Shown here: piece after piece, positions 1 to 46,186 of the stretch | How positions within the stretch are numbered: the first letter of the stretch is position 1 | Layout of the letters: every line of letters begins with the position of its first letter | Assembly: GCF_016584665.1 (NCBI RefSeq) | Contig: NZ_BBJB01000001.1 | Location: forward strand, 1-46,186 | Direction: 5' to 3' | Source: Pseudanabaena sp. lw0831 | Lineage (GTDB): Bacteria; Cyanobacteriota; Cyanobacteriia; Pseudanabaenales; Pseudanabaenaceae | Length of the DNA stretch: 46,186 bases | Program-made: the position numbers and the translations under genes | The notes under the pieces: generated by a model | The model's database searches: none | What the model was told of the DNA's origin: nothing | The model's input: only the letters and a program-made list of their open reading frames with translations

Positions 1-155
1 AGCCAGTTTACGCCCATCGACTCAGCACGTTCGATCATCATTTTGCGAGCGCGTTGCTTGGCTATGTTGAATAAAGGCGCGATCGCTAAGATGCCATTTA
101 CTAATCGAGAAGCTAATCCAATTTTGGGGTTAGGAGCTGAAGTGGTAACAGTCAT
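1..155 (-). CDS. class I SAM-dependent methyltransferase, N-terminal part only
   Basis: The frame starts at ATG (153-155 on the complement) and runs off the left edge, giving about 51 residues. The visible N-terminus (MTVTTSAPNPK, then a hydrophobic GLASRLVNGILAIAPLFN segment and a basic QRARKMMIERAE helix) resembles a conserved cyanobacterial family of class I methyltransferases that begins with a short amphipathic helix. No SAM-binding motif lies inside the window, so the assignment rests only on recalled N-terminal similarity. The substrate is unknown. Confidence 0.5.
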   Translation of the reverse strand, partial: MTVTTSAPNPKIGLASRLVNGILAIAPLFNIAKQRARKMMIERAESMGVNW

Positions 156-199
156 TTTAAATTTTTTAATTATAACCGCAGACATTATACCAATCTGAT

Positions 200-531
200 C
201 AGAAACTTATTTAAGAATTGAGCTAGATCCCCCCCAGCCCCCCTTGTAAAGGCTACGGTGTACACACAAGTCATAAAACCTAGCTAAGTCAACAATTATC
301 TGCCCCCTAGCCCCCAATTCTGGGGGAACAAGAAAATAAAATTCTTTCAAAGTCCCCCAGAATTGGGGGATTTAGGGGGCTTAAAGAGATCGAAACGTAG
401 ACAATTAGACTTGTGTGTACACGGCAGCTTGTAAAGGGGGGAGAATTAAATTCTTCCCCCTTTACAAGGGGGATTGAGGGGGATCTCTTAGAGCTTTTGA
501 CCGCAGAAAGTAATTCTTAAATGGGTTCTGA
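200..531. mobile_element. outer MITE-like inverted-repeat element
   Basis: Imperfect terminal inverted repeats (CAGAAAC...TTTAAGAATT at about 200-220, AATTCTTAAAT...TTCTG at about 512-531) enclose a second pair of arms: GATCCCCCCCAGCCCCCCTT at about 226-245 against AAGGGGGATTGAGGGGGATC at about 465-484. Nothing coding is visible. A further palindrome lies within it (CTTGTAAAGGGG at 428-439 against CCCCTTTACAAG at about 457-468). It is interrupted by the element at 253-427. No transposase is present, so it would need to be mobilised in trans. The exact ends are uncertain. Confidence 0.5.
253..427. mobile_element. inner 175-bp MITE with 10-bp target duplication
   Basis: The ends form a 20-bp terminal inverted repeat with two mismatches: CTACGGTGTACACACAAGTC at 253-272, and CTGCCGTGTACACACAAGTC read on the complement of 408-427. 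The element is flanked by an exact 10-bp direct repeat, CTTGTAAAGG, at 243-252 and 428-437, as expected for a target-site duplication inside the outer element. The interior holds a strong hairpin (arms 302-327 and 353-380, built on CCCCCAATTCTGGGGGA) and no ORF. Confidence 0.65.
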
Positions 532-538
532 AGCATGA

Positions 539-2287
539 CTACACTTTCGGGCGTTCGACATAATATGAACCAAGCACGATCGCATCCATACCAGTACGCA
601 AGAAACAGGCGATTGCCTCATCGGGAGTTCTGACCACTGGCTCATTTTCGTTTAAAGATGTATTTAAAATCATGGGTACACCAGTGCGCTGAGCAAAAGT
701 ATTAATTAAGTCCCAATACAGTGGATTAGTTTTATAGCTAACACTCTGTAAGCGACCAGTTCCATCGACATGAGTCACCGCAGGGATTTGCGATCGCTTT
801 TCAGATTTGATCTTAAATACCTTTTCCATAAACGGGGCAGGCGCATCGATCTCAAAATATTCACTAACTTTTTCCTCAAGAATACTTGGAGCAAAAGGTC
901 GAAATTTCTCACGAAACTTAATTTTTAGATTGATAATATCTCGCATATCAAGACGGCGCGGGTCGGCAACCAAAGACCGATTCCCCAATGCTCTTGCCCC
1001 AAACTCCATCCTACCCTGATACCAGCCAATCACCTTGCCAGCACACATCGCGTCCACAACTTTCTCTAACATAGCTTGGCGATCGCTTGGTTGACTTAAA
1101 GGCAAATAATGCGATCGTAAATTCTGTTTAGCGATCGCCTCTAGACACTCAGCCTCACTAAATTCTGAACCCCAATAGCCATGCTCCAGTACAAAATCAC
1201 GCGGCTGCTTCAGAACCTGATGCCACACATAAAAAGCTGCACCAAAGCAAGTCCCATTATCAGCAGCCCCAACGGGGGTATATACCTGCTTAAATGGAGT
1301 CTTTTGCGTGATTTTGCCATTGGCGACTGAATTCATTGCCACGCCACCAGCAAGGCAAAGGTTATCGCTTTTGGTGCGTTCCCACAAACGATTGAGGATA
1401 TGAAAAATGATTTCTTCGGTAACAACCTGTAATGATGTCGCAATATTCTGGTGTTTTTCCGTCATCTCCTCTTGAGGATGGCGTGGAGCACCAAACAGTT
1501 CTTCTAATTTTTGACTATGGAATGGTAAAACGGTCGGGCTTCCTCCAGTCCAATTCATTGATATCCCCTTTTTATGATGATTGAAGTAATCAAGATTTAG
1601 TTCTAGACCATCTCCTTTAGGATAGACAATTTGACGGAATTCTTCTAAATACGCAGGTTCACCATAGGGAGCAAGTCCCATAACTTTATACTCATCCCCA
1701 TAATTAGGAAATCCTAAATAAAGAGTAATGGCGTTATAGAGATATCCTAAGGAATGGGGAAAATAAGTGCGCTCAAAATATTGCAATTGGTTTCCATTCC
1801 CCATACCAGAGAGAGTACTGACAAAATCTCCCATACCATCGATTGATAGAATGGCGGCTTCTTCATATGGGGAAACAAAGAATGTACTTGCAAAGTGAGT
1901 GGAATGATGCTCTAGGGTGTGAATTACAGCTTTAATTTTCTCAGGTAATATATTGCAGGCGATCGCCAAATTATCTCGAATCCCTAAGCTTTTACTTTGT
2001 TTGCCGAAGCGATCGATTAATGAAGATAGAGAAGGATGTTGTTGTAATGTAAATAATAGTTTGCGGTTTAAGTTAGCTTTGGGGTTATAAGACACCGCAA
2101 CATGATCTAACTGGGTAGCATCAATACCACCAACTTGTAAGCAATAACGAATTGATTCAGAGGGAAATCCTGCCCAATGTTTGATTCTGGTAAAGCGCTC
2201 TTCTTCAATGGCAGCAACCATTTGTCCATTTTGGATTAGGCTTGCAGAACTATCACCGTGATATGCATTGACACCTAAGATGTTCAT
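539..2287 (-). CDS. NodU/CmcH/TobZ-type carbamoyltransferase
   Basis: The 582-residue protein transfers a carbamoyl group from carbamoyl phosphate to a hydroxylated small molecule in the characterised members of this family. It opens with NILGVNAYHGDSSASLI and EEERFTRIKH, typical of the N-terminal Kae1-like domain. LEHHSTHFASTFF and SIDGMGDF follow (metal and adenylate site), then LAGGVAMNSVANGK near residue 315. The C-terminal YrdC-like domain contains GRMEFGARALGNRSLVADPR and KFREKFRPFAPSIL. Length is normal for the family. The ATG at 2285-2287 is the natural start. The acceptor substrate cannot be read from the sequence and no biosynthetic cluster surrounds it. Confidence 0.9.
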   Translation of the reverse strand: MNILGVNAYHGDSSASLIQNGQMVAAIEEERFTRIKHWAGFPSESIRYCLQVGGIDATQLDHVAVSYNPKANLNRKLLFTLQQHPSLSSLIDRFGKQSKSLGIRDNLAIACNILPEKIKAVIHTLEHHSTHFASTFFVSPYEEAAILSIDGMGDFVSTLSGMGNGNQLQYFERTYFPHSLGYLYNAITLYLGFPNYGDEYKVMGLAPYGEPAYLEEFRQIVYPKGDGLELNLDYFNHHKKGISMNWTGGSPTVLPFHSQKLEELFGAPRHPQEEMTEKHQNIATSLQVVTEEIIFHILNRLWERTKSDNLCLAGGVAMNSVANGKITQKTPFKQVYTPVGAADNGTCFGAAFYVWHQVLKQPRDFVLEHGYWGSEFSEAECLEAIAKQNLRSHYLPLSQPSDRQAMLEKVVDAMCAGKVIGWYQGRMEFGARALGNRSLVADPRRLDMRDIINLKIKFREKFRPFAPSILEEKVSEYFEIDAPAPFMEKVFKIKSEKRSQIPAVTHVDGTGRLQSVSYKTNPLYWDLINTFAQRTGVPMILNTSLNENEPVVRTPDEAIACFLRTGMDAIVLGSYYVERPKV

Positions 2288-2375
2288 TAATATTTCGTTA
2301 CTACAGCAGTTATTGTCGCAATCAATGTTGATTGCTATACAATATTAGAGCTTTTTGAATGGTCGAGTTTTTTCT

Positions 2376-2753
2376 ATGCAAGTTTGGGTATTGCTGTTTA
2401 ACGCTAACACCGATAACGAAGGTATTTATACTCTAGAAATTGAGGGCAACAACATTATTGTCGCCTTTGAGCAAGAGGATGACGCGATTCGTTATGCAGG
2501 TCTATTGGAAGCACAAGATTTTTTGTCGCCTACAGTTGAACGCATCGACAAGCAAGATTTAGAAGAATTTTGTGAAGAGGCAGGCTATGACTTAAACATC
2601 GTGCCAACTGATGCGCTGTTGGTTCCTCCTGAAAAAAATGTTGATAAAACTGATTGGTCTAGCGATCGCGATTTACCAGAATCTGATGATGAGGATGAGG
2701 TAGAAGATCCCGTAATTGCCATGATGCGTCGTCGTCTAGAGAATTTACTGTAG
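2376..2753 (+). CDS. DUF3110 family protein
   Basis: The 125-residue protein begins MQVWVLLFNANTDNEGIYTL, which fits the start of the cyanobacterial/plastid DUF3110 family. An in-frame TTG at 2355 would add seven residues, but the ATG at 2376 matches family length better. The N-terminal two thirds look like a compact alpha/beta domain. The tail is very acidic (ESDDEDEVEDP) and ends in a short basic helix (MMRRRLENLL). Function is unknown. It is followed at 32 bases by the thioesterase gene, so co-transcription is plausible. Confidence 0.8.
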   Translation: MQVWVLLFNANTDNEGIYTLEIEGNNIIVAFEQEDDAIRYAGLLEAQDFLSPTVERIDKQDLEEFCEEAGYDLNIVPTDALLVPPEKNVDKTDWSSDRDLPESDDEDEVEDPVIAMMRRRLENLL

Positions 2754-2784
2754 TGATTCTCAATTTGTTATAGGTATTACCACT

Positions 2785-3267
2785 ATGTCAGATCTGCCTT
2801 CCAATACTTTAACCAACGTCATTACCAAATTTGAACCACCTACTGAAGACAATGAAAGTGATGGTTGGTTTAACTATGCAGTGCGTGTTTATCCACATCA
2901 CACCGACTATGCAGGCGTAGTGTGGCATGGCACTTATCTAACTTGGATGGAAGAAGCACGGGTAGAATGCTTGCGAACTGTTGGCATGAGCTTTGAAGAG
3001 TTAGTCTCAGCAGGTGTGGACTTACCCGTTGCCGAGATGAACCTGCGCTATCACCGTTCAGCGCGGATGGGAGATGATGTGCTAGTGATGACTAGGCTTG
3101 TGCCAGATAAAGTGCGTCTGAACTGGGAATATCAAATTCGCACTGAAACAGATCTATGTGTAACAGCAGTGGTTACCCTCGTACCTGTAGATTTTGAAAA
3201 ACGTAAGTTGTTGCGATCGCTACCAAGTTCATTAGAAGGGGCGATCGCCAAACTTACAGGAATTTAA
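2785..3267 (+). CDS. hotdog-fold acyl-CoA thioesterase (4HBT family)
   Basis: The 160-residue protein hydrolyses an acyl-CoA thioester. It has the 4-hydroxybenzoyl-CoA thioesterase signature: HHTDYAGVVWHGTYLTWMEE holds the catalytic-loop Asp, followed by the hotdog helix ARVECLRTVG. In cyanobacteria a related protein (Slr0204 type) releases 1,4-dihydroxy-2-naphthoate from its CoA ester in phylloquinone synthesis. That role is possible here but is inference, since other YbgC-like thioesterases share the motif. The N-terminal 25 residues are extra and probably flexible. Confidence 0.85.
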   Translation: MSDLPSNTLTNVITKFEPPTEDNESDGWFNYAVRVYPHHTDYAGVVWHGTYLTWMEEARVECLRTVGMSFEELVSAGVDLPVAEMNLRYHRSARMGDDVLVMTRLVPDKVRLNWEYQIRTETDLCVTAVVTLVPVDFEKRKLLRSLPSSLEGAIAKLTGI

Positions 3268-3275
3268 AAACACTA

Positions 3276-3310
3276 AGCTATGGTGCGGCGCGAAGCGCCG
3301 CACCATAGCT
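3276..3310. terminator. hairpin between thioesterase gene and argJ
   Basis: A 16-bp perfect stem with a 3-base loop (AGCTATGGTGCGGCGC-gaa-GCGCCGCACCATAGCT). It carries the GCGGCGCGAAGCGCCGC tip seen at several other places in the window. There is no U-tract, so it may block readthrough or protect the 3' end rather than act as a classical terminator. Confidence 0.6.
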
Positions 3311-3336
3311 AATTCATTGAGGAAATCAATCAAATC

Positions 3337-4548
3337 ATGGCAAATTGGCAAGTAATTACAGGCGGCGTGACCGCAGCAAAGGGCTATAAAGCCGCAGGGA
3401 TTACAGCAGGACTAAAACCATCGGGCGCACCTGACCTAACTTTGATCGCCTCCGATGTCCCTGCGATCGCCGCAGGTGTATTTACCAAGTCTTGTGTCAG
3501 AGCCGCCTGTGTGGACTTTAACCGCGAAGTATTAGCTAAGGGCGGCTACGTTAGCACGATCCTTTGCAATGCGGGTCAAGCCAATGCCAGCACAGGCGCA
3601 GAGGGCTGGCGCAATGCCGTTGAATGTGCAGAACTTGTCAAGAAAGCTTTGAATACCGCAGACGGCGTTTTGGTGGCTTCTACTGGTGTCATCGGCAAGC
3701 AATTGCTGATGGACAAGATGCGGGCAGGCATTGCCAAAATTGTGCCATTAATTTCGCCCGATGGTGGTGAAGATGCTTCGCGATCGATCATGACCACTGA
3801 CACTGTGCCCAAAAGTATTGCCTTAGAAACTGCGATCGATGGCAAACCCGTTAGAATTGGCGGCATCTGCAAAGGATCAGGGATGATTCACCCGAATATG
3901 GCGACGATGCTTGGCTTTGTTACCTGTGATGCTGCTGTAGAGCCGAAGCTTTGGCAAAAAATGTTGTCTAGTTCTATCGATGCGAGTTTCAACCAAGTTA
4001 CTGTCGATGGAGATACCAGCACCAATGACATGGTGTTGGCGCTCTGCAATGGTCAGTCTGGCGTAACTGTTGATGATGAAAATTCTGATGCAGCACAGCA
4101 ACTACAGTCCATGCTAAAGGAAGTCTGTATGAGTTTAGCCAAGGAGATCGCCCGTGATGGTGAAGGGGCAACCTGCATGATCGAGGTTAATGTTACAGGT
4201 GCATCTAGCACTGAGGCTGCTCGTCAAATCGCCAAGACCATTGTCGGTTCATCGCTGGTAAAATCCGCAATTTTTGGGAACGATCCTAACTGGGGCAGAA
4301 TTGCCGCCGCCGCAGGGCGATCGGGCGTTGATTTCAATCAAGATCTGTTGAATATTCAACTGGGTGATTTTGTGATGATGAAGGATGGCACACCGCAGGA
4401 ATACGATCGCAGCGCCGCTAGTGACTATCTCAAAAATGACACTGTAATTATCAATGTTGGTGTCGGTGATGGTAATGGCGATGGCACTGCATGGGGCTGT
4501 GACCTCAGCTACGATTACGTCAAGATCAACGCTGAATATACAACTTAA
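3337..4548 (+). CDS. argJ: arginine biosynthesis bifunctional protein ArgJ
   Basis: The 403-residue enzyme is ornithine acetyltransferase, probably also N-acetylglutamate synthase, in the cyclic arginine pathway. It is made as one chain that cuts itself into alpha and beta subunits. The autocleavage site is visible as HPNMATMLGF, with Thr190 the predicted nucleophile. FGNDPNWGRI and the N-terminal GVTAAKGYKAAGI are further family signatures. Length is normal and no residue looks damaged. The start ATG follows a GAGG ribosome-binding site (GAGGAAATCAATCAAATCATG). The gene is monocistronic, between two hairpins. Confidence 0.95.
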   Translation: MANWQVITGGVTAAKGYKAAGITAGLKPSGAPDLTLIASDVPAIAAGVFTKSCVRAACVDFNREVLAKGGYVSTILCNAGQANASTGAEGWRNAVECAELVKKALNTADGVLVASTGVIGKQLLMDKMRAGIAKIVPLISPDGGEDASRSIMTTDTVPKSIALETAIDGKPVRIGGICKGSGMIHPNMATMLGFVTCDAAVEPKLWQKMLSSSIDASFNQVTVDGDTSTNDMVLALCNGQSGVTVDDENSDAAQQLQSMLKEVCMSLAKEIARDGEGATCMIEVNVTGASSTEAARQIAKTIVGSSLVKSAIFGNDPNWGRIAAAAGRSGVDFNQDLLNIQLGDFVMMKDGTPQEYDRSAASDYLKNDTVIINVGVGDGNGDGTAWGCDLSYDYVKINAEYTT

Positions 4549-4581
4549 AAAAGAGGCGTGCCAAGCACGCCTCTTTTTTTT
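4547..4581 (+). terminator. argJ rho-independent terminator
   Basis: A 14-bp perfect stem, AAAAAAGAGGCGTG / CACGCCTCTTTTTT, with a 5-base loop and a long T-run. It begins within the argJ stop codon. This is a classical intrinsic terminator shape. Confidence 0.85.
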
Positions 4582-4675
4582 ATACACCACAAACAATCGT
4601 GGGTTGCTTTTTGAAAATTAAGGTTTTTGAGATCGCTAATATAGCAATGTACTTGGTACAAATAGCCCTTTCGGA

Positions 4676-4700
4676 GAACTGCTTTTGGGGAAAGCAGTTC
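4676..4700. terminator. small hairpin at the end of the arsS-like gene
   Basis: GAACTGCTTT (4676-4685) pairs with AAAGCAGTTC (4691-4700). The hairpin overlaps the radical SAM gene's stop codon on the minus strand. It has no clear U-tract, so termination is only a guess. Confidence 0.4.
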
Positions 4701-5691
4701 ATAGCAATGCCCCACCGCAGCTAGATCCACTTCCTGCGGTGCAACCATAGCAATAATCATCGGTTTGAATTTTTTGAATGATATCTAAAGAGCCTAGTTC
4801 TAAAATTTTTGCCACGGTCAGATATTCACCATTAGGCGATCTCGCTGGCAAATTCTCCATTTGATTAAAATCACAATCATAGATATTGCCTTGATAATCA
4901 ACGGAAAGCTGGTTTCGACACATTAAGCGATCGAGAGTGTCAGGATTAAAATGAGATTCTAAAAACTGCGAATATTCTTCTTCTAATTTGCGATGACGCA
5001 AATGAAACTTAGTTCTGCCAATGGGAAGATTGGCAATTGTAAATAAGTTATTAAACACAATTCCAAAATGCTCTTGCAGATGGGTTTTATAAGCTATTTC
5101 TAAACCTTGTTGCTTGGGAGCAAGGGCAAATTTATTAGAATTGGGAAGTGGTGGATTGTATACCAAATCTAAAATTAAGTCAGGATCAGAACCATAGCCA
5201 AGGCGATTTAACCATTGCAAAGCCTGAATTGATTGATCAAATACACCTTTGCCTCGCATCTTATCTACATTGTCTTCAAGATAGCAAGGCATAGAAGCGA
5301 CAACACGCACTTGATTTTGAGCAAAGAATTCAGGTACATCGCTATATCCCTTTTCAAAATAAATTGTCAAATTAGAACGTGCGATCGCTTCTTTGCCAAG
5401 TTCTCTCGCCGCCTTAACCAATGCACGAAATCCATACAACATCTCTGGAGCGCCCCCCGTCAGATCTACTGTCTGAATCTGTGGAAACCGATGAATGATT
5501 TCAATTAACTGTTGGCAAATATCTGGCGTTAATTCTTCGGTACGAGTCGGACTAGCTTCGACATGACAGTGAGTACAAGCAAGATTACAAATTTTACCTA
5601 AATTGATCTGCAATATCGAAATCTGATGTTTTAAAAATGGAGCTTTCAGTTTTTGAGAAAATGGCGTGATCGCGATCGCAGGAACTTGCAT
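4699..5691 (-). CDS. arsS: ArsS-type radical SAM / Cys-rich protein
   Basis: The 330-residue protein has the radical SAM cluster motif CNLACTHC (Cys35, Cys39, Cys42), DLTGGAPE for SAM contact, and the diagnostic Cys-rich C-terminus YGCTAGSGSSCGGALL. This is the architecture of the arsenosugar biosynthesis family ArsS, which in characterised cyanobacteria adds a SAM-derived 5'-deoxyadenosyl group to methylated arsenic. The start ATG is at 5689-5691. The usual partner, the methyltransferase ArsM, is not next to it. It lies 26 bases from the HPt gene on the same strand. The family call is firm; the arsenic role is inferred from the family. Confidence 0.82.
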   Translation of the reverse strand: MQVPAIAITPFSQKLKAPFLKHQISILQINLGKICNLACTHCHVEASPTRTEELTPDICQQLIEIIHRFPQIQTVDLTGGAPEMLYGFRALVKAARELGKEAIARSNLTIYFEKGYSDVPEFFAQNQVRVVASMPCYLEDNVDKMRGKGVFDQSIQALQWLNRLGYGSDPDLILDLVYNPPLPNSNKFALAPKQQGLEIAYKTHLQEHFGIVFNNLFTIANLPIGRTKFHLRHRKLEEEYSQFLESHFNPDTLDRLMCRNQLSVDYQGNIYDCDFNQMENLPARSPNGEYLTVAKILELGSLDIIQKIQTDDYCYGCTAGSGSSCGGALL

Positions 5692-5717
5692 AGATTAGCA
5701 ATCTAGTTAATGTGTGA

Positions 5718-6149
5718 TCATTGTGCCATAAACTCAAGGATAAGGGCTTGGATCGCCTTAATTACCTCATCATATTCATTATTCAGGAGATTTAAAACAT
5801 CAGCAGAAACTGTGATTTCTCCTGTTTTGCCAACTTTTTCTAAATACTTACTGATTTGAGACAGTCTAGTTGCCCCAATGCTGGTACTAGTCGATTTTAG
5901 AGAATGTGAAGCAATTGTAAATTTATAAGCATCTTGTTCAGTAAAAGCAGCCTGAATTTCATCCATCAAATTTTCGGCTGAATTAAGATAGATCGTCACT
6001 ATGTCTGAAAAGATTAAATCGTCGCCAATTGTTTCTCTCAAGTCTTGAAACAAGGCGATATCCAGTGTTTGTAAATCTATAAACTCTGGATAATCATGCA
6101 GCAGATTAATTGCCTTCGCGATCGCATTATCCGCCACATTCTCAAGCAT
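5718..6149 (-). CDS. Hpt (histidine phosphotransfer) domain protein
   Basis: The protein is 143 residues from the ATG at 6147-6149; a TTG 20 codons upstream (6209) is possible but less likely. It is an all-helical four-helix-bundle type. The phosphoacceptor motif is ASHSLKSTSTSIGATRL with His82 (counted from the ATG), the canonical HSLKSxxxxxGA pattern. It would relay phosphate between a hybrid histidine kinase and a response regulator. The hybrid kinase at 22357-25848 has no Hpt domain of its own, so pairing is conceivable but unproved. Confidence 0.85.
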   Translation of the reverse strand: MLENVADNAIAKAINLLHDYPEFIDLQTLDIALFQDLRETIGDDLIFSDIVTIYLNSAENLMDEIQAAFTEQDAYKFTIASHSLKSTSTSIGATRLSQISKYLEKVGKTGEITVSADVLNLLNNEYDEVIKAIQALILEFMAQ

Positions 6150-6313
6150 GGTCTTGTTCCCTGATGTAACAATTAAATGGTATTTGGCAAGACTTACCCC
6201 GCTTTGCAATCAAACCTGAAACAATAAACTTTTTAAGAAATTAATTGTAGTTCTTTTGATCGAAAGCTTGTGTAACTTAATTATTTTTGCTAAATCCAGT
6301 AATCCGAATTTAA

Positions 6314-6364
6314 GGATATAGCGATTTTCATTTTGCCGTAGGCAAAATGAAAATCGCTATATCC
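6314..6364. terminator. 24-bp perfect hairpin at the aminotransferase 3' end
   Basis: Arms 6314-6337 and 6341-6364 are perfectly complementary, with the 3-base loop GTA at the tip GCC-GTA-GGC. The hairpin touches the stop codon of the aminotransferase gene on the minus strand. The stem is far longer than a typical intrinsic terminator. Confidence 0.65.
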
Positions 6365-7521
6365 TATAGATTGAATTTACGCAGGTTTTCGACCGCAGCT
6401 TCAATTGTGCTATCTTTTTTGGCGAAACAGAACCTTAAGCCATTTACCTTGTCACGATCAGGTTGACTAAAACAACTACCTGGGACAGCAGCAACTAAGG
6501 CTTCTTTGGCGAGGCGAAAAGCTGCACTTTCTGCATCTGGCGCGATCGCGGAGCTATCAGTCCAGATGTAATACGCGCCTCTAGGCATTACAGGAGATAG
6601 CCCTAGTTCCACTAAGGCTGGGTAAAGCATATCTCGCTTACGTTTGTAATCTAATGCTAACTTGGTGAAATATTCGCGTCCAAACTCCATGGCAGTCAAG
6701 GCTGCATGTTGCAAAGGTGCGGGGGCGCAAATCGTAATAAAGTCATGAATCCGCCGCATCGCTGCCGTCAGTTCTGGATTTGCGACGGTGTAGCCTAGCC
6801 GCCAGCCTGTGATACAAAAAGTTTTTGAGAATCCATTCACGACAATCGTGCGATCGCGCATTCCTTCAATGCTCATTAGGCTAACATGTTCGCCTTCATA
6901 GATGATGTATTCGTAAATTTCATCAGTAATTGCATAGACATCATACTGTTGGCAGAGCTTAGCGATTAGTTCTAGTTCTGTCCTCGTCCAGACTTTGCCC
7001 GTGGGATTGGCTGGACTATTAATGATTACAGCTTTAATTCCCTTCTTAAATGCAGGCTCAAGGATTTCTTGGGTGATTTCCCATTGAGGTGGTTGCAGCG
7101 TAATAAATTCAGGAATACCGCCAACAGTCGCCAGATTGGGGATGTAATTTTCGTAAAATGGCTCAAAAATTAAGACGCGATCGCCTTGATTGATCAGTGT
7201 CATCAGGGCAATATTTAGCCCTTCAGTCGCACCACAACAAACGGTGACTTCTGTATCAGGGTCAATGGTGATTTGGTTGTCGCGTTGCATTTTTGCAGCG
7301 ATCGCCATGCGCAACTTGTCCCAGCCCCAACTATCAGCATATTGATTAAAATCCGATGCGATCGCTGCTCTTGCGGATTCTTTGATCGCTTCTGGAGCAG
7401 GGAAATCGGGTAATCCTTGAGCAAGGTTAATTGCCCCAAACTTTTCACAATAGCGGGAAGCTTCGCGAATTTGTGATTCTTTAATTTGAATAGCGCGTTG
7501 TGATAGCGAAACAGTAGTCAA
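6364..7521 (-). CDS. PLP-dependent class I aminotransferase (KAT/methionine aminotransferase-like)
   Basis: A fold-type I aminotransferase of about 385 residues. It shows NLAQGLPDFPAPE near the N-terminus, the substrate-binding motif INSPANPTGKVW, and FSKTFCITGWRLGY, in which Lys forms the internal aldimine with PLP. The pattern IKESQIREASRYCEKFGAIN resembles kynurenine aminotransferase / cysteine-S-conjugate beta-lyase and methionine aminotransferase enzymes rather than AspC. The frame extends to an ATG at 7578, but that start lies inside the hairpin at 7545-7575 and adds residues that do not fit the family. The TTG at 7519-7521, preceded by AGAG, is preferred with moderate certainty. Substrate is unknown. 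Confidence 0.85.
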   Translation of the reverse strand: MTTVSLSQRAIQIKESQIREASRYCEKFGAINLAQGLPDFPAPEAIKESARAAIASDFNQYADSWGWDKLRMAIAAKMQRDNQITIDPDTEVTVCCGATEGLNIALMTLINQGDRVLIFEPFYENYIPNLATVGGIPEFITLQPPQWEITQEILEPAFKKGIKAVIINSPANPTGKVWTRTELELIAKLCQQYDVYAITDEIYEYIIYEGEHVSLMSIEGMRDRTIVVNGFSKTFCITGWRLGYTVANPELTAAMRRIHDFITICAPAPLQHAALTAMEFGREYFTKLALDYKRKRDMLYPALVELGLSPVMPRGAYYIWTDSSAIAPDAESAAFRLAKEALVAAVPGSCFSQPDRDKVNGLRFCFAKKDSTIEAAVENLRKFNL

Positions 7522-7544
7522 GGTAATATCTCTAAACTTCAAAA

Positions 7545-7575
7545 AGTAAAAGCGGCGCGATGCGCCGCCTTTACT
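7545..7575. terminator. hairpin in the aminotransferase leader
   Basis: AGTAAAAGCGGCGC-gat-GCGCCGCCTTTACT is a stem of about 14 bp with one mismatch and the recurrent GCGGCGC tip. It lies just upstream of the preferred aminotransferase start and would be transcribed in its leader, so it could also act as an attenuator. Confidence 0.5.
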
Positions 7576-7739
7576 CAATCCTAAGCGAAATTGCTATGGC
7601 TGGTCAAGGATTGAATTTTTCTAAAATTTTGGCTTATTTAAGTAACAATGCTCATGGTTAACACATCGCACCTGATCGCCCTGTAGTAAACTGACTTTAA
7701 AAGGATCTCTACAATAAACTTTGCGTTCAAACGCGACCT

Positions 7740-9752
7740 ATGGACTTTGCATATCAATACGCATGGCTGATTCCCTTGCTGCCACTCGCCGCAGCATTGA
7801 TCATCGGCACAGGACTGATTACCTTTAACAAATCCACCAACAAACTGCGATCGCTTTGGTCTGTCCTCAGCGTATCCGCCACAGGCGGCGCAATGGTGAT
7901 GGCTATCAACCTACTCTGGAGTCAGATTCAAGGGCACGATCCTTATCTCTACACCTTTGAGTGGGCTCAAGCAGGTAGCTTTCATCTGAACATGGGATTT
8001 GTGATCGATCACCTCACTGCTCTTATGCTAGTGATCGTCACCACAGTCGCATTTTTGGTGCAAATTTACACCGATGGCTACATGGCGCACGATCCCAGCT
8101 ATGTCAGATTTTATGCTTACCTGAGTTTATTCACATCCTCCATGTTGGGCTTAGTCGTTAGTCCCAACTTGGTACAGATTTATATTTTCTGGGAACTAGT
8201 GGGGATGTGTTCCTACTTGCTGATTGGCTTTTGGTTCGATCGTAAAGGAGCCGCCGATGCTTGCCAAAAAGCATTTGTCACGAACCGCGTTGGTGACTTT
8301 GGGTTACTACTTGGTTTACTTGGTCTGTATTGGGCAACAGGTACGTTTGAATTCACCGAAATGGGAGCACGTCTCAGCGAACTAGTTGAGTCGGGAGCAA
8401 TAAGTGTCGCTCTCGCCACCCTCTTTGCAATTCTTGTATTCATGGGGCCCGCAGCCAAATCAGCCCAATTCCCTCTCCATGTGTGGCTTCCCGACGCAAT
8501 GGAAGGTCCCACACCGATTTCAGCCTTGATCCACGCGGCGACGATGGTTGCAGCTGGTGTATTCCTTATTGCGCGGATGTTTCCAGTATTCGAGGAAATT
8601 CCTGCGGTGATGAATACGATCGCTTGGACGGGAGCCTTCACTGCCTTTCTGGGTGCAAGCATCGCGATCACCCAAAATGACATCAAAAAAGGTTTGGCTT
8701 ACTCCACCGTATCCCAGTTGGGTTACATGGTGATGGGTATGGGAGTAGGTGCTTATAGTGCAGGCTTATTTCACCTGATGACTCATGCTTATTTCAAAGC
8801 GATGATGTTCCTCGGTTCTGGTTCCGTCATTCATGGCATGGAAGGAGTCGTGGGACATGATCCCGATGTTGCTCAGGACATGCGCGTGATGGGCGGCTTA
8901 CGCAAGTACATGCCAATTACCGCGATCACTTTTTTCATTGGTACTCTGGCGATTAGTGGTATTCCTCCGTTCGCTGGCTTCTGGTCAAAGGATGAAATTC
9001 TCGCTTCCACCTTTAGAGCCAATCCTGCACTCTGGGCGATCGGCTTTGCGACGGCGGGGATCACAGCTTTCTATATGTTCCGTATGTATTTCACCACCTT
9101 TGAAGGGGATTTTCGCGGTACTGACAAGAAGCTATTAGCAATGGTCAAAGCCGAAAACTCTGCTGGAAAAGAAGCTCAAGTAGACGATGGACATGGGGCT
9201 CATCACGCCAGCAAGCCTCATGAATCAACAATTACGATGACTTTCCCTCTGATGGCTTTGGCAATTCCTTCGATGCTGATTGGTCTAGTTGGTACACCAC
9301 TAGGCAATTACTTCGAGTACTTTATCCATGCCCCATCCGAAAAAATCACCGAAGTTCCAGTTGAGGGCTTTACGCCTGAATTTCTGTTGATGGGTGGTAG
9401 CTCTATCGGTATTGGTTTGATTGGGATTTCTCTTGCCATCTTGATGTATATGCAAAAGAAAATCGATCCCAGTGCGATCGCCAAATCCATCGAGCCTCTC
9501 TATAAGCTCTCGAAAAATAAATGGTATATTGACGAAATTTACGAAGCTGTGTTCGTAATCGGCTCACGCCGTCTAGCACGTCAAGTGCTAGAAGTCGATG
9601 CCAAAATCGTCGATGGTGTGGTCAACCTTGCAGGTTTCGTGACTGTAGTGAGTGGCGAAGGTCTGAAGTACTTTGAAAATGGCAAAGCACAATTCTACGC
9701 TCTTGTTATTTTCATCGGAGTTCTTGGTTTCGTAATTGTTACTTCGATTTAA
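7740..9752 (+). CDS. ndhF: NAD(P)H-quinone oxidoreductase subunit 5 (NdhF)
   Basis: A 670-residue polytopic membrane protein of the photosynthetic NDH-1 complex in the thylakoid. It is a proton-pumping antiporter-like subunit of cyclic electron flow and respiration. The N-terminal Oxidored_q1_N segment (WLIPLLPLAAALIIG) leads into the conserved core: WELVGMCSYLLIGFW, GPAAKSAQFPLHVWLPDAME, GPTPISALIHAATMVAAGVF and IKKGLAYSTVSQLGYM. A histidine-rich loop (DDGHGAHHASKPHE) lies near residue 485. ndhD, often adjacent in cyanobacteria, does not follow; a terminator hairpin does. The core sequence fits the NdhF1 type rather than the CO2-uptake paralogues, with moderate certainty. Confidence 0.95.
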   Translation: MDFAYQYAWLIPLLPLAAALIIGTGLITFNKSTNKLRSLWSVLSVSATGGAMVMAINLLWSQIQGHDPYLYTFEWAQAGSFHLNMGFVIDHLTALMLVIVTTVAFLVQIYTDGYMAHDPSYVRFYAYLSLFTSSMLGLVVSPNLVQIYIFWELVGMCSYLLIGFWFDRKGAADACQKAFVTNRVGDFGLLLGLLGLYWATGTFEFTEMGARLSELVESGAISVALATLFAILVFMGPAAKSAQFPLHVWLPDAMEGPTPISALIHAATMVAAGVFLIARMFPVFEEIPAVMNTIAWTGAFTAFLGASIAITQNDIKKGLAYSTVSQLGYMVMGMGVGAYSAGLFHLMTHAYFKAMMFLGSGSVIHGMEGVVGHDPDVAQDMRVMGGLRKYMPITAITFFIGTLAISGIPPFAGFWSKDEILASTFRANPALWAIGFATAGITAFYMFRMYFTTFEGDFRGTDKKLLAMVKAENSAGKEAQVDDGHGAHHASKPHESTITMTFPLMALAIPSMLIGLVGTPLGNYFEYFIHAPSEKITEVPVEGFTPEFLLMGGSSIGIGLIGISLAILMYMQKKIDPSAIAKSIEPLYKLSKNKWYIDEIYEAVFVIGSRRLARQVLEVDAKIVDGVVNLAGFVTVVSGEGLKYFENGKAQFYALVIFIGVLGFVIVTSI

Positions 9753-9775
9753 TTTCTGATTTGACTTCTAAATAG

Positions 9776-9828
9776 CAAAAAAGAGCGATCGCCTATTGAT
9801 TTTAATTAATAGGCGATCGCTCTTTTTA
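9776..9828 (+). terminator. ndhF terminator built on HIP1
   Basis: AAAAGAGCGATCGCCTATT pairs with AATAGGCGATCGCTCTTTT around a loop of about 10 bases and ends in a T-run. Both arms contain the HIP1 core GCGATCGC. Confidence 0.8.
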
Positions 9829-9892
9829 CTATTTAGACACAGAAGCAAATCGCCTGCTAAGTAGACGATTTGTTTCTTTAGGTTTTATAGGT

Positions 9893-10285
9893 CTATGTAC
9901 CTTTGTAGGCGGCCCAACCGCCGAGGTGAGAGATATCAATCCAGTTGAACTTTTTAATTAATTCTTGAGGATAGAAAAAAGCGGTGAGAACTTCTCCATC
10001 TTCTAAGTAAACATCCGTAGGATACATATGTGGAGGTTCATTACTGGCGAGATATTCAAATTCATCATCTTTCATCTCATAGACTTCACCAGGTATAGAA
10101 ATTCCACCTGTCTCTACTTCACAGATTGCAGGATGCCAGCCATCACCTGCAGCATGGAGTCGATAACGTGGCTGAGTCTGTGCAGGACGGATGAACTTTG
10201 CGTCCTGTAAATTCCCATGATCAGGTTGTCCGCGCAGAGCCGAACCACAAATAAATACTCGTCTTGTCCCATTGGATACAGTCAT
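9893..10285 (-). CDS. stand-alone allophanate hydrolase C-terminal (AtzF-C-like) domain protein
   Basis: The 130-residue protein aligns by eye with the C-terminal domain of allophanate hydrolase. It has VFICGSALRGQPDHGNL at the N-terminus (gamma-glutamylcyclotransferase-like fold), RYRLHAAGDGWHPAI, GEVYEM, and the strongly diagnostic ending WIDISHLGGWAAYKGT (compare DISxFGGWxAY in AtzF). The amidase domain of AtzF is absent, so this is the small domain alone. In full-length enzymes that domain has been implicated in breakdown of the N-carboxycarbamate product. Divergent pairing with uraH points to purine/ureide nitrogen use. A generic gamma-glutamylcyclotransferase is the alternative. Confidence 0.72.
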   Translation of the reverse strand: MTVSNGTRRVFICGSALRGQPDHGNLQDAKFIRPAQTQPRYRLHAAGDGWHPAICEVETGGISIPGEVYEMKDDEFEYLASNEPPHMYPTDVYLEDGEVLTAFFYPQELIKKFNWIDISHLGGWAAYKGT

Positions 10286-10333
10286 AAATAGGGCTTTTGA
10301 ATTTATGGATTAGTCTTGAATATATTACTTTAA

Positions 10334-10345
10334 TGTATACAGTAT
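10334..10345. promoter_or_regulatory. putative GntR-type operator, copy 1
   Basis: TGTATACAGTAT, the complement of ATACTGTATACA. It lies between the divergent AtzF-C-like gene (start 10285) and uraH (start 10491). The same 12-mer occurs in front of the porin and ABC-transporter genes. The GTATAC core with flanking T/A resembles FadR/VanR-type GntR sites. Confidence 0.5.
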
Positions 10346-10401
10346 GCAGCTGCAAGGTGCAATATTGTTAAGAGCCATTGAAAATCAATGACTCTTACAA
10401 T

Positions 10402-10452
10402 CCTAAACCCGTAAAGTTTCGCCCCGCAGGGGCAAAACTTTACGGGTTTAGG
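10402..10452. terminator. long hairpin in the uraH leader
   Basis: An 18-bp perfect outer stem (10402-10419 with 10435-10452), one C/A mismatch, then GCCCC-gca-GGGGC. It lies between operator copy 1 and the uraH start on the uraH transcript side, so it could attenuate uraH or end an upstream transcript. Confidence 0.5.
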
Positions 10453-10490
10453 TAATTTTGTTGAGTACAAGTACTTATTGCTAAAAAAAC

Positions 10491-10850
10491 ATGTCTGGAA
10501 AACTCTCAACTCATGTCCTTGATACGGTAAATGGATGCCCTGCCCGAAATATGCAAATTGACCTATCTACGATCGCAGATGATGGACAAAAAAACTTACT
10601 CAAAACCCTATATACCAACCAAGATGGCAGGACAGATGAACTATTACTAAATGAAACTGAGATCAAAGCTGGTATCTACGAAATTTGCTTTTATGTCAGT
10701 GACTATTTTGCAAGTTGTGGAGCATCCCTACCACAGCCTAATTTTTTAACCACTGTTCCTGTGCGCTTTGGCATTGCCGATGAGAGCGATCGCTACCACG
10801 TTCCTTTACTAGTATCACCTTGGGCTTACAGCACCTATCGCGGCAGTTAA
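10491..10850 (+). CDS. uraH: 5-hydroxyisourate hydrolase (transthyretin-related)
   Basis: The 119-residue enzyme hydrolyses 5-hydroxyisourate to OHCU in urate degradation. It has the N-terminal signature LSTHVLDTVNGCPARN, a central basic/aromatic strand region and the C-terminal hallmark YHVPLLVSPWAYSTYRGS, with the YRGS tail that distinguishes HIU hydrolases from transthyretin. Length is normal. Urate oxidase and OHCU decarboxylase are not in the window. Neighbours are the divergent AtzF-C-like gene and, downstream, the porin and ABC transporter. Confidence 0.93.
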   Translation: MSGKLSTHVLDTVNGCPARNMQIDLSTIADDGQKNLLKTLYTNQDGRTDELLLNETEIKAGIYEICFYVSDYFASCGASLPQPNFLTTVPVRFGIADESDRYHVPLLVSPWAYSTYRGS

Positions 10851-10908
10851 AACCCAAATTAAAGAAAGGCGGCGCGAAGCGCCGCCTTTCTTTAATTTGG
10901 GTTTTAAC
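10846..10908. terminator. 30-bp perfect hairpin containing the uraH stop codon
   Basis: Arms 10846-10875 and 10879-10908 are fully complementary, with loop GAA and the GCGGCGC-gaa-GCGCCGC tip. The uraH TAA (10848-10850) is part of the left arm. Confidence 0.7.
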
Positions 10909-10963
10909 TCGCGAAAGGGCTTTGTAATCTGCAATACAGAAAGCGATCGCAACTCTAAAGTTT

Positions 10964-11011
10964 AATCGCAGTAATTTGGATACTGTATACAGTATCCAAA
11001 TTACTGCGATT
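10964..11011. promoter_or_regulatory. 48-bp perfect palindrome carrying operator copy 2
   Basis: Twenty-four bases on each side of the dyad axis (between 10987 and 10988) are exactly complementary with no spacer. The centre is ATACTGTATACAGTAT (10980-10995), the same operator motif as at 10334 and 16383. It sits 36 bases before the porin ATG, where a promoter or operator would be expected. Confidence 0.55.
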
Positions 11012-11047
11012 TCCCGTCTGTCGCTCATGTAATTGGTTTGAGGATTT

Positions 11048-12928
11048 ATGTCTAAGGCTCTCAATAGTTCGCTTTCATGTCTAGCGATGTTTGTCGCGCT
11101 CTCTAGTTTGTACGACGCACCCGCAAAGGCTGCGCCTCAAGCTTCAGATAATTTATCTAAGGATTCATCAGCTAATTTATTGACGACAAATTTATCAATA
11201 AATTCGTCTCCAAAGACTACTTCATCGATTAGTAACTTAATCGATCGCCAAGAGAATGCTGTCAATCTTCAGCAGAATCTGTCCACTGGTTCACCAATTA
11301 GCAATTTAGAGGTGAATAAACTTGCTGAGACTGCGGATGTTGCTCAAGTAACATCTGTTTCACAGCTATCTGATGTGCGCTCAACTGATTGGGCTTTTAC
11401 GGCGCTACAATCCTTGGTAGAGCGTTATGGATGTATCGCAGGTTATCCAGACAGTACTTTTCGAGGTGCTAAAGCTTTAGCGAGATATGAGTTTGCGGCT
11501 GGATTGAATGCTTGTTTGGATAAGATCAATGAGATTATTTCCGCAGGATTAGCCGATAAGGTTTCTAAAGAAGATCTTGCCACTTTGCAGAAGCTCCAAG
11601 AAGAATTTGCGGCTGAACTAGCTACTCTTCGAGGTCGCGTAGATGCTCTTGATGCGAAGACTGCAAAGCTCGAAGCACAACAGTTCTCAACTACTACGAA
11701 GCTAAGTGGTCTTGCTTTCTTTAACGTTACTGGAGCAACAGCCTCAGGCGATGTGATCAGAGAGACAGGTGCACGCGATCCTATAACTGGACGACCTATA
11801 ACTGCCACGGCAACGCGCCCTAATGTAACCTTTGGTTACTATCTATTTCTCAACCTGACCACATCCTTTACTGGCAAAGATGCGTTAGTAACTCAACTGG
11901 TAACAGGAAACGGTAACTCTCCAGCCAATAACTTTGTCTCTAATGGTTTCTTCAATTCTTGGGGAACTCCATTTCTTGATCAGACAGGAGTTCCGACAGC
12001 AAATCAATTCAATATCCGTGAATTATTTTATAGTTTTCCTGTTGCAAGTAATGTCAATGTCGCGATTGGACCTCGTGTAAACTTCTATCGCTATTTTGAT
12101 CAAAATCGATTTACTAGTTTCCTAACAGGCACAACCAGCTTTAACTCGAATGGAAGCACTTTATCAAATGCTGTTGATCGCGGTTCGGGTGCGGTTGTCA
12201 TTTGGACTATTAATCCGCAGTTTAGACTAACGGCTGCTTATCTTGGTGAAAACACGGAATTTCTTTCTTCTGCGAATCCTAACTTCAATACTTCCAGCAA
12301 TCCCCAGCAAGGTTTGTTTGGCGGCACAAATACACTGACAGCAGAGTTAGTATATTCGCCAAGCAAAGATGCTAACTTCCGATTCTTATATACGCGATCC
12401 AATATTAAAACGACTAACGTTGGAGCTGCTAATAATCGGATTACTGGTGCAACTGCCGAACCTCTTCCATACGGCGTTGCTGATGATGGTCAAGGTGGTG
12501 GAATCAACAATGCCACAGCCGATACAATTATCTTGAACTTTGACTGGTTGCTTTCTAAAGGCTTTGGTGTATTTGGTCGCTATTCCTACGGTAGCACTAA
12601 TATTTCACCTCTAAACCCTGCGGTACAAGGCGGTAGCGTTAATGTTAATGCATTTCAATTTGGTCTAGCTTTCCCCGATCTATTTAAAGAAAGTGCATTA
12701 GCTGTACTGTCTTTTGTGGTGCCGCATAGTTATAGCAGTGGACGCAATTTCCTTTCTTCTGGTGGTGGTGATGGCGCTACTCAATACGAGTTAGAGCTTT
12801 CTTACTATTATCCAATCAGTAAAAATATTGCGATCGTGCCTGCGTTCTACGCGATTTTCAATCCAAATAGCTTCTCTACAAATCCAGCTGTATTTGTAGG
12901 TAATATTCGCACTCAGTTTAGTTTCTAG
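11048..12928 (+). CDS. SLH-domain OprB-type outer-membrane porin ('iron uptake porin' family)
   Basis: The 626-residue protein has a signal peptide (cleavage probably after APAKA) and a Ser/Asn-rich linker. It then has one SLH domain at about residues 100-160 (DVRSTDWAFTALQSLVERYG, YPDSTFRGAKALARYEFA) and a short coiled coil (DLATLQKLQEEFAAELATL). A beta-barrel domain follows, ending IRTQFSF with the terminal Phe typical of outer-membrane proteins. Family members are annotated as iron or general porins. The operator palindrome upstream links it to the uraH/ABC transporter set, so here it may admit a ureide or similar solute. That is inference. Confidence 0.85.
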   Translation: MSKALNSSLSCLAMFVALSSLYDAPAKAAPQASDNLSKDSSANLLTTNLSINSSPKTTSSISNLIDRQENAVNLQQNLSTGSPISNLEVNKLAETADVAQVTSVSQLSDVRSTDWAFTALQSLVERYGCIAGYPDSTFRGAKALARYEFAAGLNACLDKINEIISAGLADKVSKEDLATLQKLQEEFAAELATLRGRVDALDAKTAKLEAQQFSTTTKLSGLAFFNVTGATASGDVIRETGARDPITGRPITATATRPNVTFGYYLFLNLTTSFTGKDALVTQLVTGNGNSPANNFVSNGFFNSWGTPFLDQTGVPTANQFNIRELFYSFPVASNVNVAIGPRVNFYRYFDQNRFTSFLTGTTSFNSNGSTLSNAVDRGSGAVVIWTINPQFRLTAAYLGENTEFLSSANPNFNTSSNPQQGLFGGTNTLTAELVYSPSKDANFRFLYTRSNIKTTNVGAANNRITGATAEPLPYGVADDGQGGGINNATADTIILNFDWLLSKGFGVFGRYSYGSTNISPLNPAVQGGSVNVNAFQFGLAFPDLFKESALAVLSFVVPHSYSSGRNFLSSGGGDGATQYELELSYYYPISKNIAIVPAFYAIFNPNSFSTNPAVFVGNIRTQFSF

Positions 12929-12945
12929 TTAACTAATACCAATTT

Positions 12946-13017
12946 TCAAAATGGCAATGCCATTTTGAGATCCAAAAGAGAGAGTGGTAGCGCAAAGCGC
13001 TACCACTCTCTCTTTTG
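12946..13017. terminator. two consecutive hairpins after the porin gene
   Basis: The first is TCAAAATGGCA-a-TGCCATTTTGA (12946-12968). The second is a 21-bp stem (12973-12993 with 12997-13017), loop AAA at the tip GCGC-aaa-GCGC. The second shares its arm start, AAAAGAGAGT, and its downstream sequence with the hairpin at 45400-45450. Confidence 0.6.
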
Positions 13018-13100
13018 TTTTTGGTTTTGCCCTAGCTCGGATAGCGACAGCTATATTGTTTTGAATCTCTCTGCTATAGCTGTTATGTACAAAAATAGGA

Positions 13101-13134
13101 TATAAAAAAGTCATCAAATGATGACTTTTTTATA
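13101..13134. terminator. AT-rich hairpin before a small ORF
   Basis: TATAAAAAAGTCATCA pairs with TGATGACTTTTTTATA around a 2-base loop (AA). It lies about 60-90 bases upstream of the 49-residue ORF. Confidence 0.5.
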
Positions 13135-13192
13135 TATTGGATTAAATTGTAGTTTATAATACAAATATGAATCGTAATTTATGGAAGACAAT

Positions 13193-13342
13193 ATGAAAAC
13201 TACTCGTCAAGATCAGCAACAGCAAAAGTATAGCGATTACCGCGATCGCCAAATATCTGAAGATGTGCTAGAGAGCCATGAACCAAAAGACCATTTACAC
13301 CCAAACTATTGCCATTGGGCATGGTTGCCAAAACCTAAATAG
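13193..13342 (+). CDS. small hypothetical protein (49 aa)
   Basis: The ATG at 13193 opens a 49-codon frame ending TAG at 13340-13342; an in-frame ATG at 13181 would add four residues. The product is polar and charged (MKTTRQDQQQQKYSDYRDRQ) and ends in a distinctive HPNYCHWAWLPKPK. It has a TATAAT box at 13155-13160 just upstream. Its stop codon is built into the 69-bp terminator palindrome shared with the convergent permease gene. No family was recognised. The placement of stop and terminator supports a real gene. Confidence 0.5.
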   Translation: MKTTRQDQQQQKYSDYRDRQISEDVLESHEPKDHLHPNYCHWAWLPKPK

Positions 13343-13405
13343 TTTTGCAAACAATAAAAAAAGGCTCGCTAAGCGAGCCTTTTTTTATTGTTTGCAAAAC
13401 TATTT
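13337..13405. terminator. 69-bp bidirectional terminator palindrome
   Basis: Arms of 34 bp (13337-13370 and 13372-13405) are perfectly complementary around one unpaired base. The core is AAAAAAAGGCTCGCT / AGCGAGCCTTTTTTT, giving T-runs on both strands. It overlaps the stop codons of both convergent genes. Confidence 0.85.
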
Positions 13406-14213
13406 ATCTTGCCCAGAAAATAACCTTCTTCTCTATGGCAACAAATAAGGTGTAGAGCATTACACCTAATATCGCTAGTGTAATCAGCGCTGAAAAAGCA
13501 AGAGGGACATTAAAGTCTGAGGCAGCCTGTACGATTAGATAACCTAAACCCGCATTAGATGCGATCGACTCAGCGATAACCGCTCCGATAAAGGAAAAAG
13601 AAACGGCTATCTTGAGAGATGCAAACACATATGGCAAAGTATGTGGCCAGCCAACCTTGATGAATATCTCAAGATCTGAAGCACCCAAGGCTCGCATAAC
13701 ATCTTTCATTTCAGGTTCGATGGTTTCTAGTCCTAGCGCTACGTTCACAGCGATCGGGAAGAAAGCTAGAGCAAATGCAGTTACGATAGCAGGAATAGCG
13801 TTTGCACCAAACCATACAGCTAGTAGGGGAACTAAGGCTGATTTAGGAATGGTATTAAATGCAACTAGTAATGGATAGAAAGTTAGATAAATAAATTTGG
13901 AATAACCAATCAGGAATCCCAATATGATGCCAACTACACTGGCAAGCACGAAACCCGCAAAGGTCGTCCAGACGGTTCTCCAAGAGTTTTCTGCAAGTTG
14001 CGGTGCAAATTTGATTGTCGCTTCGAGAATTTTAGAAGGGGCAGGTAAGTTAAAAGGTTGAATTTTAAATATGATTACTGCCAATTCCCATAGTACAAAC
14101 AGTACAACCGTAGCGATCGCAGGCAAGATAATCGTCGCAGTTTTTGTATTTAGAAAAGCCTCAAAATCAAACTTTTTATTCACCCGCCTTGAATTGTCAA
14201 CAGTTCCCTGCAT
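13404..14213 (-). CDS. NitT/TauT-family ABC transporter permease
   Basis: The 269-residue inner-membrane permease has about six membrane segments and the BPD_transp_1 EAA loop (MRALGASDLEIFIKVGWPHT) that docks the ATPase. It resembles SsuC/TauC/ThiX-type permeases, which import sulfonates, nitrate, pyrimidine precursors or aromatic anions. It is last of three genes in the order binding protein, ATPase, permease. It is separated from the ATPase by a hairpin (14249-14283) that may lower its expression. Context with uraH suggests a purine-derived or ureide substrate (inference). Confidence 0.88.
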   Translation of the reverse strand: MQGTVDNSRRVNKKFDFEAFLNTKTATIILPAIATVVLFVLWELAVIIFKIQPFNLPAPSKILEATIKFAPQLAENSWRTVWTTFAGFVLASVVGIILGFLIGYSKFIYLTFYPLLVAFNTIPKSALVPLLAVWFGANAIPAIVTAFALAFFPIAVNVALGLETIEPEMKDVMRALGASDLEIFIKVGWPHTLPYVFASLKIAVSFSFIGAVIAESIASNAGLGYLIVQAASDFNVPLAFSALITLAILGVMLYTLFVAIEKKVIFWAR

Positions 14214-14248
14214 ATATTTTCCTCATTACTAATTGCAAAAACTTGTGA

Positions 14249-14283
14249 AGACAAAGAATCTGGTTTAGCCAGATTCTTTGTCT
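14249..14283 (-). terminator. intra-operon hairpin between ATPase and permease genes
   Basis: AGACAAAGAATCTGG (14249-14263) pairs perfectly with CCAGATTCTTTGTCT (14269-14283). It overlaps the ATPase stop codon on the minus strand. Its position inside the operon suggests attenuation or a stability boundary. Confidence 0.55.
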
Positions 14284-15106
14284 AACTCTTATGGATATGA
14301 CGACGCAACTGGGCGGCGAGATGAGCAAATTCATCACTAAGACACATTTCTAAGGTTCTAGGACGAGGTAGATCGATCTTCAGTTCGAAAGCAATCTCAC
14401 TAGGTCTAGGACTCATTACATATACGGTGTCAGACAGAAATACTGCCTCGCGTAAATCATGAGTGATTAGCATTCCCACGCACTTTGCTTCCATCCATAG
14501 GTTTTGGAGCATCACCCACATTTCTTCACGGGTAAACGCATCAAGTGCGCCAAAAGGTTCGTCTAATAGCAAAATCTCTGGTTGGTGAATCAGAGATCGG
14601 CAAAGTGAAGCTCTCTGACGCATCCCACCTGATAACTGCCAAGGGAACTGCTTCTGAAAATCTTTTAATCCCACTGCTTTCAATAGTTTTTCAGCCATCT
14701 CTAGATAGCGAGCGCGATTAACTTTAAAGTCTCGCTTGTAGGGTGATACGATTTCTAGTGGTAGCAAGACATTATCAATGGTGCGTCGCCAAGGCATCAA
14801 TACAGGATTTTGGAAGGCGATGCCAACATTCTTGAGCGGCTTTTTTACGGCTTGTCCATGACAGCGCAGCTCACCGATTTTGGTAGGACTTAATCCTGAG
14901 ACCATTCTCAAAATCGAGGTTTTACCACATCCACTAGGACCAACAAATGTAACAAACTCTCCAGGTTGCACGCTAAGAGTAATTTCCTGAATGATCGTCC
15001 GCATCGATTCTTCAAACGGATATTCTAAGCCGATGCGATCAAATTCTAGTATGGGTTTAGGAGAAACGGATGTTTCAGTAAATGAAGACGTTACAGGCTG
15101 AACCAT
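14282..15106 (-). CDS. NitT/TauT-family ABC transporter ATP-binding protein
   Basis: The 274-residue ATPase has Walker A GPSGCGKTS, Q-loop at AFQNPVLMPWRR, signature LSGGMRQRASL, Walker B EILLLDEPFGALD and H-loop LITHDLREA. All catalytic residues look intact. The MPWRR segment after the Q-loop is characteristic of SsuB/TauB/NrtD-type ATPases. It has its own ATG (15104-15106) and lies between two intra-operon hairpins. Confidence 0.92.
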   Translation of the reverse strand: MVQPVTSSFTETSVSPKPILEFDRIGLEYPFEESMRTIIQEITLSVQPGEFVTFVGPSGCGKTSILRMVSGLSPTKIGELRCHGQAVKKPLKNVGIAFQNPVLMPWRRTIDNVLLPLEIVSPYKRDFKVNRARYLEMAEKLLKAVGLKDFQKQFPWQLSGGMRQRASLCRSLIHQPEILLLDEPFGALDAFTREEMWVMLQNLWMEAKCVGMLITHDLREAVFLSDTVYVMSPRPSEIAFELKIDLPRPRTLEMCLSDEFAHLAAQLRRHIHKS

Positions 15107-15156
15107 TTTTCTGTACCAATTTATTGAGTGTGGACTTTTTTAAGCCAATTATCAAG

Positions 15157-15195
15157 TACATGAAAACGATTGACTAAGCCAATCGTTTTCATGTA
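15157..15195 (-). terminator. intra-operon hairpin between binding-protein and ATPase genes
   Basis: A 16-bp perfect stem (15157-15172 with 15180-15195), 7-base loop. It lies 13 bases after the binding-protein stop codon on the minus strand. It would favour excess binding protein over ATPase, a common stoichiometry in ABC importers. Confidence 0.55.
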
Positions 15196-15207
15196 TTTGG
15201 GTTCGAT

Positions 15208-16359
15208 TTACTGCAAAGGCTTGCGATCGCTAGTTGGTGGAACCATGCGTAGTTCTTTCGCAGGCAAGAACTTATCTGTGAAGACATCAGCCACAGTAGC
15301 GGGTTTCAATTTAAAACCTTCAACTGTCTGGTTAATACTCTTTTCTAGACGTTTCATGTCCGCACCACCGAAGCCAGCCGCTTCGACTTCTGGAGTCACA
15401 TACATCCGTTCGATCGCCAATTTCAGACGTAGTTTTTCAGCATCGCGATCCATCAACTTACTTTGATCGGTGGAAACGACTAGGTCAAGAGCTGCACTAG
15501 GATCTTTGACGACCTCCTGCATTCCTTTGAAGTAGGCTTTGAGGAAAGACTTGATTGCTTCAGGATTCTTGTTCATGAAGTCTTGCTTGACTAAAATTCC
15601 ATTGCCATAGAAGTCAAGCCCAAATTCGTCATAAAAGAAAATTTGGATGTCATCCATAGTCTTACCACCTTTGATCAAAGATGGAATGACCGAAGTGTAG
15701 AAACCACTGACCGCATCAACTTTACCCTGCAACAAGAATGTCTCACGCAGCTTGGGTTCCATCGTGTCCCAAGTTACCGAATCAGGAGAAATTTTTATTT
15801 CTTTGGCAAAAAGTGGAAAAAGTTTTCGAGGTCCATCACCTGCTGGTGCACCGAGTTTTTTGCCAACCAAATCGGCAGGGGTCTTAATTCCATTTGCTTT
15901 AAAAGTAACAATGGAGAAAGGAGCTTTATTTTGGTAAAATGCTACGGCAAGTATCTTATCATTAGGATTTTTGTCATTGAATTCCATGGCATTGTAGACA
16001 TCGCTAAAAGCCATGTCATACTTGCCAGTACCAAGCTTACTGATTGTGTCAGCATTACCGAAACCGCGCTCATAACTGACATCCAATCCTTCTTCAGCAA
16101 AGTAACCTTTTTCGATCGCCCAAATCAGAGGTGCATCAAGGCTTTGTTTCAAAAATGGCAGTTGTACGCGAATCTTTTGTTTTTCCTTTTTGTCCGTACT
16201 ACCAGTTTGGGGAGATGATGCAGTAGTAGGAGCAGTAGTCTTGTCTCCAGAAGTAGTGCTTGTAGTACTTGGAGGTGCAGAATTACAAGCAGCAAGCAAT
16301 GCTGTTGAGACGGCAATAAGGAGAATTCTATTTAACTGTTTCTGGAAAGTATGAAGCAT
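15208..16359 (-). CDS. NMT1/THI5-like ABC transporter substrate-binding lipoprotein
   Basis: The ATG at 16357-16359 gives 383 residues with a lipoprotein signal (NRILLIAVSTALLAACNSAP, lipobox LAAC). A Thr/Ser-rich linker (TTSTTSGDKTTAPTTASS) tethers the domain. The mature part is an NMT1/SsuA-like fold: KIRVQLPFLKQSLDAPLIWA, GYFAEEGLDVSYERGFG, KYDMAFSDVYNAM. A TTG start at 16398 is possible but falls inside the operator and would ruin the signal peptide. It is first gene of the transporter operon, with operator copy 3 just upstream. The ligand is unknown. Confidence 0.87.
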   Translation of the reverse strand: MLHTFQKQLNRILLIAVSTALLAACNSAPPSTTSTTSGDKTTAPTTASSPQTGSTDKKEKQKIRVQLPFLKQSLDAPLIWAIEKGYFAEEGLDVSYERGFGNADTISKLGTGKYDMAFSDVYNAMEFNDKNPNDKILAVAFYQNKAPFSIVTFKANGIKTPADLVGKKLGAPAGDGPRKLFPLFAKEIKISPDSVTWDTMEPKLRETFLLQGKVDAVSGFYTSVIPSLIKGGKTMDDIQIFFYDEFGLDFYGNGILVKQDFMNKNPEAIKSFLKAYFKGMQEVVKDPSAALDLVVSTDQSKLMDRDAEKLRLKLAIERMYVTPEVEAAGFGGADMKRLEKSINQTVEGFKLKPATVADVFTDKFLPAKELRMVPPTSDRKPLQ

Positions 16360-16382
16360 TATTGCCCTGTTAAATTTGAAAA

Positions 16383-16397
16383 TGTATACTGTATACA
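16383..16397. promoter_or_regulatory. putative GntR-type operator, copy 3
   Basis: TGTATACTGTATACA is a 15-bp perfect palindrome about a central T. It contains ATACTGTATACA, shared with copies 1 and 2. It ends 24 bases before the binding-protein ATG, so a bound repressor could block the promoter. Confidence 0.55.
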
Positions 16398-16602
16398 AAA
16401 CTAACTTTTATTTAAGGGGAGTAGAAAAGAAGTTTCTGTATATCTCAATACAAAGAATTTTCCCTCTCAAAGCAATCTTAATCCCGATATAGAGGCAATT
16501 AATTGCTGTAATTAAGCGCAACGGTTTGTTAAGACTTCAAAACTTTGATGTAAAGTATTCAGTACTAAAAGTTTGATATCAATTTGATGAGGATGTTTAC
16601 TA

Positions 16603-17670
16603 ATGACTGGTATATCGATAGATTTGGCGGCAAAGTCTCCTCTTTATGTCGGTTTGTTATTTGGTGGACAGTCAGGCGAACATGATGTGTCAATTACATC
16701 GGCAAAAGCGATCGCCTCAGCCCTCAGCCAAAATCCTCGTTATTACGTTCAGCCTTTCTATATCCAACGCGATGGCACTTGGCGCAGCCCCGATGTGTCA
16801 AAACAAGTTTTAGATGCTGGTAAAGGTTTACAGGATTCAGAACTATTAACCAACGCAGCCTTTTTCTTGCCAACAGAAGTTCAGCAAGTTGATCTGTGGT
16901 TTCCTGTCTTACATGGGCCAAATGGTGAAGATGGGACGGTGCAGGGGCTATTACAGTTGATGCACAAGCCCTATGTTGGCAATGGGGTGCTTGCCTCTTC
17001 GGTGGGAATGGATAAGATTGCAATGAAGGCGATCTTTGCAAATGCTGGCTTACCTCAGGTCAAGTATGTGGCGCTAAATCGTTGGCAATGGCAACAAGAT
17101 GAGCCAGCATGGAGTGAACATATCGAAGCTACTCTCGGCTATCCCTGCTTTGTGAAGCCTTCTAACCTTGGCTCCTCAGTTGGTATTTCCAAAGTACGCG
17201 ATCGCGAACAATTAAAAGCAGCGATCGCTAGTGCCACGAGCTACGATCCGCGTATTATCATCGAGCAAGGCGTAGTTGCCCGTGAAATCGAATGTGCTGT
17301 CCTTGGCAATGAACAACCCCAAGCTTCTGCGATCGGCGAAATTACTTTCGCTAGCGATTTCTACGATTATGAAACTAAATACACTGCTGGTATGGCAGAT
17401 CTGATCATTCCCAGTAAGCTGCCTGACAACGTGACTCAAGCAGTGCAGTCAATGGCAGTAAAAGCATTTCAAACTGTAGCTGGTTCAGGTTTAGCCAGAG
17501 TTGATTTCTTCTATGTAGAAGCAACGGGAACGGTTTTAATCAATGAAATTAATACTTTCCCAGGGTTCACCTCGCTAAGCATGTATCCCAAATTATGGGA
17601 ATACTCTGGTATTCCTTTTACAGAATTATGCGATCGGCTTGTAGCGTTGGCACTTGAAAAGCACTCTTAA
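16603..17670 (+). CDS. ddl: D-alanine--D-alanine ligase
   Basis: The 355-residue ATP-grasp enzyme makes D-Ala-D-Ala for peptidoglycan in the cytoplasm. It has LLFGGQSGEHDVSITSA at the N-terminus, FPVLHGPNGEDGTVQGLL, ATP-grasp loop VKPSNLGSSVGISKV, and the C-terminal metal-binding stretch LINEINTFPGFTSLSMYPKL. Length is normal. It begins with ATG after GAGGATGTTTACTA, a reasonable Shine-Dalgarno. No other cell-wall genes are adjacent. Confidence 0.95.
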   Translation: MTGISIDLAAKSPLYVGLLFGGQSGEHDVSITSAKAIASALSQNPRYYVQPFYIQRDGTWRSPDVSKQVLDAGKGLQDSELLTNAAFFLPTEVQQVDLWFPVLHGPNGEDGTVQGLLQLMHKPYVGNGVLASSVGMDKIAMKAIFANAGLPQVKYVALNRWQWQQDEPAWSEHIEATLGYPCFVKPSNLGSSVGISKVRDREQLKAAIASATSYDPRIIIEQGVVAREIECAVLGNEQPQASAIGEITFASDFYDYETKYTAGMADLIIPSKLPDNVTQAVQSMAVKAFQTVAGSGLARVDFFYVEATGTVLINEINTFPGFTSLSMYPKLWEYSGIPFTELCDRLVALALEKHS

Positions 17671-17703
17671 GAATCCACAAAGATAACCATCAAAATATAC
17701 TAC

Positions 17704-17732
17704 TTGACAAGTTCTCGTTTTGAGAACATAAT
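17704..17732 (+). promoter_or_regulatory. higBA promoter with operator inside the spacer
   Basis: TTGACA (17704-17709) and CATAAT (17727-17732) are separated by exactly 17 bases. The spacer is occupied by the inverted repeat GTTCTC-gtttt-GAGAAC (17711-17727). This is an ideal place for autorepression by HigA. Confidence 0.75.
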
Positions 17733-17759
17733 GTTGGTTATTGATTGCATCTTGCACAA

Positions 17760-17992
17760 CTAAAACAAATTAATCAGCTAAGTAAGCTAAACCAACTAAA
17801 ACAAATTAATCAGCTAAGTAAGCTAAACCAACTAAAACAAATTAATCAGCTAAGTAAGCTAAACCAACTAAAACAAATTAATCAGCTAAGTAAGCTAAAC
17901 CAACTAAAACAAATTAATCAGCTAAGTAAGCTAAACCAACTAAAACAAATTAATCAGCTAAGTAAGCTAAACCAACTAAAACAAATTAATCA
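17760..17992. repeat. 36-bp tandem repeat array in the higBA leader
   Basis: Six identical 36-bp units (from 17760, 17796, 17832, 17868, 17904, 17940) and a 17-base partial seventh at 17976-17992. The unit starts CTAAAACAAATTAATCAGCT and ends AAGTAAGCTAAACCAA. There are no spacers, so this is not CRISPR. One forward frame stays open across the array and would encode a 12-residue repeat LKQINQLSKLNQ from a TTG at 17745 to 18029. Translation is doubtful. The array lies within the roughly 310-base 5' UTR between the promoter and higB. Confidence 0.9.
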
Positions 17993-18048
17993 ACTAAATC
18001 AAGAAGGAGCAATCAAGAAACCCATATGAAACAGAATGGCAGGAAAAA

Positions 18049-18351
18049 ATGCACGTTATTTCAAGAAAAGCGCTGCTTGAGTTTGGTGAGCGCTATGGTG
18101 ACTCCAGAGTTGCTTTAGATGATTGGTATCGAATTGTTCGTAAGGCGAAATGGCAGCATATTAATGATGTTAAATCTGCCTATCCATCTGCGGATGCTGT
18201 TGGCAATTTCACGGTTTTCAATATCAAAGGAAATAAATATCGCTTGATAGTCAGTATTTCCTATAAAACGCAGGACGTTTATATCAAATACGTCCTAACA
18301 CATACTGAATATGATTCAGGAAGTTGGAAAAATGACCCTTACTTTAAATAA
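18049..18351 (+). CDS. higB: HigB-type mRNA interferase toxin
   Basis: The 100-residue RelE-superfamily toxin of the HigB_toxin family has WYRIVRKAKWQHINDVKSAY, then VFNIKGNKYRLIVSISYK and YIKYVLTHTEYD, the hallmarks of the family. It would cleave mRNA in association with the ribosome. The ribosome-binding site AGGA lies 7 bases before the ATG. It is the first gene of the operon and overlaps higA by 20 bases, the reversed toxin-first order usual for higBA. Confidence 0.92.
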   Translation: MHVISRKALLEFGERYGDSRVALDDWYRIVRKAKWQHINDVKSAYPSADAVGNFTVFNIKGNKYRLIVSISYKTQDVYIKYVLTHTEYDSGSWKNDPYFK

Positions 18352-18736
18352 ATCAGAATATGGAGCGCTATTAGTAGATATTCAGCCACGAGTTATTACT
18401 ACTGAAGACGAAAACGATCGCGCTTTAGGTATTGTTGAAAGTCTGCTAGCTGAGAAAAATCTGTCTCCAGAAAAAGAGCAGATACTTCGACTTTTAGTTT
18501 CGCTGATCGAGAAATTTGAAGATGAACATTATCAGTTAGCGGCTTCAACTCCTCACTCGATCTTGTTGCACCTAATGGAAGAGAGAGGACTAAGACAAAC
18601 TGACCTTGTAGGTCTAATTGGCTCTCGTGGCGTAGTTTCTGAAGTTGTCAATGGCAAAAGAACTATTAGCAAAAGTCAAGCTAAATCACTTGGTGAGTTC
18701 TTTCATGTTGATCCAAGCTTGTTTATTGATTTTTAG
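18332..18736 (+). CDS. higA: HigA-type antitoxin with HTH domain
   Basis: From the ATG at 18332 (GGAAAA five bases upstream) the protein is 134 residues; an ATG at 18311 would add seven. The N-terminal half is helical and acidic and probably neutralises HigB. The C-terminal half is an XRE-like HTH (LMEERGLRQTDLVGLIGSRG, VVSEVVNGKRTISKSQAKSL). This half would bind the GTTCTC/GAGAAC operator in the promoter (inference). Confidence 0.9.
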   Translation: MTLTLNKSEYGALLVDIQPRVITTEDENDRALGIVESLLAEKNLSPEKEQILRLLVSLIEKFEDEHYQLAASTPHSILLHLMEERGLRQTDLVGLIGSRGVVSEVVNGKRTISKSQAKSLGEFFHVDPSLFIDF

Positions 18737-18737
18737 T

Positions 18738-18810
18738 ATTAAAAGAACCAATAAATTTTTCAAAAGTTTTGCTTCGCAAAACTTTTGAAAAATTTATTGG
18801 TTCTTTTAAT
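18738..18810. terminator. 35-bp perfect hairpin between higA and nurA
   Basis: Arms 18738-18772 and 18776-18810 are fully complementary with loop TTC (tip GC-ttc-GC). It starts one base after the higA stop and ends in the nurA stop, so it serves both convergent genes. Confidence 0.75.
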
Positions 18811-19997
18811 CAGGCGATGCTGCTACGCTTGCGGGACTCTTTGTAGGAAGTGGTCACATTGCGTAAACCAGACTTCACCATTTGCTGCTCTAAAATTGCA
18901 AAGAAGCGGCGGCGATCGCTACCAGTGACAACCGCCTGATTATGTGCCTCAGCTAGGGCAACAGGATAGCCATAGCCTTTTTGGACTTGAGCGAGAATGA
19001 TTTGCAAAGCTTGCGATCGCAGTTCTATATCCAATGCAGTCCAAGCTGGCATCTCAATTCGGGCGATTTCTGTCCCGACATGGAGATAGCAAAAATAAAT
19101 TTGATGTTCTCCATATTCCTGCAAAATCCTTGCATGGCTTTTCCAAAGAGGACTGCACTCTCCCACTTTTAACAGCCGACTCCATAAAGTCCCGTCACGC
19201 AATGGTTGAATTTGACTGCATGGCGCAGAATCAAGAGGCTTAGCATCACAATGGATCTTGCAATCAGGTTGCTCAAAAGGACAGATTTGCAAGCGCAAAA
19301 AATTAGTGGCTTCCGCAGCACGAGGAGCGCTGATATATCCTGCTAATGGAATTCGTTGAGCCTTTAGGTCATCCCAAGCAGTCAGAATATCTGGCAAAAG
19401 TTGCGATCGCGCATCAGCAGGCATCTCATCAAATTCCCAATGAACTAAAGCTCCATCGGTGAAAGCTAACATCGGTAGATTAGGATAACTAGCAAGTGTT
19501 TCAATAGCTAAATTCGCTAGGGCAACATTTTCTGCAACCGTGCGCTTAAAAGTCATCCATTGCTCAGTCTGAATTCCCCATTGACGAGCTTTATATAGAT
19601 CTTCCGTTTTATAAAATACCTCAGGAATATTATCGAGTAATGGATAAATTCCAGAGTTATAGTAAATTGCGACTCGACCAATATTAATCAAATAGCAATA
19701 GGCGATTTCATGGCGGCTTGGTGCTATTTGCGATCCATCGGTGGCTAATACGATATGGGGTGTAGAGATAGGAGATATCGCTTGAATTTGCGAAAGCGGC
19801 TCAACTGGTTCGGCGCAAGTAAAAATTAGGCGATCGCGATATTGCTCGATTTGTTGATTGAGCGATGCTTGATTTACAACTGCTTGATGAAATATGGTTT
19901 CTGCGCGATCGAGTTTGACTGTCAATTGCTGAGTTTCTCTCTGCAATTGTTCAGACATCCCTTGCATCTGTCCCATCAATTTCTGTAAATCCAGCAT
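18810..19997 (-). CDS. nurA: NurA-domain nuclease
   Basis: A 395-residue protein from the ATG at 19995-19997 (18 more codons upstream are open). An N-terminal coiled coil (QLQRETQQLTVKLDRAETIF) precedes the NurA domain, whose first acidic metal-binding motif is VLATDGSQIAPSRHEIAY. LAFTDGALVHWEF, AGYISAPRAAEATNFLR and a late ALAEAHNQAVV segment follow. NurA is a 5'-3' exonuclease that works with the HerA translocase in end resection; herA is not in the window. The gene overlaps the end of the upstream response-regulator gene by 47 bases, suggesting translational coupling. Confidence 0.82.
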   Translation of the reverse strand: MLDLQKLMGQMQGMSEQLQRETQQLTVKLDRAETIFHQAVVNQASLNQQIEQYRDRLIFTCAEPVEPLSQIQAISPISTPHIVLATDGSQIAPSRHEIAYCYLINIGRVAIYYNSGIYPLLDNIPEVFYKTEDLYKARQWGIQTEQWMTFKRTVAENVALANLAIETLASYPNLPMLAFTDGALVHWEFDEMPADARSQLLPDILTAWDDLKAQRIPLAGYISAPRAAEATNFLRLQICPFEQPDCKIHCDAKPLDSAPCSQIQPLRDGTLWSRLLKVGECSPLWKSHARILQEYGEHQIYFCYLHVGTEIARIEMPAWTALDIELRSQALQIILAQVQKGYGYPVALAEAHNQAVVTGSDRRRFFAILEQQMVKSGLRNVTTSYKESRKRSSIA

Positions 19998-22146
19998 AAT
20001 AGCCTTTAAAGTTAATGGGAGCGGGGCGGGAGATCCCATAACCCTGAGCATAGTCTACTCCAATCTCCCGCAATTTTTCTAAGATAGTCTCGTCTTCGAC
20101 AAATTCAGCCACAGTTTCAAGATTCATGGCATGAGCAATACGATTAAAACCTTCAACGATCGCTTGGGAGATCAAATTATTGCTAATATTTTTAACAAAA
20201 ATGCCATCAATTTTTAGATAATCAACTGGTAAATTCATCAAATAAGCAAAGGAACTCAACCCGCTTCCAAAATCATCTAAAGCAAACCTACAGCCAATCT
20301 TTTTGATTTCGCTAATAAAATGTCTCGCTTGGTCAAAATTAGCGATCGCGGCGGTTTCGGTGATTTCAAAACAAATAGTTTGTGGGGGAACTTGGTAGCG
20401 AGGAAATTGTTCGATTAAAAACCTTAGAAACTGATTATTGCCAATACTTGCGCCCGAAAGATTAATCGTGTATAAGCTTTCGGGCAAACCTTGCTGGTCT
20501 AAATTTTGATAATTTGAGAAAAAAGTTTCGACTACCCAGCAATCGATCTGGGTTATCAAGCCATAGCGCTCGGCAGCAGGAATAAACTCATTTGGAGAAA
20601 CTAATTCTCCATTTTCGTCTAGCATTCTTATCAAAATCTCATAATGCTCTACTGGGGGTTTAGCGGTAATAGAGATAATCTTTTGACTATAGAGACAAAA
20701 ACGATTGTGCCCCAACGCCCGACTGATTTTAGCAATCATCTGCCTCTCGCCACGTTGTCTAATTAGTTCGTCATCATCTAGACTATAAACATGAACGCAG
20801 TTGCGTCCTTTGGCTTTAGCGGCATAACAAGCTGCATCAGCTGCACCCATAATCTCCATCAAATCTTGGCTAGCTTGGTCAATGGCAACAACTCCAATAC
20901 TGACACCGATGATAAAGGTTTTGTTATTCCAAACAAACCGAAACTGATGTACTAAATCCTTGAGGGTTTCCGCAATCTGGGTTGCTTGGGAGATTGGACA
21001 ATGAGTGAGCAAAAGACCAAATTCATCACCTCCCAAACGAGCCAGCATGTCATTCGCACGGATTCCCTTATGTAAAAGTGCAGTAATTTGGCGCAGTAGT
21101 TCGTCGCCAGCAACATGACCTGCAGTATCATTAACGACTTTAAACTGGTCTAAATCTAAATAACAGAGTGCGTGCTGTTGATTGCTATTTTGGACAGAGG
21201 CGATCGCATTAACTAGTTCCTTCTCAAATCCTCGACGGTTAGTTAAACCCGTCAAAGCATCGTGACTAGCTTCCCAAGAGAGTTGATTGGCAAGATAGCG
21301 TGATTCAGTAACATCATGAAAGACTATAACTGCCCCAATAATTTGACCTTGACGGTCTCTAATTGGTGCGGCTGAGTCCTCAATGGGATACTCTGTCCCA
21401 TCACGAGCTATGAGAATAGTATGGTTAGCTAAGCCCACAATTTCCCCATATAATAGGGCTTTGGTCACGGGATTATCTGCTGGCTTTCTCGTTATTTCAT
21501 TAACGATTTGGAAAACTTGAGACACAGGAATTCCTTCTGCATCTTTAGCTTGCCAACCTGTTAGTCGCTCAGCAACGGGGTTAAAATATCTAATATTCGC
21601 TTGGACATCAGTAGTAATGACAGCATCACCAATCGATTGCAATGTTACCTGAGCCAACTCTTTTTCGTCAAAGAACATATCTTGGAGGCGTTGATGTTCT
21701 TCTATCTCTTGGATGAGGCGTAAATTTTGTGTATGGAGGCTTTTTTGGAGTCGTTGGATGGTTAGATGGATTTCGACACGTGCCAATACCTCTTCGACTT
21801 GAAACGGCTTAGAAATATAATCTACCCCTCCCACAGCCAGCCCTTGCACCTTATTAAAAGATTCATTGAGGGCACTCAAAAAAATTATGGGAATCCCTGC
21901 GGTGCGTTCGTCAGATTTTAATTTTCGGCAAACTTCATAGCCATCCAGATCGGGCAATTTAATGTCCAGCAAAATCAACTCCGTCGATGGAGATAGAGCG
22001 GCTCTAAGTGCCATAGCCCCTGTCGTAGCACTACGAACCTTATATCCTTGTCCGCTCAACGTATCCCTAAGAAGTCGCAGGTTATCTGGTAAATCGTCAA
22101 CGATTAAAATGTCACCTCGATATATGATCGGTGGATCGCTAACCAT
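19951..22146 (-). CDS. REC-PAS-GGDEF-EAL response regulator
   Basis: The 731-residue protein has a REC domain (residues about 12-128; DD at 17-18, phosphoacceptor Asp61 in LILLDIKLPD). A short coiled coil and a PAS domain (about 170-290) follow. Next is a GGDEF domain with intact RLGGDEF and an RAND I-site five residues before it. The last is an EAL domain in which the name motif reads EILIR. DDFGSGLSSFAYLMNLPVDY and ITETAAI are present. Both c-di-GMP synthesis and degradation look possible. The start is the ATG near 22146. It is followed by nurA in overlap. Confidence 0.92.
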   Translation of the reverse strand: MVSDPPIIYRGDILIVDDLPDNLRLLRDTLSGQGYKVRSATTGAMALRAALSPSTELILLDIKLPDLDGYEVCRKLKSDERTAGIPIIFLSALNESFNKVQGLAVGGVDYISKPFQVEEVLARVEIHLTIQRLQKSLHTQNLRLIQEIEEHQRLQDMFFDEKELAQVTLQSIGDAVITTDVQANIRYFNPVAERLTGWQAKDAEGIPVSQVFQIVNEITRKPADNPVTKALLYGEIVGLANHTILIARDGTEYPIEDSAAPIRDRQGQIIGAVIVFHDVTESRYLANQLSWEASHDALTGLTNRRGFEKELVNAIASVQNSNQQHALCYLDLDQFKVVNDTAGHVAGDELLRQITALLHKGIRANDMLARLGGDEFGLLLTHCPISQATQIAETLKDLVHQFRFVWNNKTFIIGVSIGVVAIDQASQDLMEIMGAADAACYAAKAKGRNCVHVYSLDDDELIRQRGERQMIAKISRALGHNRFCLYSQKIISITAKPPVEHYEILIRMLDENGELVSPNEFIPAAERYGLITQIDCWVVETFFSNYQNLDQQGLPESLYTINLSGASIGNNQFLRFLIEQFPRYQVPPQTICFEITETAAIANFDQARHFISEIKKIGCRFALDDFGSGLSSFAYLMNLPVDYLKIDGIFVKNISNNLISQAIVEGFNRIAHAMNLETVAEFVEDETILEKLREIGVDYAQGYGISRPAPINFKGYYAGFTEIDGTDARDV

Positions 22147-22356
22147 ACTGAATTCTTAAAAAGCAATAGTACGTACATATTAAGTATAGATCGATAAATA
22201 AGTAATGTAGTTAAGTAATAGAATTTAAACGTAGTTCAACAGCCAAAACTCTCTTTAATCGCATCCCAAACAACAAATCCCAATAAAAACCGAAAAAAAA
22301 ATTGATTTGTTTGAGAACAATTTCCTAGCCCATGCGACCTAACTTATGAACATTAT

Positions 22357-25300
22357 ATGAATATGCGTATTTCTCAAATCGCAGGGCTGCTCATAATTTC
22401 CATCGGGGTAAGTGTAATTCTCGGTTGGCAATTTGACATATCCCCACTCAAAAGTGGATTTCCTTTCATACCCGCAACCATGAAGGCTAATACAGCGATT
22501 TGCTTCTTATTTGCGGGACTGTCTTTGATTTTGTTGCAGCGTCAACGATCAGCTCGATCGCATTATCGAGTTTCTCAAGGGCTGGCGTGTACGATTGTTG
22601 CGATCGGGCTGTTGACTCTGGGCGAGTATCTCTTTGCGTGGGAACTGCACATTGATCAATTAATCTTTCGAGATGTTGCGTCTTCAGTGACTCCTTACGC
22701 AGGACGCATGGGTATAAATACAGCCTTCAATTTCGTACTGATGGGTGTAGCATTGTTGCTGCTAGGTCGCAATTGTCAACGGAATACTTGGTGGGCGCAG
22801 ATTTGTAGTAGTATTGCGGCTTTAATTTCTCTGTTAGCATTATTTGGACATATCTTCAATGTCGGCGTTCTGACAAGTCTTGGCGCACTGGCAACGACTC
22901 AAGCAGTAAACTCAATCCTCAGCTTTTTTATCCTCTATGTAGGGATTTTGTATCTTCGACCTAAGGAAGGATTAATGCAAACATTAACCAGTCCTCTAGT
23001 CGGCGGAGAGATTGCTCGCAGATTGTTGCCTTGGGCGATTATCATTCCAGTAATATTAGAATTATCTACTTTTCATGGGCAAAAATTAGGCTGGTATAAC
23101 CGTGAATTTGGCTATGCATTGCGGGTAACTCTTTTAGTTTTTACTTTCTCAGTACTAATTTTGGGAACGGCTCGATTTCTCAATCAAGTAGATAGAAAAC
23201 GCCAACAAGCCGAAAAAGAACTCAAAAAACTTAACGAGACCTTAGAAATTCTTGTGGCGGAACGGACAAAATCTTTGCGAACCAGTGAAGAGCAGTTTCG
23301 CCATGCTTTTGAAGATGCCTCGATCGGGATGGCGATCGTCGCACTTGACGGGTACTTTCTTAGGGTCAATCCTGCATTATGTCAGATTCTTGGCTACTCG
23401 CCAGAAGATTTATTAACGCTAACTTTTCAAGATATTACCTATCCTGACGATTTAGATGTGGATATGAGTTATGTCCATCAGCTATTAGCTGGAACGATTT
23501 CAACTTACCAAATGGAAAAACGCTATTTCCATAAGCAAGGACATATTGTTTGGGCTCTTCTAAATGGATCGCTAGTACAAGATGAACAGGGACATCCGCT
23601 ACATTTTATTGCTCAAATCCAAGATATTACGGTGAGAAAAGAAGCTCAAAAGACGCTAGAACTTCAAAGTATCATCATGAATAACATGGCAGGGGGAGTC
23701 TGTTTAGTCAAAGCCGCAGATCTGACGATCGGTTACACCAATCCTAAATATGATGCGATGTTTGGCTACACCGAAGGCGAACTAGCGGGTCAATCCGTTG
23801 GCATCTTGAATTATGTCGATACACAGGTTACACCAGATGCAACTGTCATGGATATAGTCACTCAACTCGATCTCTATGGGGAAGCGAAATATGAGGTTCA
23901 CAATCGAAAAAAAGATGGCACACTTTTTTGGTGTAGAGTCCATACATCTAGGTTCGATCATCCTGAATACGGAACAGTATATGTTGCTGTTCAGCAGGAC
24001 GTAACCGAGCTGCAACTAGCTCAGAAATCCTTGCAAGCTAATAAAAATCGCCTTGATTTTCTTCTCAACTATAGCCCAGTCATCATTTTTAGTAGTAAAC
24101 CTGATGGTGATTATGGCGCAACATTCATTAGTGAAAATATCAAGGACATATTGGGCTACGAAACCAGCGAATTTTTAGAAGATTCTAAATTTTGGGTGAA
24201 TCACTTACACCCAGATGATACAGAACGAGTACTTAATGGCATAAAAAATCTATTCGTCGGTGATTTTTATTCCCATGAATATCGTCTTCTTCACTTTGAT
24301 GGAGATTATCGTTGGATACTCGGTCAACTTAGACTAATTCGCGATCATGCAGGTAGACCAGCAGAAATTTTGGGGTATTTAATCGATATTAGCGACCGAA
24401 AACAAGTCGAGGTAGAGCTTCAACAAGCTAAAGCAACCGCTGTAGAGGCAAACAAAGCCAAGAGTATTTTCCTATCTAATATGAGCCACGAACTCCGCAC
24501 TCCTCTCAATGCCATTTTGGGATTTACTGAATTGATGAGTTTCGATCCCTCTCTGAGTCCTGAGAACCAAGAAGATCTGGCGATCGTTAATCGTAGCGGT
24601 AAGCATTTATTAGAATTGATTAATGACATTTTAGATTTAACCCAAATTGAGAGCGGAAAGTCAATCCTTAATCCTTCTGACTTTGAACTAGAAAACTTGT
24701 TAAATTCTATTGAAGAACTGTTTCAAGTTAACGCCCAATCTAAAGGATTAAAATTAATTGTCGATTTAGATCCCAATCTTCCCAAATTTGTGAATACCGA
24801 CGAGAGAAAACTGTATCAAGTCTTAGTCAATCTGCTCGGTAATGCGATTAAGTTTACCAAGGAAGGAATCATTACTTTAAGGGTTAGACAAGTGGGAATA
24901 GCTAATCTCGATCAATCTCAACTCTTTTTTGAGATTGAAGATACAGGCGTGGGAATTGCGCCAACAGAAATTGAGAGCATATTTAAGTCATTTGTGCAGG
25001 CTCAAGCTGGAAATAAATTGAATCAAGGTACTGGGCTAGGTTTAGCTATCAGTCAAAAGTTTGTCCAACTTATGGGTGGTCAGATTCGGGTTCAAAGCAC
25101 TTTGCATCAGGGCAGCATTTTTTCCTTTGAGATTCGGGTCAAGCTACCTCAAGCAGTCTACCTTACCGCAGAACCTCTAAAACAAAGAGCGATCGGTTTA
25201 GCTCTTGGTCAATCAAAGTATCGCATCCTTATCGTTGAAGATGTAGAAGAAAATCGCCGCCTATTGGTCAAACTCCTTACCTCAGTTGGTTTTGAGGTGA

Positions 25301-25848
25301 ACACAGCAACACAAGGACTCGAAGCTATCTCACTGTGGGAAAGCTGGTCGCCACATCTGATTTTGATGGATCTGCGGATGCCTGTCATGGATGGCTATAT
25401 AGCAGCCAAGCGCATTAGAGAACATCCTAAAAGCAAAGAAACAGTCATTATTGCTCTAACTGCTAGCGTTTTAGAAGCAGAGCAAGAGAAAGTTCTCACG
25501 GCTGGCTTTGACGGCTTTATCGGCAAGCCATTTCAGGAAAGCGTTATCTTTAACGTTTTAACTCAACATTTAGGAGTGCAGTTTATCTACGAAGGCGTAG
25601 GACAATATCCCCAAAAACTATTTGTGGAAAGGCTCTCTCCAGAAGATCTAGCTGTGATGTCATCTCAGTGGTTAGAACAAATGTATCAAGCCGCTTACTA
25701 TCTTGACACCGAAGTTATGAACGATTTAATCGCGCAAATTCCCGAATCGAAAGCAAGTTTATCCAAGGCTTTGAACGATTCCATCAATAACTTTAATTCT
25801 GACCAAATTATGGAGTTGATTCGACCTCTACTCCCAAATCCACTGTAG
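22357..25848 (+). CDS. membrane-bound hybrid sensor histidine kinase (multi-PAS, REC)
   Basis: The 1163-residue kinase has about 8 hydrophobic segments in the first 290 residues as a membrane sensor, then a linker helix and three PAS/PAC repeats (about 310-420, 440-550, 565-690). HisKA follows with FLSNMSHELRTPLNAILGF (His711), then HATPase_c (LVNLLGNAIKFTKEG, DTGVGIAP, GTGLGLAISQKF). The C-terminal REC has Asp1005 in LMDLRMPVMDG. Catalytic residues are intact. The tail after REC lacks an Hpt motif, so phosphate would go to a separate Hpt protein. It is divergent from the REC-GGDEF-EAL gene across 210 bases. Confidence 0.93.
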   Translation: MNMRISQIAGLLIISIGVSVILGWQFDISPLKSGFPFIPATMKANTAICFLFAGLSLILLQRQRSARSHYRVSQGLACTIVAIGLLTLGEYLFAWELHIDQLIFRDVASSVTPYAGRMGINTAFNFVLMGVALLLLGRNCQRNTWWAQICSSIAALISLLALFGHIFNVGVLTSLGALATTQAVNSILSFFILYVGILYLRPKEGLMQTLTSPLVGGEIARRLLPWAIIIPVILELSTFHGQKLGWYNREFGYALRVTLLVFTFSVLILGTARFLNQVDRKRQQAEKELKKLNETLEILVAERTKSLRTSEEQFRHAFEDASIGMAIVALDGYFLRVNPALCQILGYSPEDLLTLTFQDITYPDDLDVDMSYVHQLLAGTISTYQMEKRYFHKQGHIVWALLNGSLVQDEQGHPLHFIAQIQDITVRKEAQKTLELQSIIMNNMAGGVCLVKAADLTIGYTNPKYDAMFGYTEGELAGQSVGILNYVDTQVTPDATVMDIVTQLDLYGEAKYEVHNRKKDGTLFWCRVHTSRFDHPEYGTVYVAVQQDVTELQLAQKSLQANKNRLDFLLNYSPVIIFSSKPDGDYGATFISENIKDILGYETSEFLEDSKFWVNHLHPDDTERVLNGIKNLFVGDFYSHEYRLLHFDGDYRWILGQLRLIRDHAGRPAEILGYLIDISDRKQVEVELQQAKATAVEANKAKSIFLSNMSHELRTPLNAILGFTELMSFDPSLSPENQEDLAIVNRSGKHLLELINDILDLTQIESGKSILNPSDFELENLLNSIEELFQVNAQSKGLKLIVDLDPNLPKFVNTDERKLYQVLVNLLGNAIKFTKEGIITLRVRQVGIANLDQSQLFFEIEDTGVGIAPTEIESIFKSFVQAQAGNKLNQGTGLGLAISQKFVQLMGGQIRVQSTLHQGSIFSFEIRVKLPQAVYLTAEPLKQRAIGLALGQSKYRILIVEDVEENRRLLVKLLTSVGFEVNTATQGLEAISLWESWSPHLILMDLRMPVMDGYIAAKRIREHPKSKETVIIALTASVLEAEQEKVLTAGFDGFIGKPFQESVIFNVLTQHLGVQFIYEGVGQYPQKLFVERLSPEDLAVMSSQWLEQMYQAAYYLDTEVMNDLIAQIPESKASLSKALNDSINNFNSDQIMELIRPLLPNPL

Positions 25849-25985
25849 TTTAGAGGGAAATCATTTGTTGCCTCTTTTTTATGTTTTGGTATTAGTTAGA
25901 ATTACCGAATATTAATTTTGGTTTGTTTTGATAAAGAGGAGATCAGCTAGAATATATTACAAAACTACACATTCGCAGGAATTTT

Positions 25986-26417
25986 ATGGATACCATCGAC
26001 TTAGAAAAGCTTTTTCAAAGAGGCTACTACGTTACACTAGGAGCAACTTCATCATTACTTGAAGTAATCCAAGACCCCTCTAAGCGCGAAGAAAATTTCA
26101 GAAGGTTGGGGCGCAGTTTTGATGAAATTACTCAAGAGCTTGCTGAAAAGGGTGTAACCACTGAAGCTGAGGCTCGTAGCTATGTTGATAATTTTATTGC
26201 GCAGCAAGTAAGTGGTACTGGTAATACTACTAACTCTGAATCGGCAGGCTTAACCACCGTAACCACAACTGCTAAGACCGTCGATGACAATGCACCTGAG
26301 AGTTCATCTGAGAAACCTGATAAATCAGTTAAAGCAAGTATGCGTGATGAGATTCAAGAACTTACGCAACAGCTAGCAAGTTTGCGATCGCAACTAGAGC
26401 AATTGCGCTCAAACTAG
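25986..26417 (+). CDS. phasin-like coiled-coil hypothetical protein
   Basis: The 143-residue protein has an N-terminal amphipathic helical region (LEKLFQRGYYVTLGATSSLL) and a helix with EITQELAEKGVTTEAEARSY. A Thr/Ser-rich low-complexity linker (NTTNSESAGLTTVTTTAKTV) leads to a C-terminal coiled coil (EIQELTQQLASLRSQLEQL). The layout is like phasins and like a conserved cyanobacterial hypothetical family. No function is established. A clean terminator hairpin follows. Confidence 0.6.
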   Translation: MDTIDLEKLFQRGYYVTLGATSSLLEVIQDPSKREENFRRLGRSFDEITQELAEKGVTTEAEARSYVDNFIAQQVSGTGNTTNSESAGLTTVTTTAKTVDDNAPESSSEKPDKSVKASMRDEIQELTQQLASLRSQLEQLRSN

Positions 26418-26451
26418 AAAAGAAGAAGCGTTTTAGCGCTTCTTCTTTTCT
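26416..26451 (+). terminator. intrinsic terminator
   Basis: AGAAAAGAAGAAGCG (26416-26430) pairs with CGCTTCTTCTTTTCT (26437-26451), loop TTTTAG. It overlaps the stop codon of the phasin-like gene. Confidence 0.75.
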
Positions 26452-26506
26452 ACAAATCAATCGTAGCGATCGCCTGTCACAGTTATGATTTTGATAATTA
26501 CAGGAT

Positions 26507-26532
26507 ATTATATTACCATATAGTGATATAAT
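26507..26532. promoter_or_regulatory. possible operator of the rhodanese operon
   Basis: ATTATAT (26507-26513) and ATATAAT (26526-26532) form a 7-bp inverted repeat. The right arm doubles as a TATAAT -10 box 37 bases before the rhodanese ATG. Rhodanese/DUF2892 operons elsewhere are often under ArsR-type redox or sulfide repressors. That link is inference only. Confidence 0.3.
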
Positions 26533-26568
26533 CAAGAAAAGATCGCCAATCGTCATCTATAAAAATAC

Positions 26569-27120
26569 ATGATTAACTTATCCAATACCGCGCAATTAAC
26601 CGAGATTGATGCCATATCGCTCAAACAGAAGCTCGATTTACAAGAGGTTATCTTGGTCGATGTCCGTGAGTCGGGCGAATATGCAACTGAACATATCGTG
26701 GGTTCTATTTCTAGACCTCTATCAACATTTGACCAAAATCCGATCGCTAACATTGAGGGCAAAACCCTAGTAATCTGTTGTCAATCGGGAATGCGTTCTA
26801 GTGGAGCCTCTCAGAAATTATTAGAGAATGGATACGATCGTGTGATACAGCTTAAAGGTGGTCTATTAAGCTGGAAAGCCGCAGGACTCACAGTACAAGG
26901 CAATCGCAATGCTCCCATCAGTCTATTTCGTCAAGTGCAAATTGTCGCTGGTTCCCTTGTTGCCCTAGGAACTGGATTGGGTATATTTGTATCCCCTTGG
27001 TTTTTACTAATGAGTGGGTTTGTTGGCTGTGGCTTGGTATTTGCTGGAGTTACTAATACCTGCGCTATGGGGATACTTTTGATGAAACTTCCTTACAATC
27101 AAAGAACTTTACAATCATGA
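26569..27120 (+). CDS. rhodanese-domain membrane protein (YgaP-like)
   Basis: The 183-residue protein has an N-terminal rhodanese domain (ILVDVRESGEYATEHIVGSI) with active-site loop CQSGMRS; Cys71 is the persulfide-forming residue. A DUF2892-type C-terminal region of two hydrophobic segments (GTGLGIFVSPWFLLMSGFVG) follows. Such proteins move sulfane sulfur or nitrosyl groups at the inner membrane. The stop codon overlaps the ATG of the DsbA-like gene (ATGA), so the pair is co-translated. Confidence 0.88.
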   Translation: MINLSNTAQLTEIDAISLKQKLDLQEVILVDVRESGEYATEHIVGSISRPLSTFDQNPIANIEGKTLVICCQSGMRSSGASQKLLENGYDRVIQLKGGLLSWKAAGLTVQGNRNAPISLFRQVQIVAGSLVALGTGLGIFVSPWFLLMSGFVGCGLVFAGVTNTCAMGILLMKLPYNQRTLQS

Positions 27121-27791
27121 AACCAATTCGTATTTTCTATTTCTCAGATGTTTTTTGTGTTTGGGCTTACATTGCTCAAATTCGGTTAGAAGAACTAAAA
27201 ATAGCTTTTCCCGAAGATATTGTCATTGATTACCACTTCGTCTCTGTTTTTGGCAATACGCGTGAGAAGCTAGAGCATGGATGGCGCGATCGCGGCGGAT
27301 TAACGGGTTATCAAAATCATGTCAAGGCAATCGCCAGTAAGTTTGAGCATATTTCTGTGCATTCTGATGTTTGGTCACGAGTTCCCGCTTCTTCAATATC
27401 AGCCCATTTATTTCTGAAGGCTGTTCAGATGTTAGAGATAAAAGGTTTAGTTTCAGAATCCGATAAGGTTTTAGAAAAAACCGCTTGGGCGTTTCGAGAA
27501 TCATTTTTTACGAAGCTTGCCGATATTAGCGATCGCAAGGTACAGTTTGCGATCGCTGAAGAATTAGGGCTAGATATCACGCTAATTCAAAAGCAGATCG
27601 ATAGTGGTGAGGCTTACGCTCTGCTATCCAAGGATTTTGACTTAATCAAAGAGCATCAGGTCTCGGTAAGCCCAACGTTGATTTTTAATGAAGGGCGGCA
27701 GAGACTGAACGGAAATGTGGGCTATCGAGTTATTGAAGCCAATATTCGGGAATTACTGAATAATCCGCCCAACGAACAATCTTGGTGTTAG
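27117..27791 (+). CDS. DsbA-family oxidoreductase / HCCA-isomerase-like protein
   Basis: The 224-residue thioredoxin-fold protein with helical insertion begins KPIRIFYFSDVFCVWAYIAQ. The usual CxxC is reduced to a single Cys, as in FrnE/2-hydroxychromene-2-carboxylate isomerase relatives. The cis-Pro region is VSVSPTLIFNEGRQRLNG. It has no signal peptide, so it acts in the cytoplasm. It is translationally coupled to the rhodanese gene. A decayed second copy of its C-terminal half is at 31758-32099. Confidence 0.82.
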   Translation: MKPIRIFYFSDVFCVWAYIAQIRLEELKIAFPEDIVIDYHFVSVFGNTREKLEHGWRDRGGLTGYQNHVKAIASKFEHISVHSDVWSRVPASSISAHLFLKAVQMLEIKGLVSESDKVLEKTAWAFRESFFTKLADISDRKVQFAIAEELGLDITLIQKQIDSGEAYALLSKDFDLIKEHQVSVSPTLIFNEGRQRLNGNVGYRVIEANIRELLNNPPNEQSWC

Positions 27792-27818
27792 GCGATCGCT
27801 GGTTTGCAAAACTTGCTG

Positions 27819-28964
27819 TTAGTTAGCGCGTTCCCACAGACGTTTGATTTCTGATAAAAGTTCAGTATTAGGCGAAGTGATCGCTTGGACATTGGGTTTG
27901 ACTTCCACGCCAGGAATATTCTGATTCCAAGGACTATTGGGAGCGGCTTTTAAATCAATATTGCCACTGACAGGTCGAAATCCGTATTGCACAAATACCG
28001 ATTGTTGTTCGGGTTGGACTAGGAAATCAATAAACTTACGCGCTGCTTCCGCTTGGTTATTATCAATATTGCGCTTGGCGATCGCTGCAGTGGAAACGGT
28101 TTCTACGGTAGGACTAAAGTAATAGATCTGATAGGGTTTACCTTGCGAAGTATTAGATTGTTGCCAGCGATAGAGAGCCACGCTCTCATAGACAATGCCC
28201 AAATCAGCGTCGTTAGGGCCTTTTGCAATAAATTCTTTAAGTAAGGTATCAGTCGATGCTGACGGTTGATATATTGATCGCTTTGCGAGACCAAATAGAG
28301 ATGTGATATTGGCACTGTTGAGATTGGCGGCGGTTGGAGTTGTCCCTAGCTTAGACTGCGCCCACAATGCAAGCGTAAGCTGTCCGCTATTGGAGCGAGT
28401 GGGATCGGTGGTTACAAAATCAAAACTACCCCAACTAGGATTACCGCCAATCGCTTGCCAATTGCCGACCTGCATCGCCTGTTCAACCCGACTCCACTCA
28501 AAGTTGCCTTTAGGAAATAGAACATTCCCCCGTTCCGACCATGAGATGCCAACTAACATGGTTTTGGCGATCGCTTTGGGCTGTTCGTAGAATGCTTCAC
28601 TGCCATTTTGTGACTGCCAACGGGTTTGGAGTTCCTTGAGGCTTTCAGCATTCGCGGGAATGAGAACTGTCGGTGTAAAGTCATTCTTATTATCAATATA
28701 GCGATTGACAATATCTTGAGAACCTTGAAATTTTAGTTCTAATTGAATATTGGGGTTGGCTTGTTTAAATTTTTCTTGCAATGCTTGTAGGGGTTCTTGT
28801 AACTCAGTTCCAGTCACTACCACGATCTTTTGGCTTAGCCACGGAATTGGCGCGATCGCTATAGCTATAGAAAAAGCGGTAATCCCTAACGAGACAAATA
28901 GATGCTTTTTTTTCTGTGCCGAACTAAAAGGAGCAAGCTTGGAACTAAAGGAATTTGTTGACAT
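27819..28964 (-). CDS. membrane-anchored extracellular solute-binding protein
   Basis: The 381-residue protein has a basic N-terminus and one hydrophobic segment (LFVSLGITAFSIAIAIAP). A type II periplasmic-binding fold follows: IVVVTGTELQEPLQALQEKF, PTVLIPANAESL, TTDPTRSNSGQLTLALWA. No permease or ATPase gene is nearby. It is the last gene of a three-gene operon whose first protein has the same binding fold plus VWA, so it is probably a partner in a surface complex rather than an importer component (inference). Confidence 0.72.
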   Translation of the reverse strand: MSTNSFSSKLAPFSSAQKKKHLFVSLGITAFSIAIAIAPIPWLSQKIVVVTGTELQEPLQALQEKFKQANPNIQLELKFQGSQDIVNRYIDNKNDFTPTVLIPANAESLKELQTRWQSQNGSEAFYEQPKAIAKTMLVGISWSERGNVLFPKGNFEWSRVEQAMQVGNWQAIGGNPSWGSFDFVTTDPTRSNSGQLTLALWAQSKLGTTPTAANLNSANITSLFGLAKRSIYQPSASTDTLLKEFIAKGPNDADLGIVYESVALYRWQQSNTSQGKPYQIYYFSPTVETVSTAAIAKRNIDNNQAEAARKFIDFLVQPEQQSVFVQYGFRPVSGNIDLKAAPNSPWNQNIPGVEVKPNVQAITSPNTELLSEIKRLWERAN

Positions 28965-28994
28965 AATTGTTTTGAGTATTTTATTTTGAGTATT

Positions 28995-29735
28995 CTATTT
29001 TGCTAGTAATAATTCAGCATTTTCTTGGAAACAACTTAACTCGTCGGTCAGCGATCGCAGTTCCGCAGTTTGCTGTAAATCTGTAAGATTTACCACGCGC
29101 AATTTATTTTGTAATTCTTGTAATACGCCCGATGCATCGACAATTAAGGTGGCTAAACTTGCCACCTGAGCCTGACGCGCACTCTCGCCGCCACGCACCA
29201 GATCGATGTTGCGTTGCAAACCTGCGGCAAGGGTTTGCAATTGCGTCTCGGCAATACCCGAACTATTTCGCAGCTTTTGCTTGACTTGCATCAGTTGCTG
29301 TTCTAAATCTTGAATCGATAGCAAAGCATTGCCTCCCTTTAGTTTTTGCACCAGAAAATCAATTTTACTGGGGAATTCAGAAGCGCGATCGCAGGCGTAC
29401 TGCACGGCGACCAGCAAATCCATCTGCTCAGCTTCGGTGAGTAATTTGCCTGACTCCGCCCTAAGTACCTGAGCCTGTTGGGTTAGCGTTATTGCTTGTT
29501 GCTTGACAGCAATAATTTCCAGTTCGAGTTCGGGATCGCCAATCCCTAAGGATTCAGGCTCATGGCGCTTGAGAAAGACCGCGCCAGAAGTGGAGATTGC
29601 CGCCGAAATCGGGAGCGCCACCGCGATCGGCAAACTGGCTAACCGCACGCTGAGTACTAAAAAAACACCGCCAATAGCAACTGCAAGCGGATAGTAGAGA
29701 GGATTTGCTAGTTTCATGCTTTGAGAATTATTCAT
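28995..29735 (-). CDS. two-TM coiled-coil hypothetical protein
   Basis: The 246-residue protein has two hydrophobic segments near the N-terminus (YYPLAVAIGGVFLVLSVRLA, ALPISAAISTSGAVFL). The rest is long helices with heptad-like leucines and glutamines (QQLMQVKQKLRNSSGIAETQ). No family recognised. Its ATG overlaps the stop of the VWA gene by one base (TAATG), showing tight coupling, and the binding-protein gene follows after 30 bases. A structural role in the envelope is plausible only from context. Confidence 0.65.
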   Translation of the reverse strand: MNNSQSMKLANPLYYPLAVAIGGVFLVLSVRLASLPIAVALPISAAISTSGAVFLKRHEPESLGIGDPELELEIIAVKQQAITLTQQAQVLRAESGKLLTEAEQMDLLVAVQYACDRASEFPSKIDFLVQKLKGGNALLSIQDLEQQLMQVKQKLRNSSGIAETQLQTLAAGLQRNIDLVRGGESARQAQVASLATLIVDASGVLQELQNKLRVVNLTDLQQTAELRSLTDELSCFQENAELLLAK

Positions 29736-31486
29736 TAAAATTCCACTTGGATGTCGGCTAAAAGACGGGCGATCGTCTCAGGTTCGCCTTTGGTATAGTA
29801 ACCTGCATTTTGCTGAGCGATATCCTGCAAAGCCTTAGGATTAAACTCTTTCTCATCACCATAACCAATTGTAAAAACTGAAATTCGCTGCTCGGTTTCA
29901 AAGCCACTCTTTTTCAGTTCTCCGAGCAATTGGTCGATTTTGACAGTCGAACCAGAGTCTGCGCCATCAGTCAGAACGAGAACCGCATTAATGCTATCTT
30001 TTCTGAGATTCTGTTGCAGCCAATTCCGTCCCGCTAAGGTCGCATCATAGAGTTTTGTCTGTCCAGCCGCCTTTAGCGAAGCAACATATTGCAAACCCTT
30101 GGCTTTCCCTTCTGGGGTTCCTTCTATTAGGACTGGTGGATTAATTACAGTATTAAAATCCATCATCGCGATCGTATCTTTTGGAGTCAAGCTATTGACA
30201 TAAGCTTGCAGCGTACTTTGCATAGCTGCAATTCTCGTCCCTTTCATCGATCCCGAAGTATCGATTACCACCATCACCAAAGATGGCTTTTTGGCTTGTT
30301 CTTGCCAACTTTTGATCATTGCTTCCACAACTTGCGGCTGCGGTGGACGATAAGAATCGTACTTAGCCTGCGGATCGACCCCAAAATCAGCAGTAAACTT
30401 CGCGCCTAACGCCACACCTGGAGTGCCAGGACGCAAGCCTAACTCCGTAAGAATTTGTTGGGCTTCATTAGATTGCAAATAAGTGACAACTTTCTGGGCG
30501 GCGGCTTTTTTGTTGGCATCCAGCCAAGGAGCATTGGGAACGATCGCCCGCATATTCGATGAGAAGGTTGATTTGGGATAGACCGCCTGATAGCGTGGTT
30601 GCCCTGCTTGCAGATTGGAGTTTGCGATAATTACCGAAGATTCATATACCGAACCGATCGCCGCCCAAAACTGCCCATTAGTAACCATAGCTTTAGCTAG
30701 GGCATTGGTGGAAATTCCGTAGCGAGTAACTTTGCTTTGAATCTGTTTGACTTGATTTTGATAAGCCTGCACGTCAGCAACAGTGAGCTGTTCGGGGCGT
30801 TTGCCAGAAACTTCGGCATATTGAGCGACTAAACTTTGCAGCCCTGAATTGGAACGAGTTGGCGCAGTATGCACGTAGGTAAAGGGAATCGCGCCTGCGG
30901 TTGGCGAAAGATCTTTAAGAACATTGGCGTTCACAAATGTCTTAAAAGGAGTATCCAACTTGCTCAAACCTTGAGCCACTTCTGGCGAGGTCATAAATAC
31001 CATTGGACTGCTGGCAATTAGTGGCGAATCGGCGATCGCAGGGATGTAATTCTGCCCTGGGAAAATTTGATCGATTTGAAAAATTAACTGATTCTGATAA
31101 ATCTCGCCATCCACGGAGATTATGCTAGGCAACTCAGGCGCACCTGCCGCTAACTTACCTGCTTTAAACATCTGTGACTGAGCCACCACATCAGCTACAA
31201 CGTCACCACTGCCTTTATTCTCGCAGGAAATATAAAATTCTTGACCGTTATCTAATTTGGGTTTCTGTTGATTAAATTTAACGGCGGCTTGCTGACAGAA
31301 ATCGCTGAGAGCACTCCCAAATAAAAGCTTAACTTGAATTCCCGTATTCGTACCTGTCGATTGATTGGTCAGCTTGTTGAATTCTTTGCAAGATGAAAAC
31401 AATAATACAGAGGGAAGTAGAAATGCGGAAATGACTGCTCTTGTATTTAGCTTTACAAATAAAGTAGAAAGTATTGCTGTTTGCAT
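29735..31486 (-). CDS. substrate-binding and VWA domain lipoprotein
   Basis: From the ATG at 31484-31486 the protein is 583 residues; a TTG at 31522 adds 12. The signal peptide ends in LLFSSCKE, a likely lipobox. An extracellular solute-binding fold spans about 45-375 (VKLLFGSALSDFCQQAAVKF, TAPTRSNSGLQSLVAQYAEV). A von Willebrand A domain follows with an intact MIDAS start DTSGSMKGTR and VLTDGAD. The fusion of ligand-binding fold and VWA suggests surface assembly or signalling. It is first gene of the operon. The ligand is unknown. Confidence 0.85.
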   Translation of the reverse strand: MQTAILSTLFVKLNTRAVISAFLLPSVLLFSSCKEFNKLTNQSTGTNTGIQVKLLFGSALSDFCQQAAVKFNQQKPKLDNGQEFYISCENKGSGDVVADVVAQSQMFKAGKLAAGAPELPSIISVDGEIYQNQLIFQIDQIFPGQNYIPAIADSPLIASSPMVFMTSPEVAQGLSKLDTPFKTFVNANVLKDLSPTAGAIPFTYVHTAPTRSNSGLQSLVAQYAEVSGKRPEQLTVADVQAYQNQVKQIQSKVTRYGISTNALAKAMVTNGQFWAAIGSVYESSVIIANSNLQAGQPRYQAVYPKSTFSSNMRAIVPNAPWLDANKKAAAQKVVTYLQSNEAQQILTELGLRPGTPGVALGAKFTADFGVDPQAKYDSYRPPQPQVVEAMIKSWQEQAKKPSLVMVVIDTSGSMKGTRIAAMQSTLQAYVNSLTPKDTIAMMDFNTVINPPVLIEGTPEGKAKGLQYVASLKAAGQTKLYDATLAGRNWLQQNLRKDSINAVLVLTDGADSGSTVKIDQLLGELKKSGFETEQRISVFTIGYGDEKEFNPKALQDIAQQNAGYYTKGEPETIARLLADIQVEF

Positions 31487-31684
31487 ATTTGGTTGGCTTG
31501 GAAGAATTGGATTCTGTGGCAAACTTGAGGGTATAAGCAGATAAATGTTGCGATTAACTCGAATATTAACTTTGGTGTTAATTTAGATATTAAAATTCAG
31601 CATTAAAATACTCTGATCTTAATCGACTTCATCAAGTTTGTAAATGTATCGCAGCATACTAATCTGCCTCCTACTCCCTTCCCA

Positions 31685-31733
31685 CCCAATAATTAGCGGT
31701 GCGGCGCGAAGTGCCGCACCGCTAATTATTGGG
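31685..31733. terminator. hairpin upstream of the decayed DsbA-like copy
   Basis: A 21-bp stem (31685-31705 with 31713-31733) capped by a G-T wobble and C-G pair around GAA. This is a variant of the GCGGCGCGAAGCGCCGC tip with one substitution. The rest of 31523-31757 shows no gene. Confidence 0.55.
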
Positions 31734-31757
31734 TTTTACTGTCTATTTTTAAACTGA

Positions 31758-32099
31758 GAAGAAAGTAAATCAGAAAAACTATTTGATAAAGCCAATTGGA
31801 AGGTTCGCCTCGCCTTTTTTGTAGAAACTGCTGATGTTAGCGATCGCAAGGTGTATGAAATTGCCTAGGGATTAGGGCTAGATGTCACTCTAATTCAAGA
31901 GCAGATTGATAACGGTGTGGCTTATGCTTTGCTGTCTAAGGATTTTGACTTAATCAAAGAGTATCAGGTTTCTGTCAGTCCGACGATGATTTTTAATGAA
32001 GGAAGACAGCGACTAAATGGCAATGTCGGTTATCGAGTAATTGAGTCAAATATTCGGGAATTACTGAATAATCCACCCAACAAACAATCTTGGTGTTAG
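31758..32099 (+). pseudogene. decayed C-terminal half of a DsbA-family gene
   Basis: The frame reads SEKLFDKANWKVRLAFFVET, then ADVSDRKVYEIA, an in-frame TAG (31866-31868), then GLGLDVTLIQEQID and on to NKQSWC. It matches the C-terminal half of the intact gene at 27117-27791, nearly identical over the last 60 residues (for example NGNVGYRVIE). The N-terminal half is missing. It lies directly before the thioredoxin/permease genes, so the duplication probably arrived or arose with that block. Confidence 0.85.
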
Positions 32100-32103
32100 C
32101 CCG

Positions 32104-32146
32104 TTACGTTGTATATCGTATTCAATCAATTCATACACGAAATCAG
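32104..32146. repeat. dispersed degenerate repeat, copy A
   Basis: TTACGTTGTATATCGTATTC and ATCAATTCATACACGAAATC form the recognisable core. It is shared with 36585-36648 and 37726-37779. Confidence 0.45.
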
Positions 32147-32204
32147 ACAACTACCAAGCATAGTAATACTTTAGAAATCTGAGTAAATAAAAAAGAAGCC
32201 TCTT

Positions 32205-32447
32205 ATGGACACAATCAAAATTGAAATCATGGGTACAGGCTGCAAAAAATGCCAACAGTTAGAAGAAAATGCTAGAGAAGCCGTCGCAAATCTCAATTTA
32301 AGTGCAGAGGTTTCACATATCACCGATCCCATTGAAATTGCTAAAAAGGGGGTGATGTCTACTCCTGCAATGGCGATCAATGGCAGGGTTGTCAGTAAAG
32401 GTCAATTAATCAGTACAGAGCAAATTCAGCCACTATTACAACGTTAA
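32205..32447 (+). CDS. small redox-active thioredoxin-fold protein
   Basis: The 80-residue protein is of the 'redox-active disulfide protein 2' family. A CxxC (Cys13-Lys-Lys-Cys16) lies in MGTGCKKCQQLEE, with a cis-Pro region MSTPAMAINGRVVSKG. It is cytoplasmic and frequently encoded next to UPF0718/ArsP-type permeases, as here (12 bases upstream). It probably reduces a substrate or the permease's cysteines (inference). Confidence 0.9.
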   Translation: MDTIKIEIMGTGCKKCQQLEENAREAVANLNLSAEVSHITDPIEIAKKGVMSTPAMAINGRVVSKGQLISTEQIQPLLQR

Positions 32448-32459
32448 AGGGACAAAGCT

Positions 32460-33458
32460 ATGTTCGATCCCTTTTATCCCTTTGATTGGTTAGCCACTCA
32501 AATTGTTACAAAACTTTTGGGATTAGAAATCGCCTCACATTTAGGATCGAGTCTGCACTTTTTTCTTTACGATGTACCAAAAGTCTTAACATTGCTAATT
32601 GTGATTAGCTTTATTGTTGGCACATTGCAGAGCTTTTTAGAACCAGAGCGAGTGCGTTCATTATTAGAAGGAAAGCGCACCTTTGCAGGAAATGTCTTGG
32701 CGGCAATGGTGGGAATTGTCACTCCATTTTGTTCCTGCTCGGCAGTTCCCTTGTTTATTGGATTTTTAGAGGCAGGTGTTCCTTTAGGTGTGACCTTTTC
32801 TTATCTAATAGCTGCGCCAATGGTGAATGAAGTCGCGGTGATTTTGCTATGGGGATTATTTGGAATTAAAGTAACGCTAATTTACATCGGTTTTGGTGTG
32901 AGCTTAGCGATTGCTTCTGGATACATCATCGGACTACTAAAATTAGAAAAATGGGTAGAACCATTTGTTTGGGAACTACAAAAATCTCGTCAAGAATTGC
33001 CTTTAGAAAATGAAGATAACCTAGAACCTGTGGCAATTACATGGAATCAAAGGTTTGAGCAAGGTAAATATCAATCCTGCGAAATTGTGCGATCAGTATG
33101 GCTGTATGTTGTGGTTGGTATTGCGATCGGTGCTGGAATTCATGGTTATGTGCCCACCGATTTCATTATTAAATATGCAGGTGCAAATAATCCTTTAGCA
33201 GTTCCGATCGCCGTAATTTTGGGTGTACCACTTTATGCCAACATTGCGGGGGTAATGCCTATTACTGAAGCCTTAGTTAATAAAGGAATGCCTATGGGTA
33301 CAGTTTTAGCCTTCACGATGGCTGTAACTGCTCTATCTCTCCCTGAAATGGTAATTCTCAAAAAAGTGCTGCGTCCTCAACTATTAGCCGTATTTGTTGG
33401 ACTAATGACAGTTGGCATAATTAGTATTGGTTACATCTTCAACGCGATTTTACTGTAA
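32460..33458 (+). CDS. UPF0718/YraQ-ArsP family permease
   Basis: The 332-residue membrane protein has about 8 segments and the family's cysteine motif TPFCSCSAVPLFIGFLEAGV in the first half. AAPMVNEVAVILLWGLFG follows, with the repeat-related VPLYANIAGVMPITEALVNK in the second half. Characterised relatives include ArsP, which exports trivalent methylated and aromatic arsenicals. The ArsS-like gene in this window makes an arsenical link tempting but it is 27 kb away. A decayed fragment of a second copy is at 36424-36555. Confidence 0.85.
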   Translation: MFDPFYPFDWLATQIVTKLLGLEIASHLGSSLHFFLYDVPKVLTLLIVISFIVGTLQSFLEPERVRSLLEGKRTFAGNVLAAMVGIVTPFCSCSAVPLFIGFLEAGVPLGVTFSYLIAAPMVNEVAVILLWGLFGIKVTLIYIGFGVSLAIASGYIIGLLKLEKWVEPFVWELQKSRQELPLENEDNLEPVAITWNQRFEQGKYQSCEIVRSVWLYVVVGIAIGAGIHGYVPTDFIIKYAGANNPLAVPIAVILGVPLYANIAGVMPITEALVNKGMPMGTVLAFTMAVTALSLPEMVILKKVLRPQLLAVFVGLMTVGIISIGYIFNAILL

Positions 33459-33465
33459 AAAAAAG

Positions 33466-36405
33466 ATGCCACAATCACACCAACCACTATGGGCTTTGAC
33501 CTTTGAAGAGGTTTATGAATCTTTAGGTACTACTGCCAAAGGATTATCACAAAATGAAGCTCAACAGAGATTAGAGAAGTTTGGCGCAAATGAATTGCCA
33601 GAACCTGTGCAGCGCCCGTTGTGGCTAAGATTTGCCGATCAATTGACGCATTTTATGGCTCTGTTGCTTTGGGTAGCAGGGATTCTTGCGTTTATTTCCC
33701 GTACCCCTGAACTGGGGTGGGCAGTCTGGGCAGTAATCTGGATTAATGCCATCTTTAGCTTTTGGCAAGAGTTTCAAGCAGAGAAAGCTCTGTCAGCTTT
33801 AAAGAAAGTTTTGCCGATGCAGGTGAAAGTGTATCGAGATGGAGAATTAAAGCAAATTCCTGCGAGAGAATTGGTGCGCGGCGATGTCATGCAATTGGAA
33901 GAAGGCGATCGCATTTCCGCAGATGCAAGGTTGATATCAGCAGAAAGTTTATATCTTGATGTCTCCGTGATGACAGGGGAATCTTTACCTGTAGCCCGCA
34001 GTCCTTACCCTGTGCGCCTGCGTGAAGCGGTTTCAGTACGTGGCGGTAAAACTATGCTGCGTCAAGGCGAACAACCGATGCAAGAAAAGGTGAATCCATC
34101 GGAAATCGCTAATCTTGTCTTAGCAGGTTCGACCGTAGCCGCAGGTCGGGCTGTCGCGGTGGTCTATGCGACGGGTTCTGAAACTGAGTTTGGACAGGTG
34201 GCACATTTAACTACGGTGGTAAAGCGCGAACCCAGTACGTTAGAAATCCAAGTAGCGCGGATTGTGCGGCTAATTACAGCGATCGCCCTCGGTATGGGAG
34301 CAACAGTATTTGCACTCAGCTACTTGCTGATTGGAATGAATGTGACCGAGAGCTTTATTTTTGCGATCGGGATTATTGTGGCGAATGTCCCTGAAGGTTT
34401 ATTGCCGACTGTAACCCTAGCTCTAGCCCTCGGCGTAAAGAGGATGGCGCGACGTAATGCCCTTGTGAGACGGCTATCGGCAGTGGAAACTCTGAGCGCG
34501 ACTACCGTAATTTGCACTGACAAGACTGGCACATTAACTAAAAATGAAATGACCGTGCGCTATCTCTGGCTACCTACCGCGCCAACGCAATCTGACAATC
34601 CAAATCCCAAGCCTAATGGCGCTAATGATGTCCTAACAAACAGGCTAATTGAAGTTACAGGTGCTGGTTACGATCCTAGTAGCGGCAAGGTAAATATTCC
34701 TCACGATTCGGAAACTGCTTGGAAAGCCAAAGTTTTACTAATTGGTTCGGCGCTTTGTTCTAATGCTAAATTAGTGCATCTTAATTCTCCAAGTCGTTGG
34801 CAAGAAATTGGCGATCCCACCGAGGCGGCGCTCCTAGTGGCGGCAGGAAAAGCAGAATTGAATTTAGAAGATCTTCAAAAGCAATATCCACGCTTACGCG
34901 AACTTCCCTTTGACTCACGCCGATTAATGATGACAGTGGTTTTGAATTGGCAAGATTCAGAACTATGGTCAAGTCCATCCCCTAATCTTGCTTTCACTAA
35001 AGGCGCACCATTAGAAGTTCTCAAACATTGCCATTGGATTTTACTCGATGGCAAATCTCAAGAGTTAACCCATGACTATTGGGATGAAGTTGTCAAAGCC
35101 AATGATGACTTGGCAAGGCAAGGGTTTCGAGTGTTAGGGCTGGCGGCGCGGCAAGGCGGACAGGAACTTCTCGATCTCAAGGCTCAGGATTTAGAACAGG
35201 ATCTGATCTTCATCGGATTAGTTGCCATGTTCGATCCACCGCGTGAGGAAGTACCCAAGGCGATCGCCCAATGTCATCAAGCTGGCATCAAAGTCACAAT
35301 GGTTACAGGAGACTATGGACTAACTGCGGAAGCGATCGCCCGTCAGATCGGATTAGTCAGCGACAAGGTGCGGGTGGTCACGGGTGAAGGTATGGAACAT
35401 CTCTCGGACGCACAATTAAAGCAAGTGGTGAAATATCGCTTTGGTTTAGTATTTGCAAGGATGTCGCCTGAGCATAAATTGCGATTGGTGCAAGCGTACA
35501 AAGATGTTGGTGAAATTGTGGCGGTGACAGGGGATGGTGTAAATGATGCCCCCGCCTTACGGGCTGCGAATATCGGTATTGCAATGGGACAGAACGGTAC
35601 GGATGTCGCACGGGAAGCGGCGGATATCGTGCTGACCGATGATAACTTTGCCACGATTGTGGTAGCGATCGAGCAGGGTCGCACAATTTATCAAAATATT
35701 CGTAAGTTCATGACCTATATCCTTGCCTCAAATACCCCAGAAATTGTGCCGTTTTTAGGAATGGTTGCTTTCAAGATTCCGCCTGCGCTAACGATTATGC
35801 AAATTCTGGCGGTGGATTTGGGAACTGATATGGTTCCCGCGCTAGCATTAGGAGCGGAAACTCCCGAAGCAGGGATTATGGATCGTCCACCCCGTCCTAA
35901 GCAGGAATTTCTGCTCAATGTCCCCGTACTAATTCGCGCCTATCTATTTCTAGGTGTAATTGAGTCAGTTCTATCAATGTTGGGATTCTTTATCGTTTGG
36001 TGGAGCTATGGTTACTCGTTAGCAGATTTGCAACAAGTGACACCGATGATTCTCAATCATACTGCCGATCCCACGGTGACGGGCATCTATCGCCAAGCAA
36101 CAACCATGACTCTAGCCGCGATCGTCGCTTGTCAAGTCGGCAATTTATTCGCCTGTCGTTCATCTTGGGGTTCCATATTCCGTCAGTCCTTATCAAATAA
36201 CAGTTTGATCTGGTTAGGAATCACTGTGGAATGGGTGGCTCTCTTCGCCTTCATCGATTTCCCTCCCTTCAGACAAGTATTTGGAACTGCCTCATTAGCC
36301 AATTGGCATTGGTTGTTTTTGCTAGCGTGTCCGCCGATCTTGATTGGTTTAGAAGAGCTTCGCAAGCTACTACTTCGTAATCGGAGACGAGGCAATGCTA
36401 AATAA
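33466..36405 (+). CDS. P-type cation ATPase, Na+/K+-ATPase-like (type II)
   Basis: From the ATG at 33466 the protein is 979 residues. It shows the actuator motif MTGESLP, M4 motif VANVPEGLLPTVTLALALG, phosphorylation site CTDKTGTLTKNEMT (Asp352), hinge GDGVNDAPALRAANIGIAMG, M5 ASNTPEIVPFL and M6 LAVDLGTDMVPALALGAE. The M4-M6 motifs are closer to Na+/K+-ATPases (type IIC) than to Ca2+ pumps of the PacL type. The ion is not proved. It follows the permease stop by 7 bases, so thioredoxin, permease and pump form one operon. Confidence 0.9.
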   Translation: MPQSHQPLWALTFEEVYESLGTTAKGLSQNEAQQRLEKFGANELPEPVQRPLWLRFADQLTHFMALLLWVAGILAFISRTPELGWAVWAVIWINAIFSFWQEFQAEKALSALKKVLPMQVKVYRDGELKQIPARELVRGDVMQLEEGDRISADARLISAESLYLDVSVMTGESLPVARSPYPVRLREAVSVRGGKTMLRQGEQPMQEKVNPSEIANLVLAGSTVAAGRAVAVVYATGSETEFGQVAHLTTVVKREPSTLEIQVARIVRLITAIALGMGATVFALSYLLIGMNVTESFIFAIGIIVANVPEGLLPTVTLALALGVKRMARRNALVRRLSAVETLSATTVICTDKTGTLTKNEMTVRYLWLPTAPTQSDNPNPKPNGANDVLTNRLIEVTGAGYDPSSGKVNIPHDSETAWKAKVLLIGSALCSNAKLVHLNSPSRWQEIGDPTEAALLVAAGKAELNLEDLQKQYPRLRELPFDSRRLMMTVVLNWQDSELWSSPSPNLAFTKGAPLEVLKHCHWILLDGKSQELTHDYWDEVVKANDDLARQGFRVLGLAARQGGQELLDLKAQDLEQDLIFIGLVAMFDPPREEVPKAIAQCHQAGIKVTMVTGDYGLTAEAIARQIGLVSDKVRVVTGEGMEHLSDAQLKQVVKYRFGLVFARMSPEHKLRLVQAYKDVGEIVAVTGDGVNDAPALRAANIGIAMGQNGTDVAREAADIVLTDDNFATIVVAIEQGRTIYQNIRKFMTYILASNTPEIVPFLGMVAFKIPPALTIMQILAVDLGTDMVPALALGAETPEAGIMDRPPRPKQEFLLNVPVLIRAYLFLGVIESVLSMLGFFIVWWSYGYSLADLQQVTPMILNHTADPTVTGIYRQATTMTLAAIVACQVGNLFACRSSWGSIFRQSLSNNSLIWLGITVEWVALFAFIDFPPFRQVFGTASLANWHWLFLLACPPILIGLEELRKLLLRNRRRGNAK

Positions 36406-36423
36406 ATTTTTTACTTGATTTGC

Positions 36424-36555
36424 GTACCATTCTATCCAAATGTTGCGGCAGTACTTCCCATTGGAGATGCTTTAGTAAATAAGATAATACCTTTGGGAAC
36501 GGTGCTATCCTTCGCGATGGTAGTAGCATCTCTATCTTTGCCACACATGATGTAA
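36424..36555 (+). pseudogene. remnant of a second UPF0718 permease
   Basis: Forty-three residues in frame (VPFYPNVAAVLPIGDALVNK, IIPLGTVLSFAMVVASLSLP, HMM, stop) align with VPLYANIAGVMPITEALVNK and what follows it in the intact permease. Divergence at many positions shows it came from a different permease, not a fresh duplication. Confidence 0.8.
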
Positions 36556-36584
36556 AAAACATTGAAAATCAATAAGGTTTCAAT

Positions 36585-36648
36585 CACGTTATATATCGTA
36601 TTCAAACAACTCAATCAAATCATTCTCGAAATCAAGCGATCGCTTGCT
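36585..36648. repeat. dispersed degenerate repeat, copy B
   Basis: CACGTTATATATCGTATTCA, ACAACTCAATCAAATCATTC and TCGAAATCAAGCGATCGC. It is related to copies at 32104 and 37726. Confidence 0.45.
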
Positions 36649-36741
36649 AGAGTCAAATAGATGCAATTGAGTATATTGGCTCACATCGAGTTAAAGAATC
36701 TGTGGAAAGCGTGGTGCGGGTCAAGAAACAGTAGCGTTTGT

Positions 36742-36912
36742 CCAAATAGTGAGATTTATCATGCCGAGGAGTATTTTAATCTCCTGACTTCACCCCACAA
36801 AGAATTGATTTGGTTTGAACATTCAGGTCAGAGTCCTTGGGTGAATGAGTCAGCCAAATTCATTGATGTGATGGTAAATGAGGTTCTGATGCATATTCCA
36901 GCCACGCAATGA
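36742..36912 (+). pseudogene. C-terminal remnant of an alpha/beta hydrolase
   Basis: The frame EIYHAEEYFNLLTSPHKELI, then WFEHSGQSPWVNESAKFIDV, reads like the last 50 residues of a proline-iminopeptidase-type alpha/beta hydrolase. That segment normally carries the catalytic His in FEHSGHSPW; here it is Gln. The frame opens at an ATG at 36661 but the first 27 residues look unrelated, and the nucleophile domain is absent. Confidence 0.65.
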
Positions 36913-36970
36913 GGTGTCTGGTGAGCCAACAGATAATCAATGCGGAAGCGATCTAACCGACAACCCATTA

Positions 36971-37022
36971 GGAGATTAAAAATGGAGATTAAAAATGGAG
37001 ATTAAAAATGGAGATTAAAAAT
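36971..37022. repeat. four tandem copies of a 13-bp RBS-plus-start unit
   Basis: GGAGATTAAAAAT is repeated four times without change (36971, 36984, 36997, 37010). Each unit supplies a GGAG Shine-Dalgarno, and its junction with the next creates an ATG (36982, 36995, 37008, 37021). Only the last ATG opens the membrane-protein gene; the first two encode MEIKNGD and stop. Confidence 0.9.
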
Positions 37023-37707
37023 GAACGCGACACTCAACTCACCCATAACTCGACAAACAGCGATCTCATTGGGCTTTTGGTCGGCAATATTTGCAAGTGT
37101 GTTTACGATTTTATTTGTCTTGATTGCTGTCGGGACGAGCCTCATGTTCCCAATGAAAGCATGGAATGGAATACAAACTTATGCCGAGAATTTTAACTTG
37201 TTCGATATGGCAAGCTTTATCCCCGCCTTCTTTCTTGCCCCGACTATGGTCATCTTGATAGCTTGTATCAACGCGATCGCACCTGAATCGAAGAAGATTT
37301 TTAGCCAAATCGGTTTAGCATTTGCGATCGTCTATGCCGCTATTATCCCGACCAATTACTACCTCCAGATATTTGTAGTGCGCCTGAACCTGCAAAGCGG
37401 CACATTGGGAGGATTAAGCATCCTCGCTCAGCCCAACTTACATTCCATATTTTTTGCCTTAGAGACTCTTGGTTATGGGTTTCTAAGTTTGGCAACCATA
37501 TTTATCAGTTTGGTTTTTACTAGTGGAAAATTAGAGATTTGGATACGATCGCTATTTATCGTAAGTGGGGCGGTGGGAATCTTTGGCGTATTAGTTGCTC
37601 CATTTAACCAGCCATATCTCATATTTGCAGGATTGGGACTGTGGTCTCTCGCCTTTCCGATCTCCACAATTTTGCTAAGTATTTTCTTCCGTAAATATCT
37701 AAAATAA
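37021..37707 (+). CDS. six-TM hypothetical membrane protein
   Basis: A 228-residue protein with about six hydrophobic segments (for example FASVFTILFVLIAVGTSLMF, MASFIPAFFLAPTMVILIAC, FIVSGAVGIFGVLVAPF) and short loops. No catalytic motif seen. It resembles small DUF4386-like membrane proteins only loosely. The start ATG is set by the GGAG eight bases upstream, inside the tandem repeat. Confidence 0.65.
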   Translation: MNATLNSPITRQTAISLGFWSAIFASVFTILFVLIAVGTSLMFPMKAWNGIQTYAENFNLFDMASFIPAFFLAPTMVILIACINAIAPESKKIFSQIGLAFAIVYAAIIPTNYYLQIFVVRLNLQSGTLGGLSILAQPNLHSIFFALETLGYGFLSLATIFISLVFTSGKLEIWIRSLFIVSGAVGIFGVLVAPFNQPYLIFAGLGLWSLAFPISTILLSIFFRKYLK

Positions 37708-37725
37708 AGCATCTCAGGTTGCATT

Positions 37726-37779
37726 TTGTATCGTTTTCAATCAATTCAATCAACTCATTCAGGAAGTCAAGCGATCGCC
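37726..37779. repeat. dispersed degenerate repeat, copy C
   Basis: TTGTATCGTTTTCAATCAAT, TCAATCAACTCATTCAGGAA and GTCAAGCGATCGC. It is related to copies A and B. The following GCGATCGCCTGTCACAGTTA also occurs at 26466-26485. Confidence 0.45.
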
Positions 37780-37811
37780 TGTCACAGTTAAAGCTTTGCA
37801 TGGAGAGATCT

Positions 37812-38333
37812 ATGATATTCAGAAATATAATTCAAAGAATATTGCTGGGATTAGCTATATGTTTCTGTCTCTTGATTGGTATTGATCAAAGCCAAAGTCT
37901 AGCCGCCATTCGACAACTAGAGGAAGCACCTGAACAGATAGTCTATCAATCTCGGCAAAACCTTAAAGATCAGCATGGAAATAATTGGCAAGCGATCGCC
38001 TTTAAACGCATCAGAAATGATGGGGAAACAAGCATTTTTCTGCGCTTGGTGGGATTTCCTAACGTAGCTGAGATAGATCGCAGTCAACCGCTTACACTGA
38101 CTGATTCACTCGGAAAAATCCTCACAGCTAGCGACTCTTCCAATGATATTTTTACTGATTCATTCGAGCCTCAGCCTAATGTCGGACAGTATAATCTCCA
38201 GCCCCTTTTATCGCAGTTGCAAGCCGAAATACCGTTAAAATTATCACTGCCGATTATTGGGGATGAAGCTATTAGCTTATCTGTGCCACCCTCTTTTGTC
38301 GAAGAATGGCAAACAGTTGGTAACTATAGATAA
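37812..38333 (+). CDS. DUF3122 secreted protein
   Basis: From the ATG at 37812 (GGAGAG six bases upstream) the protein is 173 residues. A signal peptide (IIQRILLGLAICFCLLIGID) is followed by a compact domain: EQIVYQSRQNLKDQHGNNWQ, ETSIFLRLVGFPNVAEIDRS, FEPQPNVGQYNLQPLLSQL. This matches the cyanobacterial DUF3122 family, function unknown. The next gene starts 5 bases after the stop. Confidence 0.8.
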   Translation: MIFRNIIQRILLGLAICFCLLIGIDQSQSLAAIRQLEEAPEQIVYQSRQNLKDQHGNNWQAIAFKRIRNDGETSIFLRLVGFPNVAEIDRSQPLTLTDSLGKILTASDSSNDIFTDSFEPQPNVGQYNLQPLLSQLQAEIPLKLSLPIIGDEAISLSVPPSFVEEWQTVGNYR

Positions 38334-38338
38334 ATCAA

Positions 38339-38770
38339 ATGGAAAGTAGAAATAAATCAATATTGTCGATGATTAAAAACTACTACTATCTAATAGTGGG
38401 GATTCTCTCAGTTCTTTTCTCTTTCACACATGCATGGAATGGACAAACTACTGTTTTGCCTATAGTTAATGTAAGCAATATTGATCTGGCTACAAAAACG
38501 ACGATTTTTTATGTTTGGCATATTCTTACGGCTGAAAATTTTATTTTTGGTGTCTCATTTCTTGTGATGGCATTTTACAAAGATTTATCAAAAGTAAAAT
38601 TTACGGCTTGGTTCATCGCAGTCATAATCATTGCTCGCTGGGGAGTCATTTTTGGGAGCACATTATCTAAAAATATAAACAGTCTCACAGATACTTTGTC
38701 CGATCTAATTGCAATAATTATTTATGTCGGATTAATAATATTAGGTACAAGAATAAAAGACAAAATTTAA
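38339..38770 (+). CDS. four-TM hypothetical membrane protein
   Basis: A 143-residue protein with about four membrane helices (YYLIVGILSVLFSFTHAWNG, FIFGVSFLVMAFY, AWFIAVIIIARWGVIFG, LIAIIIYVGLIILGT). No family recognised. It lies in a tight run of small membrane-protein genes, 5 bases after the DUF3122 gene and 11 before the next. Confidence 0.6.
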   Translation: MESRNKSILSMIKNYYYLIVGILSVLFSFTHAWNGQTTVLPIVNVSNIDLATKTTIFYVWHILTAENFIFGVSFLVMAFYKDLSKVKFTAWFIAVIIIARWGVIFGSTLSKNINSLTDTLSDLIAIIIYVGLIILGTRIKDKI

Positions 38771-38781
38771 GATTGAAAATC

Positions 38782-39132
38782 ATGGTGTTTGGAACGTTGA
38801 TTCAGACTAAATTAGCGTTGATTAAAATCATTCACACTGCAATCTGGATATTCTTTAACTTTGTAATTTTCTATATGCTTTATGCCGCGATCGCAAATAA
38901 GCTCGATATCTGGCTCTGGATTAGTTATGGCTTTGTATTTCTAGAAGGGCTAATCTTACTCGCATTTAAATCCCACTGCCCATTAAATCTGATGGCACGA
39001 AAGTACACAAGTTCAACAAATGTCAATTTCGATATTTATCTGCCAGATTGGCTAGCCAAGTACACGAAATTAATCTACACAACTATTTTTGTGATTGTTA
39101 TCACCATCACCTTCTATCAACTTCTAAATTGA
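38782..39132 (+). CDS. three-TM hypothetical membrane protein
   Basis: From the ATG at 38782 the protein is 116 residues. It has hydrophobic segments IWIFFNFVIFYMLYAAIA, WISYGFVFLEGLILLAF and a C-terminal YTTIFVIVITITFYQLL. SHCPLNLMARKYT between them holds a lone Cys. A TTG at 38773 is an alternative start. Function unknown. Confidence 0.6.
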   Translation: MVFGTLIQTKLALIKIIHTAIWIFFNFVIFYMLYAAIANKLDIWLWISYGFVFLEGLILLAFKSHCPLNLMARKYTSSTNVNFDIYLPDWLAKYTKLIYTTIFVIVITITFYQLLN

Positions 39133-39190
39133 GAAACATGACACTTATAGAAACACATCAATTCATTATGGTTACTAATCGAGAAATTCA

Positions 39191-39856
39191 ATGAAAAACA
39201 AGTTGATTTACCGTTTGACTTTATTTTTAGTATCTTTAATTGTATTTACAGGCTGCTCTTTTAGCTTGTTTGGAATTAGAGGAGATGGGGTCTTCAAAAC
39301 TGAGTCTAGAGAAGTAACTACGTTCTCGTCTATTTCCTTTGAATCCGTAGGCAAGCTTAAGGTGATACAGAATGGAAAAGAGTCTCTTACGATCGTTGCC
39401 GAGGAAAATATCCTGCCAATGCTAGAGAGTCGCGTGTCTGACAAAACTCTGTATATTAACAATCAGAACAAGTCAAGCATCGATCCGACTAAGCCTATTG
39501 AGTTTGTTGTAGAGGTTAAGAATCTAGAGAGATTGTCCGCAAAAGCGGTTGGTAGCATCGAAGTCAATGGGATTCAAGGTAAAAGTTTGGCGGTTTCGCT
39601 TGATGGCGTGGGCAATGTAACGATCGCAGGAAATGTTGATGTATTAGATCTCGAACTTTCTGGAGTAGGAAGCTTTAATGGTGTGGATTTAAAAACAAAA
39701 GAGGCTAGAGTTCGCAATAAAGGAGTAGGCAGCGTTGTAGTAAATGCGAGTGAACAGTTAGATGCATCTGCATCAGGAATAGGGTCGATAGAATATATCG
39801 GTTCTCCCCAAGTCAAAGAATCTGTTAAAGGAATGGGAGTGATTAAGAAAAAATGA
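39191..39856 (+). CDS. DUF2807 (head GIN domain) lipoprotein
   Basis: A 221-residue protein with lipoprotein signal (LTLFLVSLIVFTGCSFS). The GIN domain is a right-handed beta-helix built from short repeats rich in G, V, S and D (VSLDGVGNVTIAGNVDVLDL, LSGVGSFNGVDLKTKEARV). These surface or periplasmic proteins are common but uncharacterised. Its stop codon overlaps the next gene's ATG (ATGA). Confidence 0.85.
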   Translation: MKNKLIYRLTLFLVSLIVFTGCSFSLFGIRGDGVFKTESREVTTFSSISFESVGKLKVIQNGKESLTIVAEENILPMLESRVSDKTLYINNQNKSSIDPTKPIEFVVEVKNLERLSAKAVGSIEVNGIQGKSLAVSLDGVGNVTIAGNVDVLDLELSGVGSFNGVDLKTKEARVRNKGVGSVVVNASEQLDASASGIGSIEYIGSPQVKESVKGMGVIKKK

Positions 39857-40794
39857 TATCAATCACATGGAAATTTGTAGTCCTCATACTAGCTGGATTT
39901 AGCATAAGCTTAGGTCTGTTTATGAGCTATTCGTTGAAATTACCACCAATAGTCATTGGTCTCGTCTTGATCGTCGCTTTGTTGGCGATCGTTGCGATGT
40001 ACGGTAGCGATCGCTGGCAGTCTGAGACTGATAAATTACGAGTCAAAATGACAAATGGACAGCAACCGATTCAGCCCAAAACCTACGATCCAAAAGAGAT
40101 TACAGGTCTACCAGAGCCTGTACAGCGATTTTTTAAAGCTGTTCTTCAGGCTGGACAAGCGATCGTAGCAAAGGTTGAACTCTCTCAGCATGGACAGTTT
40201 CATATGAATGAAACAGAAGATAAATGGCATAAGTTTACTGCTACGCAACTTGTGATTACACAAAGACTAGGCTTTGACTGGGATGCAAAAATTCAGATGA
40301 TTCCATTCATAAAGGTATTTGTCCATGATACATATCTGCTAGGAGAAGGAACTCTGCAAGCTTCAGTACTTGGTCTTTTCACGGTTGCCAAAATGCACAA
40401 TACTCCTGAATTAAACCAAGGCGAATTATTGCGTTTCTTTGCGGAAGCAGTTTGGTATCCGACATCGTTGCTGCCTAGTCAGGGTGTGGTCTGGGAAGCG
40501 ATCGATCAGCATTCTAGCCGAGCCACTTTGACCGATGGCAAAACAACTGCCTCGGTCGTGTTTCAGTTTGATGCTGAAGGGTTAATTACCAGTATGCGAG
40601 CTGAATCCCGTTGTTATAGTGTAGTTGGTGACAAATTGATGTTTATGCCTTGGGTAGGTAATTTCAGGGAATATTCTGTTCGTAATGGAATGCGGATTCC
40701 CTTAGAAGGTGAAGTGGGCTGGGAGCATCCAGAAGGGCTTCGACTCTATTTTAAGGGGGAAATCACCAAGATTAGCTATGAATTTGCAGCGTAG
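39853..40794 (+). CDS. DUF6544/DUF6920-like membrane protein
   Basis: The 313-residue protein has two N-terminal membrane segments (FVVLILAGFSISLGLFMSY, IVIGLVLIVALLAIVAMYG). A soluble domain begins GLPEPVQRFFKAVLQAGQ, with WYPTSLLPSQGVVWEAIDQH and REYSVRNGMRIPLEGEVGWE. This matches a widespread uncharacterised family (DUF6544 type). It is translationally coupled to the DUF2807 lipoprotein gene. Confidence 0.78.
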   Translation: MISITWKFVVLILAGFSISLGLFMSYSLKLPPIVIGLVLIVALLAIVAMYGSDRWQSETDKLRVKMTNGQQPIQPKTYDPKEITGLPEPVQRFFKAVLQAGQAIVAKVELSQHGQFHMNETEDKWHKFTATQLVITQRLGFDWDAKIQMIPFIKVFVHDTYLLGEGTLQASVLGLFTVAKMHNTPELNQGELLRFFAEAVWYPTSLLPSQGVVWEAIDQHSSRATLTDGKTTASVVFQFDAEGLITSMRAESRCYSVVGDKLMFMPWVGNFREYSVRNGMRIPLEGEVGWEHPEGLRLYFKGEITKISYEFAA

Positions 40795-40807
40795 GTATTG
40801 ATCTAGA

Positions 40808-40846
40808 GTGTGGGAGGGGCAGCGCTTCGCGCTGCCCCTCCCACAC
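40808..40846 (+). terminator. 18-bp perfect GC-rich hairpin
   Basis: GTGTGGGAGGGGCAGCGC pairs with GCGCTGCCCCTCCCACAC around loop TTC (tip GC-ttc-GC). It lies 13 bases after the DUF6544-like gene. No T-run. Confidence 0.65.
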
Positions 40847-40882
40847 AGCATAGTTTAGAAGATTCTAATTAGGTTACATTTT

Positions 40883-41371
40883 ATGAAAAAAACACCTTTT
40901 TTCAAGCATCGTTTATTTCTATTAGGAGTATCTTTATCGCTATATATAATGGGACTAATTTTCCCAGCACTTGCCTTTGAGATCGTCAATTACAAAACAT
41001 CACATTCAGGTGTCATGATTGATATGAGAGGGATTGAAGTTACCGCTTGGGGTGTACTCGGATTGTTATTTCTGCAAATACCCGCGATCGGCTGGTTAGC
41101 AAATCCACTCTATTGGCTTTCCTGCGTATTTTTTGTAAAGAAGAAATATCAGTTTGCTATAGCTGCTGCCCTTACCGCAACTATCCTCGGATTTATAGGA
41201 ACAATATCTGCATATTGGTTTGCTTTACCTAATGGAAGTAGCCCTGATAGTCAAATTCTATTAACTAAGTTGTTACTTGGTTTTTGGTTATGGCTTGCTG
41301 CTCCTACATTCCTGATGCTTGTTAATTTTGTCTATTTGCAATATAAGAGTCACCCCAATGCACATGAATAA
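40883..41371 (+). CDS. four-TM hypothetical membrane protein
   Basis: A 162-residue protein with hydrophobic segments LFLLGVSLSLYIMGLIFPAL, AWGVLGLLFLQIPAIGWLA, AAALTATILGFIGTISAYWF and LWLAAPTFLMLVNFVYLQY. No family recognised. The start ATG follows AGGTTACATTTT. Its end overlaps the next gene by 14 bases. A decayed copy of its 3' end lies at 41991-42087. Confidence 0.65.
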   Translation: MKKTPFFKHRLFLLGVSLSLYIMGLIFPALAFEIVNYKTSHSGVMIDMRGIEVTAWGVLGLLFLQIPAIGWLANPLYWLSCVFFVKKKYQFAIAAALTATILGFIGTISAYWFALPNGSSPDSQILLTKLLLGFWLWLAAPTFLMLVNFVYLQYKSHPNAHE

Positions 41372-41981
41372 AGGAAGAAGAAGCATAAAATTAAATTTGT
41401 ACAAACTACCAATTTTGTTAGTAGCGATTATTTCTTCTTTGCTTATTTTTAAAGATAAGGCGATCGCACAAGAAGCCGATGTGCCGAAACCTAATGGTAA
41501 CGGAGACTTTAATAGCATATTTTTACAAGGAAATCGTGGTTATTATGCTGTTAAAAAATGGCTAGTTATTCAGTTTGTAGAATCAGAAATGAATGGTGGC
41601 GTTGTAAATTGTCGATACACCCCGAATGGAGAGATAAGGTCGCGCATTCCTAGAGGGGCTATTCTTACGGCTGTTTTTAATCAAACTGCAAATGGTCGCG
41701 TACCCAATCCGCATACCTCAGCCGATGATGCCATTGTTTTAGATAATAATGGCTCACCTTGGTTGCGGGTAATCGGCACAAGAGAGGAGTTAGCTTATCC
41801 CGTCCGACCTCTAACTTTCGATGATTTAGGAGAATGCTATGTGAGAGCCAATTTAAAATATATTGCTCCAATTAATCCCGATGCGATCAATTATTACGAT
41901 CAAAAAATATCTCGTTCTTACTGTATTAGTAAGCCTTTGTATTGCTTATCTATCATCTCTCGATGGCTATCACTAAGATAG
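41358..41981 (+). CDS. secreted SH3-like hypothetical protein
   Basis: From the ATG at 41358 the protein is 207 residues; an ATG at 41364 is equally plausible. A signal peptide (KLPILLVAIISSLLIFKD, cut near AIAQEA) precedes a beta-rich domain: VVNCRYTPNGEIRSRIPRGA, NGSPWLRVIGTREELAYPVR, GECYVRANLKYIAPINPDAI. This resembles a bacterial SH3-like fold with two cysteines. The last 30 residues (YYDQKISRSYCISKPLYCLS) look unlike the rest and may be readthrough after a lost stop or frameshift. Confidence 0.6.
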   Translation: MHMNKGRRSIKLNLYKLPILLVAIISSLLIFKDKAIAQEADVPKPNGNGDFNSIFLQGNRGYYAVKKWLVIQFVESEMNGGVVNCRYTPNGEIRSRIPRGAILTAVFNQTANGRVPNPHTSADDAIVLDNNGSPWLRVIGTREELAYPVRPLTFDDLGECYVRANLKYIAPINPDAINYYDQKISRSYCISKPLYCLSIISRWLSLR

Positions 41982-41990
41982 TTTTTTTCA

Positions 41991-42087
41991 GGATAGGAAC
42001 AATATCCGCATACCGTCTTGCCTTACCCATCTAATGATTGTTGATTTTGTCTATTTACGATACAGGAGTCTCCACAATGCACATTAA
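41991..42087 (+). pseudogene. internally deleted copy of the 40883-41371 gene's 3' end
   Basis: GGAACAATATC-GCATA (compare 41199 onward) is joined directly to GATTGTTGATTTTGTCTATT and a degenerate AGGAGTCTCCACAATGCACA (compare 41327-41366), with about 85% base identity. The joined frames disagree and contain stops. The middle of the gene is missing. Confidence 0.8.
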
Positions 42088-42105
42088 GAACAAACAGAAT
42101 TTTTC

Positions 42106-42155
42106 AAGTTGATTGATAAAATATTTGGCGATCGCGAAGATAAAGTTGAAGTTAA
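42106..42155 (+). pseudogene. fragment related to the 43228 gene
   Basis: The frame KLIDKIFGDREDKVEVK matches the N-terminal segment LLDKIFRDREGKVVLAQ of the gene at 43228-43539. The bases are also alike (GATAAAATATT, GCGATCGCGAAG). It has no intact start and no membrane part. Confidence 0.65.
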
Positions 42156-42201
42156 AAGTATGTTTGCGAAGTTTTACGGGGTAAAAATGAGCGGAAAAGC
42201 T

Positions 42202-43167
42202 CTAAGTTCCTTGAGGCTGAATCACCAACACGCGGACTTTAGAATTAGTTGTGGCAATATCTAAATCTGTTGGATCGTTTTGATTTTGTTCTAAGTCAAG
42301 TCTTAATCCCAGAAAATTCAGGGATTGGCAAATAAGTTCGCGGATGATCTCTGTATTCTCACTTAATTCAGCTGTAAATACCAAACCATCCATACCACCT
42401 AAACTCATCAACATGGAACCAAGGCACGATCGCAAACGCTGAATGTAAATATCCAAGGCTTGTTTTGCTCTAGAATTATCCGTTTCAATCTCAGATGCTA
42501 CCGATCGCGGGTCTTCTGACGCTTGAGCAACATCCATTAAATTCGATTCTTTAACCACTTCTCGCTTTGAAGAATCATCTTTGTTGTTATCTTGCCGCAT
42601 CATTTCACTCAAAACACTTGGGTCAATTGAGCCAGAGCTATAATCAATCATCAAACCTTCTAAAGGCGTGAATCCTTTAGCCGTATCAATGATCTGACCA
42701 TTGTGGATTGCGGCAAGAGAACAACCACCGTCTAAATTGCAAGTAATCAGACGCAGTTCGTTGAGATTGCGCTCTAAGATTTGGGCAGCTCGTTCAGCGC
42801 AATACTGGTGAACGCTTTCATTAAGTCCAAAATGTCGTTGATCAACATCTACAGGAACGATAGGAAGTGAAGGGACTGTAGCAAGATTAGAACTCTTAGA
42901 AGCTACCGTAAGTTCATCAGCAGTAGTATCTTTAGGTTCTGCTGGTGGATTGGAAGCAATCTCTCGCCAATCTAAATCTAATTTTGCACAAATTTCAAAA
43001 AAGGTAAACCGCTCAACTGCTTTCCCTGCAAAAAAACGATAAATCGGTTGACGTGTTTTTATACCGACTTCAATGGCAAGATACTCTTGAGTCCAACCTT
43101 TACTATTAAACTGCTGCTTGGCTTGTTTAATTCCTGCTGGTGATGCATGTAGGGATCGCTTAGAGAT
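42202..43167 (-). CDS. HTH - degenerate acetate-kinase-like fusion with abnormal start
   Basis: An uninterrupted frame of about 321 codons. Residues 1-65 (SKRSLHASPAGIKQAKQQFN, WTQEYLAIEVGIKTRQPIYR, FFEICAKLDLDWREIAS) match the HTH found at the N-terminus of cyanobacterial NACHT proteins. After a linker comes the C-terminal lobe of acetate kinase: HQYCAERAAQILERNLNELR, LITCNLDGG, AKGFTPLEGLM, SSGSIDP; then an acidic insertion of about 50 residues; then QALDIYIQRLRSCLGSML, LVFTAELSEN. Compared with AckA, the HLGNG His is Asn, the GTRSGDIDP Arg is Ser, the chain stops before PTNEE, and the whole N-terminal lobe is missing. Catalysis is therefore unlikely. No ATG/GTG/TTG precedes the HTH in frame except ATG 43198-43200, followed six codons later by TAG (43180-43182). 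An AGGA precedes ATC at 43165-43167, where homologues would have ATG. It may be a pseudogene or use non-standard initiation. Confidence 0.6.
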   Translation of the reverse strand: MSKRSLHASPAGIKQAKQQFNSKGWTQEYLAIEVGIKTRQPIYRFFAGKAVERFTFFEICAKLDLDWREIASNPPAEPKDTTADELTVASKSSNLATVPSLPIVPVDVDQRHFGLNESVHQYCAERAAQILERNLNELRLITCNLDGGCSLAAIHNGQIIDTAKGFTPLEGLMIDYSSGSIDPSVLSEMMRQDNNKDDSSKREVVKESNLMDVAQASEDPRSVASEIETDNSRAKQALDIYIQRLRSCLGSMLMSLGGMDGLVFTAELSENTEIIRELICQSLNFLGLRLDLEQNQNDPTDLDIATTNSKVRVLVIQPQGT

Positions 43168-43227
43168 AGTAGTAAGTTCCTATTTATAACTCGTTTTCAT
43201 ATTATATTATCTCTAATTAATGCTTTA

Positions 43228-43539
43228 GTGATTCAATATATATATTTTTTTAACAAAATCAAACACTTGGAAAACACATTGCTCGATAAAATATTCCGCG
43301 ATCGCGAAGGCAAAGTCGTTCTCGCTCAGATGCCCAACTTACCTCTCATAGTTTGGATTGTGGCTAGTTTATTGCGTCTAGTTTTTACAACAGGCAAAGT
43401 TAATATTGGATTAGAAGCGATCGCTTTTGGCTCTCTGTTTACTTGGGCTTGGGAAGAATTATTTCAAGGAGTTAATTACTTTCGGAGAGCATTAGGGCTT
43501 TTGGTGCTTATTGGTCTGATTGTGTCAAAAATTCAGTAG
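43228..43539 (+). CDS. small cyanobacterial membrane protein, two to three TM
   Basis: The 103-residue frame starts with GTG; TTG codons at 43267 or 43279 may be the real start. A conserved-looking soluble N-terminus, LLDKIFRDREGKVVLAQMPN, precedes hydrophobic segments LPLIVWIVASLLRLVF, GLEAIAFGSLFTWAWEELF and LGLLVLIGLIVSKIQ. Function unknown. It is divergent from the HTH/acetate-kinase-like frame with only about 30 bases between them. A fragment of a relative lies at 42106-42155. Confidence 0.65.
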   Translation: MIQYIYFFNKIKHLENTLLDKIFRDREGKVVLAQMPNLPLIVWIVASLLRLVFTTGKVNIGLEAIAFGSLFTWAWEELFQGVNYFRRALGLLVLIGLIVSKIQ

Positions 43540-43770
43540 CTTGGCGAGACTAGCGATCTCGACACGAAAAAAAAGAAATGATTAGCTGTGCTTTGCATAG
43601 CCGATTGTTTTTACTGTAAATATTTGTTATGTTTTCATGCAACTTATACAATTTATACGGAACTAAACCACGATTTTAAACAACAGAATAACTACGATAG
43701 TAGTTGTAAATGAGACTTAGTAGGAATCTCAGAAGATCTACTTTAATTTTATTAGCATAGGAAAATCAAT

Positions 43771-44688
43771 ATGGATAAAGAGATTAAAGCTAGTTCAGAT
43801 GCATTAGATAATTCAATAAGTGCCAAAGCAGTTCCTCTTAAAAATGTACTCGATCAAAGCGAAGAAATCAAAGCAAATGTAGAGGAGGCTGCTGGGCAAA
43901 TTGGTTCGGTGAATGCAGTCCTTACAAATGATGCTAAGGTCATGCCCCCATTTCCGACTATCGATGAGGTGATCGCTCAGAACGAAGAAGCCGAGAAAAA
44001 GGTAGTAAAAGCTGCGGAAGATCTGCAACAGGTTAATGCCGAACTCACCAAGCAAGTGGCTGAGAGAATCAACATCGAATCTGAACTGCGGGAAACAAAA
44101 AATGACCTACTTGAGGTACGTGCAGATTTATCAAAATCCCAAGAAAAAGAGAAAGGTGCAATACATATTGCACTTCACGATCCACTAACGGGACTTCCAA
44201 ATCGTTTGTTACTAGAACAGCGTCTCGAGCATGGATTGACTCAATCAAGACGGTATGATAGAAAGCTTGCCCTCATGTTTATTGACTTAGATAAATTTAA
44301 GAACATTAATGATTCCTATGGTCATGCCATTGGGGATAGAGTCCTAATTACTGTGGCAAAACGTTTACAAGCTTTTATTAGGGGAGAAGATATCGTTAGT
44401 CGATGGGGAGGAGATGAGTTTGTGTGCGTTTTATTAAATATCAATCTTGAATCCGATGTGATTAGTCTTGCTGAAAAGATGGTTAATCGGATTTCTGAGA
44501 CTTGTGAGTTTGACGGAATTGTTCTTTCAATAAGTGCCACTATTGGAATTGCCATATGTCCTAGAGATGGAGAAACGGCTGAAATTCTTTTTAAACAGGT
44601 TGACAGAGCTATGTATAAATCTAAAGGCACAGATCAGCGAGTAATGCTGTTTAACGCATCTATTTTAGATAGTCCTGACGATGGATAA
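43771..44688 (+). CDS. diguanylate cyclase with N-terminal coiled coil
   Basis: The 305-residue protein has residues 1-135 as a charged coiled coil (AEKKVVKAAEDLQQVNAELT, RETKNDLLEVRADLSKSQEK) without a known sensor domain. A full GGDEF domain follows: HDPLTGLPNRLLLEQRLEHG, FIDLDKFKNINDSYGHAIGD, SRWGGDEFVCVLL, with an RGED I-site five residues before GGDEF. It should make c-di-GMP and be product-inhibited. The next gene begins 5 bases after its stop. Confidence 0.92.
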   Translation: MDKEIKASSDALDNSISAKAVPLKNVLDQSEEIKANVEEAAGQIGSVNAVLTNDAKVMPPFPTIDEVIAQNEEAEKKVVKAAEDLQQVNAELTKQVAERINIESELRETKNDLLEVRADLSKSQEKEKGAIHIALHDPLTGLPNRLLLEQRLEHGLTQSRRYDRKLALMFIDLDKFKNINDSYGHAIGDRVLITVAKRLQAFIRGEDIVSRWGGDEFVCVLLNINLESDVISLAEKMVNRISETCEFDGIVLSISATIGIAICPRDGETAEILFKQVDRAMYKSKGTDQRVMLFNASILDSPDDG

Positions 44689-44693
44689 ATACT

Positions 44694-45374
44694 TTGGATA
44701 GTATAGTCAAAGATAAACTTTCTCACAGATGGAGAGTGCGATCGCGCTTAATTTTATCCATCCTTGTTGCTTTAATCGTGTTAGTTTTACTTCCATCTTG
44801 GTTTAGCCTGTCCACAAAGATTCTCTGTGTATGGGATGCGGGGATGATCAGTTTTTTAGCCGCAACTTGGGCGTTAATGGTGCAAGCAAAGCCAAAAACA
44901 ATGCGCCGTAATGCTCAAAGCCAAGATGAAGGACGATTAGTAATCTTGAGCATAGTTACCACTGCTTCATGTGCCAGCATATTTGCGATCGCATTTATCT
45001 TAAAAGAAACAAAAGGAAAAGATATAAGTATCTTAATTCCCCATCTAATTCTTGCCGTGGTCACAATTATTGGCTCATGGTTACTCGTTCACACGATTTT
45101 TGCAATGCACTATGCTCATGAATATTATCAGGATCACCAAACTCAAAGTGAATGTAAAGCAGGAGGACTAGCTTTCCCTGAGGATATTGAGCCAGATTAT
45201 TGGGATTTTTTATATTTCTCTTTTGTGATCGGTATGACTAGTCAAGTTTCAGATGTCCAGATTACTTCGCGATCGCTGAGGCGTTTATCTTTATTGCATA
45301 GTGTGCTCTCTTTTTTCTTCAATACTGCAATTGTGGCAATGAGTATTAATATTATTGCTGGACTAACTCAGTAA
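44694..45374 (+). CDS. DUF1345 membrane protein
   Basis: The 226-residue protein from a TTG start, the only start codon near the preceding stop, has about five membrane helices. Family features: ILCVWDAGMISFLAATWALM, DEGRLVILSIVTTASCASIF, AMHYAHEYY and DFLYFSFVIGMTSQVSDVQI. Function is unknown. It is probably co-transcribed with the diguanylate cyclase gene. Confidence 0.85.
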   Translation: MDSIVKDKLSHRWRVRSRLILSILVALIVLVLLPSWFSLSTKILCVWDAGMISFLAATWALMVQAKPKTMRRNAQSQDEGRLVILSIVTTASCASIFAIAFILKETKGKDISILIPHLILAVVTIIGSWLLVHTIFAMHYAHEYYQDHQTQSECKAGGLAFPEDIEPDYWDFLYFSFVIGMTSQVSDVQITSRSLRRLSLLHSVLSFFFNTAIVAMSINIIAGLTQ

Positions 45375-45399
45375 CTATAGCCAATCAAGTCAAGATATA

Positions 45400-45450
45400 A
45401 AAACCAAAAGAGAGTTACGGTGCTTTGCACCGTAACTCTCTTTTGGTTTT
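45400..45450 (+). terminator. 24-bp perfect hairpin after the DUF1345 gene
   Basis: Arms 45400-45423 and 45427-45450 are fully complementary with loop TTT (tip GC-ttt-GC). The right arm ends in GGTTTT. Its outer arms and the downstream TTTGCCCTA...CAGCTATA module match the one at 12973-13055. Confidence 0.75.
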
Positions 45451-45692
45451 TGGCTTTGCCCTAATAGCGCCAGCTATAGCTATATAGTTAATTGTAAAGA
45501 CTTGTATGATTCTAGTACAATCCATTCAATTTATACGATGGTTAAACACTATCTAAAACCGTAAGATGTCAAGATAAATATACAGCGTTGAAGTGCAGGT
45601 TTCTTTCCCAGCAGAAGGTAAGAAAACAAACTGAAGTACCTCGCTTACTTGAAAAGAGCAATAGAGGCTCAGCGTAATTACAGGGAGGCATT
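45451..45692. other. intergenic stretch upstream of the small ORF and nblA
   Basis: No gene was seen. It contains the shared downstream module of the hairpin (to about 45485) and AT-rich sequence likely to hold promoters for the following small genes. No convincing GTA-N8-TAC NtcA site was found. Confidence 0.4.
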
Positions 45693-45779
45693 ATGAATAC
45701 ACCAGTTGACAGCTTTACTAAACTACTTCTTGATAATTTAGAAGTGATTGAAGATTCTGCAAAATATTTATATCTTTAA
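45693..45779 (+). CDS. 28-residue ORF with a strong ribosome-binding site
   Basis: GGGAGG lies four bases before the ATG, one of the best Shine-Dalgarno matches in the window. The frame encodes MNTPVDSFTKLLLDNLEVIE, then DSAKYLYL, an amphipathic acidic peptide, and ends TAA. No family recognised. It could be a leader peptide for nblA or a broken gene. Confidence 0.4.
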   Translation: MNTPVDSFTKLLLDNLEVIEDSAKYLYL

Positions 45780-45953
45780 AAGGATAGTATTCAGTCTGCA
45801 ACGAAAAATCATCAATAAGTACCTTGGCGCAATTAAAACCCAGATTCAAAACTTATGCTGCCGCACAGCAGGAGGTATGGGTTCAAGATTTTATATTTAA
45901 TTGTGCTTACCTACTTACTTTACACTTTGTAGCAAGTTATGAGGATTAAATAA

Positions 45954-46133
45954 ATGAGTGACTTAACTTTTGAAAAACAATTTTCCCATGCCATGTTTTG
46001 CCAACAGGTTGAAAATATTGACATAGATACCGCTAAAAAATTGTTAGCCGATTTACATCTGCTCTACTTAGGACAGCAAGCGATGTTTACAATGCTTGTT
46101 AAGCAAGATGGTTTCATGGAGCGCGTTAGCTAG
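45954..46133 (+). CDS. nblA: phycobilisome degradation protein NblA
   Basis: The 59-residue protein matches the NblA pattern: LTFEKQFSHAMFCQQVENID, then TAKKLLADLHLLYLGQQAMF, then TMLVKQDGF. NblA is a small helical adaptor that brings the Clp protease to phycobiliproteins during nitrogen or sulfur starvation. GAGG lies 11 bases upstream. Residues usual in the second helix (RQMMxRE) are changed to LLYLGQQ, so it is a divergent member. Confidence 0.8.
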   Translation: MSDLTFEKQFSHAMFCQQVENIDIDTAKKLLADLHLLYLGQQAMFTMLVKQDGFMERVS

Positions 46134-46186
46134 ATTGCTTTAGGGACTTACACAAAATAATAAAAACCAAAAATGTTGCGGCGGGC

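Follow-up and report, generated by a model that had tools for sequence, protein, structure and literature searches.

Very few bacterial genes that start outside ATG, GTG and TTG have been experimentally characterized, as stated in excerpts of PMC5472188. The same excerpts describe sigR of Streptomyces, which starts with GTC in 32 of 34 species and with GTT in 2, has an extensive conserved ribosome-binding site and is repressed by IF3; when its codon is made canonical, expression of the regulon becomes unregulated. They also state that infC begins with ATT in E. coli and that its start in Streptomyces is ATC. Excerpts of PMC10158994, concerned with varied codon-anticodon pairs in vitro, describe how IF3 works against pairs that are weak at the third base, AUU with the anticodon CAU among them. 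Non-canonical starts such as those of infC and sigR are rare, and let cells throttle genes through translation initiation.

The gene considered here combines a helix-turn-helix (HTH) domain with the second of the two lobes of acetate kinase (AckA), and appears to start with AUC, AUU or AUA (together AUH). It lies in a window of 46,186 nt, that is, the whole stretch of DNA analysed, from the cyanobacterium Pseudanabaena sp. lw0831 (contig NZ_BBJB01000001.1). By analogy, and as far as those excerpts describe it, sigR is the nearest published precedent for this start: it combines a genus-wide start outside ATG, GTG and TTG, one alternative codon and a strong conserved ribosome-binding site, and the fusion is similar. 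Unlike that sigma factor gene, which stands in an operon with its antisigma factor, the fusion has no operon partner that we could find, and its codon is AUH. The infC genes of E. coli and Streptomyces resemble the fusion in their AUU or AUC start, but infC of the Pseudanabaenales has ATG at its conserved N-terminus in all 10 loci read (out of 30 fetched); an IF3 self-loop of the infC kind was rejected for the fusion on this ground. The pcnB gene starts with AUU.

As regards the protein, three families invite comparison. AckA (PF00871, TIGR00016) has a homologous second lobe, but the fusion has no first lobe, has lost active-site positions and scores below the TIGR00016 cut-off. NACHT NTPases with an N-terminal HTH have the same HTH, but the fusion carries neither NACHT nor NCH2, and the paralogues differ from it in the manner of their start. 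ROK-family repressors join an HTH to a sugar-kinase-like ASKHA fold, which acts as sensor and dimer module and keeps both lobes. The fusion likewise joins an HTH to an ASKHA fold, but of another family, and it contains only half an acetate kinase; no ROK match was obtained for it at E up to 1. Titles and abstract openings of the open-access literature gave no description of an HTH-AckA fusion or of this gene.

Coding frame and domain structure

The frame runs on the minus strand from an ATC (43165-43167) to a TAG (42202-42204) and comprises 321 sense codons (42202-43167), with orthologues bringing the set to 16 genes. This agrees with the initial annotation of the window, which had counted about 321 clean codons and had described them as a NACHT-type HTH followed by the second lobe of AckA. 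A predicted Cro/C1 (XRE)-like HTH, of a type common to NACHT-type proteins, occupies about residues 1-75 (42943-43167), a variable linker about residues 76-108 (42844-42942), and the AckA lobe about residues 109-321 (42205-42843), all on the minus strand. Gene finders that take canonical starts for granted overlook such genes: of this frame, an ORF listing based upon canonical starts yields in the window just a fragment of 150 aa, and at locus L010 a 286-aa fragment beginning with GTG.

The sole Pfam match above its cut-off is to half of Acetate_kinase (PF00871; E 9.7e-55, 186.2 bits, cut-off 22). As it is confined to positions 173-383 of the 392 in the profile, the protein possesses the second lobe of AckA only; the absence of a first lobe had been claimed from the window and is borne out. 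With TIGR00016 the protein scores 188.1 bits, under the cut-off of 293.4. Profile searches thus uphold the AckA half of the description, whereas for the N-terminus HTH_3 reached only 12.6 bits, below its cut-off of 23. The NACHT-type HTH was recognized through about 85 N-terminal residues, which share 67% identity with the beginning of a 774-aa protein encoded in the same genome (L043, 955-3276); a profile scan of that protein finds NACHT and NCH2 domains. No NACHT or NCH2 match was obtained for the fusion itself (for NACHT in a profile scan at E up to 1). In 19 of 26 same-genus genomes there are proteins whose HTH is 63-76% identical to that of the fusion, and the one of them that was profile-scanned is the NACHT-NCH2 protein. 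PADLOC gave this paralogue a weak match to the candidate defence family PDC-S60 (8.4e-10) and another to VakA (0.0076); it gave no match for the fusion.

An AlphaFold2 model of the fusion, built with 8 sequences, has a mean pLDDT of 55.3, with values of 72-91 in the HTH and lower ones over most of the remainder. AckA-type kinases top the VIA-align list (KpAckA, Z 11.4), the AckA half being poorly modelled; among solved structures, propionate kinases and acetate kinases such as 1tuu come closest in sequence. For the HTH part of the model, alignments were obtained to the operator-bound P22 c2 repressor (Z 8.2, rmsd 1.8, 62 residues) and to HipB, ImmR and CylR2 (Z 7.8-8.0), although a Z of about 8 is weak for small helical domains and can reflect a common helical arrangement. 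The HTH also aligns with chains from ribosome complexes (rank 30 at Z 8.8, the Mbf1 disome at Z 8.3 and EDF1 at Z 8.0). Judging from the predicted fold, the HTH may bind DNA.

Residues 114-321 of the fusion align without gaps to residues 174-381 of 1tuu. At seven columns of the AckA register the same replacement is seen in every one of the 16 genes, namely (in M. thermophila numbering) Phe179 by Leu, His180 by Asn, His208 by Asn, Gly210 by Asp, Thr240 by Tyr, Arg241 by Ser and Gly331 by Glu; Pro232 is retained in all 16 and Glu384 in 11. HLGNG has become NLDGG and GTRSG has become YSSGS, which confirms the loss of these motifs as first reported for the window. The accompanying statement that the protein ends before PTNEE stands only in part: the chain runs to about the column of Glu384, where the window has Gly and 11 of the 16 genes have Glu. 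His180 and Arg241, which we take to be catalytic residues of AckA, correspond to Asn and Ser in every gene; this supports the earlier view of a catalytically dead lobe, and makes kinase activity of the fusion protein very unlikely. Many AckA residues are nevertheless retained in the lobe.

The 16 lobe sequences group as a single clade (100/100), with the AckA of genome G014 as its sister (100/92); the ordinary AckA proteins of the fusion genomes are more distant in the tree. The lobe in the window is 47% identical to the AckA of its own genome and 61% to that of G014. A separate AckA is present in all 16 fusion genomes. The G014 enzyme (L058, 1098-2474) was seen by eye to carry an EF-hand-like insert in its first lobe, and the transaldolase-like frame directly preceding it (L058, 1-1077) ends in what is, again by eye, a very similar EF-hand-like segment.

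Distribution and selection

Intact fusion genes are present in 16 of 38 Pseudanabaenales genomes and in two genera: 15 of the 26 same-genus genomes, the window's own counted, and one of the 12 others of the order (G031, of another genus). The named relatives are P. biceps (two records), P. mucicola, P. frigida (a MAG) and two further MAGs. An intact copy is missing from eleven same-genus genomes, of which two are less than 85% complete, and G005, of the same genus, has only a C-terminal remnant, which indicates that the gene can decay or be lost. Among 388 genomes sampled from the class, nine from outside the order gave matches at E up to 1e-65, and these fall within residues 100-323 only, like those of ordinary AckA.

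Averaged over 120 pairs, pN/pS is 0.24 in the HTH and 0.65 in the linker (with dN exceeding dS in two of five pairs shown); within the lobe it is 0.15 in codons 110-171 and 0.24 in the rest. The initial annotation had argued that so long an intact frame implies selection, and these values agree with that. By this comparison of sequences the fusion is a working gene under purifying selection, and not a pseudogene. Because the lobe is itself under such selection, it is likely to be folded and to interact.

One might still regard the window, which has no canonical start, as a pseudogene that has recently lost its ATG, or as bearing a sequencing error, and the truncated remnant in G005 demonstrates that decay does occur. 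However, the same state is found in all 16 genes and in two genera, with bodies intact and under purifying selection; not one of the full-length genes has ATG at this position or a broken body. We consider such an explanation hardly credible, and the recent loss that had been offered as one account of the start is abandoned with it.

Proposed start codon and ribosome-binding site

As described initially, the ATC of the window stands behind an AGGA (43178-43181, minus strand), which sits 10 nt ahead of it. Among the 16 distinct genes the codon at this position is ATC in 10, ATT in 5 and ATA in 1, and in none is it ATG, GTG or TTG; comparison with sister genomes thus extends the state seen in the window to both genera. 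On a tree built without the start codon at least four changes among ATC, ATT and ATA are required. A Shine-Dalgarno core at a spacing of 4-11 nt precedes 15 of the 16 genes, with GGAG in 13; the sixteenth, G015, has AGGGG and no standard core. The spacing between core and start is 6, 8, 9 or 10 nt, so that the upstream frame is not kept.

The sources from which the fusion was presumably assembled differ in both respects. Long-frame HTH paralogues have ATG at the equivalent position in 15 of 15 cases, in keeping with the initial expectation that homologues would have ATG where the window has ATC, and so do AckA genes in all 24 loci where the N-terminus could be recognized (26 were tried). The fusion, then, has AUH where its sources have ATG. 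A Shine-Dalgarno core at the same spacing precedes 5 of the 15 HTH paralogues and none of the 24 AckA genes, versus 15 of 16 fusions. A ribosome-binding site precedes the fusion start, whereas most of the source genes are without one.

Upstream of the start, an in-frame stop occurs 4 or 5 codons away in 11 genes, while the other five have 14, 20 or (in three) more than 30 open codons. No in-frame ATG, GTG or TTG was found in any of the 16 genes back to the nearest stop or, where there is no stop, over 30 codons; in two genes a canonical codon lies in frame 42 codons upstream (ATG in G004, TTG in G009). In four genes an in-frame ATT stands three codons ahead of the start; one of these, G015, has in addition an ATC immediately before it. 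The window possesses an in-frame ATG (43198-43200) which, as noted at the outset, reaches a TAG (43180-43182) at the seventh codon. This leader frame (43180-43200, minus strand) is the window's own; it is not conserved among the 16 genes and we judge it incidental, so that readthrough of the TAG, another of the accounts first put forward, loses its basis. TAG readthrough and leader-coupled translation were both rejected as general explanations, there being no upstream ORF common to most of the 16 genes.

Reading downstream, ten genes meet their first canonical codon at codon 34 (GTG, within the HTH), two (G023 and G017) at codon 6 (TTG, inside the frame) and four beyond codon 34. The window meets its first at codon 172, and therefore no canonical start there can yield the HTH. 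Codons 2-33 have a mean pN/pS of 0.28; as they are constrained as protein, translation must begin before them.

It might be proposed that each species makes use of canonical starts of its own, through upstream leaders with reinitiation or through GTG at codon 34, and that the isoleucine codon is internal or untranslated. That GTG is present in 12 of the 16 genes, the two canonical codons 42 codons upstream could be enlisted, and in five genes a short out-of-frame ORF ends at +8, overlapping the start (ATG-started in G002, G019, G023 and G025, TTG-started in G010), so that coupled reinitiation is possible there. Yet the GTG is absent from G000, G012, G001 and G031, the window offers nothing before codon 172, codons 2-33 are under purifying selection, and the stop 4-5 codons upstream in 11 genes and the lack of an upstream ORF common to most of them tell against leaders; we regard the proposal as improbable. 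The AUH codon as the sole position that fits all 16 genes as a start is strongly supported by these comparisons, and because there is no other shared start, a Shine-Dalgarno core is present and the HTH is conserved, this codon probably serves as the start. Of the three accounts in the initial annotation it is the AUC start that the orthologues favour. The fusion fits a class of conserved non-canonical starts, with AUH in 16 of 16 genes and a core in 15, the canonical codon 42 codons upstream in two genes being kept in mind.

ATC, ATT and ATA all specify isoleucine, and the start column consequently also resembles an internal isoleucine. One of the ten internal all-isoleucine columns has the identical mix (C10/T5/A1), and 17 of 53 fourfold columns have no G in any row, so that active avoidance of ATG is not proved by counts. 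The same G-less columns can be adduced for the view that the AUH start is tolerated and not selected, with little product needed, the loss of ATG fixed once, drift among the isoleucine codons thereafter, and no regulation by IF3. Against this, ATG is one base away but occurs in none of the 16 genes, and 15 have the core, which together suggest that the combination is maintained. Mere tolerance is possible in our opinion, though we lean against it.

Five start regions of 70 nt were folded (z 1.07, 0.48, -0.32, -2.32 and 1.21) and revealed no common RNA structure. Shortly upstream of the ribosome-binding site some species have, by eye, long near-perfect hairpins of unrelated sequence (L061 in G002, L068 in G025, L072 in G009 and L074 in G018), which are possibly small mobile palindromes.

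Neighbourhood and proposed function

When the neighbours of the 16 fusion loci were clustered, they proved to be common only within sub-clades, an example being one downstream cluster found in G022, G015, G019, G010 and G001. They therefore indicate no target or partner, and the search for an operon or partner by synteny was given up for this reason. An ackA gene lies close to the fusion, at 2.1 kb, in one locus only (G018). The window has a GGDEF diguanylate cyclase (43771-44688) and a DUF1345 protein (44694-45374), both on the plus strand, adjoining the fusion gene; a relative of the GGDEF frame also clusters near the fusion in G012 and G031, and at none of the remaining 13 loci. The fusion gene of the window stands between two direct copies of a 38-nt repeat (42109-42146 and 43279-43316), which are 84% identical.

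A sigma-70 scan of the window found 4 candidates versus a shuffle mean of 3.9, hence no excess. Between about -70 and -225 relative to the start (16 loci), TTACAAATAT with at most one mismatch is present upstream of 6 of 16 fusions and 8 of 15 NACHT-type genes versus 96 of 2000 random stretches, a contrast which AT-richness may inflate, since coding DNA, with its lower AT content, is among the random stretches. Under the same caution, TGTTTGATTT with at most one mismatch was observed in 12 of 16 fusion upstreams and 2 of 15 NACHT-type upstreams versus 112 of 2000 random stretches. Longer composite patterns occur in 0 or 3 of the 16 fusion upstreams and in none of the 15 NACHT-type ones. TTACAAATAT is a lead to a putative operator common to the fusion and the NACHT genes.

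Based upon the foregoing, we assign a probability of roughly 55% to the reading that the fusion is a regulator of low abundance, held back in translation by an AUH start which follows a strong ribosome-binding site, and that its AckA lobe dimerizes the HTH. The gene would have originated when the 5' part of a NACHT-type gene, encoding the HTH, became fused with the part of a duplicated acetate kinase gene that encodes lobe II. The AGGA/GGAG site would position ribosomes so that initiator tRNA starts at AUC, AUU or AUA. By analogy with infC and sigR, IF3 would destabilize initiation on these codons, so that synthesis of the fusion would be kept low and tied to the fidelity of initiation, to which it may thus be responsive. 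The product would be without kinase action; to judge from its domains a regulator is the most likely reading, probably a low-copy one that binds DNA. AckA forms dimers. If the lobe behaves similarly it would dimerize the HTH, either with itself or with true AckA, and it may also bind nucleotide or another ligand. Acetyl-phosphate sensing or scaffolding, as first suggested for the window, could conceivably be among its roles.

The protein could also start at AUH but not bind DNA, its HTH-like domain serving as an interaction module, so that it would act as a decoy or adaptor for NACHT-type proteins, or as a dominant partner of AckA through the dimer face of lobe II. The closely similar HTH domains encoded in 19 of 26 same-genus genomes, one of them shown by profile scan to accompany NACHT and NCH2, are in its favour, as are the separate AckA in all 16 fusion genomes and the many AckA residues that lobe II retains. 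The predicted HTH fold, on the other hand, is like that of ordinary DNA-binding domains of the Cro/C1 type, ackA is nearby in just one of the 16 loci, and among the neighbours, which were clustered and not named, none was seen to be a NACHT gene. We consider such a module rather unlikely.

Returning to the low-abundance regulator, a more specific proposal is that cyanobacteria possess a regulator made of a NACHT-type HTH and half an AckA which is held under IF3 fidelity control by an obligatory AUH start. We advance this tentatively, as something that may well prove otherwise. To our knowledge an IF3-controlled fusion would be the first non-canonical-start regulator of such a kind outside Streptomyces. 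The fusion shows the reuse of half an enzyme, its active-site positions replaced alike in every lineage examined, and its 16 AUH starts, 15 of them behind a Shine-Dalgarno core, offer a natural test of whether starts of this sort are preserved for the sake of regulation. If the proposal is true, the state of the initiation machinery would be linked in these organisms to the control of acetate-related or NACHT-related genes.
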